Shown: piece after piece, positions 1-64,000 of the stretch | Numbering within the stretch: position 1 is the stretch's first letter | Layout: every line of letters begins with the position of its first letter | Origin: Pezizomycotina sp. ARF18 | Taxonomy: Eukaryota > Ascomycota | Length of the DNA stretch: 64,000 nucleotides | Direction: 5' to 3' | Assembly: GCA_002224055.1 (NCBI GenBank) | Contig: AZLU01000185.1 | Coordinates: forward strand, 1-64,000 | Notes under the pieces: model-generated | Told to the model about the DNA's origin: nothing | Database searches by the model: none | Seen by the model: the letters and a program-made list of their open reading frames with translations, nothing else | Position numbers and translations under genes: made by a program

Positions 1-700
1 GCCCACAGCAGCAGGTCGCCGCGCAGATTCGCCATCATCCGGAACCTCGAGGACGCCTGCCGCCCAAACGTCCTCTACCACCCGACCCCTGCAACATCAG
101 GCGAAGGTTTCGGCCGGATACCCGTTTTCACGGAGTTCGAGGAGGAGTGTGCGCCGCCCCGGGAAAGCTTCTCCGGGGCCGCCGGCGACCGAAACGGCCC
201 GCTCGCTACCGTCACCGGCATCATCGACTGGGGATGGCGCTATGGTCGTCCGGACGTACTCGCCCGCGCTCCCATGGTGGCTCTGGAACAACCGCACCTA
301 CCTTAACTGAACACCAAGAACAACTCCAAGGAACGACGATTTCGACCTTACCCGATCGGGGCTACGAAGGCGAGGACGGCCTTATTATGGGCGTGGTATA
401 AGGACGAGGCGGGCCAGGTCAATGCGCGGGTACCTGGAGGACGCATTTGGGAGAAGGGGAGGTTCGTGCGACGGTTTTGGAGATCGCTGCTTGCAGGCGT
501 GACCCTGGCCGGGTACGATGAGAAGGTTAGCCGGTTGTACCATGACTGGCAGGGGGTGAGGGACATGCATGTGGTGAAGAAGGCGGAAGAAGGACAGCAG
601 CCGCAGCAGCAGAAGCAGCAGCAGCCGCAGCAGCAGGAAAAGCGAAAGCAGGAAAGGGGACAGGAAGAGGCGGTTGTGGGGAGACGGTGGAGGTGTTGAG
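1..700 (+). pseudogene. Relic of fungal APH/kinase-like phosphotransferase (3' part)
   Basis: The window opens inside this gene. The first frame (1-306) carries GIIDW, the metal-binding equivalent of the kinase DFG segment in fungal aminoglycoside-phosphotransferase-like proteins, followed by DVLAR. About 130 bases on, another frame gives YLEDAFGRRG (about 428-457), and a third continues as GRFVRRFWRSLLAG. The related gene at 5.6-7.0 kb has YCEDAYGKRG followed by RYIRSLWRLL at the same place. The C-terminus runs into a Gln-rich tail coded by CAG repeats. Stops and frame changes separate the pieces, so it is a broken copy, or one with several sequence errors. Substrate unknown; members of this family rarely have known substrates. 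Confidence 0.55.
595..636 (+). repeat. CAG/CCG trinucleotide repeat (poly-Gln tail)
   Basis: An imperfect CAG run coding Gln with occasional Pro and Lys at the 3' end of the APH-like relic. It lies in the open frame 466-699. Confidence 0.8.
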
Positions 701-1995
701 GATTTGGAAGATGTTGGTCGGTTAGACTGGGTGGGTTGGGAGTGGCTGGGGACTGTTTTGTGATTTGTTTTGAGTTTATGAGTATGATATTGATGGATTC
801 TTGTTTTTTTTTTTTTTTTTTTTTAATTTGTTTTGCCATTCCTTTTCTTTCTAATAACAGTGATAATATTTGAAGCTTTTTTAAAGTTTAAAGACGCACC
901 TCCGACGATGGTTCGTTTTTTCAGACGGCAGAGATGGAAAATCGTGCTTGTGCAGGGCTGGCGGAAGAAGAATTTTCAAAGCGTCAAATCTGAGTTCAAT
1001 GGAGGGCTTGGAACACTCCAGAAAACTTTTTCAAATGTAATCGTGAAATTGAGTTTTGAAACGGATGGCGTTTTGGAGTTCTGGCGGATTCAAAGCAACA
1101 AGTGATCAAAACAAAACTCTGAACGACGGTAACACATGAAAGAAACCGAAACGAAGAAAAAAAATGAAAAAACATCTTCTGATCTGCGGAGGTTTGGAAA
1201 ACGCGACTTCTGAAGAAAGAGGGTTGTTTAATCGATGCTTCTTTTCCGCACTAAAACCGCAAGAACAATTTAGTAGAGGACTGAATATCCACGTACTTAG
1301 AAGATTGTTGATCCATTGGCTCTACGATCTTTGTAGTACGCCTCCCCGTACGTAGGGACTGATATTCTCTGACGAAAAAGAGACGGAAATAAGGGTAACA
1401 AAACTCGATTGTCTGTTGAGCCATCTCGGCAACGGAATCCAATGCTAGAGATCTGAATTTTTAAAAACAAAGTGACGACAAGAGTTAAAATAAGGACCTA
1501 TAGAGGGCACAGGCTGTATGGCCATTCGTCTTTGGAAACAAAAGTTTCCATGATTGCGCCAGGCTTTTATGTTTCGCATCCTCGTTCAAGGTTGACACGC
1601 TGGAATAATAAACGCGGCCAAGGTGAAACCTCTCTCTAGATCTGTGAAACTATCCGGAATATTGGAACCGTGGGCCGGCGGGGCCAAACTGCAAGAAAAA
1701 TTCCACTATGAAACTCTCTGGAGAGGAGGAAGTTGTTTCCTTCTCATGGGACCAAGGTATTTTGAATTTGAATGGTGTATCAGTATCCATTCGGTTCTCC
1801 GCCGGACTTAAAAGATATGCACGAGCCTATCTGTGATTCAAGGTGTGTTTCCGTACTCCGAACACTCCCTCCTTTGCGAAACTGCACATTCCATTCCTAG
1901 ATCCATATCCGAAACACCCCCCACCGGAAAGGAGGTTCTCTATTCCCTAGAACCCGCACCCTCATTATCTATCACCACCATCGATCTGTAAGGCA
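701..1995. other. Intergenic, no gene seen
   Basis: Only short open frames without recognisable motifs on either strand. A run of 21 T lies at 804-824. Confidence 0.5.
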
Positions 1996-3183
1996 ATGCC
2001 TCCGCTTCCAGACGCCCACAGCTGCCCCACCTACGGCGGCGTCGCCCGTCTCAACGACATCCGCCACAGCATCAACGACCGCCTGGCCACGGACGAAGTC
2101 GCCGTGCGCATCACCACGTAAAACCTCGGCAACGCCGACGCCTGGCCCCGGCCAACAACGACATCTTCAGGAATGACGTCCCGGATGTCGCTCACTGCCC
2201 CGGCCGATTTTCTGCGTCGAGCCCGAAGAAGCACTAGACAGCTGGTTGCCGACAACCGCTTCCTAACCCTCTCCACGCGCTACCGTATAACGCCCGCAGC
2301 CGTCATTTTCATTTGGCGGGGATGTAGCCCTGCAATAACCCTAATCCGAATATACCCGCGGGTCTGATGGACCCAGGACCGGAACGGGCGGTAGATTGGA
2401 GCGGCGCATTACACATTCTGGGCGCCCTCGTGCCTTCTCTGGTCGAGGTTTTCCCCGGCGGACGGCACGTATGATGGAACCGACTCGAAAATCGACCGGT
2501 CGTAGACGAAAACGCCGGGGTTATCAAGAATTTTCGCAATGCACAGGACGTACAACCCCGCGAACGACCCGGCCGCTTACCACGTCCGCGCTTAAATGAT
2601 GTGTTACCGCCGTATTCGACGACTGCGGATGCGCACCGCCGAACGCGGTACCGCACCCCGCGACGGAATACGGCTGGATATGGCGCCAGCGTCGCACCAC
2701 CCCCCCGACGGACTGGGTACCCGTAACCGTCTACCTCGCACCCATGAGCATCGACACAATAGTCCGGACATCCGGCAAGGTCTCCAAGTCGTTCGTCGAC
2801 CAAGACTCCCCGATCTACAATCCCGCGACTGGTTCGATTTTGCAAGTCAACCCGATGCGCCAATTACGGTTTAAACTCCTTATTATCCACGGCGAAGGGC
2901 CGGAGGATAGGCGCTGCTGACGGAGATGTACGCCGAGGCGCGTAACACCGACGTGGGGACGGAAGGGATGTATGGCGTACGCGGGTGGAGGGAGGTTCTG
3001 TTGATATTCCAGATGGAGGATAACGATGGGTTTCCGGCGGAGGTCAACGTTGAGGTTAGGAAGGTTTTGGAGAGGGTGTTGGAGTTTAGTGATGAGTACT
3101 GGGGCGGGTACGTTCGTGGGGCCTATGGGGCAGGAGTATTTTGGGAGGAATCCAGCGGGGCAGTGGGGCGGCGGAGTGATTGA
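1996..3183 (+). pseudogene. Eroded unrecognised gene
   Basis: From the ATG at 1996 an open start (MPPLPDAHSCPTYGGVARLN) runs about 40 codons to a stop. Further coding-like stretches follow in other frames, such as DWSGALHILGALVPSLVEVF near 2400, WVPVTVYLAPMSIDTIVRTS near 2720, and a final open frame at 2926-3183 rich in Glu and Val with DEYWGGYVRGAYGAG near its end. The stretches lie in order on the plus strand, have high GC and read like one diverged globular protein of about 350-390 residues broken by stops and frame changes. I do not recognise the family. It may be a dead accessory gene, or a live one with introns and sequence errors. Confidence 0.35.
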
Positions 3184-3240
3184 CCTGAGGAAAGGAGGCA
3201 ACAAGAAGCGCCAAAAGGAGGTTAAGAGAGGATAGAGTCA

Positions 3241-4366
3241 TCCCGAAAAGAGGGTAATTCGGGAACTTTCTAGCAGAAAAAAACTTGCACCGACTCGGAT
3301 TTGATCGCTTTCGGACGTCGTCCAGTATCTGCTCTTTTCATTCGACCATAACCGCCGGTAATTTCTGTCGATATTTCTTTGTGTGAATCATAACTGGGTT
3401 ATGGCCTTTTTTCCTAAGTTTTATTGAGCATAGGCAGATTTCTGTGTGAATGCAAGTTCCTTATGGCTGACGGACTATAAGTTCCATTGTGTGCACATCA
3501 TTGATTTTGCGCTTCTACTTCTACGATGTCAAGACTTTATTCTATATCACAGGCTATATCGTCCTCTACTACCAAACTTTAAAAAAAAAAAAAAGGAATC
3601 TTTTTCTGGATCTTCCGCAACGAAGCGATCATTATTTTACAGATTAAATGATATCCCGAAACGAGAAAACTACTCGTAATGTACAGAGTACTTGATCAAG
3701 AATAAATGGCGTATATACTTAATAGCGTAGATATACAATCCCCTATGTCGTACAATGAAAATCAAGGTTTGTATGTTAAGCCAGTCGGGGAAAAATATCA
3801 GAAGACCAAAGAGAAAACAAAAGCGCAGGACAAGAAGCTCATATTGGGCAACATCCAACACCCCACAGAGAAGACACATAGCTCAGGACAAAGATCAGAA
3901 CAAACTAGCGACTTTCTGACGATTTCAAATCAAGGTCGGGTTGCAAAGTGTAAGAGCTAGTAACTCTCAGCAAGTATACGACAAGGATGTGGTCTTTTGA
4001 CCCGAGGACAACTTTGCAATATTGTCGAAGTCGGGCCTTAGCATCCAATTTGAGTATCGTCCATCGCCTCAGGATATTGTCAACAGCGTATCGGATGGCG
4101 ACTGAGGCTCCAGAAGTAGCGATCCAGAGAGCGGAATGACAAAGCATGACCCCAACAGCGCCCTCCACGGACATAATTGCGGACAATTCTCAGCGCACCA
4201 ATAATATTGCCCAAGTTCAATACCTATCCTACGCGTACTCAGTTCAACATCAATCCTTAAGCACAAGTGTGGGATATAGGACCATAAGTTTGACATAGAT
4301 ATTATGACGGATTTCTTTCTTGACCTCGGTTTACATGATAATCAAAACTACCGTCCGAAAATACAT
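3241..4366. other. Intergenic, no gene seen
   Basis: AT-richer than the flanks, with only short unsupported open frames. An A-tract lies near 3580-3595. Confidence 0.5.
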
Positions 4367-4374
4367 TATAAATA
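4367..4374 (+). promoter_or_regulatory. Candidate TATA box
   Basis: TATAAATA lies 47-54 bp before the ATG at 4421, a plausible core promoter for the small Cys-rich relic. Confidence 0.35.
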
Positions 4375-4420
4375 GCACCATCCATTACCAATCCATCTGA
4401 CAATACTACAATATTTTTCA

Positions 4421-4775
4421 ATGCGCCTTATCTCAGATTATCCTGGTGATAATTCCTTAGATACCTACAAGCAGTCCATATACTCATACGACACCAGTAG
4501 ACGAATTCACACCGGTCTCAGAATTCCACGGAATCCGTCCGTGCTCTCAAGGTGGTTAAAAGGATCATTGTCCCTTGCGCAAATTAGGTGACTGTAAAAC
4601 AGCAGAAACCGTCTTCAAGAAGCCCTACAGTGCGACCTACCAATGCTTCCGTCCTGAGCACAAGGCAGCCTATACACCCGATATCGATCCAGGTTGCCAT
4701 AGTTGTATAGCCATGTTCAATTGCAAGAAAGGTAGGAGCAAAAGAAGCGCAGAATCGCTAGAGAGTTGGAGGTGA
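4421..4775 (+). pseudogene. Relic of small cysteine-rich protein
   Basis: After the TATA-like box, the ATG at 4421 (MRLISDYPGDN) opens a 57-codon frame. A different frame then shows clustered cysteines: GIRPC, a stop, DHCPLRKLGDC, SATYQCFRPEH, DIDPGCHSC and FNCKKG, ending at a stop at 4773-4775. Seven cysteines in about 70 residues is typical of small secreted fungal proteins, but no clear signal peptide survives and the frames do not join. It could instead be an intron-containing gene. The call rests on cysteine density and promoter position only. Confidence 0.3.
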
Positions 4776-5510
4776 GCGCCAGACGGAGAAAAAAAACAGA
4801 CTAGCAAGCGCTGACACAGGAAATAGGCGACCATCTATGTTCCCTGCTACGTTGGTTGCATATGCACACGCCGAAATTTGGTGCCGGCTTACCGGCACAT
4901 GAAAATTTCTAAAAACTTACAAAGTGTAATAAGCCAGGCATTAAATTACAAGCCACACTGCGTGGGGAAATCGATTTCGAGATACCGTTCTTTTTTTTTT
5001 TTGTTTTTAGAGATTCGAACCAGATTGCGTTTGTCACAACCCGTTCTATCAAATCAGTATATTAGCAATGAACTCCATGTGTTTTCTAGCGCACCACTAT
5101 AATAATTTTGCGAATACGGTTATATAGAGCTATCAACTTCATATACGCTCTTCGCCATACGAGCAAAGTTCAAATATCCGAGATCGCCAAAAATTAGATA
5201 CTCCGCGAGGACCGATACCTAGTTGAAACTCCTCCAACAATGAGTCTCAAATCATCAGTTTCTCGGCCCCCTAACGGCAGTCAGTCTCTCCGAGCCAATA
5301 TGTTAGTAGTACTATAGTTTGGGGAATGTAAAATGCCAGGGCATGCAAGCGGATTCTTATAAAGCCCGTATCAGTCGTACCACCTCGACAACGCAGGACG
5401 GAAAGTGGGAGCTATTAATATGATATATAATCCCTGAATATCTTGTGTTGGTGGTCCTTAATAGGACACCTGAGCAGAGACCTCTTCGAAATATAGTCAC
5501 TCTATTCGCC

Positions 5511-5542
<32 letters not shown>

Positions 5543-5597
5543 CCGTGGTGGTCAAGTCACCATCGTCCACTAAACAAGTAAACAACATAAGTCAAGA
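4776..5597. other. Intergenic with long C tract
   Basis: No gene supported. It contains a 29-base C run. A tRNA T-loop-like string near 5006-5020 has no matching tRNA fold around it. Confidence 0.5.
5512..5540. repeat. Poly-C tract of 29 bases
   Basis: Twenty-nine consecutive C on the plus strand. Such tracts are often length-variable and miscalled, so the true length is uncertain. Confidence 0.9.
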
Positions 5598-5642
5598 TGA
5601 CCTTCAGATATCCCCGAGTCCCAGAAATAGGGATATTCGTCG

Positions 5643-6969
5643 TTGCCCTTAAACGAATTGCCTTCATCGTGTTCATCTCAGTCAAACCCAACGGAGGATA
5701 ATCCGATACCTCTTCCAAGTATCTGTAGACTCACTCGAGGAGTTAGCAAATCGCTTTTTGCCAACATTCAACGGCTGTCCCAGCCCAGTTACACCGTTGA
5801 AGATGCTACTACGCTTCAACTTGAAGGCACTTGCGATTATATATTTCGGCAAAAATAAAGCTTAATAGCGAACAGGCTGGGTCAACGCCACACAGAACCT
5901 GCTTCTTCATAATGGATTCCCAACCGATGATTATGGCAAACCTATTCACCACCTCGCTGCAACCTTGGGCTTTTTGCAAAGCCAGTCGCTCAGCTTCGGC
6001 ATACCAGAGGTACTCGAATACGATGTGCGGAATGGGAAGGAAAACCATTAGGATGACGATACAATCTTCTAAAGCATCTAAATGGTTTCGCACTTGCTCC
6101 GTGTTACCATAAACTCACTTTTTCCCAGAAGAAAGGCATTGTTCAACAAATAGTTGACATTATCATTGAACTAGAAACGATAACGTTTCCTACAGCTGGC
6201 CGGCTGGTAGCAAACAACAGTATGCCGGATGAGTTAGCTCTCGGCGACCCTACCACGGCGAGTACGCTGAAAACGGATTGAAGGTCGCAGGTTTTGGCAT
6301 GAGCATCATGGACCTTTTCATGCCAACTGAGCCGGCTCGTACTCCACCACCGGGACATGTATCCGAGAAACATCTTCGTCAGCAGTGACGTACCTACTCA
6401 ACCCTGCGATGTCTGCGCCGAGAATACCACGGTAGAGCTTGAGGGTGAGACTTGCCTACCAGTCGACTGCTATGATAGAGCAATCAACCCCAATGCAAAG
6501 TTCAAGGCCGAAGGAATCATTGACTGGGACCAAACCATGGCTGTGCCCACAGTCTTGGCAAGGAAGCCGCCCGCATGGCTCTGGCGGAGAGACGACCGCC
6601 ATTGGCTAGACCACGGTGGTCATTGCGACTGCGACCTCGAGGATGCAGACATGCATTTTAGCGACGTGTACGCTGACGGGACACCTCCCTCCGAAGAAGA
6701 TTGCAGCTTGAAAGCTTATTTTGATGATATGATCGAGAAGCGAATTCCTGGCTACTGCGAGGATGCTTATGGGAAAAGAGGAGATACATTCGCTCCTTGT
6801 GGAGGTTGTTGTTCGAAGATTTCCCTAGCACCGCGGACAGATTGAGATTAAAAAAACTCCTCGAGGATTTTGAAAAGGACTATGGCGCGGTCGAACGAAA
6901 CGAAAAAGAAGAGCTAGTCCTACAATGGCTCGCAGATGGGATGTCAGATTGTGACGGTACTGGTGGGTA
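5643..6969 (+). pseudogene. Fungal APH/kinase-like phosphotransferase, frame-broken
   Basis: Landmarks of the fungal aminoglycoside-phosphotransferase-like fold appear in order. YTVEDATTLQLEG (about 5795) resembles the N-lobe start. LAATLGFLQSQ followed by GIPEVLEYD (about 5950-6025) resembles the segment leading to the hinge. HHRDMYPRN (6345-6371) is the catalytic loop HxDxxPxN. GIIDWDQTM then VLARKPPAWLW (about 6513-6575) is the metal-binding Asp and its family-specific follow-up. YFDDMIEKRIPGYCEDAYG is the helical C-terminus. The longest intact frame is 6357-6845. One frame change near 6780 links to a C-terminal tail ending at 6969. The N-lobe part is more damaged. It may be a decayed member of an expanded subtelomere-type family, or a gene with sequence errors. 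Substrate unknown. Confidence 0.6.
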
Positions 6970-7413
6970 GTATCGAAGGCAATACAAACCTAGATGACGC
7001 CTAACCGCTGCAGTAAGCCTTTACGGAAAGGATGATTTCAGAGACTCCAAACATCGCTCATCGTAAGTACACCAATGTTGGTAGTAACATCCTTATTATG
7101 ATTGAAATTAAACATCGAAGTATATAATTTATAAGTAGATGTGGTTAAAAAGGAAGTCTTTCTATACACTATTCCTTGAGTCCAAGTCTCGACTAGCTTA
7201 TTGAAGCGCCAGGGTATCTGGAAATAAACTTCCATGAATCTGATTTCCGTATTAAAGTACTTTAGTTTACAAAAAAATTATTATATCGTAGCCTCTCACC
7301 GTATTGATACTGTACAAGGATTAAAAACAAAATTCAAAAATTCATGCAGTGCAAATAGCTGTGGTGGAATGATAGTGCGGGAATAAATCAACACGCAATG
7401 AATCTATCAGCTC
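6970..7413. other. Intergenic between APH relic and PKS-NRPS end
   Basis: AT-rich, no gene seen. It holds the 3' flank of the minus-strand PKS-NRPS. Confidence 0.5.
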
Positions 7414-10400
7414 TTACTGCGCTTTCAACAACAGAGGGAGGAGATAGATAGGACCCTTCCGGCTCCCGATAGCATCCAAAGTGGCGGTGACAAACTCAGA
7501 AACTCCGATCTGCTTGGCCCGAACGGTCCATTCGGCTACGGGAAGTTCTTCGAAAGGACATCCTTCTTCAGCTTCAAAGTGATCCTTTAGTTCTTTCGGA
7601 GCGACACTGTGTCCGCTAGTATGATGGACGAAAGAGAGGAGATTTTCCTCACAGCTGCTGGCCGGGACTTTTCGTTTAAGTTCGCGGAGGATCCCATCGG
7701 CGATGACGTCTGCGGGAGCGTAGTCGATGAAACCCTGCGCGTTTTCCAGGATAGGAACCGCTTTGAGTACCCGGCTGTACTTCAGAATCGAGTTTATCAC
7801 GTCCGTGGCGGGAGCGCTTTCGCTGACCGCAGCGCAGGCTCGGTGGATGCAGACGGGTAACCGAAGCTTCTCCGATACCTTCTCGAGGTACCGCTCGCAT
7901 GCCCATTTTGCCGCTGCCAAGCCCTCACTCCCATCCGTCGGAGGGGCCATTGGCCGACGGAAGCTTCTTCCAGACTAGTTTTGCCAGAAAATGGGACAAC
8001 GCGCCCGCTCGAGATGAGGTGGATGGGTATTCGCCGGGGCGCTGCGATCTTAACGAGCTGTTTGGTAAACGTAACGGACCTCTCACGAATGGATTGATAT
8101 GAATTTAACAACGACCCACTCACGCCGGCGTGGACAATGACATGAACCTCTCTGGATAACTTGCTGATATCTGCCTCGCTGAGGCCGAGGTTCGGCATCA
8201 TTACGCTGCCGACGTGCGTCTCCACCTTTGCGTAATCCGGCGTGTTGTTTACGGGACTGAACTCATCTACCTTAGGCACAGCGATGCAGTGCACTTTCGC
8301 GACGGTGTCATCTTCCACCAGCATACGGAGCAGCGTTCGGCCGAAGAACTCTGTAGACCCTGTTAGCAGAACCACCTTACCCTTGGACGGCGGCTCTGAG
8401 GCCTCGAAATATTGGATTCGGAGAAGCTCGTCGGAGACCGCTGTTTCGGCTTCCCAGTCAATGGCATCATGCAGTGATTCCGTAGAGGCCTAATCGCAAA
8501 TTAGCGTAAGCAAAATCGGATTCTAATAGGAAAACTTACCTTTTCTGCCAATCTCTCCTCTTCAGTTTTGTTCTTCTTGACGTCTATGCGTGCCGCCATG
8601 CTTCGCAGCGCGTCATATTGAAATAGTTCTGCGAGACCGACGTCGACTTGAAAAGCTTCCCAAATGCTGGCCTGAAGTTTCATGACGAGGATCGAATTAC
8701 CCCCGAGATGGAAAAAGCCTGTCTCGTGGTTAATTTGAACAGTTTCAGTCACCGATGACTGCAGAATCTCCCTCCACAGCGATTTCAATTTTGATTCAGT
8801 GGTGGTAAGGTCCGCCGCTTCCTGCGAAATATCCATGGCGGGGAGTTGAAGAGTATCGATGGCGTCTCTGTCCTTCTTCCCGTTGGCATTTGTTGGAATG
8901 CGCTCAACCGGTACCATCATCGCCGGCATCATGTACGATGGCAATGGAAGGTTGAAGAGAAGCTCCTTCAGGAACCTCGCGGGATTGCTTGGCGTACTAC
9001 CCGATGAAAAGACGACAAAAGCGACGAGGAATTGCGGATCCCCGCGTACCGAGAGAGTCGCATCGGCTAGACAGCCACGGGCGGCGTCGAGGATAGTGTT
9101 CGCGATATCGTCAAGCTCGATGCGGAATCCTCTGAGTTTGATTTGTGAGTCGCCGTCCATACGGCCAAGGAAAACAATTGACCCATCCTCAAGCATGCGA
9201 CCTTTATCGCCGCTTCTATAGAGCTTAGTCCAACCAAGAGCGGCATCTTCCGACGAAGCAAAAGGGTTTTTGACGAACTTGCTTTCGGTCAGCTTAAGGT
9301 TATTAATGTATCCAAGACTGTTGTTCGCTCCTGAAACACAAATCTCGCCTGGAAAACCGGTCGGCACCGGCCTCAATTGCTCGTCCAGGATAAAGACAGA
9401 GATGTTTGGTAATGGGCGGCCGATGGTAGGGTATTCGTGTCCTGTCCCACTCTGGATATTGGTGTAGCATACATCCGTCTTCGTGAAGATACCGAGTTCT
9501 GTCGGGCCGAAACAATCCATAAGTGACAGGGTTGTAAGGCCCAGCTGTTGAAACTGTCGCTGGAGGTGCAAAGTCATGTTCTCACCGGCTGACCAAGCTA
9601 GTTTCCAATTGAGCACCGTTTGAGATGCAGATCACCATATTGGAGAAGAATGGAATACTCTGTGGCGTAGCTAGGGTGAATGTGATTTTTCGTCAAGCAT
9701 CAGTTCTGCTAGCTTCTTGGCTTGTACGCGGATAGTTCGCGGCGCGACTATCAATTTTCCGCCGCCAAGCAGAGCACGGAAAATTTGGTACAGAGAAAGG
9801 TCAAATCCGAGAGAGCTCTGCTGTAAGACAACTTCCTTACCACCGCCGGTGTACTGGTCTTCCAGCGTTCCGCTCATCGCATTGAGTAAATTGGTTTGTG
9901 TGAGCAGGATTCCCTTTGGACTTCCGGTAGATCCGCTGGTGTACAATGCGAAAGCTGGGAGGCCCATTTCTGAACGGTCTTCCACCGTAGACACGGATCC
10001 GTACGTAGCCGCTAAGCATGACACATTGATGATTGGCGACCCTTCCACACCCAGATTGCGGGCCAGATGTAGAGTATCCGGTTGACAGATTACAGCCGAC
10101 GGCTGGCAATTTTGGGAAATAACAGCCAGACGCGCAGGCGCATTCTGGACATCGAGCGGTGTGTATATAGCGCCCAGCCTCGATATCGCCAAGAGAGACG
10201 CTATGCTATCACTCGACGGTTCCATGAGAACGGCGACGTACGACCCGACCGTCACTCCGGCGGCTGATAATGCCCCGGCAATGGTATAACTCCTCTGTGT
10301 GAGCTGGGTGTACGTCAGGATGTTGCCGTATCCATCCTTGACAGCAATATCATCACCTTGCCTCTCTGCAACGGCATCGACGTGACAGCTTAGGGTCGAT

Positions 10401-13400
10401 TGAAAACTTGTCGGCATCCTTTGACCAGCTACCAGAGAGATGCCTAACCTAGCGTCTAAATTGCTATACAGATTATACGTGTCGAGCGTTTGCAGAGGTG
10501 ATTCTGATATTTCGTGCAATAAATGAATATAACTCTTCATCAGTATGTTGCAGGCATCAGCGGAGTAGAGGTCGTCTCGCATGGATATCGATAGGTAGCA
10601 TGTCTCCTTTGTCGGCTCCGTAACGCTCATATAAAGGTCGTAAGGGAGGATAGCGTCATTTACCCCTCGTGGCCGAATTTCGCTCTCTCCAAGGGCAGCT
10701 TGCGGAAGTGTTCCCATTCGGTAGTTGACGAGCACTTGGAATAGAGGCGTATGACTTTGAGATCTTGGCACGTTCAGCTCATCCAATAACGCTTCAAATG
10801 GCAATCTCGAGTTAGCGAGGGCGGCAAGGGCCTTCTGGGCTGTAGTCTTGGCGATATTGGATAAGAGCTCTTCGGAGCGATGTCGCTGGAAGCGCAGAGG
10901 GAGGATATTCAAAAAGACACCGATAGTGTTGAGAAATTTCCGCTCCGTCCTATTGGCATCCGCGATGCCGATGCAAACCTCATCCGTAGAGAGGAGCTTG
11001 AATAGAAGCGCCTGAAGTACTGTCAGGTGAAAATGAAACGGCGTGATACCCAGTTCTTGACTAGCCTTCTTCATCCTCCAAGCCTGCTGGGGAGATAATT
11101 CGCTGTGGCAGTATGGGTACCGTACACGTTAGTTACGGAACGCGAGCGGACTCGGGAGAAGCCGAATAACGGTAATGTTGGCGGAAGATCTGGGAACTCT
11201 TTCTTCCAGAATGTTATTTCATCTGCCAATTGTCCGCTCTTAACTCGGTTCCTCTGGCTCGTAGCATAGTCAAAATAATGCGCAACGTCCGGATTCAACG
11301 GTCGCATTTCGTATGCTTGGGTAAGTTCGCGAAGGAACAGGAAAAAGCTCGACCCATCCATAAGGATGTGATGATAGCCGAATACCATCGTACTCCAAGA
11401 TGATGAACGACGCAAGAGAGTGGCGAGGCAAGTGTTCCCTTTCTCCAGGTCAAAGACGTAGCTTCTTATACGATCAATCTCCTCCACTACATCGGCATCG
11501 CTGGTAATTTCCTTTTCTTCCAACGCGACCGACGGTTCCTCAAGGACGCTCTGCATTCCTTCACCACTTTCGGGATGCATGAAAAAACGTGTTCGGAATA
11601 TTTCATGCCGAGAGATGACGGTTCGAAAGGCTTTCTTCAGCCGTGCAATCTGGGTCGGACCTTTGATATCGTAGGCGAGAACGACATTGTAGGTCGATGG
11701 GTTATCAGAGTACGCTTTCAGGAACCATAGCCTCGATTGGGCGTAGGACATTTGCGCCTCTCTCCCGAATCCCGACTCTTCGGAGGTTTTGGCATTCGCC
11801 GATACTGTGTCTAAGCTTGAAGGTTTTCCCATTGCTTCCTCCAAAGCTGATACAGCGCCGGACTTAGACTCAACTTCGAGTATAGGATCCTGCTGCATAG
11901 TGCCATTGTCATGATTCTTGTTATGGGTATATCAGTATCACGTTATCTAATTTGGGAGAAGGATATTCGTACCTTGTTCGATCCAACATTCTCCGTCTGT
12001 TCCGCCGCGAGTCCATTGGAGACGTTCACATCCAGGCCGCTATCGCTAGACGCGTTGTCGGACCGGTCCTCGATATCTTTGGCCTCCTTACCATCGCTAT
12101 CCATAGCAGGAGTTCCAGGACCTATAGCTAACGCGCTCGTTGGCAATTCCTTTTCTCCGACGGCAGTCTCGTCTCCTGAGCCTTTGGGCAATTAGTTTCG
12201 GACCTAGAAAGACCTCGACGCAGTTATGAATATCTTACCTCCTTTTTCCCGCGAAGCGAAAAGCTTTTCCACGACCTCCTCACAGAGTTCTGCCGCGCTG
12301 CTACCACTAAGAACCTTCATGACAGGTATATCGATCTTCGTTTCCTTGATAAACCACGATCTGATCTCGATGGCCACCAATGAATCGATTCCCAGTTGCA
12401 TTAAGGGCGCCCTTGGGAAGATATCACTCTCACTAATCTGTAGCATCTTGGCGAGCTTCATAATGAAGGCCTTTTGAAGGATTTCGTTAGCTTCTTCTGC
12501 GCTTGCCGCTCCGGCGAGCTGCTGGCTTATCTGGGCAACAACGGCCACTCCCTCCTGTACATCATCGTCGTCTTTGGGTCTGCAATGCGAAAATCTGGGG
12601 TTGTAAAACCACGGCGGTCGCTCGTCGTCAAGGTATCGGCTAACTGCCAGGCCCACCAGTAGCTCCGGGCATTGTCCCGAGTCCGGTCGGCCTGCCACGA
12701 TGGCTTCAGCGAAAATATGATGGAATTCAGCCTCGGAGATCGAAAGGCAGTGGTTCTTTTCCGAAGATACTCTTCCAGGTTCTTTCCAGACCGAGAGACG
12801 TAGCCTACTTCCGCGAGCATGCCAAGGTCAATCACAGATGCAGTAAGACCATTTTTCCTTCGTTGGTGGGTAACACCTGCCATGAACATGTTGGCGGCTG
12901 CGTAATTGGACTGGCCGGGGTAGCCAGCGATCGCGGAGACGGATGACAACATGACAAAGAAGTCTAGGGACACTCCATCGAACAGATCGTTGAGATTTTC
13001 GGTGCCTTCGACTTTCGGCCCCAAAACATCGGCCATTTCCTCAAAGCTCATATCGACAAAGAGGCTATCCCGGAGAACCATGGCCGCGTTGACGACACCG
13101 CCAATTGCGGGCATTTTCTTGCAGATGTCGGAATGAACCGAACGAAGTGCTTGCTTTTCGTTACATCCATCGAATAGACCTTGACGTTCGCTCCTGTGCT
13201 GCGCGCTTCTTCCAGCCATTTAGGGTTCACAACCCCGGTTCGACTTGTGAGTACCAGATTCCGAGCTCCATTGCGGATCATCCAGCTTCCGAGTGAAACG
13301 CCGAGTCGCCAGTCATGCCAACCAATAGGTAAGTTTTGTCTTCGTACAAGAGATCCCTGGGATTAATTTGCTTCACAGTCGTCAGGTAAAAGTCTCTGCC

Positions 13401-16400
13401 AGTCCAGTCCAGCATGCAGAAGCTCGAGTTTTCTGCGACGCCAGGTACGAACTCATCCGGTAGAATGTTCCTGAAGATAGTCACATCTTGCATAGCCACA
13501 GTAGTCGCGTTTGCCCTCGAGACAGCCGCGGTAAGACTCCTTTCAGGCCTGAGGGACCACTATGAGAGAGCACGTCACTGGCTTCGTCACCGAAATATGT
13601 CGCGATCTTTCGGATAGCACAAAGCGGGGCAAAAAACTTTCAATGTCAGAGCACACGCTGTCGGAACGTCCTTCGGAGAAATCGACGAATTTGAATATCG
13701 CGTTGGGAAGAAGCTTCTGGATCTCGCGTCGTGGTGCCAGGGCTGGATATGTATCCAAAAATCATCTCCGGGGACAGGCAGTTGCGAAGTGGTGCAAATC
13801 ACACGGACGCCGGCCGTCGCAGCTCTTCTAAAGATGATTCTTGCAAGCGTCTCCTCGGGCCTGTGAAGCAAAGGACGCCACCAACGGGCACATCTAAAAG
13901 GAGTTCCTCGGCAAGCATCTCCGCTGCAACCAATTGAAGGTATCGCTCTTCGTCATCGGGCAATACTTCGCATGGGTACATCCACTCCACGCTAGTCTTA
14001 ACGACGGATGAATTGGATCGCGAAGCGGCCAGTACGCGTTGGCCAGTTCCAAACGCCGTCCCAACGCACAAGTACAAAGAACTCATACCGGCAAGAAACA
14101 AGGGTCGTAGCAGAGAAAAGCGCACCAATATCTGGGTATGACCGAGAGGCATTGCTGGGGAAGCGATGACCGGCGTTCCTTGTTGCAACATATAGTAACC
14201 ATTCGTATTAATAACGTCAACAGTATATTCAGCTGTGGATACTTCCTTTTGCACTATTCTTCCTGAAGAATTCAGTCTTGCATTTAGATGGTGGTCAGGA
14301 ATAATTCGAGGAATCAAAGGGTGCCGTCGTGTTCCACGGCAATTTCAGGCTCGGTAGTCCAGAGTACCTCCGGCCCTAGAGTATCCTTTATCACCAGTCG
14401 CAGGAGAGCTTCCGTCAGAATTCGAGCGTCGAAATTTGCAACGGCGTTTGCACTACCGCTAATGTCCATCATTTGCAGGTTGAGATGCGGCATTTCATTC
14501 AGCAGTGTACGAGCCAGGCCGACAGTCATGTTAGAATGAGGGTTGTCAGTCCTGCCAGCCTTGGTAACCCACAAAACCTGCTTTGCTTTACTCAGCAGCT
14601 GCTGCATACTCCAAAGAGTCTCAGTCGACAACGATTCGAAATAGGTCTATCGAGCTCTGTCAGGCACAGCACTGTCGCCGAAGGTAAAACCAAAGCGGCG
14701 TTGACCGATTCAAAGTCATCGAAGATGACAGTACGCTGCTCCAATGACGGAAGAGGCCGATTACTTGATGTATTAGCCTCGAAACATGGAGAGTCTTCCC
14801 ACCGATAACGAGTAGCTGTTCAATTTGGGGAGCTGGATCGGATCCAGTAAAGGGTCCGTAGTAACTTGACCCTGTCGTCCAGTGCCTGACTGGCGATGGA
14901 GGAGTATACGTGTTTCGAAGGTTCATCCGTATCGTGCAGAAGGGTGTCAATCCCGGAGAACCCAGATTCTCGCAGGATTTATCCCACTGCATCGTCGTGA
15001 CGGTTGGAACGAGGCGACGCCCATCGTCACCCCGAGCCACCAACCAGGTAGCCCGGCTGTGATGAATGAGGTACGTAGGGAATCTGCTGTAGGCTCCAAG
15101 AGCAGTAGATAGCCTCCAGGCCTCAAGAGACGCCTTACATTTGCGTTGTTTCTTTCAGCCTTCGGTAGCGTGTAGGACGCTAGAGGCTATGACAACGTCG
15201 AACGAGTGAGGGGCGAGCCCTTGTTCCTCTGGGTCTCTTTCAGCGTTGAAAACCTTGAAAGACATTTTGTTGCCGTGGGCCTCGAAGCGTTGCGCTGCCT
15301 TTTCGAAAAATCCGGTCGAGATATCAGTGTACACGTAAGAAGAGAAGGCTCCGTCGATGCTGTCAAGGACGTGCTTCGTCGCTGCCCCGTCCCAGCTCCT
15401 ATCTCGCAGACCTTGATATCGGATATCGATGTGCTATTTGCTTTGCCATGCGCGAGATATGGCTGTAATTCCGGACAACCCTAGCGCGTCATCGTAGAGG
15501 CGTTGGAACATATCCCCTTCCGTCAAAACCTCCAGCATGGCTTTTTCTCCCTTAGAACAGCAGGGAAATTCTCCGCAACTGTCATTGCCACGCGTAAATC
15601 AGTCGTCTCCGGGAATCTGCTCAGTTCTGCGAGAACTTGTTCGCGTGTATCGTTGGCCCAGGCCTTTTGATAATAGGGTGTCTGCCGAGGTCAATATCTG
15701 AAAACAGGGACTCCATATATTCCCAAAGGCGCTGGTGGAACCACTCAAAGGTAACAACTTCATCTTTCGAGAACATTGCATATAATTCCCTTAGGTAGAC
15801 GTGCGAGAGACGTTCTAGAAGGAGCGGAAGCTCGGAGCTTTCTAGGGCATTTCCCTTAGCTTTGTAGTTGCTTCCAACTCCCGTCGAGATGTCGACATCC
15901 CAAAGTTCGTAATAAAACAGACGTCTGTCATTAGATGGCTGGTTTGTTTCAGAGATTGCTTTCAAACTTAGACCTTCTATCTGGATCCCAATGTGACTTA
16001 CGCCCTCCGTGCTGATGTCCACATCGGTGCTGATTGTCGACGGTGAGTTCGGCGATGGTGGTGAGATGCGCGAAGTATATGCGTCGATAGTGATATTCAC
16101 CTCACCACTGGACCCAATGTTAGTAAGAGGCAGTACGCTGACCCGGATCCGCTCGAACCCCGTAGGAAGGTACGGATGCCAGACATTAGCAGTTGAGCCG
16201 ATACTAGCGAAAGCTGATTGAAATGCGACATCAAGCAGAGCAGGATGTACTATGAGATCTGTCTTAATAGCCTCTCGAGGCCAAGAGGCCATGGAGATCG
16301 ACTTGGACGTTCCTCGTTCTACCTTCTGCAATGCTCGAAACAATCCGTTATACTCTAACCCAAGTCCGAAAGGCTACGGTAGAACCGGTCGATATCAAGT

Positions 16401-19400
16401 GGTAGCATGTACCCAGTCTCGCTTTGCCTAGATGCCAGATTGGTCACAGACGGCTCACCAAAACTCAAACGGAGTCGACCGCTCGCGTTAACCTCCAGGT
16501 GCCGTCCGTTTGATTGGGGCATGAAGAGCACACGAACTCCGCCATGTCATCCTTTCCTTTTTATTCTTGAGAAATTTCAGGGCAAAGATGACTTCGACCC
16601 CCGCGTCGTTATCGGGAATAATGAGGGCTCGAGGCATGACAATATCATGGAGCTCTACGAAAGCAACTGGACGTTCTCCCCATAGGGACTTCGATGCTTC
16701 AACGGCCATGCTTATGTACCCCGCAGCGGGAAACACGACCTGTTGTTGAAAAACATGGCCCCGAAGCCATGGCATCTCCTCCAGGCGTACGATATTGCGC
16801 CAACGCATCTCGTGCGAAGAATCATCCGGTCGCCGATGCCCGAGCAATTCATGAATACGGTCATTGCGAAAGCGGACGTTCCTAGAGATGCGAGATTCCT
16901 TCCAGTGGATACGCTTGTGATCCCATGAATAGGATGGCAAATTGTCCAGAATCTTAGTATCAAGTGGCATCTCTGCGTCCCCGAAGGTTCGCCTATAACC
17001 GTCGAAGTCAATTGACGCTTTCCCACCTAGGTGTGCCCAGATGTAACCCAAAGCGTTAGAAAATGTTTCGACGCCGTTGTGACCGCGACGCAATAGAGCA
17101 CAGTAGGGGGCAGGGGATCCGTTGCCGCCTTGATGGTTTGGGCTACGGGTCCTTCCAATGTTGGGTGGGGACCGACTTCTATCATCATGTCGAACGGGCC
17201 GCTCTCGCGCAACACCCGTTCAATAGCATGTGAAAAGAGCACTGATGTGTCATGTTATCGGCCCAGTAAATGTCCTTAAGCCGCTTGGTATCCGTGATCA
17301 CACTGTTTGTAACGCTTGATATCCAGACACAAGAGTTAGAATTTGAAAGGGGCTGGACGTTGCATGCTTTCATGGACCGAATGTATGGCTCTACTGCTAA
17401 GTCCATGTGATGAGAGTGATACGCGTTATCAACCTTTAATATTCTAGTAAAGTGTTTGGTTCCAAGCATCTGCTGGGCTTCCTGAATCGCATCGGTGTCC
17501 CCAGAGATCGTCACGCTTGCCGGAGCGTTACTTGCGGCGACACAAAGGCGGCCAGCAAACTGGCTTGATTGACAAAGCTCGAGGGCATCGGTGAAAGAAA
17601 TTCCGACAGCCATCATTGCTCCGGCGGGGCCACTATTTGACATCGAATGGCACCCGCGATAATAAGCGATTCGGATAGCATCAGAAGAGCAGATATATCC
17701 GGCCGCATATGCGGCGGCAATTTCTCCGGAAGAGTGGCCGACCACAGCGCTGAAGGAGATACCTGCGTGTCTTAGAACTTCTATCAAGGCAATTGGACCG
17801 CCGCGCAGAGAGGCTGTCCAATAGCGGCCTCGTAAACGCGTGAAACATCTTTTTCCGCCATAAGCTCGGCTTTCAAACACCATGTTGGTGGATCATGGAG
17901 TTTAGACAGCGATTTTTGGAGATCCTCGATGGTTTCCTCGAATACCTTGGAGGAGAGTAAGAGCTCTCGGCCCATCTGAGGCCATTGTGCACCCTGCCCC
18001 GTGAAGATACCAAGAATCTTCAAGCTGTTTTCGTGATTGAAACGATTAGACGCGACCCCGAATTTCGAACCAGAGTCTTTGTGCTTTTCAATTGTTCGTC
18101 TATAGAAGCAACCAAGTTTTCTCTTTTTGCCCCCGAGAACGCGATTCTAACAGGAAGAACTGATCGACGTAACTGTAAAACCCGCGATAAATTGTCGAGA
18201 TCGATGGAAGTGCCGGTCTTGAGGAGGTTATAGACAGCCTTAACGTTTTGAACAAGAGAAGCTTCCGAGCTGGCTGAAAAGACAAATGGTCCTCCGGATT
18301 TAGATTCAACCCAAGATGTTTGGGCGAGCTCTGATTGTGGCTGGTCCCCGAAGTTCTGGCTTTCAGGAATGTAGCTCTCTACGATAGCATGGGCACTGGT
18401 GACAGTGTTAGCAGAACGTTACTCAAAATTTCCAATTGCCTTCAAGTTGGACTTACTTTGTTCCACCGAAACCAAAGCTATTCACGCTAGCTCGGCGGGC
18501 TGGCCTGTTGATACGGCTGGCCACGGCTGCGCTGTGGTAGGGATTTTCAAATGGGTATAGAAAGGCTCGATCTTGGGGTTAAGGTTGTTAAAGAGTAGAT
18601 TTGGAGGTATCATGCCTTTCTGTACCGCGAGGGAGGCTTTCAAGACCCTGCCAGCCCAGCACAACCTTCCAGGTGACCGACGACAGTTTTGATAGAGCCT
18701 ATGAGTAATTGCTCATCTGGTCTATAATTTACTCCGGCCTCATCACCCGTGGTTCTGGGAAGAAGGCATTACGAACTGCCTCGGCTTCGATAGGATCACC
18801 AAACGGGAGTTCCGGTACCGTGGGCCTCGAAATATTGGCATCGGTCCGCTTCTTGGCGGCAGTCTAAACCAGCCAGCTGATACGTCCGCCGGATTAGGGC
18901 CGCTTGGGCGGACGCGCTTGGCATGGTGATACCTGCTGTGCGGCCGTCGGAATTTACCATCGTTTCTCGGATAACGCTCCTGATGTTATCATTGTCTTTG
19001 ACGGCTTGATTTTACTCCTTTCAAGACTACGGCGGCGAACCCGTCGCCTCGTGCGTACCCATCGCCTCGATGTCCACATCCTCGACCGCGAGCCTGGAGA
19101 AAAGCATGTGCAACATTGACTCGGCAATGTACGGCTCCGGGTTTAAAAATAAGATTGACCCCCGCGACAACCGCGATTTGCGATTCGCCGCTGCGAAGGC
19201 TGCGCACAGCTTGGTGAAGCGCGACGAGGCTCGAAGAACACGCCGTATCAATTGTGATAGACGGGCCCTTGATTTTAAGATGATATTCATTAGCATCAGG
19301 TTTTAGGAATTTGGTTTCGAGAGCCAAAAACTTTCTTACCTTCCAATCGAAAAAAGTAAGAGATGCGATTAGACAAGATGCTATTGGCGGTTCCTGTCGC

Positions 19401-19843
19401 CGCATATTTGGGAATCGTGTCGCCGTCCCGGAGCTGCGTCGCAGAAGTCCGAGGACATGACGCCCAAAAAAACAGAGGTATCGGAGCCGCGGAGTTGCTC
19501 GATGGAGGCCGGCGGACTCGATGGCTTCGTAGACCACTTCGAGTATGATGCGCTGCTGGGTCCATCGCCTCAGCTTCCGCCGGACTTATGTTGAAGAACG
19601 AGGCATCGAAGACGCGGTGATCCTGTGAAATGACGTAGGATTTCTGAACATTCGTGGTGCCATGGTGTTCTCCTTCAGGGTGATAGTAACTCTTGAGAGT
19701 CATCCGGTCAGGTGGGATTCTCCTAAGATATCGCGCGGTTCGCATAACAAGTCCCATAGTTCTGACGGGGAATTGGCTCCCGGAAAGCGAAGCGCGTGTC
19801 CTACCAGGGCGATCAATTCCTTATCCTGAGCTGTCATCTTCAT
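7414..19843 (-). CDS. Hybrid PKS-NRPS megasynthase, Dieckmann-type release predicted
   Basis: One gene of about 4,000 residues. From ATG at 19843: KS (DTACSSS near 19240; EAHGTGTP near 18810), AT (FTGQGAQW near 18000; GHSSGE near 17730), DH (LRGH near 16770; [10 protein letters not shown] near 16220), methyltransferase (EIGAGTG near 15395), KR (LLVGMTGD near 13330; SNYAAANMF near 12900), ACP (LGIDSL near 12390), condensation (HHILMDG near 11365), adenylation ([11 protein letters not shown] near 9930), thiolation (LGGNSI near 8700) and a reductase-like domain (TGSTEFFG near 8355). No ER signature was found in the MT-KR linker. Five introns fit in phase: 19268-19339, 18396-18456, 12182-12238, 11893-11972, 8490-8539. 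Such enzymes fuse a methylated polyketide to an amino acid. The terminal domain has Leu at the YxxxK Tyr (GLAAAKW near 7910), as in Dieckmann-cyclising members, so a tetramic acid-type product is inferred. The domain order looks whole, but the frame is interrupted a dozen or more times by short indels. Confidence 0.9.
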
Positions 19844-22800
19844 CTGTCTGATAAGCTTAGTGAATTCCGAAGAGGTTTGTTGAAAACTGTTGGTATTGGG
19901 TAGATCTAGAGATCCCTTCAGATTATGTAATTGATAAGGAAGAAGTGATTATTGTAGTAAAATAGTGATTTTGATTTTTTCAAAACTTATGACTGGTAAA
20001 ATTCTCTTAATGAAAGACTATAGAGGACAAAACCTGTAATGTTCTCCTTGAAGTTCTATCTGCTTGGCTACTAGCTCGTGATTAAATAGCAATTCCTGCA
20101 GAGGCTCAATGGCGAGCACATTACAATGGCAAACACTTATGTCCTGTCTTAAACAAGACTATGCATCCGAAAAGCTCATATGAAATTTTGAAATAATCCT
20201 TTTTTGTTTTTTATTTGGGCTGAGAACCTGTGATATTATGATACGATCACCTCGAAGGATCCATGCCTATACCTTACGGTCTACCTTACTGGCCGACAAC
20301 GTCCGGGATTGTTTGACCGGGCGGTTAGACTATGGCCGAGAAACGAGCTCTAGGTTCGTCACACTGTTATCATGTTATGCATGTAGAATTAGAAGTTTGC
20401 TTTTCTACCTACTAGTAGTGAAACTGCCTCATAATCCAACAAGAAACGTAGCTTAAGTTGCAGTATCTAAGCTCCAGCATTGTGTTTGGCAGGCCACCAA
20501 AAGGTACCCGGGTTGTTGGATGATTAAGATACCCACAGTCCCAGTGTCACGCAGTAACACGATCCTCCCAGAATCCAACGCAGCAAAGCAACTCCAAAGT
20601 CACCGCAAGTCGGAGAAGGTGCATCGAGATCCACCGTGCAAGTGCTGGTCATGCGGCACGGACTACCAACGCCGGGCAGCTTAATAGACCAAGCCAATAG
20701 AGTGATGCCTGAGCGATAGCGAATAGCTCGGACCATAGAGTGCACGCGACGTACTAACGGGTTTATAACTCGATAGAGTATAATAAACATGCCACGGATT
20801 GTGGTGTGTTGCGTATCTCTCCGTATACCATCGCGCGATAAGGCGATGCTCCGACAAAGTTGTCTAATCAAGCTCGAGATTCCGGAAGCTCTGTTAAAAG
20901 CCGTTGCGCAACAAAACCCGCATAACTTGCTCCGCCATTGCATGGATGTACCATGCATCCGGATGATAACTAATGTCAACTTCTGTGGTAATTGTTTCCG
21001 GCCCGGCCCGCCAGGGGTAGATTTTATTAGTTGGTCTGTGCGCGGAGTAGAATTTCATTTATAAGTCTCGCCGAGATTCTCAGACCCTACAGCCGAGATC
21101 CATCCCATATTCGGCAGCAAGGATGGAAACCCCGGGCATCTGCATACACCCTTAGACGCCATTCAGGAATCCCCGCGCCTGAAGTCATTCCCCCTGATCT
21201 CGAAGCTCTATTTCAAATCTAGCAACTGGCGATAGTTTAGTCTGCTCTAGTCATATTAGGGGGGCAGGCTAAAGTTTTCGTTGCGTCGTTTCTGCCCTGA
21301 CCAGCCGGAGCCAAAGTTATCATGGCCGGAGACATATCCTTACGGCCGCCCAACAAAATTAGAAGCCCGCGATTTTTTTTTTATTGATTTTTTTCTGCCT
21401 CACCATGTGTTGGTCATTCTTCCCTAGTTTTATTCTCTTTTGTGTTGTCTCTTTCTCGTCTTGCTCTTTCTCAGGCTCAAGTGATTATGATCCCCATACT
21501 ACGGCGGCATAGACTGTTCGCTATTATTTCTGGCCGGTAGACATCTCCAAGTCCGCTCGCTTGATACGCGATTGTCACCTTGTGTTGAGTATTGAGCGGC
21601 CTCCAAGTGGCTATACTGATAGCGGCGATGGCGGCAAATACCGAGCATCGTCATACTTCGATTGCGGGGCGGAATCTCCGGTGTGGCTTAACCGGGTTTC
21701 TAGCAGTACACGACCTCCGTGGGCGCTGGAACTAATGAAAAACATAACAGGGCTTCGAAATTGCCTTTAATGCGGTGGCACGAGCTTCATTCCGTGTTTA
21801 CTATTGGCCTACCTTTCTATTACCCGGCGGGATGATGGGATTCTACTTGAATGGCTGTTGTCTAAGACAGGTGTTACAGCCGGCCAGGATAGCTCTCGAG
21901 TCAACATAGTAATTTCTAAATAGCATCCATCGAAGTGGGCCTCTGGCACGACTCTACAAGTGGCTTTATTATCCGAATTACGACAGCCAACAAAGTTAGC
22001 TCCAGCAATGGGCCGGACGTATGATAACCTCTCGAGCCGTATCTGTTGAGCTTCTCAGGCGGGCCAATTTGGGCAGCTTCAGCGCAAAGCGAGATGAAGC
22101 TAGGTCTGGACGGCTCCTCGTCTTTCTTCTTACAATCACTGATGGAGAAAAACTCGCTTGGGAGATTGTCTACTCCATAATACCTCGCTCTCTCCTTTTC
22201 CAGCCCAGAGCTTTCTCTCGCCATACTTGCATAAATGTGAGCAAGCTCACAATGAACTCATCCTAAAACCGTCTACTTACTGTCGTAGTGTGATGCAGTC
22301 GCTATGAAAAAGCAACTAGCACTATGATGGATGAAAAATGGAATGAATCTGCTAAACTAAGAACTAGCTAGGTGGGAGAGGGTCCTCTATATACACGACC
22401 GTCATTTTGGGTGTGGGCATCTGCACGACGACATTACTCTCGACCGATATCCAATTCTTTGTTCCACTAGCCTTTCGCAGGATTTACGTAACTATGCTCC
22501 CATCTCCACGAAACCCATGGATTCTCCGTGTTTTTTTTGCATTCATAGTCATTCTTTTTTGTTCTTTCATCATTTATCTCCTGCTTCTTGGGGTCCTATT
22601 GTTGAAACCTTGATATCCAATCGCTCGAGGCTTACGATCTTATTCAAACGTGTTGAAATGCTACTTTTCCAGCTACTATCGGGAAAAGCCTAAAAAAATA
22701 AAACAAAATAAAATAAAAAGTTCGAAGAAAGAGATAAAAATAGCTCCCACATCTGCATGAATTTCAGAATCCCTCGGCGCATTCCTGTGATAGAAGCAAA

Positions 22801-24248
22801 CCGGCGAAGCCGTTGAGCGGAATGGACAAATTTGAGCAATTAGTCTCCAGTGACGTCTGATGGCTATGGGCTAGGAGTTCGACCTGGCTGGCACTTTTCA
22901 TGGCCGGGACTATGCGTCTTGGACTCTAGCAAACCATCTTAGCGTCAAACCAAACGTTTGCTCTGCGATTCTGATGTCGCGGTCGGGAAGTCCGAGCTCA
23001 GGGACGACTAAGAAGGATAAGTCTGAGGTTTTTCGATCCGTATTTATAGGATCAAATTTTCAACAGGAATCTAATGCAAATGCGAGATACGCCATATCAA
23101 TATTGCTTTATCAGAAATGATGCAGCTAATTACTAGGGTTTACCATTTTGCGATACAATGAAGGAAAGATTTGCGAGGCTGATCTCTTTTTTGATACTCT
23201 CCATTTCCAAAATCAAATCTTAGATTGTTCCAAATAGAGGAAGAACCGAATTTAGAATTTACATGACTAGATTCCGACGAATTGGTGGTTTCCGGGTAAA
23301 AGAGTATATGTACAAGCCATGCTAAGTTGGCAAGTTTTTCTTCCGCGAAAATCAGAATTCATCCTTAAATCTTGGTTAAATAGTCTCAGACGAATGATTC
23401 ATTCAATGATTGCAGCCAATATGACATTCGCTTAGAGCGACCCATATGTTGACCCTTGTTCCCATGAGGAATTATACGAATCGGGGTACGGCCCGGGTAT
23501 CAGGCTACTTAAGCGTTTATTGACCCTTATACTATGGGCATCACCTAAAAATATAGGAACCTACATAGAATCGTGAAATATAATCTGATCAATTAAAAAA
23601 AAATTTTTTTTTACTCTGCTGCGCTTAATCTCGCGTTAGATTCTGTTCTAAATGTGGTTATGTTTAGCGATAGGGCGCTTAATCATAAGCAAATCGCGGC
23701 AAACCCGTTGTAGGTCAGGTTTACTAGCTAACCGTTTTTTTCTCGGCAGCTTGATACAATAAAGACACATGCTTTCGTGTTTGGCTGAATCACTGAATTA
23801 CTGAAACAGTGCGGCTTTGATAGGAGGCAAATCATCATGCGCTAGCGCTCACATCTCTAGCTCGATTTGTTCATGAACGATGTTGGCAGCTATCTACGAT
23901 TTCTAACAATGTATTAACATGAATTGACCGAGTGACCAATAGATCTGACTAAGTAGCTGAGGGAACTTATGACGATTCGTATAACAATCTGACCATGCTA
24001 TGAAATATAAAAATAGATATTTGTCCTGACACCGGCACGTCTGGTTCCAGAGTTAGCGAATTGAATATTTCACTGTGCAGTCCACCGGCGAGCCCCACTA
24101 GCAGCGTATTGATGCCATGATCCGATGATTCAGTAGTGGCGAGGCCAGCCCAATAGCAGAACGATGGAGTTTTACATCTTTTTAGATGCATTTAAATCGT
24201 GGGCGCCCCCATCTTTGGTCTTATTGGTATTCATCTCGTTCCTATAGC
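19844..24248. other. 4.4-kb region without a supported gene
   Basis: Upstream flank of the PKS-NRPS. Short open frames exist (for example 20524-20979 minus and 21916-22224 minus), but none shows a domain, a signal peptide or a consistent splice structure. I saw no tailoring gene such as a trans-enoyl reductase or P450. An A/T tract lies near 23600. Confidence 0.5.
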
Positions 24249-24256
24249 TATATAAA
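24249..24256 (+). promoter_or_regulatory. Candidate TATA box
   Basis: TATATAAA about 127 bp before the ATG at 24383. Confidence 0.35.
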
Positions 24257-24382
24257 CTAATTCGCTTGTCGAACATAGAAGCAATTCTTTCTGTCATTAG
24301 TCGGGTTTAGTGTGTTTTAGAATAGAATCACTTCAATGAAGCAAAACAGAAGACCCTGTCAAGCCAAATACCTCGACTCACA

Positions 24383-25442
24383 ATGAGCTCTACAACATCT
24401 ACGTCATCCTCATATTCACTCTGGTCCGACACTAGCGCGCCATCAGCACGGTCAGAACATATAGCAAGACCGCAGACCCCGTGGCCCGCAGTTCCTTTCG
24501 ATCAGGATATATCAGAAGTTAACCCTCCATACTCATTCGAGAGCCTTCCTCCTCCTTACCCATCGGAGTCTCCTTTCCTTCCTCAATAAGACCGGAACAG
24601 CCCTCGTCAGCTCGTGAAATTGCGTTTCGCTCTTTTGAATTCCAATGGTACGAATTGGGAATTAACTGACCGCTATGCGAGACAACTCACGGGCGCATGT
24701 AACTTGTCCGCACATGTCACGGGAGTCTGAAGCCCCTCCAGACTCTCAGGTAGCACCATAGTGGGTCCATTTAGGCTCTGGCACCTGGATTCAGCGCCGT
24801 TCTATTTCTCCGAGTGATACCGGAACCCCAATCTCCCTTAGCCGCCCCAGTTGAGCTCTCCACCGCTCTCCAATCATTCTTCAAGATCTCTGGCGTCCTA
24901 TTCTTCTTCTGAATACTCTGTGCCTCACATCGCCGACCACCTTGGAATCTCTTTTGACGACTCGTTCCATGCAAGGATGGAGCAAGGTTTAATTTTTGCA
25001 ACGAATGTTGTGATTACCATTCGCGTCCCCGCCACGACCCGTAAGGGATAACATTTCACCTGATGTTACGTGCAGCTGCACAATGATGTGGGCATCGGGG
25101 ATCCGGGTATCAGTCGTGGCCATTACACGCCTCGCGTTTCCCCAGACGATGATTCGGTTTCTAATCTCGACCTCGAAGAACATGTAGTCATATACTCCCC
25201 TCCTGATTCCCAACGCTATTCGCAAGGTCAGCAGCAGGCCAACCAAGCTGCAACCCCCCGATAGTTATGCCGCCGAAGGGTCGCCAGATTGGAGTAGACC
25301 GTCTTCAAGAGCCCCTAACCCACAGCAACGTAGAAAAACCCCCTTCCGGACACCGTGCGAACCCCAAGCATCGGTTCACCCACTAGACCAACAGAAGACT
25401 TTTGCACTCCAGTCTCACTATTTTATCTATAGTGCGCGTAGG
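24383..25442 (+). pseudogene. Eroded Ser/Pro-rich gene with PPPY motif
   Basis: A TATA-like box and a good start context (CACAATGAG) lead into a 68-codon Ser/Thr/Pro-rich frame with PPYSFESLPPPYPSE near its end. Coding-like stretches continue in other frames: LRFALLNSNGTNWELTDRYA (about 24615), HIADHLGISFDDSF (about 24923), VSPDDDSVSNLDLEEH (about 25137) and SPDWSRPSSRAPNPQQRR (about 25280), ending at a stop near 25442. A GT-AG pair around 25040-25075 could be an intron, but the phases do not match. The low-complexity N-terminus with a PPxY-type motif suggests an intracellular adaptor-like protein. I do not recognise the family. Confidence 0.35.
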
Positions 25443-25779
25443 TAGTGCCCCAATAACGGGAAATTACTCCAACCGCGAGATGTGCGCTAAAAATTAAGAT
25501 CTGCCCTCAAAATGGAAGCCAATTAAACAATAAATTAGCAGCATAACACCCGCCATATTTTATATGCACTCCGCCGCATACCGTATCTTTAGCCGTCGAC
25601 GTTGAAAAGGCCTTGATTCTCGATGAGACCGCGACAGCTAAAAACCCAAAATTTTATTATCGCGTCGTTGTCGCCGTTGTCGCGTTGTCGCCGTTCGTGA
25701 CTGGCGGTGCTATTTATGGGTTCTCATTGCTGGGTTCTCATGGTTGGGGCGCTATCTACGACAGCTATGGATAAGTAAT

Positions 25780-26480
25780 ACATCTTACGACTGGAGGGTA
25801 CCCATGACTGGAGTGTAACAAAGATCACTTGTGCGACATATGCTTCCACTACTCCGATGATCCGTGCCACCGTGACCCTGATGTGCCCGAGACTACCTCC
25901 GAAACGGGAGGTTATGCTTGCGGAATGTGGTGGGAAGACGGCGCTTATGTTGTTCACCCCTGGGACCGTCCACCTACTAGACCTTCCGCCAATGGCGATA
26001 ACGGCTCGGCGGCTTCCAGAAGTTGAATTCGCAACAATTATTCACGAGGGAACTGCCACTAGCGCACTTTCATCGTTTGGTCATCCTACCCGTCATTTTC
26101 TCGTCAACTTTCACAGTCTTCATGTTGGTTATCGTCCAGAGGGTGCCGTACCGGCCGCTCAAATGACCCTTTCTCTCTGGGGGCTTAGCATATCTACGGA
26201 TTCACTTAGCGAAGGCCCGGTGACACCACCCGGCGCCGAAAATAAAGCGATCAAGCAATACTTCGATAGGATGCCGAGAAGGCAATTCCCGGATACCTCC
26301 ACGACGCGTACGGTCTGAAAGGAAGGCTGCTGAGGAATCTATTCACGTGTTGCTTGAGCGGAACCCGTTACGCGGATATACTCATATCTTAACGGCATGG
26401 ACAGTGATTTTGGGGATCCAACAAGATACCAATGTCGCGCTTGCTGAGTCCAAAATAACTTCGCTCGAGGATCTTGGAAT
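25780..26480 (+). pseudogene. Third APH/kinase-like relic, C-terminal part
   Basis: AIKQYFDRM (about 26248-26274) is followed, after a frame change, by AEKAIPGYLHDAYGLKGR then LLRNLF. The gene at 5.6-7.0 kb has YFDDMIEKRIPGYCEDAYGKRGR at the same place, and both are preceded by a PPxxE-type segment. Upstream, a Cys/His-containing frame (CNKDHLCDICFHYSDDPCH near 25815) and FATIIHEGTATSALSSFG may be remnants of the same gene. The catalytic HxDxxPxN loop is not visible. It is treated as a truncated, decayed relative of the other two copies. Confidence 0.45.
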
Positions 26481-27044
26481 TAAATATCTGTAGGGTCGGG
26501 CTCCGGATATATCCAAGCATGCTTCATATTACGCTGCCCCCAGGTTAAATACCCAAATGTGCTGACTTCCTAGGGTTTTGTCCCTACTGGAAGTCTTCCT
26601 CCTCGTCGTTGCCACAAAGCCTCGCCCATCTCGGTAGTGAACAATAACATCCGCATTTATTTACCGAAACACCTTAAAATCGCTGCTATCGCGGTGGGAA
26701 ATGTATCATACAGATCTGACCTTTTTTGTGCCCTCTATTAATATTATTATTTCAAATATACATCTTATCTCATCTCAAGGCGTGTTCTGTCTCGAAATAA
26801 CAGAAGTAGAGTCTGTCTCTGTATCAAATCTGGGGTTAATCGTCAAATACGGTGTATTTCTCCCCAAGTCGGGATAACAGAAAAATATAGCCGGAGTAGG
26901 CTCCAAGATGAAACCGTCCTTTCCCGCAATTCATCTAAGGTACGAGCGAAAAAGCTTACGGACAGATTTATAAACATCTTAAATCTAAAACCTTGGAACC
27001 TAGTCCCTACCTCGACACGCCTGGATGTAATACCTTCCATCTCA

Positions 27045-27479
27045 TTGGCGTGGGGCAGCCGCGATCAGACCCCCTTGGTCTGCATCCGGACGGATGATCC
27101 GGAGCGCCCAGATATGCACCGTCAACATAACCTCACAGCGCTGCTGCCGCTTGAGGCTGAGCGAGGGATAAAATTAAATGCTGACAAGATAACAACAGTC
27201 TTGGCTCGTCATTATCAATCTTGTAACAGGCTAAATAACCTATTCCAGTTAGACAGATATTCTTGTTTTTCCATAACGGCGGGTGGAGATGAACTGATTA
27301 TAAGGATTGCCAAGATAAAGAAGAGATCGCGAACTGGGCATTTCAGGATTGTGTTAACCACCCGTCATCCTGCGCATTGCGAAGCCATCATTTCTTCGAA
27401 GACCTATAGCGGAAAAATATTTTTTTTATTAAACGATTTCGATAATTACTTCGTATTTCCAACATCCCGATATCTATAG
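27045..27479 (+). CDS. Unrecognised 144-codon open frame
   Basis: An uninterrupted frame of 435 bases just before the hemerythrin-like gene. It contains charged and aromatic stretches (IIRIAKIKKRSRTGHF, FFLLNDFDNYFVFP) but no motif I recognise. There is no obvious promoter or intron. It may be chance, or the 3' end of a decayed gene. Confidence 0.2.
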   Translation: MAWGSRDQTPLVCIRTDDPERPDMHRQHNLTALLPLEAERGIKLNADKITTVLARHYQSCNRLNNLFQLDRYSCFSITAGGDELIIRIAKIKKRSRTGHFRIVLTTRHPAHCEAIISSKTYSGKIFFLLNDFDNYFVFPTSRYL

Positions 27480-27485
27480 TCCGAA

Positions 27486-28315
27486 ATGAGTAAACCCTGG
27501 GCCGACTCGCCTTTCCAGCTCCAAACAACGCCCGCCTTCACGCAAGATGTAAGTAAACCCTTCCCCTGGCTCCATCACGACAACGTCTACCATCCATTAC
27601 TAACCTTTCCTCAAGGTCTCCGACCCTACGTCCACCTAGCGACCGACATGGCCCTAATCCACAACTGCATCCTCCGCGGCCTGAACGCGGTCTACAACCA
27701 ATCCTCGCCGTCTCCTCTCTCCCGCCACACGACATCTCCGGCTTCATAACATTCTGCCAATGCTGGTCAGAATTCATCCACGCCCACCACGACGGCGAAG
27801 AAGAATTCTTATTCCCCCGGCTAGAATCCCTCTTCGGCGAAACGGGTATAATGGACGCGAATGTAGAACAACATAAGCTCTTCCATCCGGGATTAAAGCA
27901 GTTTGACGATTACGTGTATAACGTGACACCGGATAGTTATGATGGCGAGGAGATAAGGAGGAGGATTGGGACGTTTGGAGAGATATTAAAGACGCATTTG
28001 GATGAGGAGCTGGTTACGCTGTTGGAGTTGAAGAGGTTCGGGACGGATAAGGCGAGGGAGATATTGAAATTGGCGGATGATCACGGCGCACATGTTATGC
28101 AGAATGTTTCGAAGACAAGGGCTTTTCTGGGCGCGACGAGTTGTTTAGACGTTGAGTTTGAAGGGGGGATTCATACGAATTTCCCGCCTGCACCGACGCC
28201 GGTAAAGTGGTTGTACCGGTACGTGTTCTGGCAGACGGGGAGGAACGTATGGAAGTTCGCGCCCTGCTGGAATACGACTGGTACGAGGAGGGAGCTCTAT
28301 GCGCTGCAACAGTAA
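27486..28315 (+). CDS. Hemerythrin-like (HHE) domain protein
   Basis: The start MSKPWADSPFQLQTTPAF leads into MALIHNCILRGLNAVYNQ, the first helix of fungal hemerythrin-like proteins with its His ligand. FIHAHHDGEEEFLFPRLE gives the HH and E ligands, and EQHKLFHPGL the next His. The C-terminal EGGIHTNFPP, VKWLYRYVFW and WKFAPC segments are conserved in this fungal family. Length is about 276 residues. The domain is a four-helix bundle that binds a di-iron centre; fungal members are cytosolic and of unclear role. One frame change occurs near 27700-27715, consistent with a single C missing from a CC(C) run. The rest, from 27735 to the stop, is continuous. No intron is needed, although a GTAAGT occurs at 27549. 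Confidence 0.8.
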
Positions 28316-29077
28316 CCGGCCTGTCAGAGTTTAGTATATATATATATTTTATCGTTCTTCTCCCAGTTTCAAGTCCTAGGAATAGCGCGTAGGAAATAAA
28401 ATTTAATTTTACGGTGTATTACTTTGGTGTAAAGGCTCTAATATAAAAATTTTTTAATTTATAATATTTTAATTTTTTATTTATTTATTTTTATAAATTT
28501 ATAATTTTATTATATATCTTGAAAGTCGTGATGTCACTCGACAACGATACTTCTTTGAAGGTGTGTTGCTCCAAGGCATCATATTATTAAATGACCTTGT
28601 AAGCTTAGCGCGAAGCCAATAAGTAATCTCTAATGTTGTTGTCTCGATGCCGTTGGTCTCGTGCTGATGCGCATTTTATCCACGCTTAAGTACAAAGGAC
28701 CGGGGCACCTGCCCAGATGAAGCGACGCCACGAAGCACTGCGTCCTTTACGGCCTCCTGCGCTTCTGCAGTTCTTCTTAGCTCAATATATAGTCTCGTTC
28801 CCTTTTTGTGTCGGTCATTAGATTATATCTGAGTTTTAAAACGCTGAACGGCGAAAAAAGCTTAAACAGTTGATGCCAATAGAGTATAATTTTGTTTCCC
28901 CATCATTACAAAAGGCTAACTCGAACACTTGTACCTATACTTGATTCTCGGCGAAACGTCATGGAGAAGTAATATCACATCAAGAGCAAGAGTATTTAAT
29001 ATACGCATATAACTATTTTCTTCTATATACAAACCAATAGGATCTCTGAATGTCTCAACCTACCTAAGAAAGCCATC
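28316..29077. other. AT-rich intergenic region
   Basis: No gene seen. Strongly A/T-rich at about 28434-28515, with a TA repeat near 28336-28348. Confidence 0.6.
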
Positions 29078-29150
29078 ATGAACCCCGAAAACGCGCACCG
29101 TGAGATCCCCATTATCTACCCACCCTTCTTTCTTTCGACGACGTTAACTA

Positions 29151-29185
<35 letters not shown>

Positions 29186-29491
29186 ACAGTCAGCATGCAG
29201 CAGCATATAATACTCGGCCAGGCCCATAACGAGATTCTCCGCTTGAACTCGCAGCTTAGGAGCGCGAGGAGGCAACTAATAGCCCTATAGGTGGGAAACA
29301 AGAGTGTCGAGGAAGACAGAGTGGCGCTGGTCGAGTACTCAAGGAAGCTGTTAGCGAGCTTGGGAAGGTTGGAGGATGAGCTGGCGTACAACATCCAGAG
29401 GATCTTCGGGAAGGTGAAGAGCCGCGGTGATAACGGCGGCGGCGGAAACGGGTATGGTGGTGGGATGCCGACGTTTGGTAGTATGGGTTGA
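29078..29491 (+). CDS. Small coiled-coil protein with Gly-rich tail (coiled-coil gene 1)
   Basis: A short exon (MNPENAH) is followed by an intron from GTGAGA at 29100 to the AG at 29189-29190, which contains a 27-T tract. The second exon reads MQQHIILGQAHNEILRLNSQ then LRSARRQLIAL, a heptad-like helix. It continues in the same frame past a TAG at 29288-29290 into VGNKSVEEDRVALVEYSRKL, LGRLEDELAYNIQRIF and a Gly-rich end (GGGGNGYGGGMPTFG). The TAG stands where Gln would fit (CAG to TAG), so it may be a point lesion. Without it the product is about 112 residues. It resembles in size and style the other coiled-coil genes between 30.5 and 35.3 kb. Function unknown. Confidence 0.5.
29153..29179 (+). 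repeat. Poly-T tract of 27 bases
   Basis: It lies in the predicted first intron of coiled-coil gene 1, just before its 3' splice site, where it acts as an extreme polypyrimidine tract. Confidence 0.85.
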
Positions 29492-30519
29492 AGCATTCTG
29501 CAAAAGAGTTATATATTCCTTCAGAAGTCGGAAGGGCAGGCCGGCGGAGGAGACGCTGTCTGTAACACGGGAGGATGTTTGCGATCATTAGTTTCTCTTT
29601 TGTCACAGTTGGGCTTAAGGGATTCAGTTGTTGCCATATCTTTTTTTCCTGTTCTCCAGGATAGACTCTTACTCTTCCATAATACATAGTGGTAAACGGT
29701 AGTTGATTCTTCTACTTCTCTCCCGCCGTTGTATTTTCATGGGGTCTAGATGAAGATTTCTACAATGCCTCCCGTTTCTTTTTCTGCTGCTCTCCTTTGA
29801 AATTTTGGCGGCGAAATCCTACAAAACCGCTGAACTTTCGTAGATAATGCTTCATTAGTAGTCTACATGGGCTTCTTCGCGCGTATATAGCCCGCTTAAC
29901 ACGCTGCAGCTTTTGCAGTTGCAAACGTCAAAATATAATGCTTGATTCGAATCACCTACAAATCAACATTTCCAAAAATTTTCAAACCGCAGTGAATCAA
30001 GCACCAAATTACAGGTGAATCAAAGCGCCCAACAAAACTATAGTATTATGATATTCATTTATTTTTAACCAAAATATAATTTTTTATAATATTAAATATA
30101 TTATAAACTTGATGATTAGCTATTTCGTTATGTAATTTTTATTAAAATTTAATAAACACCGAATGAGTTAAGCCTCGGTTTTAGTTTCGATCTTACGAAG
30201 TAGGGCCTCACTTTATTTATCATTATTTTTTCATGATTTGCGACCTCTTTAGCTCGCCTGCAATTTTATTAGTTGTCGTGCTTGATTCAGCTGCAAACGA
30301 GTGCAGGCGAGGTCACACGGAACCTATACATATTTTTTTCCCTGTATGTGTTTGTGCAAACAACCCCAGGCGAACTCACTCCCGACCCTAACCGAAGGGT
30401 TCCGTCCACTATTCCAAAACAAATGGCTGGAATTCAAGCCGGCCGAGCTACACGAACTACGAACCCATGTTCGGGTCAATATACGTTAGCCGCCCGAGGT
30501 ACCCGGCGAACGTACCCCA
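29492..30519. other. Intergenic, no confident gene
   Basis: AT-rich at 30040-30150. A plus-strand stretch near 30370-30490 (GFRPLFQNKWLEFKPAELHE) looks coding but has no context, start or family I recognise. Confidence 0.45.
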
Positions 30520-31095
30520 TCAGCCCGGGCACCGGCGAATGACATTCATCCGCAAGCGCCGCCGGTAAACCGTGTACCGGAGATAAGCCGACCAAGGAGG
30601 TTTTATCAGCGTTAGGGTTAAAGGAAGTCCGGGGAGGTTATTTTTGTTATACCATTTTTTGGCGACAGGTCCGGGAACGCTCACCTCCCATCTTTCAACT
30701 TCCTCGACCTCGCGCTCTTTTCGCATCTGATCCCAGCTCAATCCCCACCTGTCCGCAATTTCCCGAATATTAACGCTGTGGAGAATCTCGCTGAACTCTT
30801 GCAACTTCTTCTCCTTCTTCGCCAAAATCAGCTTTGCGTCGTCGAGTTTTGTCCTTGTATCCTCGAGCTCTTTACTCAATCCCTCGACCTTTTTGCTCAA
30901 CTCCTAGTTGTTCTCGTCGGATAATTGTAACTGACTGCGGAGGGCATTGATAGTATCTTTGATTGCTTGAGGAGTAGGTAGAGTTCCGCTTGTTCGAGTT
31001 GGCGTTGCAGCTGTGCGATATCCGAGTTGTTTGGCTTGTTGGCTCACGGTGACTGCTTTGTGGAAATTTTGCCCTCGCTTGTTGATTCTTATCCA
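30520..31095 (-). CDS. Small coiled-coil protein (coiled-coil gene 2)
   Basis: From ATG near 31095 the frames give, in order, a polar N-terminus, then IAQLQRQLEQAELYLLLKQS (about 31015-30955). Next comes NALRSQLQLSDENN, a TAG at 30906-30904 where Gln would fit, then ELSKKVEGLSKELEDTR, KLILAKKEKKLQEFSEILH and ADRWGLSW. The first block nearly matches LQRQLEQAELSLLLKRSK of the gene at 31875 on the opposite strand, so the two are paralogs facing away from each other. Two frame changes are needed, one explained by an A missing from an A-run. Long heptad stretches imply a dimeric coiled coil. Function and location unknown. The exact 3' end is uncertain. Confidence 0.5.
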
Positions 31096-31874
31096 ACTAG
31101 CTTTCCCCTCCCCTATAGTACTTCGAATAAGTGAAGATTCGAAGATCGGAGATGTCAGGGAAAGACACTATAAATTTGTGATGAGGTGATGTCTAACTAA
31201 TGGTAATGTTTCCGGTTACTTGGTTTCCAATCCGGCCTCATGAGGACATTTACATTGTTCTGAAGACAAAAAGAAGAAAAAAAATTATAACTATAACTAT
31301 AACTATAATTATAACTATAATATACACCTATCAGGCTTCCGATTCCATGGATACTTTAGTGCATGACCCTCGTGGGCTTGTATGTAATGTTAACCTTGTA
31401 GTGGACATCGCGCAGTAATATTTTCTTTCATTAGACTTTAACTAGTTATTGACGATGACTTAATATATCAAAACGATGATCGGGAGGGCGGAATAATTCC
31501 TCTTAATTAAGTTTTAGCAGATATCCCAATCCAAACCTCCAGATATTTAAGCGCGACAAGCGCATCGTAGTAAATAGCAGCGTCTAGCAAGCTTCGAGCA
31601 ACGAACTTCCACGTATGCTTCAAATAAGCTTTTAGCAGTACCACCATCACGCGATGACCAGGTATGTACTCCTGCAACCCCAAGTCTACAATATCGTTAT
31701 AGTTACCTGCCCATTTTTCTTTTCTTTCTTCCTTTTGCCCTCCCTCATACTGTACGTAGTCGCAATACCATTCTACCCCAGTGGCTGAAAAGCTTCAGCG
31801 ACAGTACATCACCGTTTCCATATCTCAACATCCTCGCTACTAAAGTACCGCCATCGAAAGTTCAGTCAATCATC
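31096..31874. other. Divergent intergenic region between coiled-coil genes 2 and 3
   Basis: The two paralogs point outward from here, so it should carry both promoters. It holds an imperfect ATAACT repeat near 31285-31325. No other gene seen. Confidence 0.5.
31285..31325. repeat. Imperfect 6-bp (ATAACT)n repeat
   Basis: About six to seven units of ATAACT/ATAATT in tandem, lying between two divergent paralogous genes. Confidence 0.75.
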
Positions 31875-32185
31875 ATGGACATAGCAGACGACATCCAAAC
31901 CGATGTCCAACAGCTTCAACGGCAGCTCGAGCAAGCAGAGCTCTCCCTACTTCTAAAGCGATCCAAAGAGACCATCAGTAATCTTCGCAACCAGCTCCAA
32001 ATAGCCCACAAAAAGAACGAGGGTCTAATTGCAGAGCTGGACGACACCAAAAGGGACTGGCCGAGGCGAATGGGAAGCTAGAAGCGAATGAGAGGAGGAT
32101 GCAAGTGTTCCGGGATGTAATGAACGGCCCAGAGATGCAGGCCATCGCGATGAGAGCGGCTCAGAGACACAGGCCATTGAGATGA
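31875..32185 (+). CDS. Small coiled-coil protein (coiled-coil gene 3)
   Basis: The ATG at 31875 sits in a good context (CATCATGG). The product begins MDIADDIQTDV and continues LQRQLEQAELSLLLKRSK, ISNLRNQLQIAHKKNEGLIA and ELDDTK. After one frame change near 32053, where a single A appears lost from an A-run, it reads GLAEANGKLEANERRMQVFR then DVMNGPEMQAIAMRAAQRH and a stop at 32183-32185. About 103 residues, almost entirely heptad repeat. It is the closest paralog of the minus-strand gene at 30.5-31.1 kb. It may act as an oligomerisation module. No enzymatic or DNA-binding motif seen. Confidence 0.6.
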
Positions 32186-32625
32186 GAGCGGGGTATCCGC
32201 TCGAGCGTTTGAGAGAAATACAACAGGGGAGAAATTTAAAAAAAAAAAAAACCTATGCTTAGGGATGCGTTTGTAGGCTTCATTCATGTCAAATACCTAA
32301 GCAAGTGGTCGCCTAACTTACTCTAATACTCCCCGAAAGGGAAGGGGAGAAGGGGAAGAAGAACGGAAAACTCCCATTATTTACTTTTTTGCCGCAAGAG
32401 GGCGGTTGACGACGTCGGGTCCTCTACTTCAGTGATAATATACAGATTTTTTTTAAATAAATAATCAACAACAACAATATAAGTAGTATCATCCATCTCT
32501 ATATTTTCTACTCCTATCTCTCTCCTTTTCACCAAACCTAAGTAAAGCAGGAATACCTCACACCGCAGAAGTATTATACCACCAACGCGAAATCCACCAC
32601 CCGAGATATTCTAGGTCGCGTTACA

Positions 32626-33587
32626 ATGCCTCGAGGTAGGCCGCGCAAGGCGGCGTCAAACAACTTGAATCCGGGACACGGAGGTGTCAGTGCCCCTCCT
32701 CCCATCTTTCCCGTGCCTCTCCCTCCACCTACGCCACAACAGCCGCAGCAGCATCAGTTGCAACAGGTTGCCTCGGTCAGTGGTCCTCAGGCCGCAGGAA
32801 ACGCAGCGCTTACCCTTCCTTCTATATCCCCTCAACCTGCCGAACCTTCGGACACATCAAACCCGCCTTCGGTCGGTACCAGTACCCGCGGCGCTCTCCA
32901 CTCGTTTCCCGGTCCGCTGACTGTAATGGATCCTACCGCTCTACCGGACAACCACAACAGCAGCAGGCGAATCATCCTCCTCATCATCAAAACTTCTCTC
33001 TCGCGCAGCAACTATAACCCCAAGCCCGCAGCAAGCTCCACCACCCCCGTTCCCGCGGACGCCCTCGAAAACTTCCTCAGACAAGTCCCAGTGCTGGGCC
33101 CCCTGCAAGTCTTCTCCACGTCGCCCTCGGCTTTCCTCTGCCCGTAATCGCCTCCATCCTTCTTTCTTCCTCTTTTTTTTTTGCTTTTCTTCTTTTTTGA
33201 TTCAAGTCACAGAAAGCTAACTTTGATTTGTTGTTTGTTTATATTGAGAGCGATGCGGGCTACATGGCGAAACGCTTTCGAGTTAACGTGATGATGGAGA
33301 AAGATACCGAGATATCCGAGCTTCAGCGGGTGGTGACCTTCATCAAGACGCAGAGGGACGATGCATACGGTGACATCGACCTGCTAACGGACTTGATCGA
33401 GCAGATCTTAGATGGCGGCCAGGACGTTACAAGAGAGGGAGTAGAGAAGGTTTTGGGACAGGTACGTCGACACAGGCGTGACGACGACGACAATGACGAG
33501 GATGGCGGTGTAGGTGGGGGTTATAGGAAGAAAGATTCCGGTGGAGGAGGATATGGGGGGACGAGTGCGCAGGTCGCCGCTTGCTGA
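32626..33587 (+). CDS. AT-hook and coiled-coil protein (coiled-coil gene 4)
   Basis: MPRGRPRKAASNN at the N-terminus contains the AT-hook core GRPRK, which binds the minor groove of AT-rich DNA. A long Pro/Gln/Ser-rich region follows (PPPTPQQPQQHQLQQV, then poly-Gln and HH runs), with at least two frame changes between 32920 and 33100. A T-rich stretch around 33150-33225 is probably an intron. The 3' part (33228-33587) is an open frame with EKDTEISELQRVVTFIKTQR and LTDLIEQILDGGQDVTREGV, predicted helical, then acidic RRDDDDNDEDGG and Gly-rich tails. The AT-hook suggests a nuclear chromatin or transcription role. The helical and Gly-rich C-terminus resembles coiled-coil gene 1. Joining the two halves into one gene is an inference. 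Confidence 0.5.
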
Positions 33588-34914
33588 AACGACTTTGAGC
33601 CTTCTTTGGGGGAATATTTATTTCTCTCTTTATGCGTGTATGCCTTTTTTATATGTGGACTTTTCTTTTTTTTCGTCTGGGGTGGCTTTCTTCCTGCCTT
33701 TTATCGGGGTTTGCTTTTTCCTTTCTTTTTTCGCTTTTGATTTATTCCCCCGGCCGTCGCCAGATGTTCGAGCTCCAAAGATTCGGGAGTGGAACAGATG
33801 TTTGCGATAGCGAATGTTGAAAAGCAAAGGCGCTTTGTTTTTATCATGGTTATCGATCTTGCTTGCCTCTCTGATACGGCCCTATGGCACGTTTGCTTTT
33901 CAAGTAAGAGGTTATTATAATCAAGTCTTGATTCGATGCTATTATGGAATATTATCCTCGACCGTCTTAGATGAATAATGATTAAAAGCCGTCGGTTTAC
34001 CATCTTCATACCGTGATGAAACTTTTCATGATGCATTCTGAATGAGGGCTTATCTCACGGCACGAGGCCTCTCCATCGATCGCATATTGTTCCGAGAACC
34101 TGTACGTAGCTCATGACCCAATTACAAAGAAGCATCTCAGCTTCGAACTGAATTGTAGAGCCAATTTTCCAAAAAGTGATCACTGGATTGCAATCGAGAC
34201 ATCTATCTTCGTTTGAAGTTCAAGTAGAGACGGAGTATGTATGTGATTGGGGTATCGACGTGGGAATGCCAGAATGCTCGATCTCGAGTTTGTGGATAGA
34301 CCAATTACTTACCCAAACGTATACAGGACCTTTATATATACTCCAACAAAAGCGATAATAATCTCTTCAGGAAATTTTCCCAACAGAAATGCAATATTCA
34401 GCCCATTGCTGAAGGGAAAACACGAATTAATGACACCATGATAGCCTGGGCGGTCATTTTTCGTCCCCTCATTTTATTTCTGCCCCATCCCACTGGTACC
34501 CCTCCCACTATCGTCCCTCTTTCCACCATCGAAATTCTCATCAAGAATGCGTTCAACGCCTTCAGTTCCATATCTTCCGTTTATTAAGCACGTCGAACAT
34601 ACGCTTAGCGGGGGTTCAATTCCATATTTGTGGCTCGAGAATAAAATATTTTTTTTTTTTTTGGGGGGGGGGGGGCAAGAAGAACATGACCGAGATCATA
34701 CTTAATTGCAATGGTTAGACACCGGTGGGATTTGCAGCAAGAAGAAGAAAAGACAATCGATCATGGTAAGAGAGCCCTTCGTGTGAGAGGTAGACACTTT
34801 TCCTCTCCCAGCTAGGTATTAGACATGCCATGAAATGGTAAGGATATCAATATGTATATATATCCCCCGTAAAATATCTATATTAGTCCGTATATCATTT
34901 TATTTTAATCCCGA
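33588..34914. other. Intergenic, no gene seen
   Basis: Contains adjacent T and G homopolymers near 34649-34675. Open frames here lack motifs. Confidence 0.5.
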
Positions 34915-35268
34915 GCAGCAGTGTCCTCTTCTTCTCCCCTTAGCTTCGCCCTCTCTGCCGCCAGCTCCCTCCTGCGTTGCAAATATTCAGTTGGCGACTT
35001 CTCCCTCTTCTTATCATAGAACGCACTCATCTCATCCGCTTCCCTCATAGGTCTTTGAAAGATTGGATTCTTTCAGCAATTTTCCCTTTCGTTACCGCGA
35101 GCTCTTCGCTCAACTGCTCGATATGCTCGTCACGCCGCCGCAACATATCACTAAGGTATCGACCATTTCCTTTGACTGCTTGGTGGAGCCTTTGCTGCAA
35201 GTTCTCGAGGTCGTTTTTGTTGACGGAAGGTAAGCCGCGACTGCAGGTGGCTGATGTTGGGCATTCAT
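34915..35268 (-). CDS. Small coiled-coil protein (coiled-coil gene 5)
   Basis: From ATG at 35268: MNAQHQPPAVAAYLPS, then after a frame change NKNDLENLQQRLHQAVKGN, YLSDMLRRRDEHIEQLSEEL and AVTKGKIAERIQSF. A second frame change leads to READEMSAFYDKKREK, PTEYLQRRRELAAERAKLRG and a stop at 34917-34915. About 118 residues, strongly charged and helical throughout. Both frame changes fit single-base losses. The layout (short polar start, long heptad region) matches coiled-coil genes 1-3, but the sequence is more distant. Function unknown. Confidence 0.55.
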
Positions 35269-37175
35269 CGTGAAAAAAGTGGTCTTTTTTGGGGCTGATT
35301 TCAGGATCAAATGAATAACTAAGTATGTAGCGTACTTTTAGTGTTTTCCCTGGGAAAACTCAGGATGTGAGATTTTACAAGCGGGCGGCGAGCTTTATAC
35401 TAATTCTATCGTGTTCATTCCGGAAAAAGAGAGAGAGTTCGTCGAATTCTATATAAAAATTTTCATCAACCTTTCCGCAGAAAGTAAGATTTTCTTTTCT
35501 CTCCTTTTCCTGTAGGTGCTTTAATCAGGAGGTTAAAAGCCTTAGTTACCTTAGGTGGACCAGACGGCCTAAGCATCAGCTAACGCGAGGCCTTCATGAG
35601 TTCTCAAACCCACGGGATTACGCTTGCCTTCGCATCAGAAGAATTAAGTAAACTAGACGCGCGCTCATGTTCCTTGTCTAGCTCGCCCAAAATCCTTCAC
35701 TCCATAATTACTGTCAATGCCCGCCGGCTCCCTATTACAACCAAATTCACGGCCCCAAACTGGAGATACTTTCAATCCATCAAGAATCAAAAAAAAAAAA
35801 AAAAAAAAGAGAGAGAAAAACAGCCAAAGAAACTTAAAGGGTTCGGAAACTTGAATTTGACTTATTCCAAGTTAATTCTTGAGCCCTCATGATCTGCGAA
35901 AACGTGTCCGTGACCCCGTTTTTAAAACTCCAGGCCCTCTGTCGTGTCCGTCTTCGCTTTTGGATATATTAGTACCAACACCAAAATATTTTGCCCATAA
36001 AGCTCTTTTCACCCGAAAAACGGAACTAGAACGTCACACCGCTCCTTCAAAGAGGCCCATTCTACGTCTCGACTCCGTATACGACGCGAACTTCCAATAA
36101 TGATGCCGAAAAAACTAACGAGGAGCGGGCGCACATACCCCAACAGGAGGTGAAGATTACCCGCTTCATCCGAAGTGTATTAGACGGATACGGCGAATTC
36201 ATCGGCCTCTTCCTATAGACACCTCGCGAACATACTATTCGGCGCCGCCATGAGTATTACGAGTGTTATTATTAAATTGTGGTGGCCAAAGGGTTCTGCG
36301 CAGCAGAAAAACATATAACGACGTCCACGATACAGGCAGACAAAGAAAAAGGAAAGATGTCAATTGTGTCATGATGAGCAAGGTTGAATCGCCCAAGCGG
36401 ATAATATCTATTGTCTTATCTACGATAGAAGCCATTAGGCCGTTTAATCACCGTCTCTTACTCCTAAACTGAACAAAGGGGAACATGTGCTGTTAGTTCT
36501 GTGCATAAAGTACTGCTAGTGCTGCATCCAAAAAGAAAACTCCTATAGCTCCTAGAAACGACTTCATCAAACCCCACGACCCTCCAAAAGCAACATAAAA
36601 GGCAGAAGAAAACAAAAAACAGGCATCTGCCTGGAGGAACTGATGGGATCGGAAACAAGCATTGGCGGAAACGAAAACCGCTGAAAAGATAAAGCACTAA
36701 AAAAAAAAAAAAAAAAAAAAGCAGATAAGTGGAAAGTAGGAACGGGTGCAAAGGTAACAAGTCTCATCAATGCAAAGATGGAGTTCTAGGAGCAGTATGG
36801 TAGTGGTTGGCCAAGTGAATCCTTTTCTTTCCCCTGATCATTGTTACGGCTGCTTTAGAGATGAATGTTGTACTTTGTGTATTTACGGAGCTATCGATGG
36901 GCGTGTCACGTCTCTATCTAGGCCGCCTTGAGCCTGCAAAATGTTGATGACAATAGTGATAATTAATACTGATGGCTTCTTCGATCCAAATGTTTCGAAA
37001 GAGAATATGTTAAACGAACTATCACAACGTAGATATAGGAAATCAAGGGCTCAGGAAGCCAAACCCTGATCCCTCCCTTTTGATCGAACTGCACCTGCGT
37101 GAAGTGTCGGGAGCAGACAATCTAACAATAGAAATGATGAATAGGTTCTATTGAAAGTTGTCCTTAAGCGGTTTT
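35269..37175. other. Intergenic with a possible coding fragment
   Basis: Homopolymer A tracts near 35789-35808 and 36700-36720. A plus-strand stretch near 36098-36218 (EERAHIPQQEVKITRFIRSV) reads like part of a protein but is short and unframed. No gene called. Confidence 0.45.
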
Positions 37176-37243
37176 CACTACTACCATGACCAGGGGTGAC
37201 GTTTGTATACACTACTACCATGACCAGGGGTGACGTTTGTATA
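37176..37243. repeat. Perfect 34-bp tandem duplication
   Basis: CACTACTACCATGACCAGGG begins each of two identical, directly adjacent 34-bp units (37176-37209 and 37210-37243), about 400 bp before the aspartic protease. Confidence 0.95.
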
Positions 37244-37639
37244 TCTGGAGCAGGAAAACGCACATGTGTTTACCGGAAGCGGATGGCTCGAGCTCATGAG
37301 AGGTGGCCAAACACTGGCCCTCGCCCTAGATCACCGTTTTCGGGTAGAGCAACAGCGTCACCATCGCTTTCCCATGGCCTAGTTCGTCGAACAGTCTGGA
37401 TTCGTTTGGCTCGGCGAAAACAATGCGACCGATATATGAAGCCCCTATCTGGCTGCTTTTCGGTCAGTCAATTTCAATTTCACATTCATTATTTTGTTGA
37501 ACAGTATCAGAACCCGGAAGCCGCCGAATACATGCAAAACAGAGGTAGTTTTTGCAAAGCACATTCCTTCGAAGCAGGTATCATATGCCCGTCGCAACAA
37601 ATTGAGACGATGCACATATTACCTTTGTCTTCTTACTCC

Positions 37640-39018
37640 TCCGGCTGAGGTCACCTCCTCGAAATTCTCCATCCCCGTTCACCACAGACACAACCACCAC
37701 ACCGTAACGGACCCGCCGCGCTGCGAAACGCTTACCACAAGCATGGCATCCCCGTACCTCAGCACATCCACGAAGCAGCCGCGCACCCAATACCTTCGTC
37801 GCAAGCAGTACCGCCATACCCACGGCCACCATGGTCACCAGCGGCGGCAAAGCGGATCGGTGCTTTCTACACCCTCAGAATTCGACATAGAGTACCTCTC
37901 CCCTGTAACCGTCGGACGTCAGACGCTGCAGTTGAACATGGACACTGGATCTGCAGACCTATGGGTGTTCTCATCCGAATTAGACCACGCGATCGTAGCT
38001 AGCAGACCACGGCCGGTGTACTCGCCTAATACGACGACGACAGCGAAGAATACGAGCAGTTCGTGGTTTATATCCTACTCCGACGGTTCCTTCGCGTCGG
38101 GGCGGGTAGTGCTGGATATAGTATCAGTCAGTAACACGACCGTGTTAACCAATCCGTCGGAGTGGCATCGAGGATATCAAACTCGTTCGTACACGACGAG
38201 GAGTGCGACGGTATCCTCGGCCCGGTGTTTTCAAGCATAAACACTATCCAACCCGTCAAGCAAAAAACATCCTTCGAAAACGCACTCAGTAAACTATCAG
38301 CCGGTCTCTTCGCCGTCGATTTACGCCACAACGCATCCGGAAGCATAGACTTCGGTTTCATAAATTCAACAAAGTATAAAGGAGAAATAACATACGTCCC
38401 TTGAGAAACGGCAGCGGGTTCTGGCAGTTCAGACGAGTAACAGGTACTACATCGACGGCAAAGTGCAGCGAAGCGCTATAATGTCGCGGGGCGCGCTCGC
38501 GGATACGGGCACGACGCTGCTGCTGATGCAACCGTTTAATGTCTCGACTTATTATAAGAGCGTCAAGGGCGCCGGATACAGTAGGTCGCAGGAGGTCACG
38601 TTTTTCCGTGTAAGAGCGTATTGCCGACCTTGAGTGTCGCTATTGATTTCAGCTTCGTGCCGATCATGGGGAGTCTATTGAATTTCGGACAGATAAGTCG
38701 TAAGTATACCCATCCGTATTCTGTCATTTTCGAGCTAGGACAGGAGAAGGGAAAAGGGCTAATAGAATGCAAAATGAAACAGCGACGCTATGTTATGGTG
38801 GACTCCAGGACATCAGCGCGACTTACCCGTCCGTATACGGCGATATATTCTTCAAGGCCGCTTTCGCGATATTCGACTATCAGAACCATCGATTCGGGTA
38901 CGACAAGAAAACTCGTAGCATTTTCTCTTCTGAGTCGCACTTTTCTTATTCGCTCTTTCGTATCACCTTCCCCGCAAAGTACTGTTTATCCTTTCTGTCC
39001 GATTCTGGGGAATCCTAA
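37640..39018 (+). CDS. Pepsin-like (A1) aspartic endoprotease
   Basis: Both catalytic Asp motifs are present: DTGSADLWVFSSEL near 37940 and LADTGTTLLL near 38510. The propeptide shows RNGPAALRNAYHKHGIPVPQ, typical of aspergillopepsin/penicillopepsin proenzymes, followed by EFDIEYLSPVTVG at the mature start. SYSDGSFASG is the flap region with the expected Tyr. CDGILGPVFSSINT and CYGGLQDIS followed by VYGDIFFKAAFAIFD match the C-lobe. An intron from GTAAGT (about 38699) to the AG near 38763 fits the family. Frame changes occur around 37710, 37850, 38145, 38400, 38450 and 38770, several explained by one base missing from a GG, CC or AAA run. Expected to be secreted and acidic. The signal peptide exon is not clearly resolved. 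Confidence 0.8.
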
Positions 39019-41398
39019 ACGAAAGATGTAAATATAGAATCATCATTTTTTTTTCTTGTTGGCTATTGTATAGTAGAATATTGTTTGGATTCGTCGGTGT
39101 ACCGTCTGTTGGCCGAGACTGTTGTCTCTAGTGTGCTGAAAGCGTTCTATTCTCGCCCCCCCCTCCCCCCGGGATTGTATGCGTCCATTAAGGGGCCGAG
39201 GAATGGTTAGCTTGTGATATTTGTATATCAAAAGCATGAACGCGTTCTAGGAACCCCTTCGCAGGATAAACAATCCTCGCAGCCATTCTATGGTAATATA
39301 TAATGGAAAATTACTGTACACTATATCGATCGCAAGAAAATCCGGCTGGCAAGGTTCTCTAGCGGGGGCAAAGGATACAATGGTGTAGGTAAAATCGCTA
39401 GATTCACGTACTGCTCCGCATATGTTTATAATCCGTGGTGGAAGACTCCTATAGACTGTCTTAGACATCTTTCGTACAAACCTAGCATACCAAGTGTTTT
39501 TCCGAACTGCCGCCGGAACTTCACCAAATCTACATTCCGTTGGCTGACCGAATACTGAGGCTTTCAAGACCGACGCGCGTCGTAGCACTTTGTGAATCAT
39601 AACTCTTTCTATGGTTTCTGAGGATATCGAGACCCAGTCAATTGACTTCAGAAATCCCGTACTCACCTTGAAGCTACCAGACTCCTTACTTTTTTTTTTT
39701 GGTCTGGTTCGCTTTCGGCTTGCTCCTTTTGCGAGATTTCTCACACGAAAACCTCGCCTCGTCTAATGCGTTTGTTTGACAAAAAGAGACTGAAAGGAAT
39801 AAAAACGTTTCGCTTGCTTTTTCAGAGGCGCTGAATGGCGTTTTTAAGCTTTTTAACAGAACGACAAACACGTTTCTGATGCACCTATCGGATGCTAATC
39901 GAATCATGATCTGAGTCTATCCTAAAGCGTTAGTTTTACGAGTCGCCTCGAGAGTTTTATCACATCGGGACGCCGTTCTCCACTTTCTCATTTAAAATTT
40001 TCTGCAGTTGGTCTATCGTCAATTTTGATACTCAACACCGAGAGAACGCCCTTTCCAATTGAATCCTTTCACGCTTTCGAAGTTTACGAAGCAACCATCA
40101 ATAAACTGGAGTATTTGCCGAGCTGTGAACACACGGCAGGGACAAGGACTGTGAAAGACACGATAATAACTAGGATAAGGGGTATCCATGCTATAGAAGG
40201 CCCCAGATCATATTCCTTCGGGTACAAGAACCCTTTTTTTCACAATCCCGTGCCATTTTGTGCCCCTCACAATCGCTTTTTTACACTTTACCTGAGGGAA
40301 TTACAGCAATTGCTTGCACAAAATGCAATCGTTCTCTTTTAATGAAGTAAACAGGCCGTATCTGGAGAAAATGGGGTTTAAAATTGAACATGCAGATTCT
40401 CCGACATTGAAGCTTTTTGTAAGCAGTCATTCGTCGCGTTTCATATCGATAGCCTTTACGCCTTTGACATCATGTGGACATATAGTCTGGAGAAAATTAA
40501 TCCTTTGAATGATTGCTGAACTCCAAGTAATTGAGAAGCATTTCCTGGAGTCCGTACTTTAGAATCACGATCGCCATAGTATATAAGACATGTCACCGCG
40601 ATAACGTTTAAGTTCCAAACAGCGGTTTCTATTCCGGGAATTGTAAGTCATCGCCTTTGCCTCGCCAAGCTTAATCCTCGCGGCGAGAAAGGAAAAGCCT
40701 GGAGCCGGGGAGCTCGATAGTGAATCCCTGGACGTTCGCAAAACGACTTTTGTAAAGTGGATCCTTCGCTGCCCCTTGGCTTTTTGTATCAATTTTTAGC
40801 AGTTTATAAGGTGTGGGTGGTATCTAGCCAGCCAATGACCGGCCGGCGAGGCCATCACGGATTGTTCGCCTATGCGATCTTCTTATTGGCGAGTACGTGC
40901 CGGATCTGCAATTTCGTGGTAATTTGCACAGCCTGGGAAAAACTGCTCATACCACGCCCCTGATTATTGGAGAAATAATCGATGCAGAAATGGATCCTTT
41001 CAGAGAACACCGATTCCGCACTAAGCCCCTGCAGTCAAGTTCTATCTGAAAGCTGAACGAGCGAAAACAGTAGTGATTCGCAGATCGCCGGGTTTGCAAG
41101 CTACGTAGACGAAGTTCTACCGTGATCAGAATGCAATCCTTTCGTAATTTAGAGTATCATACCACCAAGGGTGTTCTATTTAAATCCACATGTTGTGAGG
41201 AATGGTATATCAAGAGCCCCGATTCTCCCTTCCAGAGAACTTCTTCCCCCTTCCTTCATCATCGCATTACGGTCGTTTCCTCCTACAACACCTTCGTTGG
41301 TCTAATAAAGAATTTTCCCAATTCTTCACATTCGTTTCAAGCACCCTTGCAACTGCTCCAGCTGCTTAACTTTTAATTAAACAAACGAAACCGCAAAA
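39019..41398. other. Mostly empty, one unrecognised minus-strand frame
   Basis: The longest frame, 39247-39744 minus (165 codons), has an N-terminal basic stretch (RKRTRPKKKSKE) and no known motif. A GTGAGT within it could be a splice donor. Nothing else is supportable. Confidence 0.4.
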
Positions 41399-41787
41399 AT
41401 GAAGGCCACCCTCTCATCCTCGCTTCCATCGTCTCCCTCGTCTCTGCCGAGCCGAGGCCGAGGCCGCTCCGGGAGGCTACCATCACAAGCCTACGCCGCC
41501 TTGCACGACCACCTGCCCTCCTATCCGACAACCATCTATGTCCAGCCGACGGCCCACCCCGGCCACCCGCACGTCCCCTACAACGTCAAGCGCGCGGTGA
41601 GAAGCTGTGCCCGCCGCAGAAGGCTTGCGAGCCACCACACGTTTGCCTGCTGTTCCTGAGGCTTAACACCATTCCCTGCGATTGCCCTCTCGAGACGACG
41701 GTTACGGGATGCCCAACGGCTTGCACGAGCGGTTGCCACAATGACGTTTGGATGCACCCGACGGATTGCCCGAAGCCGCAATGGTAG
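41399..41787 (+). CDS. Small secreted cysteine-rich protein
   Basis: The ATG at 41399 follows an A-rich leader. One frame change after MKATL gives LILASIVSLVSAEPRP, a good signal peptide. The middle holds PPCTTTCPP in a third frame. The last open frame reads KLCPPQKACEPPHVCLLF, NTIPCDCPLETTVTGCPTAC, TSGCHNDVW and PTDCPKPQW, ending at 41785-41787. About 12 cysteines in 125 residues with a signal peptide fits an extracellular disulfide-bonded protein, possibly an effector or wall component. Two or three single-base frame changes are needed, mostly in C or T runs. Family not recognised. Confidence 0.55.
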
Positions 41788-42133
41788 ATTCGTTGAAATG
41801 ACGAGAGTGGGAAGAATTGGGTGGATGGTTGTTGTTTGGAGAAAACTGCACTGAAATTGTGCTAGATGTATAATAGTAAAATTTATCCATCGGTTCGGAA
41901 TAAAAGTTCTTGAGGTCCGCAATGAAACCAATGATTACGCAATGCCCTAGGATAACCTTTGTGAACCTTTGTGTGAACATATAGTAAAGTCCTTCTCACA
42001 ACCGCTTAATTATTCTTCATGTAGGATTACTTGGAAGCTGCGAGTTCAAGAACGCATTCTGACTTCCGCACGAGGTGCAAGCATGGGTGATGCCCACCGA
42101 ATCTTTATTCAAAACGTTGAATTTTGTACATGC

Positions 42134-42585
42134 CTAAGTCGGGAAAGATTGTTTATGGGCAATTCTTAAGCTCCATATACAATTTGATAGAAGTAACGAT
42201 GTGCTGACCAGTGTTTTTTCAAAAGCGGCTGGTGTGGCTCTAGGATTGCGATCAACGTTTTCGTCACCCACCCGCCAGCACGATGCCAAGGAGAAGGTAG
42301 CAATCCCATTCTCTGGTGCAGCAGGAAGGATCTCCAAGTCGGCGATCTCGAACGTTAGATATTCAGCTATTGACCCACGATGCCGCACTTCTGTTTAAGT
42401 CCTGATGTACGATAACGCGATAGCTGAAGCATGTCCTTGATAATCTTTTGATACTCCATTCCCTTTATATCTACCGCCAGGCTGTATAGGTCGGAATAAT
42501 CTACACCGAAACGAAAATGCCGGCGAGCGAAGTTGCGACCGCTTGCCGTAATAGTATTCTCAATCCGCCTACTCTCTCGAGACAC
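42134..42585 (-). CDS. Unrecognised coding-like region
   Basis: Two overlapping minus-strand frames (42367-42585 and 42134-42388) give SDLYSLAVDIKGMEYQKIIK and then EYLTFEIADLEILPAAPENG, FSLASCWRVGDENV. They would form about 140 residues with one frame change. No start context or family recognised; it could be a remnant. Confidence 0.25.
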
Positions 42586-42803
42586 GTCCCTTGGAGTTCC
42601 TTCTGTACGACCTGTACGTTTACCTCAAGAAGGGTGAATTCCCGGTACTCAAGCAGTCGGGTATATTTTACGAATAATACGCCTTCCTACTCGGAACTAT
42701 ACTTCCGATAGCAGACTGATGACATCACGAGATATAAATTACATTCCTTCTTAAATTTTATTAAGAGATAATCCCCTCCTCAAGCTCCAAACAACAATCC
42801 CCA

Positions 42804-43876
42804 TTACTCCCAAGGTATCTCATCGCTCCACGGGTCAAACAAATACCCTTCCTTCCTCGCCCTCTCCCTTTGCGCGCTGCACATGCACGCGCAGCTCGCG
42901 ACTATGCATACAATAACAACGCATCCGACAGTCTAGACGTTTTTACGATCGTCAGTGAAACAAAACACCTTTACTACTATAGGTTTTGTACTCTGCGTGT
43001 GGGCAAGAAAGAGGGCAAAGAGGGGGGAGCGGTGGTGAAAAGGGGAGAGTATACATACCCAAATAATATCAATCTGCCGACTCTGCAAAGTAGCCGCTTC
43101 CTTCTTTTCCTCCTGAGTCGCCGCGTCCGTGAATCTCAGCCAGTCTCCTATGGGAATAGCTGTCACCAGGCTTTCTGTACTAACTGGCGGCACCTCAGCT
43201 TCACCGTCGCCGGTGTCTACGCTGAGTGGTGTCGTAGTCGATGGTGCCATTGTCGCCGTGGTGATATCCGCAGTCGTTCCATTCGTTGACGCAATCATGG
43301 TGGGATTCCTCGTCCCCTTCATCCTAGACAACGTACCCGTTCTAGTTTTACTCCTTGATGATGTCTTCGTGGCACCCGTGCTTCTCGATTTTCCAGTGAT
43401 AGTCTTCGTAGATCCCTTACCCGTTGCCGTTGCTTTCGAAGCCGTCTTGGACTTCTTATGACCACTTCCACCACCGGTCGCAGCGCTACTACTAACCCTC
43501 GCACTCCACCATTGCACGCACCAATACCAGCCTCCAACCAGCGCATCAAGTCGTATCAGTCGTCTGCTTCGCGCAAGCTTCTATAATATCCAGACTGGGA
43601 CAAATACAGTCCTGTATCCCCTGGTCCGACCAATCGTTCGTATCCCACTTATACGCGAGATTACACGCCTCCGCAAAGGTTTGTAATTGGTCGCATGGTG
43701 TTGCCGTCGTTGATGGTATAGCAGAGAAGTAGTAGCTGGCTCGTCGACGCCGTCAGCGCGTTCGGGTCGGCCTTTGCTGGAGTTCCAGTCTGCGGTATCA
43801 GAGGGGACTGTTCCTCTGGTAGTACCAGGGTTGGTAGAATACTTAGTATGAGAAGGGGAAGGAGAGCTATCCGCAT
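42804..43876 (-). CDS. Secreted/surface Cys-rich protein with one transmembrane helix
   Basis: From ATG at 43876: MRIALLPLLILSILPTLVLP (signal peptide). A cysteine-rich ectodomain follows: LLLLCYTINDGN, then after a frame change CDQLQTFAEACNLAYKW, IQDCICPSLDIIEACAK and WYWCVQWW. A long Ser/Thr/Lys/Gly stalk (43500-43150) follows. The intron at 43058-42933 is in phase 0 (GTATGT to CTAG). Exon 2 codes TVGCVVIVCIVASCACMCSA, a membrane helix with cytosolic Cys, and a short tail, FDPWSDEIPWE, with a stop at 42806-42804. The first frame change fits one lost C in ACCCATGC. Topology: outside ectodomain, short inside tail. It may be a wall sensor or adhesin-like protein. It is not CFEM by spacing, and the family is not recognised. 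Confidence 0.6.
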
Positions 43877-44581
43877 CGTAACATCCACGAGACTCTTCTC
43901 CGTCTTACTATGGAAAGGATAGAAATTAAGGAAGCTTTGAAAGAAAGAAAAGATGATGATGGAAGATAAACTTTGCACGGGAGCCTAATATAATGTGTCT
44001 TCAAGTGACCCGTGGTGAAGCTTAAAACTGCGGATCGTGGTTACCATGAAGGAGAACAGAACTTAGAATATTTATTAACTTTCCGGATCCTAAGGCCCCA
44101 TGAATGCTTTTGAAGGTTACTGATGCCGATCGCGGGATGTGACGATGCTGGATATTTACTGGTATCGCTCGCAGTACGGGAGCCATAATCATGATGGGCT
44201 CAAAGCCTGATGTCTTCTATTATTGGAGCTCTAAACGGCACTTTCAAGAGCGCAGCTTTTCTGATTTGGAAAATGAATGTAGACTAAGACATAAACGGTC
44301 TTCAAAAAACGCAGCAGGAAGAGAACGTGGTCAAAAAAGAAGGCACAAACAGAGAACGAACGTTCAGCCTGAATCAAAGCCAAATATCAGAAAGCATCCC
44401 AACTCGAAACGATCAGTGTAAATGCCACCTCCAAGCGCCAATGAAACCATGCAATATCCATCTACCAAGCGAAGACCGTAAGGAGAACTGTCATCAAAGC
44501 GGTGGCGCTCATGTAGGCATAGTTCTGGAAAACGTTGTTAGCAAATAACCATTCATGATATCGGAGTTCAAAGGAAGCCAA
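43877..44581. other. Intergenic, no gene seen
   Basis: A plus-strand frame at 44191-44421 is Lys/Arg-rich without other support. The rest is empty. Confidence 0.45.
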
Positions 44582-45226
44582 TCATACGAAGTCAGTGCTC
44601 TTATCAGCGCCGCCCTTCTGCCAGTTCGGGCTGGTGTAGTTCGAATTGGCGGCCATGGGGCCAGTGTACTTTGGCTTAGCCGGTCGAGTTGCAGAACCTG
44701 TGGGAGTCTGAGCTGCAGAATCATCCTGGGCTACGGTCGGCGTTACGGTAACCATGCCGGTGTAGCCAGTGTACGTGTAGGCGACAGCGGGAGCAAAGGC
44801 CGTGACTTCCGGGGCTCCGTAGAGCGTATGGGCGTACCCGTTCAAGGCAGCCTCGCGCTTCTCGTGGATCTCGTCTGGAATTCGGCACTTGGTAGATCCC
44901 TTTGCGAGAGTAGAGATTGTTAGTAGCATGACACACAAAACCAGAAAAAAAAAGGAAGAAAAGAAAGGAAGAAAACAAAGAGAAGAGGGAAAAGTCCAAA
45001 GCGTAAAACGGCGCAAGGATGTTTACCTCATCACGAACGCAGTCGATTTTGGCATCACGAGCAGAATTGCGGTAGGTTCTGGATCGAAGACGCCAGCAAT
45101 CCTCTCGATGATCTCCTTCGGATCAACCGGCTCGGCAGCAGCATCAGGTACGGCGGTAACCTGAGAAAAGAATGAGGATATGACGGCGAGAGAGGTAAAA
45201 AGGGTGGTAGCCTTAAGCAACTGCAT
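44582..45226 (-). CDS. Secreted protein with Ala/Thr/Tyr-rich C-terminus
   Basis: ATG at 45226 opens MQLLKATTLFTSLAVISSFF then SQVTAVPDAAAEPVDPKE, a clear signal peptide with a short propeptide-like stretch. IIERIAGVFDPEP follows. After one frame change (a C missing from CCTAC) it reads YRNSARDAKIDCVRDE. The intron at 45026-44900 (GTAAAC to AAAG) is in phase 0. Exon 2 reads GSTKCRIPDEIHEKREAALN, YTYTGYTGMVTVTPT and ends at 44582. Two cysteines flank the intron. About 160 residues. Probably extracellular. Family not recognised. Confidence 0.6.
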
Positions 45227-45603
45227 CTTGAGTAATAAGGTGGTAGGAGTGTTTCGACTTATGAAGCTCTTCGTAAGAATGGAAGGATCGGATTGAGATC
45301 GAACGAAAAGAGGACCGAGCTCAGAGTTCTGGATAGAAGAGAATGGACGTCTTTGATGACAACGAAGTGAAGGCAGAAGTCTCTGAGATCTGGTGCTCGT
45401 GACGAGATGACGAAGTCTGTAACGATGATGAAGATAAAATTGAAGGAAAGGAGGAGAAGAGGCGGAAGAAGTGGGAGGGGGACTCATATAGCAGTATTGA
45501 CTGACGTATTTTGAATTTTTTTTTTTTTTTTTTTTCAAAGAAAAATATCGAAAATGGCAGTGGCCGACGAGGAGGGACACATGAGATCTGCATATTGAAT
45601 TGA

Positions 45604-46023
45604 GTATATAGACATATAAGATTAGTACGGGGTAGTATCGCCTGGTGTCTCGGGCGCTTATACAATGTCCCTATCAGCGCGGAGGAATTGGGATTGGTCC
45701 ACTGGACGGAAATCGCGAAGGAAGGCAAGGAAGCAGTTACGGTTCGTGATGTTATGGAAGCCGTTGTCGGCGTGCTCAAGTGGATGGACGAGCCCTTCGA
45801 GAGAATGGACGCCGTCACGCTGGCCCGCTCTCGATGGGTGCAGCGCGATAGATATGATTGGGCGTTGCCCAAGGTTAGCAACATGCGTGTGTTCAAGACT
45901 CAGGGCGTTGGGCCCAAGGTTGAGTTGGAAATGTTGAAGGCCAAAACTATGAGGATGATCTCGTACCGAAACGCCCCTCTCACGCCCGTCAATCGCTTAT
46001 GCAACAAGATCAAACCGAGTTAG
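45604..46023 (+). pseudogene. 5'-truncated fragment of an unrecognised gene
   Basis: A 139-codon frame opens right after a stop and has no good start. It contains EELGLVHWTEIAKEGKEAV, RDVMEAVVGVLKWMDEPFE, RSRWVQRDRYDWALPKVSN and LEMLKAKTMRMISYRN, ending at 46021-46023. The strong amphipathic coding character and normal stop suggest the 3' end of a real gene whose 5' part is missing. Family not recognised. Confidence 0.4.
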
Positions 46024-46320
46024 ACTAAATATGTTAATAACTATCGCCCAACAGTTATAGGGAAACAGGGAACGAGAGTAGAGTTATAACATTGTTCTGT
46101 ATAGTATACGCAGGGAAATATGGCACAAGAGGTTCCTCGTACATGAGGTTACACCAGATAGCTCCTTTTCGATATCGCTTAAAATGAAGGCCCTCTTATT
46201 TCATTCACCCACCCATTTATTTATGGGTTATTTATAAATACTTCGCCTCGTCACCGTTATAGAACAGCTGAAGATACAATTTCAACTAAATAGCGACTCG
46301 ACCACGATTTCTTAAGTCGG

Positions 46321-47536
46321 CTAGTTTGCGTCCCAGTATCCATCATCATCGTCATTATCATCATCATCACCCTCGATAAAACTTTCACCGGGAAGTACAG
46401 AAGACAGCCACAGAAACCTTTTAACCTTATCAACTAGCACGTCAAGAGGGCAGGGATCACCCCAAAGTACGTGCAACAGATGCGGCACGAATTTATTCCG
46501 CGATGGTCGTATGCATGCGCCGATTGGCAACAGTTGGAGCACAGACTCCGTACCAACGTAGAAACTGTCAGGGAAGTATTGATACTCCCACCGAAATGGC
46601 TCTCCTATCGATCATTCGCACGTCAGGAAAATTTGTTAAACCTTGTGAAGACAGTAGATAGTAGAGCGCAACTCACGCAGTTTTGGTTCTAGTATTTAAC
46701 CAATGTCTAGTATGCGGGCTAGCATAAGGCCGGAATGTAGGCGACGCCCTTCGTTCCATATTTCGATCCTCTCAGGCGGGGAAAATTTGTACCCGGTAAG
46801 TATTTGAACAGAAACAACGTGATCAGGTGGAAAAATTGCAATATTGACTTGTTATCGCCATAATAACGAATTGAGTCATCGATGGGAGAACTGTGACCTT
46901 GAGTATAATGGCCGATCAGGTCGAGCCTGATTAATCTGAATTTACCGCCTCTTGCGTAAACGAACTTGTATAGGTAAAGCAGGTGAATAATATAAAGATC
47001 TCCCTAACCGTACTTGTTGTGAATATTCGAGCCAAGCTCGATAGCGTGCCAGATTCTGCTTAATGGAATCATGATTCGTCAGCGGAACAGAATTACTATC
47101 CTAGTAGGATTGTGTTTTGTACCGGCTTCACAAGTATTGTCATAAACAAGATTGGCCCGGCTTGTATTGGGGTTTGAAAGGAAACGCCGCCACCGGAACG
47201 TGGAGTTCTTCAAGATGATGTAGATGCTCTGAGACCGTACCAATTTTGCGGATACGCTCCATTGCTATCAGGAGACTATCAACCAAGTACAGCCTCTTAA
47301 ACACTCTCTTCGATCTCTTCGTTGAAGAGGGTATTAACAGATCTCAGTGTTAGGAGGGCAGCCCTTCCGTCTTCCGGGAGCGAGTCATGACGTCAACGAT
47401 CTAATAGAACGATTAGCTTAGATGAAAAGAGGGCAATATAGTACTGCACAGTTAAACCGCACACCTGTAGCATGATCTCATCAGGGAAGACTTCGCCACC
47501 GCCGCCGGACTCCTCAGTTGCGCTCGGAGAATTCAT
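46321..47536 (-). CDS. F-box protein
   Basis: Exon 1 (47536-47465) codes a short Gly/Ser leader and EVFPDEIMLQ. An intron at 47464-47401 (GTGTGC to TTAG) is in phase 0. Exon 2 begins IVDVMTRS and continues in other frames with LPEDGRAALLTLRSVNTLFN, EEIEESVFKRLYL and DSLLIAMERIRKIGTVSEHL. Together these give an F-box (PDEI-LQIV...AALLTLRSVN) as in fungal LPxEI-type proteins. Downstream pieces include SPPERIEIWNEGRRLHSGLM and the last open frame (46542-46321), LQLLPIGACIRPSRNKF and GESFIEGDDDDNDDDDGYW. Length is about 380-400 residues. F-box proteins recruit substrates to SCF ubiquitin ligases through Skp1. Several frame changes interrupt the middle, and no substrate-binding repeat is recognised. 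Confidence 0.6.
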
Positions 47537-47926
47537 GTTTCGTTTGACCTATGTAAGAATTGGACTTGTGTCTTAGTAGAAAGAAATTTTGGTGAGTAGC
47601 AGACTAGTTGAGCCAATAAAGGGCGAATTGATCGCCCGATGTAAAATCAAAGGTCCTCAGATGCGGGACTCCGTTCGTCCAAATAGCCTGCTACGATTGC
47701 GATGACCACGTGGCTAGAGTATAATCGTATCTTCTTTAAGGATAATTTGGATCCGATGTATTCTTGATATTTATACTGGAACTATTGCAATCATTAATCA
47801 CGTATGAATACATACGCGCGCATACAGCAGATATGTCATGAAGGTCCACGAGTTCGAGATGATAATATAAGCCTGCTACATCTTCCTTCCTTTTAATCAA
47901 GGCCGCTTGATCGGCTATACACAACT

Positions 47927-48825
47927 TTACCATTTTTCCATGATTTCCTTATCCGGCCTGTTAATGAATCTACCAGTCAACGGTTTCCCTTCCTGGCAGA
48001 GCTTCTTCCTCTCTAGCAACCAATCCTTCCACACCGCAAATTGTCGCTTCCGCTCCACGATGAGATCAGGAGTCTCGCCGAAATAAGTCCTTTCCATTTC
48101 GAAGAGTTCCTGCATGTCGAACTTCCGTCGTAGCTCGCCATTGACGCGAATTTCAATAGCGTTCATAATGCCCTCGTACAAGAACAACCCGTAGTCCATG
48201 GTATAATACGAGAGCCGTAGTAGCTCTCTCAGCTCCCTCGATATAAAGTGGGCCAGCTTTTCAGCGGGTATAGTACGGGGATCGATCTTGGCGGGCTTGT
48301 TCCACGTCTTCGGCCATTTCTCCTCCGTGAAAAGCTTCTCCGATGCGAAAAATTCCCCTTCCTGATCTGGTCCAACGCCGTTCCTCATCCTTATACCCGG
48401 TCCGACGACGGAGTGGTCTTGATCCTCCGGCGGTGCGAGGACATCGATGATCATGTTCTTGATGGAGTACTGCGGCGTCCAAAGGGAATCTTTGTCATCT
48501 TCGGTGTTCTTTTCCCGCAGGGAAGCTCCGTGAATTAAAAATCTTTCAGCAGCAGATACGGCGTCAAACCCACCCGACCACCGCAACCGTAATAAAACAC
48601 CAAGGAGCCTTCAAATTTGGAGTCTAAGTCATCAGGCGGGTTGAAGATGCGAAAAGTCGCCGTAAGGGTATCTATATGGCGTGTTTTGGGCGGTGGAGGG
48701 CTCGTCCAAGTCGGCCACATACCAGCCTTCTTCACCCACATTACGTCAATGCTGCAGTTTTTCGCCTGAATACTTCTGGAGAGGAGGTCGTTGACTTCGA
48801 CGTTGATAAGGCGGCTCGTTAGCAA
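47927..48825 (-). CDS. Conserved ascomycete protein of unknown function
   Basis: ATG at 48825 gives MLTSRLINVEVNDLLSRSIQ, then NCSIDVMWVKKAGMWPTWTS, LTATFRIFNPPDDLDSKFEG and SLVFYYGCGG. One frame change around 48560 leads to AAERFLIHGASLREKN and a long uninterrupted frame with SLWTPQYSIKNMIIDVLAPP, LRLSYYTMDYGLFLYEG, AIEIRVNGELRRKFDMQELF and FAVWKDWLLERKKLCQEG, ending at 47927. About 298 residues. This layout (WPTWTS, an FRIF strand, and a Tyr-rich helix before a Leu/Arg-rich C-terminus) recurs in hypothetical proteins of filamentous fungi as I remember them. There is no signal peptide, membrane helix or catalytic motif. Confidence 0.55.
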
Positions 48826-49506
48826 GAGAGGCAGAGCATTGTTTGAGGGGTCGCTTATTCAGCCCAGATCGCATGGATCACACGTTCTCTATCTGGGTAC
48901 GCTGGGTTCTTGGCGGATCTGCTGGGATTTGAAGCGCGTCCGAGAGGATCTGGCGCCTCAGTTCGGTCGGAGGGTAAGAAGGGTAGGCATTCTTATGTAT
49001 ACGCTCGACTGGTTGGCGAAAGCTTCCTGCGATTTCGATAAAGCCGTTGAATCAACTAGATAACTTAAACTCGATTCCTCAACCTAAAATAACATTGCAA
49101 TGTGTGTGACTCTTCGTCATCCCGGAGGAGATTTGAAAATAGGGAGATAAGGCTTGAATGCGGCCCAATACTTATACTTGGAATACGTGTACCCAGTTAC
49201 TTCAAATAATCTGCATCCATACCCAATAGCTTTTGAGATGGGCAATCATCAGTCTTGAACCTGATCCTTCAGGCCGCCCTCTCGGCTATGATAATATAAA
49301 TTACATATTTTCTCATATCGCATTAAATTAATCTAGGTCACTTTTAAATGAGTATTTAGCGTCGCGTATCCCATTAATATGTCGCAAATATTTGTGGATA
49401 TATGAAACACTTCAAAGAACTTTATTGAGACTCGAGCATTGTGCAGGTTAAAAGACCGGTCGCTTCGACATTTATGCTGCCCTATGACGTATAAAAGTCA
49501 TTAAAG
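48826..49506. other. Intergenic, no gene seen
   Basis: AT-rich, with short frames only. Confidence 0.5.
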
Positions 49507-50759
49507 TTAGAATTGCAGAACACATCTGAATCGGACCTTATTCGATTCATATGATCCAACGCCTTCTTCGCATCGTGCCAGTGGAATTTCTCGATCATGC
49601 AATGGATCCCCTAGTTCTTGGCGAACACCATTGTCTCCTCGCTATCAATACTCGATCCCGACGGCCAGCCGACGATCTTACGCCTTTCATAACTAGATCC
49701 GCCGTGTTAATGGTCGGTAGCTCGGTCGGCGCCAGATCAGCAGGGATCCGCGGGCGCAAGTCCCTTTAGCAGCTTCGTCGCGAGTTCGCCAGGTCCACCA
49801 GTGAAGACAATGCAGTCTGCTCCTCCATATTCCTGTAGGATTTTAACGGCGTCGCTCTTGCTGCTGTCGACATAGACGTTCGCGCCCAGTTTTTGGCTTC
49901 GGCTTCTTTGCTTGCGGACGATGAGAGCGCGACGACTTTGTATCCCATCTTCGAGCGAATTGTAACGCGAGATGACCTATTTTGTGGAATGTTGGAGTCT
50001 AACAGTCACCCTTATTTGGATCAGGGAGTATGTTGCCATACCGAGACCGCCTAATCCTTGAACCGCGACGACCGAACCGGGAAGCAGGTTAAGTTAGCGC
50101 ATGCCGTTGTAAACGTGACACCGGCGCACAGGAGCGGAGCGTAGCGACGTAATCGACGCCTTGGGTACAACGACGGCAGCCTCGCGTCTAATAGTCACAT
50201 ATTCCGCATCTAAGGACGTTTAAAGTTAGAATATTTATTCATCGAACGGCAAATTTTTGTTCGGAAAACCACACCCGCCGTCCCGAGTAACACCGTTGAC
50301 CTGTCCATTGTCGCACATCTGCTCCAGGTTATGCTTGCAGGCGTCGAGTGTTATCGCACCCGCCGAACCAGCCGGGGCCGACTACATCGCCGACTTCCAG
50401 ATGTCTCTCCTTCACCGACGGCGGCAATCGTGCCGATGATTTCGTGCCGGTACGAGCGGGCTTAGGATCATATCGGTTAGCATGGCATCAAATGCAGCAA
50501 GCTTAATTATTGAGAACTACAATGGATCGCCGAAATGGCGCCGATGGCTCCATTATCAACACGCACACACCGTAAACGATTGTCTTTAGTAGCAGGTGGC
50601 CACGTGCCGGCTCGGGAGAGGAAGATCTTTGATCATGAGAGGGGCATTTGCGGATTCTACAACTAGCGCCTTATACGTAGCAGGCAGGTTCGAGGAGCCT
50701 GGTGAGGGTGAGTATGGCTGTGAAGAACAGCTTTTGGCTCTGTCGAGGAGGTCAGACAT
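49507..50759 (-). pseudogene. Zinc-dependent alcohol dehydrogenase, frame-broken
   Basis: From ATG at 50759 (MSDLLDRAKSC): YKALVVESANAPLMIKDLPL, then TIVYGVC (catalytic zinc Cys), YRHEIIGTIAAVGEGE (zinc His-Glu), DVVGPGWFGGC, DACKHNLEQMC (structural zinc), TRDGGCG, EYVTIRREAAVVVPK and VAVQGLGGLG. An intron at 50041-49977 (phase 1) precedes GHLALQFARKMGYKVVALSS (nucleotide-binding fold). KLGANVYVDSSKSDAVKILQ, IVGWPSGSSIDSEE, GIHCMIEKFHWHDAKKALDH and VRFRCVLQF follow, with a stop at 49507. This is the whole medium-chain, two-zinc ADH fold of about 370 residues. It has several frame changes and an in-frame TAG at 49613-49611 where Gln fits. It may be dead, or living with sequence errors. Confidence 0.65.
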
Positions 50760-51363
50760 GTTTATGGTTAGAGTTTGGTTAAATGTGAAATGGACTTTCG
50801 AATGATGTAAGTCAAGTTTTTGAAATTGATCGAGAATATACTCTACGAAAGAACTTGCTGATGCATTGAGAACGATGAATAGAACTTAAGGAAGTCTCAG
50901 GGTCCCCTTTTATGTTTTTGAAGCTTCATAATCTCCTCACTTGAGATCGGAGATCGTCGGCGTTTACGTTAACCTGCAAGACAATACACAGGAGATGGCA
51001 TCTGATAGCAAACTGTGGGAGATTGCTGGTATCCGAGTTCCGGAGTGGAGACCTCGGTGCATATGTTTACCATCGCACTCAAAAATCGCGGAAATGGCTC
51101 ATTTGGTATTCTAACGCGATTGCACTAGATATCAAAACGCCGTTAAATTATCAAACATTGACTCGCAGTATCTAAACGTCAAAAGAAGCCCAGGTCTTTC
51201 TTATAGATCTTATTATATTATTCAACTATTTGTAGCCCGATACTACTAACACAATTACATTACTACGGTACAAGTAACTTGAATAGCATCTAGACGTTGT
51301 CTTCCAGCGACTAATAGTGTTATTGCCAATTTAAAACCATTCCGCTAAGGCTCGCCCGAGAGC
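50760..51363. other. Intergenic, no gene seen
   Basis: Lies between the ADH start and the hydrophobin end, so it holds the ADH promoter and the hydrophobin 3' flank. Confidence 0.5.
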
Positions 51364-51841
51364 TTACGCTGGGTCAGCACAGATAAGACCTTGTTCGAGC
51401 TATATTAAATGGGAAAACGTTATCAAATTAGTTTCCGGCATTGCACAAGTAACCCACTGCCAAAAAAAAAAAAAAAAAAATCAGAGAGAGAAAGGAAAGA
51501 GGCGAGCACTTACGATAGGGATCGTGCAACACCTAGCCTGCTGTCCGATAGCAGCGCAGATTGAAGTGAAGTCGTCGCGGCTCGTCGGGTCGAAGGAGCT
51601 ATGATACGCAAAATGGACTGTCAGCAAGTTGATTCTAAGATTATTTAGGAAATTGCCATGCACGCCGGAGCTAGATAAGCTTACGATTGGCGCAATCTAG
51701 GTCTGCAACGCCGAGAACATCGGTCGCGCAGCATTGCGCTGTTCCTGAAAGGCCGGGGCATGGGATATAAATTTGACGGGACTCCAGAGCCGGTAAGGCG
51801 AGAGCGAAGGGAAGAAGCGCGATGATGGCGACAGTCTTCAT
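51364..51841 (-). CDS. Class II hydrophobin
   Basis: Exon 1 (51841-51685): MKTVAIIALLPFALALPALE signal peptide, then IPCPGLSGTAQCCATDVLGV and LDCAN. Intron 1 is 51684-51599 and exon 2 (51598-51514) holds DDFTSICAAIGQQARCCTIP. Intron 2 is 51513-51400 and exon 3 (51399-51364) ends LEQGLICADPA. The eight cysteines follow the class II spacing: C, 8, CC, 11, C, 16, C, 8, CC, 10, C. Class II hydrophobins self-assemble at air-water interfaces and coat hyphae and spores. The splice junction gives the family's NPPST but then runs one base out of frame with DDFTSIC, fitting a C missing from a C-run. A TATA box lies 168 bp upstream. It is either a live gene with a sequence error or a recent null. Confidence 0.85.
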
Positions 51842-52008
51842 TTTGAGGGAAGTTTCTTGTTAAGTAATTAAAGACCGGTATACTGAAGTAGTGGAGGTAG
51901 ATTGTTCCTTAGGAGTAGGATTTGTAGAGGTTTCGTGTTGTAGAGAGATACTGATCCTGCAATGATGGCTGAAGTGAAGATTATGATTTCGAAGGCGATT
52001 TGAGGAGG

Positions 52009-52016
52009 TATTTATA
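52009..52016 (-). promoter_or_regulatory. Candidate TATA box of hydrophobin gene
   Basis: TATAAATA on the minus strand, 168 bp before the hydrophobin ATG. Confidence 0.4.
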
Positions 52017-53336
52017 ATCTCTCCTCTTGATGAAAAGCTCATATGTGCCTGAACGGTGATAAACACGGCAGGGAACGTTCTTTGAATAAGGAATTGTATG
52101 ATAAGAAGCGCAGAACGGTGAATACGTCAACTCTGCTTCCTGTAATTCTTCGTGTATACCGCAACAACTCTCTCCTGAGAACTTTTGCCGAAGTCTGCAT
52201 ACCATGGAGGATTCCATATACATCACCGCAAAAGGTATGGGCGATTCTACAGTATACGCAATTAAAATAACAAAAGCATGACGATCAGAATGCGTAAGTC
52301 TTTAATCACGAGATGAAGAGCAAGAGGACGCGACGCTAGTTTTCGGAGGCAAACTCCTTCACCGGTCAACAAGAAAGATCACCGGCCTTCAGCAAAGTAT
52401 GTTGGAGCTAAAGACTTTACCAAGGCTATTAATGCGACGTGAGCAACAATTATATTCGACCGAGTCGGTAACCCGAATCAAACATGGAGAACCCTACGTG
52501 CCTACCTTTATTCGCCAATTGATTAAAGAGATCATCTCGGAGACACCTGCATAGAATACAAATGCATAGAATACAAATGCCTCTTCGATTACCATGACTA
52601 GATAGCCGTTGAATAAATTCCTCGAATTTTACAAAATTAGAAACGTATATCACATGTAGATCGTTAGATCTGCAAAACTGGCCCAATCACACTTTCTTTT
52701 AATAACTAAGAAAGCTTGGATGGGAAGATTATTATGAGCCGCTAGTCACCGTTGGGCGCCCTTATAATGAAGGAATGAATATTCAAGAGCTGAAAGGAAT
52801 TGCCGGCCGGAAGGTCAGTAGGATCGTCAAAGGAAGTGGCTGGGCAACTAAGTGTCAAATTTGGTCGTGGCAAAACCCCCCAATTTTGCGACGATCCACA
52901 TGTCAAAGAACCGTTTTCCAACGTCTTTGATGCTAAGTATAAATGGAGCTACCGAACCGCCCAATAATCTCTTTCCCTCAGTGTCCAAACTTTGGCGGCA
53001 GGCACATCCTGATCTTCAATAATCCATGGCAGCGCACTTCAATTTCGGATAAATACACATGTTCAGTTTAGCGCTACGAAGGACAATCTGTTCGTAACGG
53101 ACCATTCAGAGATTTCAGGTTAAATAAGATATTTAGAAATATCGAGAAATGAAAGTTGCAAAATGATGAAGATATTTTTTCCCAATAAGGCCGGGGCGAA
53201 AACATGGCTTCTTCTATACGCTAAAAGTCGTTACATTACGTTGTTGCACCCCCGATATATGAATACTGATGGGAGATTGGGGAAAACAGTGTGTAGACAA
53301 TTTATTCGGCATTTTGAGTGCCTTCTGTATTTGGCC

Positions 53337-53361
53337 TTTTTTTTTTTTTTTTTTTTTTTTT
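53337..53361 (+). repeat. Poly-T tract of 25 bases
   Basis: Uninterrupted T run in intergenic DNA. Confidence 0.9.
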
Positions 53362-53713
53362 CTCCTTTCCAAACTCTAACCGAGTTGATACCAATCTTCG
53401 GCAGGACTGCAAAGTCATTTCCGATAAATGAGCTGACAATCCACTTCGATTCCTGTTGAATATACTTGATCCCCAGTCGAGAACCCCAGATATGACTTCT
53501 AGCGTTATTCACTAGGTCTGATAGGCCTCTGCTTATACCAGATTTTATGCAGTTATAGCCCGAGTCTAACACCAGTCTACTGTAACACCAGTTCTATATA
53601 TTTGCCGCCCTCACGGGATAGCATTTGTGCCAAGATTCTAATTCATGTTGCTGGTCTTTAGAATACAAGCATTTACAGCTTTTCCAAATGTTACCTACTC
53701 CTCCCTCCCGGAC

Positions 53714-54567
53714 CTAGAGCTTTCTGTAGGCCTCTCTGGCTCTTTCATTATAGCATTCTAGGGAAGATATAACCACCTCCTCGCTCCAATCAGACAACGC
53801 CTGGTCGAAAGCCCAGAGGAACAATTGAGGATCAACTATCCTCTTATCAAACGCCCGGGGTACGGATAGTGGAAACAGGAGATTTTCCTTCTCAGTTTCT
53901 GTGACTATGCGTTCGCAACTCCTAGTTAGCTTGAACTCACAAGAACAAGTTTCATGATCGTATAGTAGAGGGAGTGAGAAACTCACCCTCTTCAGGTGAC
54001 TTCGAGACTTGACTTTCTTCTTGTTCTCGAGCAACTCTATGCCAGTCTTCAGCAAATCCTGGCAGCACCCGTAAGTGCCTGTAACACAGCGACCTCATCC
54101 AGGCCGTCACTATAGATTGCATCACCCGTTACAAACACTTTATCGAACGGCGCACCGCTTTTCTCTGGGTCACACCAATGCCGTATATACGTCGGCAGCA
54201 TCCATAGTCTCTGCTCACGTGTTGTCACCCACTGGCAGCTCATGATGTCGTTTGTCAAAGTGTCGCCATCCTTTATAGCACCTCGACGATGTGGTAACGA
54301 ATTGTTGAAGTCCTGGTCGTAACATCTACGCACTTTGCGCATATAATCGAAGGATTCTGGCGTGTTAGGCGCGATGATAGTTTTACTAGGTTCTGTAATA
54401 TCGTCACGGCCAAATTGGCAAAATTAGAAATGCTTCGAGACAAGGGTTGTCGTTGGATTTTCTAGGCTTACTTCTTTGATCCAATCCAGCTGTAATTTGA
54501 CATTTTGCTGATCCGGGGTTATATCTGGAGCCCCACTGCCGGAGCTATCGGTCGCTGTCAAGGACAT
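53714..54567 (-). CDS. Unrecognised two-exon gene
   Basis: Exon 1 (54567-54472) codes MSLTATDSSGSGAPD then PDQQNVKLQLDWIKE. The intron at 54471-54393 runs from GTAAGC to TACAG. Exon 2 gives IIAPNTPESFDYMRKV, SCQWVTTREQRLWMLPTYIR, FDKVFVTGDAIYSDGLDEVA and LQALTGAA. After a frame change near 54055 it reads LLKTGIELLENKKKVKSRSH, SFSLPLLYDHETCSCEF and LSDWSEEVVISSLECYNERA, ending at 53714. About 258 residues. The exon 1-2 phase is off by one base, as in the neighbouring genes. Cytosolic by appearance, with no signal peptide or membrane helix. No family recognised. Confidence 0.5.
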
Positions 54568-56830
54568 CGTGACATTCAAGGCAGATGTTGATATTTGGCG
54601 CAACTACATGTCCTACCCCTCTTTCCCTTTTCTTAGTTTTGGTCCCTCTAATTAATTACATCACTAAAGCCAGATCAAAATTTTCGGGAACAGCGTTTTG
54701 GTCGGGCGCATTTGAACTTAACTGTGCACCCAAATCATGGTAACTGATTGATTGCTTCACGCAGTACATATTGAAAGAAGAAAACGGAAAAGTCTAAACC
54801 GCAATTTACTCGTGACTTTAGGTTTATACCCTTCGGGAAGCATAACTATATTTCTAGCCGCTATTATGAGCAGTAATGCAATGCCGAAATAATGCTAATG
54901 CTGGAGTCAGTCTCGAAAAAGCGCGATGAGGTCTCGGAGTCATCGGTTATAGCTCGCCATGAGAAATGGAGGCCGGGGAAACGAGACTGTGAGCTAAGCA
55001 TATTGGCTTTATATCTGTATGCATCGAATTTGAGCCTGATAAAAAAATTTTATTCCATTATTAGAGTCTTCCTATAAATAGGCGAAATAAGTATATATCT
55101 ACAAGGCACGATCATTAGGTCCAGTATCATCGTTGTTAATGAAAGCGATTGACTGTTTTGTGCTCCCAATATGGGCAACGTTTTCGCCGCCTTTCGGCAA
55201 ATCGGAAACAAAGGGGAGTATTGTTGATACTTAAACTTCTTAGGTACATGAGGGCTTTGCCGACATATTGGTTGGATTAACCCTCTAATGACCGCTTACA
55301 GCGGGTCAGTTTATTGCACTAGTGCCTAGTACAGTCTTTACACAATACCGCTAAAAGTTGAATTTAAGCTAGAATCACACCGCACTCTCAAGACGCTCTA
55401 CTATAACCTTACTTGTTCAAGTTCGCGCGGTGGAGCACGCGACATAATTTTCAGTAGATCCGGGAATTCCGGTTCTTCGCAATTTCCCAGAAGCTCCACA
55501 ACTCTCAAGCTTTGAAATCGAGACCAAAGTTATAGAATCGAGTTTCTTCGAAAAGAGAAACAAATAAGAGAAAATGTGGAGCGTCTTTGCAACTTCAAAG
55601 CTAATCCTGATCGTGGCGTACCGCAAAGGAAGATACTGCTAACGCTCATTGCTAGAACTCTAGGCAAACCTATTTAACTGCCTTAGGTCTATTCTAACTC
55701 TCGTTACTATACTTTTCAAAACCTTATAATCAGCCTATGATTCTGGTACTTGGAAAAAACACCGCGAGCTTTTCGGAAGATTAAGACTTGAATGATGATT
55801 CGTGACTTTTTGGTCTTCACCCCGAAACTAGATTAATCTAAATATATCATATCGACCCACAGTGCAAAGCTTAACTGCCAGTTTAATTTATGAGTCTGAC
55901 GAACCTTAGCTAGCGTGATGTAAGCCGCGAAGAAATAAAAGTTTGGAATCCGGTGATATATTGTGTTTGTTGTGAAGAATAATTTTTCCAAGGGATGGCG
56001 CGATGCGCGCGTCTGATTCTGCACTCGTATCTAGGTATATCGGGAATGGAATTACAAAATATCATACAATTGCGAACGCCGTTCTGGCACGAGTATGTAT
56101 GTATGTATACAGCACGCCGTATAACACCTCCGCTCGTAGCCTTAGAGAAAGCCTAGCTAACGATAAAAAAACCAAAGTAAAAACGCCCGGGAAACGTCGA
56201 TTGTGGGGTTCCCCAAGAAAGGCACCACCAGAATAGGGCTATATGCCAAACATTCGCCTGATTTGCTTAGGCGTAACTTTTTGTGCTGCTGGTTTCGAAA
56301 CGGAAAACGCAGGGTATGGCTACGTCGAATTCGCCTAGGAAACTTGGCGGGGCGTCAGTCTCGGAGAACGTGAGTGGTTGGACGACAGGTGCCGTTCGAG
56401 CGCATTAGACCTTTTCAAGCATCTCAAGGGAGAAATTTGCTTGTTGAGAGCAAGCTTTTCCTAGGTTTCTTGGGTTTACTTTGGGTTTTCACGAGAACAA
56501 AGTTCGAACTACTAACCCGAGCTCACGCTAGCATTTGTTCTGTTCGTAGAAGAAGTGGACATGTTATTCACAAAAGACTGCAGATACGCTCTGATTGTGG
56601 AGATACTTGACTGCTCCTCCCCTGTTCCGGGGAAATGCCCATAAATTGTCAACCTGTTTACATGACATGAATGTCCAGCCTAACATTCAGCGATCCTAGG
56701 AAAACTATATTAACGGGTCCATGATCCTTGACTCTCTACCTGGACAAAATTTGAACGGGAGTGTCAATTTCACGTTTACTCGCACCATCCTTCAGCCTTG
56801 TCACACCCGCGGCAGTCGCACACAATCAAC
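54568..56830. other. Intergenic, no gene seen
   Basis: Only short frames such as 55417-55626 minus and 56374-56610 plus, none with motifs or splice support. Confidence 0.5.
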
Positions 56831-58042
56831 ATGACTTTCTATCTTATTACAAAGATGCAGGCGGTCGTATGTATTCCTATTACATGATTTATACCCTCGA
56901 ACGCATTAATTTATACTAATTTTCTCTTAGTACGTCGAGTGGACGTTCGTCGCCTGCACGGCTGTCCTCGTGTTTCTACGCTTATACTATAACTGGACCC
57001 GGAAGGGAAGACTGTTTTGGCAAGATGGTTTTATCATCCTCGCCTGGTTCTTCTTCGCCTTTCAGACCGCCGCAGACTGGACCATGACGCACTTCTATGC
57101 CACTCAGCCAGCCCTTACGGAGGATGACCACACCACTCTGGGTAATATCGTAAGCGGACGGACTGAATATCTGACGCTTTTGATCGCAAAGGTACATCTT
57201 ATTTTCTTGAATTGAGATCATTCACCTTCGCGATATGGTACTAAAGCATCGTGTTATAGTTGAAATACGCGGAGAATGTCACCTACTACGGCTGCTCTAC
57301 ATGGTCAAGTTCGCGTGGCTCTGCTTCTTCCACACGCTCATCCCGAAGGCATTGCCACATCTCCGAATAGCATACTGGGTCGTCACAGCCATATCCGTTA
57401 CCGGATACGTCTTCACAACACTCATAAACACGCTGTACTGCATCCTGTTAGCACCCGATGGGCCATTGGGAACGGTACATACTGCTCAAATGCGCAATGG
57501 GTGTGGATCACTATCGCGACTCTACATAGCGCTACCGATATCATTAGTATGTCTTTACCTTCTTCTCTCTGCAGACTAGCAATAATATCTAATTTGTTAT
57601 ATACGATAATACTAAACTTGAGCACTTTGCTAATAACAAATGCTATAGTCTACGTGCTACCGATCCTTCTCGTCCGCCATCTGCAGAACCTAACCAAGCG
57701 GAACCGCTTGGGTGTGGCGCTCCTGTTCGCTCTCGGCTTTATCTGCGTTGGCTGGGCCATCACGCTGCAGGTTCAGAACCTGACCAACGTGCCCGGCTCC
57801 GTGGTTTGTATCTCAGGTGCTTTGAACAGTCGTGGGCTATTTTAGTCGTATGTCTGCCCAGTTTCAAGGCCCTCCTCCTCAGTGGCTTCCGAGAAGCCAA
57901 GTTCTGGAAGAGAAGTAAGGATGTCTGTGAGCCTCACGGTAGCAGCGCAGATGGCAGTATGGAGAATGTCAGCCAGAAGGAGAGCGGTGGCAATGCCGTG
58001 GTCAAGCAGAGGAGTATTGAAAGCGGTGACATGAATGCCTAA
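56831..58042 (+). CDS. Seven-helix fungal rhodopsin-like integral membrane protein
   Basis: Four exons: 56831-56866 (MTFYLITKMQAV), 56931-57191, 57260-57546 and 57649-58042, with introns in phases 0, 0 and 1. Helices: YVEWTFVACTAVLVFLRLYY, FIILAWFFFAFQTAADW, LLYMVKFAWLCFFHTL, YWVVTAISVTGYVFTTLI, WITIATLHSATDII spliced to IYVLPILLV, LGVALLFALGFICVGWAITL and SWAILVVCLPSFKALL. A hydrophilic tail (FWKRSKDVCEPHG) ends at 58042. This matches the fungal-specific rhodopsin-like domain of the PTH11/integral membrane family: short outside N-terminus, seven helices, cytosolic tail. Three frame changes (near 57290, 57472 and 57800), two of them a G missing from a G-run, are probably errors. No canonical CFEM domain precedes the helices. 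Possible surface sensor. Confidence 0.75.
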
Positions 58043-58955
58043 GGGAGGACTTAGTCTTCCGTGGGAGCTGCGCGCATGATTGATTATATCGATGATTCTC
58101 TGTTATTACTATTTTCTTTTCCCTTCTAATGGAATAATGCTCGAGAAAACTATCTTGCCCGCGATTTCTCTCTCTTTTCACGATTCACTTGATTCATCTG
58201 TTTTATTTGCGCTGCACTTCCTGTAGTTTGCTTTACTAGCCCTTGCCATTTGTCTGAAAGAACCTTACGTTCGAACATCCATTCAATAAAAGGCTCATGG
58301 GTCTTATAGGTTTATGAGAGGTATATTGTAACACTTGAGCCTCTTATGTCTTCATTACCCTGCACAGCGTCCGCATCCTATGATATTGTACTTATTCCAC
58401 TTATTAATAGGGAAGATGTTCTAATGCATTGGAAAATGTGCAGTATGAGAATCAAATCTTGATCTGAACGGTGCTCCAATTAGAGCAAGGTTATCACGTA
58501 ATATTGATACATTCCACTAGGCAATACAAGTCCAACCTGAGGGCAACTGAGGTTTAGTCTTCTCGCGTTCTTGAGTTTTACCCTTCTAATAGTCTCCGGA
58601 AAGCATGTGCGAGGTGTCTTTAGAATTGTCTATATACTTAGGTAGTAGATATGACGGAATTGCATAGATTATGGAAATATCGAGATCTTTATCGAAACGA
58701 AAGGATACAAGAAATTATTTTCACGAGAATAGAACCTACTTTTCAACCTAGTACATGAACCATCAATAAAAGGAAAGAAATCAAGTCTATAACGACTCAC
58801 TACTGAGTATCTTAAAACTTGGAAGTAATAATAATAGTAATAATATATCCAATCTGTCTCCTACTCGTTCTTTAAATAGCTTGCAACATTGATTGGCTGA
58901 GATGCGAGCCTGCGGTCCGAGACTAGTATCTGGGGGACTACGATACAAGCGCTGC
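58043..58955. other. Convergent intergenic region
   Basis: Between the 3' ends of the seven-helix gene (plus) and the glycine-rich gene (minus). A TAA-type microsatellite lies near 58826-58850. No gene seen. Confidence 0.5.
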
Positions 58956-60678
58956 TTACCACCTCCTCGGTGAACCGCAGCCCCACCCGTAGTTGTCGCC
59001 CCAGCCTGAGCAGCAGTAGTACGAGTAGGATCCTGAACAGGACCTGGCGAAGCCGTCCCCTGTTGAAAGATGCATCATTTTAGCGAATACCAAGTCGGAG
59101 GAGTTGATTGAGGGTGAGGGCGGTAGTAGACTTACATGTCCTACATCCGTAGATATTATTACCACGTTTTACGCCGTTACAGCAGGCATAATAGTAATTG
59201 CTTTGGCAGTAGAAGTCGCTCCGGCCGCCGCCCCCTGCTTCGGCCTCCGCCGGACCATGACCAAGAGTTATCGCCGCCGTGTCCATCACCGTGGTCGAAG
59301 CCTCCTAAATAAAAAAGAGAAAATTAGCGCACACCGATTGTAAAATGCGGCAAACGCTATATAGGGAATACATAGCTAGAGATACACCGGGCAAGGAAAG
59401 GAAAGAGGAAGGTCCTTACCATTTCCTACGCCATTACCCCATGAGCCACTCCAGCTACCTATTGAATAGAGAGGAAGACAGTCAGGAAGTTGAAGTTACC
59501 TCTCGGAAGGATACCCTTCAATAAATTGCCTAGGCCTGATAAGATGGGGATTGTGCCGGTACCTCCGCCGCGGTCGCTGCCGCCGCCACCTCCACCTCCG
59601 CCGCCTCCTCCTGTTCAATTAGGTATATTAGTCGCTGTCCGTTCAAAGTTACAAAGGAGACGACAATCAAAGGTTGATGCTTACCGCTGCTGCTGCACCG
59701 CCTCCGCCGCCTCCGCCGCCCCTCCTGTAGCTGAGGTGTTAGTTGCGCAGTCAGATGACTCAACGAGGGTTTTACCTAGTTAAAGAGATCGATTTCATAC
59801 CACTGCTACTTCCGCCGCCGCCGCCGCCGCCCCACCTCCTCCGCCAGAGCGGAAACCGCCCCCTCCTCCGCCTCCACCGCCGCCGCCTAATAAATAAAGT
59901 CAGTTTCACTAGCATCTCGCCATACAGTTGCTCAGAATCGTCTTCCATACCTCCACTTGAAAACCAACCTGCAAAGTAGGATGATTTTAGTATCGTGATT
60001 CAGTTTCAAGTAACCACAGCTTAGACGCTTTGATCTCGACGGAAAGAGAGGTTGAAGATGAGAGTATCTTACCTCCGCTGTTGCTACCTCCGCTCCGCCG
60101 CTAGAATGGGAACCGCCGCCGCCGCCTGTAGTAGATTAGCTATTGTCTCGATTAATATATTTGTACTAGCGCGGAAAGGATAAGCTCACCTCCGCCGCCT
60201 CCACCGCCGCTGGAATGGGAGCCGCCGCCTCCGCCTGCTTCGTCAGTTAATTACCGCTTTACTATGCATGCGTTCGTGAATAGAAGCGGTTGCTCACCTC
60301 CACCGCCACCCCCTAAAATCGTGGAAAAACGTTAGCGGACTATCTACATCCGGGGTCAAGAGGAATCCGACGCTTACCTCCACCACCTCCGCCTCCACCT
60401 CCGCCTCCGCCGCCTCCGCCGCCACCGCCTGCTCATTAGGTTAGCAAATCATACAGGAATTTCTATCGACTGAGGAACATATCATACCACCACCGCCGCC
60501 TCCGCTCCACCTCCGCCGCCACCTCCGCCGGCCCAAATCCGCTTCCATGGCCTTTATCGAAGCCGCCGCCACCATGGCCTTTCTCCTCTCGCCTTGCGAT
60601 GTCCTTAATCTCTGGTGCTGCGACCGCTACTCCAGCGGCGAGCCAGACACACATGAGCCATACAAGAACAACCCGCAT
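58956..60678 (-). CDS. Secreted glycine-rich protein encoded by phase-1 micro-exons
   Basis: Twelve exons, all with GT-AG introns: 60678-60488, 60428-60378 (51 nt), 60312-60298 (15 nt), 60234-60190 (45), 60125-60073 (53), 59968-59951 (18), 59886-59801 (86), 59724-59685 (40), 59610-59500 (111), 59458-59420 (39), 59304-59136 (169), 59059-58956. Exon 1 codes MRVVLVWLMCVWLAAGVAVA (signal peptide) and EEKGHGGGGFDKGHGSG. Exons 2-8 are poly-Gly with small inserts: SHSS (twice), WFSS, FRS and SSS. Exon 9 adds GTIPILSGLGNLLKGILPR. Exons 10-11 carry SWSGSWGNG and SDFYCQSNYYYACCNG. Exon 12 carries CSGSYSYYCCSGWGDN and ends GSPRRW. Every junction splits a codon after its first base, usually Gly. Exons off a multiple of three fit one or two bases lost or gained in G/C runs. 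About 307 residues. Likely an extracellular structural or matrix protein. Confidence 0.75.
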
Positions 60679-62595
60679 GCTGGACGAGAGTGATATGAGG
60701 ACTGTTTTTGATGAGTAAATATGTCTCTGGGTTGATATCGAATATAAAAGTGCAAGTAGAACTGCAGGAAAAGGTAATGAAAGGCTTTTAGACTCTCCGT
60801 GAGTTAAAGTCGCTTCGTTGACCTGTAGATTACTTCTAAGGATGAGTCTTTCGAACCTTTATATATTGCAGTCAACAGTGCGACAGTTTATATACCCGGA
60901 GGAAAGGAGAGCGAACCTTTCTCCGACAACGAGACTCTGCGGAGTAACTATTGTGATTACCTGCTGCCTGGAGTCATTTCATTCAACAGAAGTTTACTCC
61001 TCGCCCTCACCTTAGTAGTCTCAACACGGGTGTCGTGAAGGTTACTAAACATTTAGGATAGTTCTGGACACTTGCCAGAGCACAAACTCTCTGTACTACC
61101 ATCCTCAGCATCCCTTCCACAACAAACCCTGGAATCATCGGCAAGCTATATTGGAAGCTCCTTGCAGGACCTCGGAAGCTCGATCATCCTAAGGTCTATA
61201 TATCTCGAGCTTAGGCGAGGGATATTTGAAATTGTGGAGACCCCATGCCGGTGGTCTTGGGACGCTGGCGATTAGACTAGAGGGGCAATGTATTTCGCCC
61301 GCTCTCAGGAAGTTGTACCACCACCTGCCGGGATTATTTTCGAAAATGGCTATAAGGATCGCTCTTATCTATATCCTTGGCTTTGCCAGTTCTCCGGTTG
61401 TGGGCAATGTAGGCTGGGCAGACTGTTGTACAGAAAGAAAATACCCCGAGAATAGGCTTGATTTCCATGTTTCCTTCTTAAACCTCCTATCAATGGTCCC
61501 TCAAACCATAAGAAGATTTTGATCTTGCTCCGGGAGAAAAAATGGTCTTCTGGCTATGGGCTCTCGACTATAACTTGAGGGGTTTCACCAGGTGCAACGC
61601 CAACACGCCTTCTAAGTTGGGAGATCCAAAGGATCTGCTGTCTTAATTTGCCTGAACGTTTCTTCTAGTGTAAAGTCCGTAGTGTGCACTTTCCGTGATG
61701 ATCGTTTGAAACGGCTGGTAGTAACGTTCCCAGGATTCGTCAGCTCGGATATCGCGAGCGGTCGTGATCTCGCCTTAGGATCTATTCCGTTGCATTATCG
61801 TCTATCAGCCAATGCCTTCTCACAAATCCGCTACCAAGGCGGATCCTTCGACCCTTTGTTCCGTGCTTTCCGTTATGATACTTATATGAAGATTGGTTTT
61901 AGAGTGTGAGATTCCACGTCAAGATTTATTGGGCATCGTCCTTTAATTATGGAGGTCTGTCCAGCAACAGGACCATTCTTATACACAAAAGCTATGAGGT
62001 TTGATTAATATACGTAAACAGGAACTTTTAAACCCTTTTCTATAACTCTAGAGTAATATATTTGTCCGTTATTATGTGAACACTTATGTCTTGTTTCTTT
62101 ATTTCCACAGACTTGGATTTGATCTTGCGGAGCTTAATGCCTAGTAGTAGAAAATATCATCTCTCTCTCTTTATTTGTGTACTGTGGCTACCAAGTCTTG
62201 AGAAAGAAAACATCTTCCTAGAGGGATTGAGCGCTATGCCACGAAATTATTTCACTCAGTCTTCCGGATTTTATACATTTGGTTCGATCTTGCGAAAGTT
62301 TCTGGTGCGCTCCCTGGGAATATCCCGTTATGCATCGGTGTAGAAATACCCGTCTCTCCGAGATCTTGTGAAAACTCGCGATAGACAAGAATCGCGCCAG
62401 TCCCAATGTACCCTCTTATCCCCTTTGGGTCTTTGTCTCGTTGTTTTTTCAAACCGGGTCGTTCCTCAAAGAGAAATCCAGAATCTTTTCTTGATATAGT
62501 AAATTTCCGCTTCGTCTAAAATTCTGCATTGGCGGTTTTAAATATTTGTGGCTACGTCGCTCAGAACGGACGTCGATATCGGAAAGAGTCAACGG
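60679..62595. other. Intergenic with weak coding-like stretches
   Basis: Plus-strand frames 61072-61275 and 61226-61522 and the stretch near 61515-61640 (GEKMVFWLWALDYNLRGF) look partly coding, but no start, stop or family can be fixed. Nothing is called. Confidence 0.4.
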
Positions 62596-62919
62596 TTACG
62601 AGAATCTGCTCAGATCAGTATCCATCGCATACACCTCGAACGTATCCCCGTGTTCATCATCGACTTTAGATTTCAAATGAGCTTTTCGCCCAGTAGTCGC
62701 ATTTACATGACGGCGCCGTTCATATCATCCAGTATACGGTCTCGATGCAATATCGGAACAATATCGCTTAGTCGCCTGCACGTCGTTCTCGCCTGACCTC
62801 TTCTGGATTACGTGGCAATTTACTAGCTCCATGTGTCTCCCTTCGACCGTCTGCGGAGCCGGAATAGATAAGGTAAGTAATAGAAGAGGAAGGTTTCGGA
62901 GCGATGCGTGAAAATTCAT
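62596..62919 (-). CDS. Candidate small secreted protein with internal TGA
   Basis: A TATATAAG box about 110 bp upstream precedes ATG at 62919: MNFHASLRNLPLLLLTLSIP (signal peptide), then GRHMELVNCHVIQKRSGEN and RYCSDIASRPYTG. The same frame continues past one TGA (62727-62725) as YERRRHVNATTGRKAHLKS and DEHGDTFEVYAMDTDLSRFS to a stop at 62598-62596. Two cysteines in the first half. The TGA stands where TGG (Trp) would fit. Length is 107 codons plus stop if read as one, or 64 if truncated. Family not recognised. Confidence 0.35.
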
Positions 62920-64000
62920 TGAGCTTTCCGCTTCGCGGGGAAGTTTTGCAGAAGGAAGGGTAGTGGTTACATTGACAACAACAAGCTAACCTGCTTTCGC
63001 AGAAAATTGTGCTACAGAACCAACGAGCCTTATATACCGCTGCTAGCTCAAGGCACGCGACTCCTCTGCTGAACTCCAAGGTGGCAATATTTTCCAGGTT
63101 GTATTTGAGGTTGTTTCAGGCCTTCAAACCTAAAAAGTAAACGTAGAATGATGTTCCAGATTCAGAGTTGGGCGTGTCTCGAGTTGGTCTAGGCATGTAC
63201 AATTCACAGCGGTCATAGGAGGAAAAAAAACTCTATCGGATATCGCACCGTCCACCGGGGCGGCTTTCCGATCCCATTCAAAAATTAATATTCACAGCTA
63301 CCAGTGGCGCCATCCAGTAGGCCAGGAAACACAATTAAGGTTTAAGTTTTGCCCACCAGTGGGCTTACGTGACATGCCTGCCTCAGCGGGAGAATTTCCG
63401 GTCACAAGGAAGCTTGATAGCAAAGATGCCGCTATACATCTCGCATATCAATAATATGGCGCGGCTAGTGAATAGCGCGGCTATTGAACTGAGTTGACGC
63501 TTTCCGTAGTCATTAGCGTAGGCGTCCTGCATCGTAGAACCAATGTATACGAGGAATTGCCATGAGCGAGGACTATATTAAAGGACCCATAGATCTAGCT
63601 TTAACTGTCGTGTGCAGCGATACAATTTGGTTACGTGTTACTTATATCGTTTCTTAGATAGACATACATTCTTAGGAAGCATGTAACTTAGCGATATTCA
63701 TATGGAATTTTGAACTCAAATGGAACATGTCCTCAACGTTTACCGCGACCCGGGGTAAAGTATTATTTGCGTATTGCTTTGAGAATCAAACGCAGAATGA
63801 ACGCCCCAAGATTGAACTCTATGGTTCCTCGCGTTCATTTCAGATAGAGCAGCGAAGTCCATGACCGTTTTGTTATGTCCTTTGCCGGTGCGATACTCAC
63901 AACGCGGCCGCCCAAACTTCACGATGGATTCACTGAAGCGAACTAGTGATTCCTTATTTCTACTATAAGCCTCATTAAACTTTATATTGCTCTCAAATAC
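62920..64000. other. Right end, no confident gene
   Basis: A minus-strand frame at 63740-63922 (KFGRPRCEYRTGKGHNKTVM) could be an exon of a gene crossing the window edge, but no partner exon is visible. The rest is empty. Confidence 0.4.
63029..63036 (-). promoter_or_regulatory. Candidate TATA box
   Basis: TATATAAG on the minus strand, about 110 bp before the ATG at 62919. Confidence 0.35.

Follow-up and report, generated by a model that had tools for sequence, protein, structure and literature searches.

A candidate micro-exon gene for a glycine-rich protein in a filamentous ascomycete

In most fungal genes the introns are short and the exons longer (PMC2397502; papers are cited by PMC number). 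At one locus in the first 64,000 nucleotides of contig AZLU01000185.1 from Pezizomycotina sp. ARF18, the stretch analysed as a whole and called the window, a preliminary description had proposed a series of very small exons rich in glycine codons and likened it to the micro-exon genes (MEGs) of schistosomes. The locus raises the question whether it is a true spliced gene and, if so, whether its exons serve as variable cassettes and what made their intron phase uniform. Such an architecture is unusual for a fungus. A literature search, covering titles and the beginnings of abstracts mostly of papers outside subscription journals, found no description of a fungal class of phase-1 glycine-rich micro-exon genes, which is a weak negative. 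The word microexon does occur in some fungal papers, four times in PMC1184071, and single fungal micro-exons are thus in print.

Exon-intron structure and splice signals

The gene, termed gene A, lies on the minus strand from a start codon at 60678 to a stop codon at 58956, and was modelled with 12 exons and 11 GT-AG introns of 41–115 nt (Table 1). Twelve exons with GT-AG borders, six of them of 15–51 nt, had been described before without mention of the strand, and all could be placed within these limits. The six small exons (51, 15, 45, 18, 40 and 39 nt) are among the 10 internal ones, of which six are also multiples of three in the assembled sequence. The introns measure, in order, 59, 65, 63, 64, 104, 64, 76, 74, 41, 115 and 76 nt, so that two of the 11 exceed 100 nt. 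The inserts reported for the glycine blocks were likewise recovered: exons 4 and 5 both carry SHSS, exon 6 has WFSS, exon 7 has FRS, and exons 7 and 8 each end in SSS. Judged from the letters, the locus appears to be a micro-exon gene coding for a glycine-rich protein, with cassettes that look interchangeable without upsetting the frame.

Table 1. Exons and first intron of gene A (positions in the window) and genes of like design (positions on their contigs)
Feature	Length	Position	Strand	Remarks
Exon 1	191 nt	60488..60678	minus	carries the start codon and a likely signal peptide (MRVVLVWLMCVWLAAGVAVAAP...), then dibasic RR and the first Gly block; frame change within (as assembled)
Intron 1	59 nt	60429..60487	minus	GTATGA...CAG, CTRAY present
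Exon 2	51 nt	60378..60428	minus	pure Gly, phase 1
Exon 3	15 nt	60298..60312	minus	GGGG; introns on either side among the Gly-intron-Gly pattern matches
Exon 4	45 nt	60190..60234	minus	GGGGSHSSGGGGGG
Exon 5	53 nt	60073..60125	minus	GGGGSHSSGG...; frame change within (as assembled)
Exon 6	18 nt	59951..59968	minus	WFSSG
Exon 7	86 nt	59801..59886	minus	Gly block, FRS and SSS; frame change within (as assembled)
Exon 8	40 nt	59685..59724	minus	Gly block, SSS at end; frame change within (as assembled)
Exon 9	111 nt	59500..59610	minus	Gly block, then SDRGGGTGTIPILSGLGNLLKGILPRG
Exon 10	39 nt	59420..59458	minus	SWSGSWGNGVGN
Exon 11	169 nt	59136..59304	minus	GFDHGDGHGGDNSWSWSGGG, then first Cys block C-x7-CC-x11-C; frame change within (as assembled)
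Exon 12	104 nt	58956..59059	minus	second Cys block (C-x7-CC-x10-C), then the stop
Gene B		contig C9, about 133550-131900	minus	Gly-rich, two Cys blocks
Gene C		contig C176, about 64330-61270	minus	M35 deuterolysin (PF02102, 3.2e-17)
Gene D		contig C89, from 72847	plus	collagen-like, likely secreted

All 11 introns start with GT and end with YAG, and the next exon always opens with G. The donor reads GTRNG in 10 of them, the exception being GTAACT after exon 9. A CTRAY branch site is found near the 3' end of nine introns, the remaining two showing CTAAA instead, at 17 and 19 nt. In dinucleotide shuffles, the number of introns with CTRAY averaged 3.6 with a maximum of 8, and the observed nine were reached in none of 2000. 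Intron-like units at the locus number eight on the minus strand, seven of which are introns of the model, and zero on the plus strand, against a mean of 2.0 and a maximum of 6 in 1000 shuffles. Because both the branch-site and the intron-unit counts exceed those of the shuffles, the arrangement of exons and introns goes far beyond chance. Introns of Fusarium carry CTRAY in 91% of cases, measure 42–529 nt and end in YAG/R, the slash marking the junction (PMC5677156). The introns of gene A are of this spliceosomal type of filamentous ascomycetes (GT-AG, CTRAY, YAG/R, from about 42 nt).

Intron phase and the broken reading frame

When the junctions were read locally, over 18–20 nt per side, all 11 were in phase 1, the split codon being that of Gly at 10 of them and of Trp at the last. 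The glycine frame is lost on one side of junctions 7 and 8 after no more than a few codons, which in the exon downstream of junction 7 means about two, because exons 7 and 8 change frame inside. In the assembled sequence such changes occur within five of the 12 exons (1, 5, 7, 8 and 11), and the plain join of all exons, 922 nt, contains five stops and is not one frame. The uniform phase 1 of the preliminary description therefore stands at every local junction, but the assembled exons give no single frame and the breaks had been overlooked. The same description had held that junctions of mixed phase with stops in the joined frame would speak against the model. Taken literally, the assembled letters do contain such stops, which are attributed below to the assembly, and mixed phases were not seen at the local junctions. 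A search for other splice paths without stops, with introns of 38–130 nt and a branch site required, returned 222. As the one richest in introns has mixed phases and arginine-rich blocks, an open path alone is no evidence.

The quality of the assembly (46.4 Mb in 408 contigs) was gauged on the HSP70 genes of contigs C49, C70, C208, C3 and C303, which lie in adjoining pieces in shifted frames. The comparison covered 30 neighbouring pairs and used 36 of the 38 rows; the two set aside were a locus in a single piece and an overlapping piece. Nineteen pairs are within 4 nt of the distance required by the model, and of these 18 miss 1–4 bases and one has 2 extra. The other 11 are 14 to 242 nt off, as expected of introns or overlapping pieces. 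In the window itself, a polyketide synthase-peptide synthetase (KS, AT, KR, ACP, condensation, AMP-binding, NAD_binding_4; 7414-19757, minus strand) is chopped into many short frames, as expected since the assembly misses many bases. Its Condensation, AMP-binding and NAD_binding_4 domains, single in each case, are each divided over two frames.

By reading, the breaks of gene A, too, can be taken as missing bases, about 7–8 of them in 922 nt; the C49 HSP70 gene has eight over 1783 nt. The rate is thus roughly double in gene A, where the breaks lie in G-rich repeats. Since the HSP70 and synthetase genes break likewise, mostly by missing bases, we infer that the frame breaks and stops of gene A are base-deletion errors of the assembly and not decay. 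It is unlikely that gene A is a decaying copy, or pseudogene, of a spliced gene, its breaks being true mutations. Such a copy would fit breaks in five exons at about twice the rate of the C49 gene, but it leaves aside that the HSP70 genes and the synthetase are broken too, the former by missing bases at 18 of the 19 countable places. Moreover, every one of the 11 introns has recognisable splice sites, with nine CTRAY and two CTAAA branch sites, and the multiple-of-three lengths of the small exons and the cysteine spacing look maintained. Some decay of gene A may have occurred, because of the twofold break rate. Conclusions on single genes from this assembly require accurate reads.

Predicted product and genes of like design

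The N-terminus encoded by exon 1 is hydrophobic and was judged by eye to be a likely signal peptide. Next would come a short propeptide, processed at a dibasic site, then a long and flexible glycine-rich middle encoded by the small phase-1, and hence symmetric, exons, and finally a disulfide-bonded tail. The tail, encoded by exons 11 and 12, has eight cysteines in the arrangement C-x7-CC-x11-C-x9-C-x7-CC-x10-C. The product is presumed to be secreted and to function outside the cell, in the wall, the matrix or a surface coat. With the tail of gene A and the joined tail pieces of gene B (see below), no Pfam family was retrieved at E up to 10 with the HMMER filters on. This includes the hydrophobin families PF01185 and PF06766. 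The best match of the tail in the PDB was an antibody at E = 0.74, which is not convincing. When the tail, exon 1 and pieces of exons 9–11 were searched against the own genome, the gene itself was returned, together with one chance-level match to exon 1 (E = 0.54).

Gene A was considered as a hydrophobin and rejected. Class II hydrophobins, including glycine-rich multi-domain forms, share the cysteine order C-CC-C-C-CC-C and two of the five spacings (11 and 10), and a quadr-hydrophobin also has a glycine-rich region ahead of its cysteine part (PMC7827705). However, the spacing 7-11-9-7-10 of gene A is unlike that of class II, 9-11-16-8-10, with 7, 9 and 7 in place of 9, 16 and 8 (PMC7827705). 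Trp occurs in gene A, and the quadr-hydrophobin gene is intronless (PMC7827705), in contrast to the 11 introns here.

Genes of similar architecture were sought in the 46.4 Mb with sequence patterns. The pattern GGNGGNGGNGGTRAG-N40-69-YAGGNGGNGG gave four matches, three in gene A and one in gene B, and none in the reversed control; as it was modelled on gene A, its matches there are by design and its absence elsewhere is the result. The micro-exon pattern YAGGNGGNGGN{1,31}GGNGGTRAG gave 11 matches against 12 in the reversed control, which is no excess. Three loci besides gene A were read among the 11, and two of the matches led to genes B and C. The GTATG form gave five matches against one, none of the five alike by eye. 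The GP form gave seven against five, of which only two, both gene D, were read, so that the gene counts for this design are lower bounds. Looser micro-exon patterns showed no clear genome-wide excess over their controls, and a low-complexity glycine query of the own genome gave no match and was uninformative. As far as these patterns reach, the micro-exon design seems confined to few genes, at least four.

Gene B has a hydrophobic N-terminus, KR sites and glycine exons with SRFG or SRSG inserts. Its repeated KR sites (KREASAEPAPEPEAALEKR) recall precursors processed by Kex2. The two cysteine blocks, YC-x7-CC and SCSG..YCC, are separated by an intron, as in gene A. A two-sequence alignment with gene A over hand-chosen pieces gave 40%, whereas in searches of the own genome up to E = 10 neither of the two tails retrieved its counterpart. 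From the cysteine arrangement, the intron between the blocks and the alignment, gene B is a possible paralogue of gene A. A glycine tract need not be split by introns: long uninterrupted glycine-rich stretches make up exon 3 of gene B, of 217 nt, and the final part of gene C.

The Gly-Pro tail of gene C is encoded by phase-1 exons of 68, 72, 44 and 72 nt and a long last exon with GGPEGG and GGDG. Other M35 genes were found at five places, some with Gly/Pro-rich tails; no series of small exons was noticed downstream of the four that were read, by translation, C109 being left out. In gene D, small exons (27, 34 and 18 nt, GPGGPGG) precede longer ones, among them phase-1 exons duplicated in tandem (SPPxxxGGSPPGCQGPDCPPP). 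In the assembled sequence, the lengths of exons 3, 6 and 7 of this gene are not divisible by three. Exons 6 and 7 are identical at 72 of 87 aligned columns, and exons 7 and 8 at 58 of 69. Its introns form 21 pairs, each compared with 60 shuffles: 1/2 and 1/3 reach a score of 23 where the shuffles reach at most 15, and 3/4 is weakly alike (18, shuffles at most 16). Introns 5–7, beside the similar exons 6–8, are not alike beyond the shuffles. These comparisons provide good evidence that exons of gene D were duplicated and that, at exons 2–4, whole exon-intron units were duplicated as well.

Taken together, genes A–D have 29 junctions, 26 of which are plausibly phase 1 on both sides by eye, the other three (B1, C1 and C4) being near a frame break. 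The split codon is Gly at 26 of the 29, and 25 of the 29 introns have CTRAY. Multiples of three make up 8 of the 11 internal exons of at most 51 nt (P = 0.009 against an expectation of 1/3) and 14 of all 25 internal exons (P = 0.016), figures that, like the preceding ones, are descriptive, as the genes were chosen for their likeness and are not a random sample.

Origin of the uniform phase and mode of splicing

The preliminary description read the uniform phase as a sign of exon duplication or shuffling. Splice junctions prefer G/G, and inside GGN codons, where N is not G, the sole G/G is that after the first base, which gives phase 1. In the glycine part, phase 1 is thereby forced, and its uniformity is weak evidence for shuffling. 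Phase-1 proto-splice sites have been linked to glycine codons in PMC1626468, where the hypothesis is credited to Tordai and Patthy. The uniform phase of gene A is thus considered to follow largely from its composition. Junctions 9–11 are in phase 1 though they lie outside pure glycine tracts.

Where exons are symmetric, whole exons can be duplicated or deleted, and repeats thereby added or removed, with the frame intact. Gain or loss of repeats by way of exons is evident in gene D, and for gene A we infer it. The growth by exon duplication that had been claimed for gene A is therefore borne out in part: exons 6 and 7 and some introns of gene D are alike and GGGGSHSSGG is common to exons 4 and 5 of gene A, but no clear likeness was seen among the introns of gene A (top score 12 over 55 pairs, shuffled maximum 11). 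A stronger proposal is that shuffling or duplication of exons by recombination, over composition, was the main cause of the uniform phase of gene A. The same likenesses in gene D (72 of 87 columns; intron pairs 1/2, 1/3 and weakly 3/4 beyond all 60 shuffles) and in exons 4 and 5, together with the phase of junctions 9–11, argue for it. In view of the dissimilar introns of gene A, of the introns 5–7 of gene D, which flank similar exons without being alike beyond shuffles, and of the phase imposed by G/G inside GGN, it is regarded as rather doubtful. It is compatible with the reading of gene A that is preferred here.

According to this preferred reading, gene A is probably a protein-coding fungal gene, spliced mostly constitutively by intron definition, with a secreted, glycine-rich, cysteine-tailed product and with breaks that are assembly errors. 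Its introns are short and likely to be the unit recognised by the spliceosome, splicing itself being presumed from the signals. In a survey that included 14 fungi, retained introns were far above skipped exons in all 14, and in fungi and protists together retained introns were 37 times more numerous than cassette exons (PMC2397502). Since short introns are likely recognised as a unit and fungal retained introns outnumber skipped exons, mostly one full-length mRNA would be expected, and exon skipping in gene A is considered less likely.

It is accordingly quite improbable that gene A is a fungal counterpart of MEGs in which variable skipping of cassettes yields secreted length variants that serve diversity. 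The small symmetric exons, the likely secretion and the existence of several genes of this design suit such a role, and exon lengths indicate that exons 2, 3, 4, 6, 9 or 10 could each be skipped with the frame kept, as read. Against it are the short introns with strong signals, which favour intron definition, the 37-fold excess of retained introns in fungi and protists (PMC2397502), and the length of schistosome MEG introns (PMC10526429). A further point against it is that each intron of gene A, if retained singly in the assembled sequence, either introduces a stop (nine introns) or shifts the frame (6 and 8).

The MEG design that had been ascribed to gene A agrees in the many small exons, mostly multiples of three, and would agree in the signal peptide and the secretion that are likely for gene A (PMC10526429). 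It differs in the introns, which are 0.1–5 kb in MEGs and longer away from the gene ends (PMC10526429), against 41–115 nt here. Few motifs are conserved in the proteins of MEGs, which are rich in Pro, Phe and Leu (PMC10526429), whereas gene A has glycine tracts, and splice variants are known of MEGs but none of gene A. Lacking the long introns (0.1–5 kb), gene A was not assigned to the schistosome type. Alike in junction type are the bicycle genes of aphids, which encode secreted proteins and have many micro-exons, the internal ones opening at codon position 2 almost without exception (PMC9168663). As read, the intron thus follows the first codon base in both. The likeness is one of gene structure; bicycle genes belong to insects and encode different proteins, which are putative gall effectors (PMC9168663).

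Gene A would work in the manner of other genes whose repeats sit on symmetric exons, namely collagens, MEGs and bicycle genes, but was assigned to none of these groups. Repeats of Gly in animal collagen-type genes are carried by small symmetric exons. This is the layout found here, with GPGGPGG exons of 27 and 18 nt in gene D. The resemblance concerns the layout of exons and not a triple helix; gene A encodes poly-Gly and not Gly-X-Y. It is tentatively proposed, at somewhat less than even odds, that genes A–D represent a class of extracellular proteins, with at least four genes (two glycine-rich with Cys tails, one M35 protease tail and one collagen-like), in which phase-1 cassette exons multiply by duplication and vary in number between strains or species, as a fungal parallel to growth of the collagen or MEG type. 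If so, exon duplication can drive the growth of repeat proteins outside animals, and these genes would be a clean test case for uniform intron phase arising from exon shuffling as against splice-site preference in glycine codons. Glycine-rich surface proteins of fungi may be under-counted, because gene predictors may miss or garble micro-exon genes.

Scans of the 64-kb window for tRNA and Rfam families returned nothing. A frame with a fungal rhodopsin-type membrane domain (PF20684, 2.6e-6, just over the cut-off) adjoins gene A at 57276-57845 on the plus strand, and by eye its gene spans several frames. This receptor-type domain, the M35 genes and the intron signals make a filamentous ascomycete the likely source of the DNA. 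The start of a eukaryotic aspartyl protease (PF00026, 1.5e-17) is present at 37494-38240, also on the plus strand.
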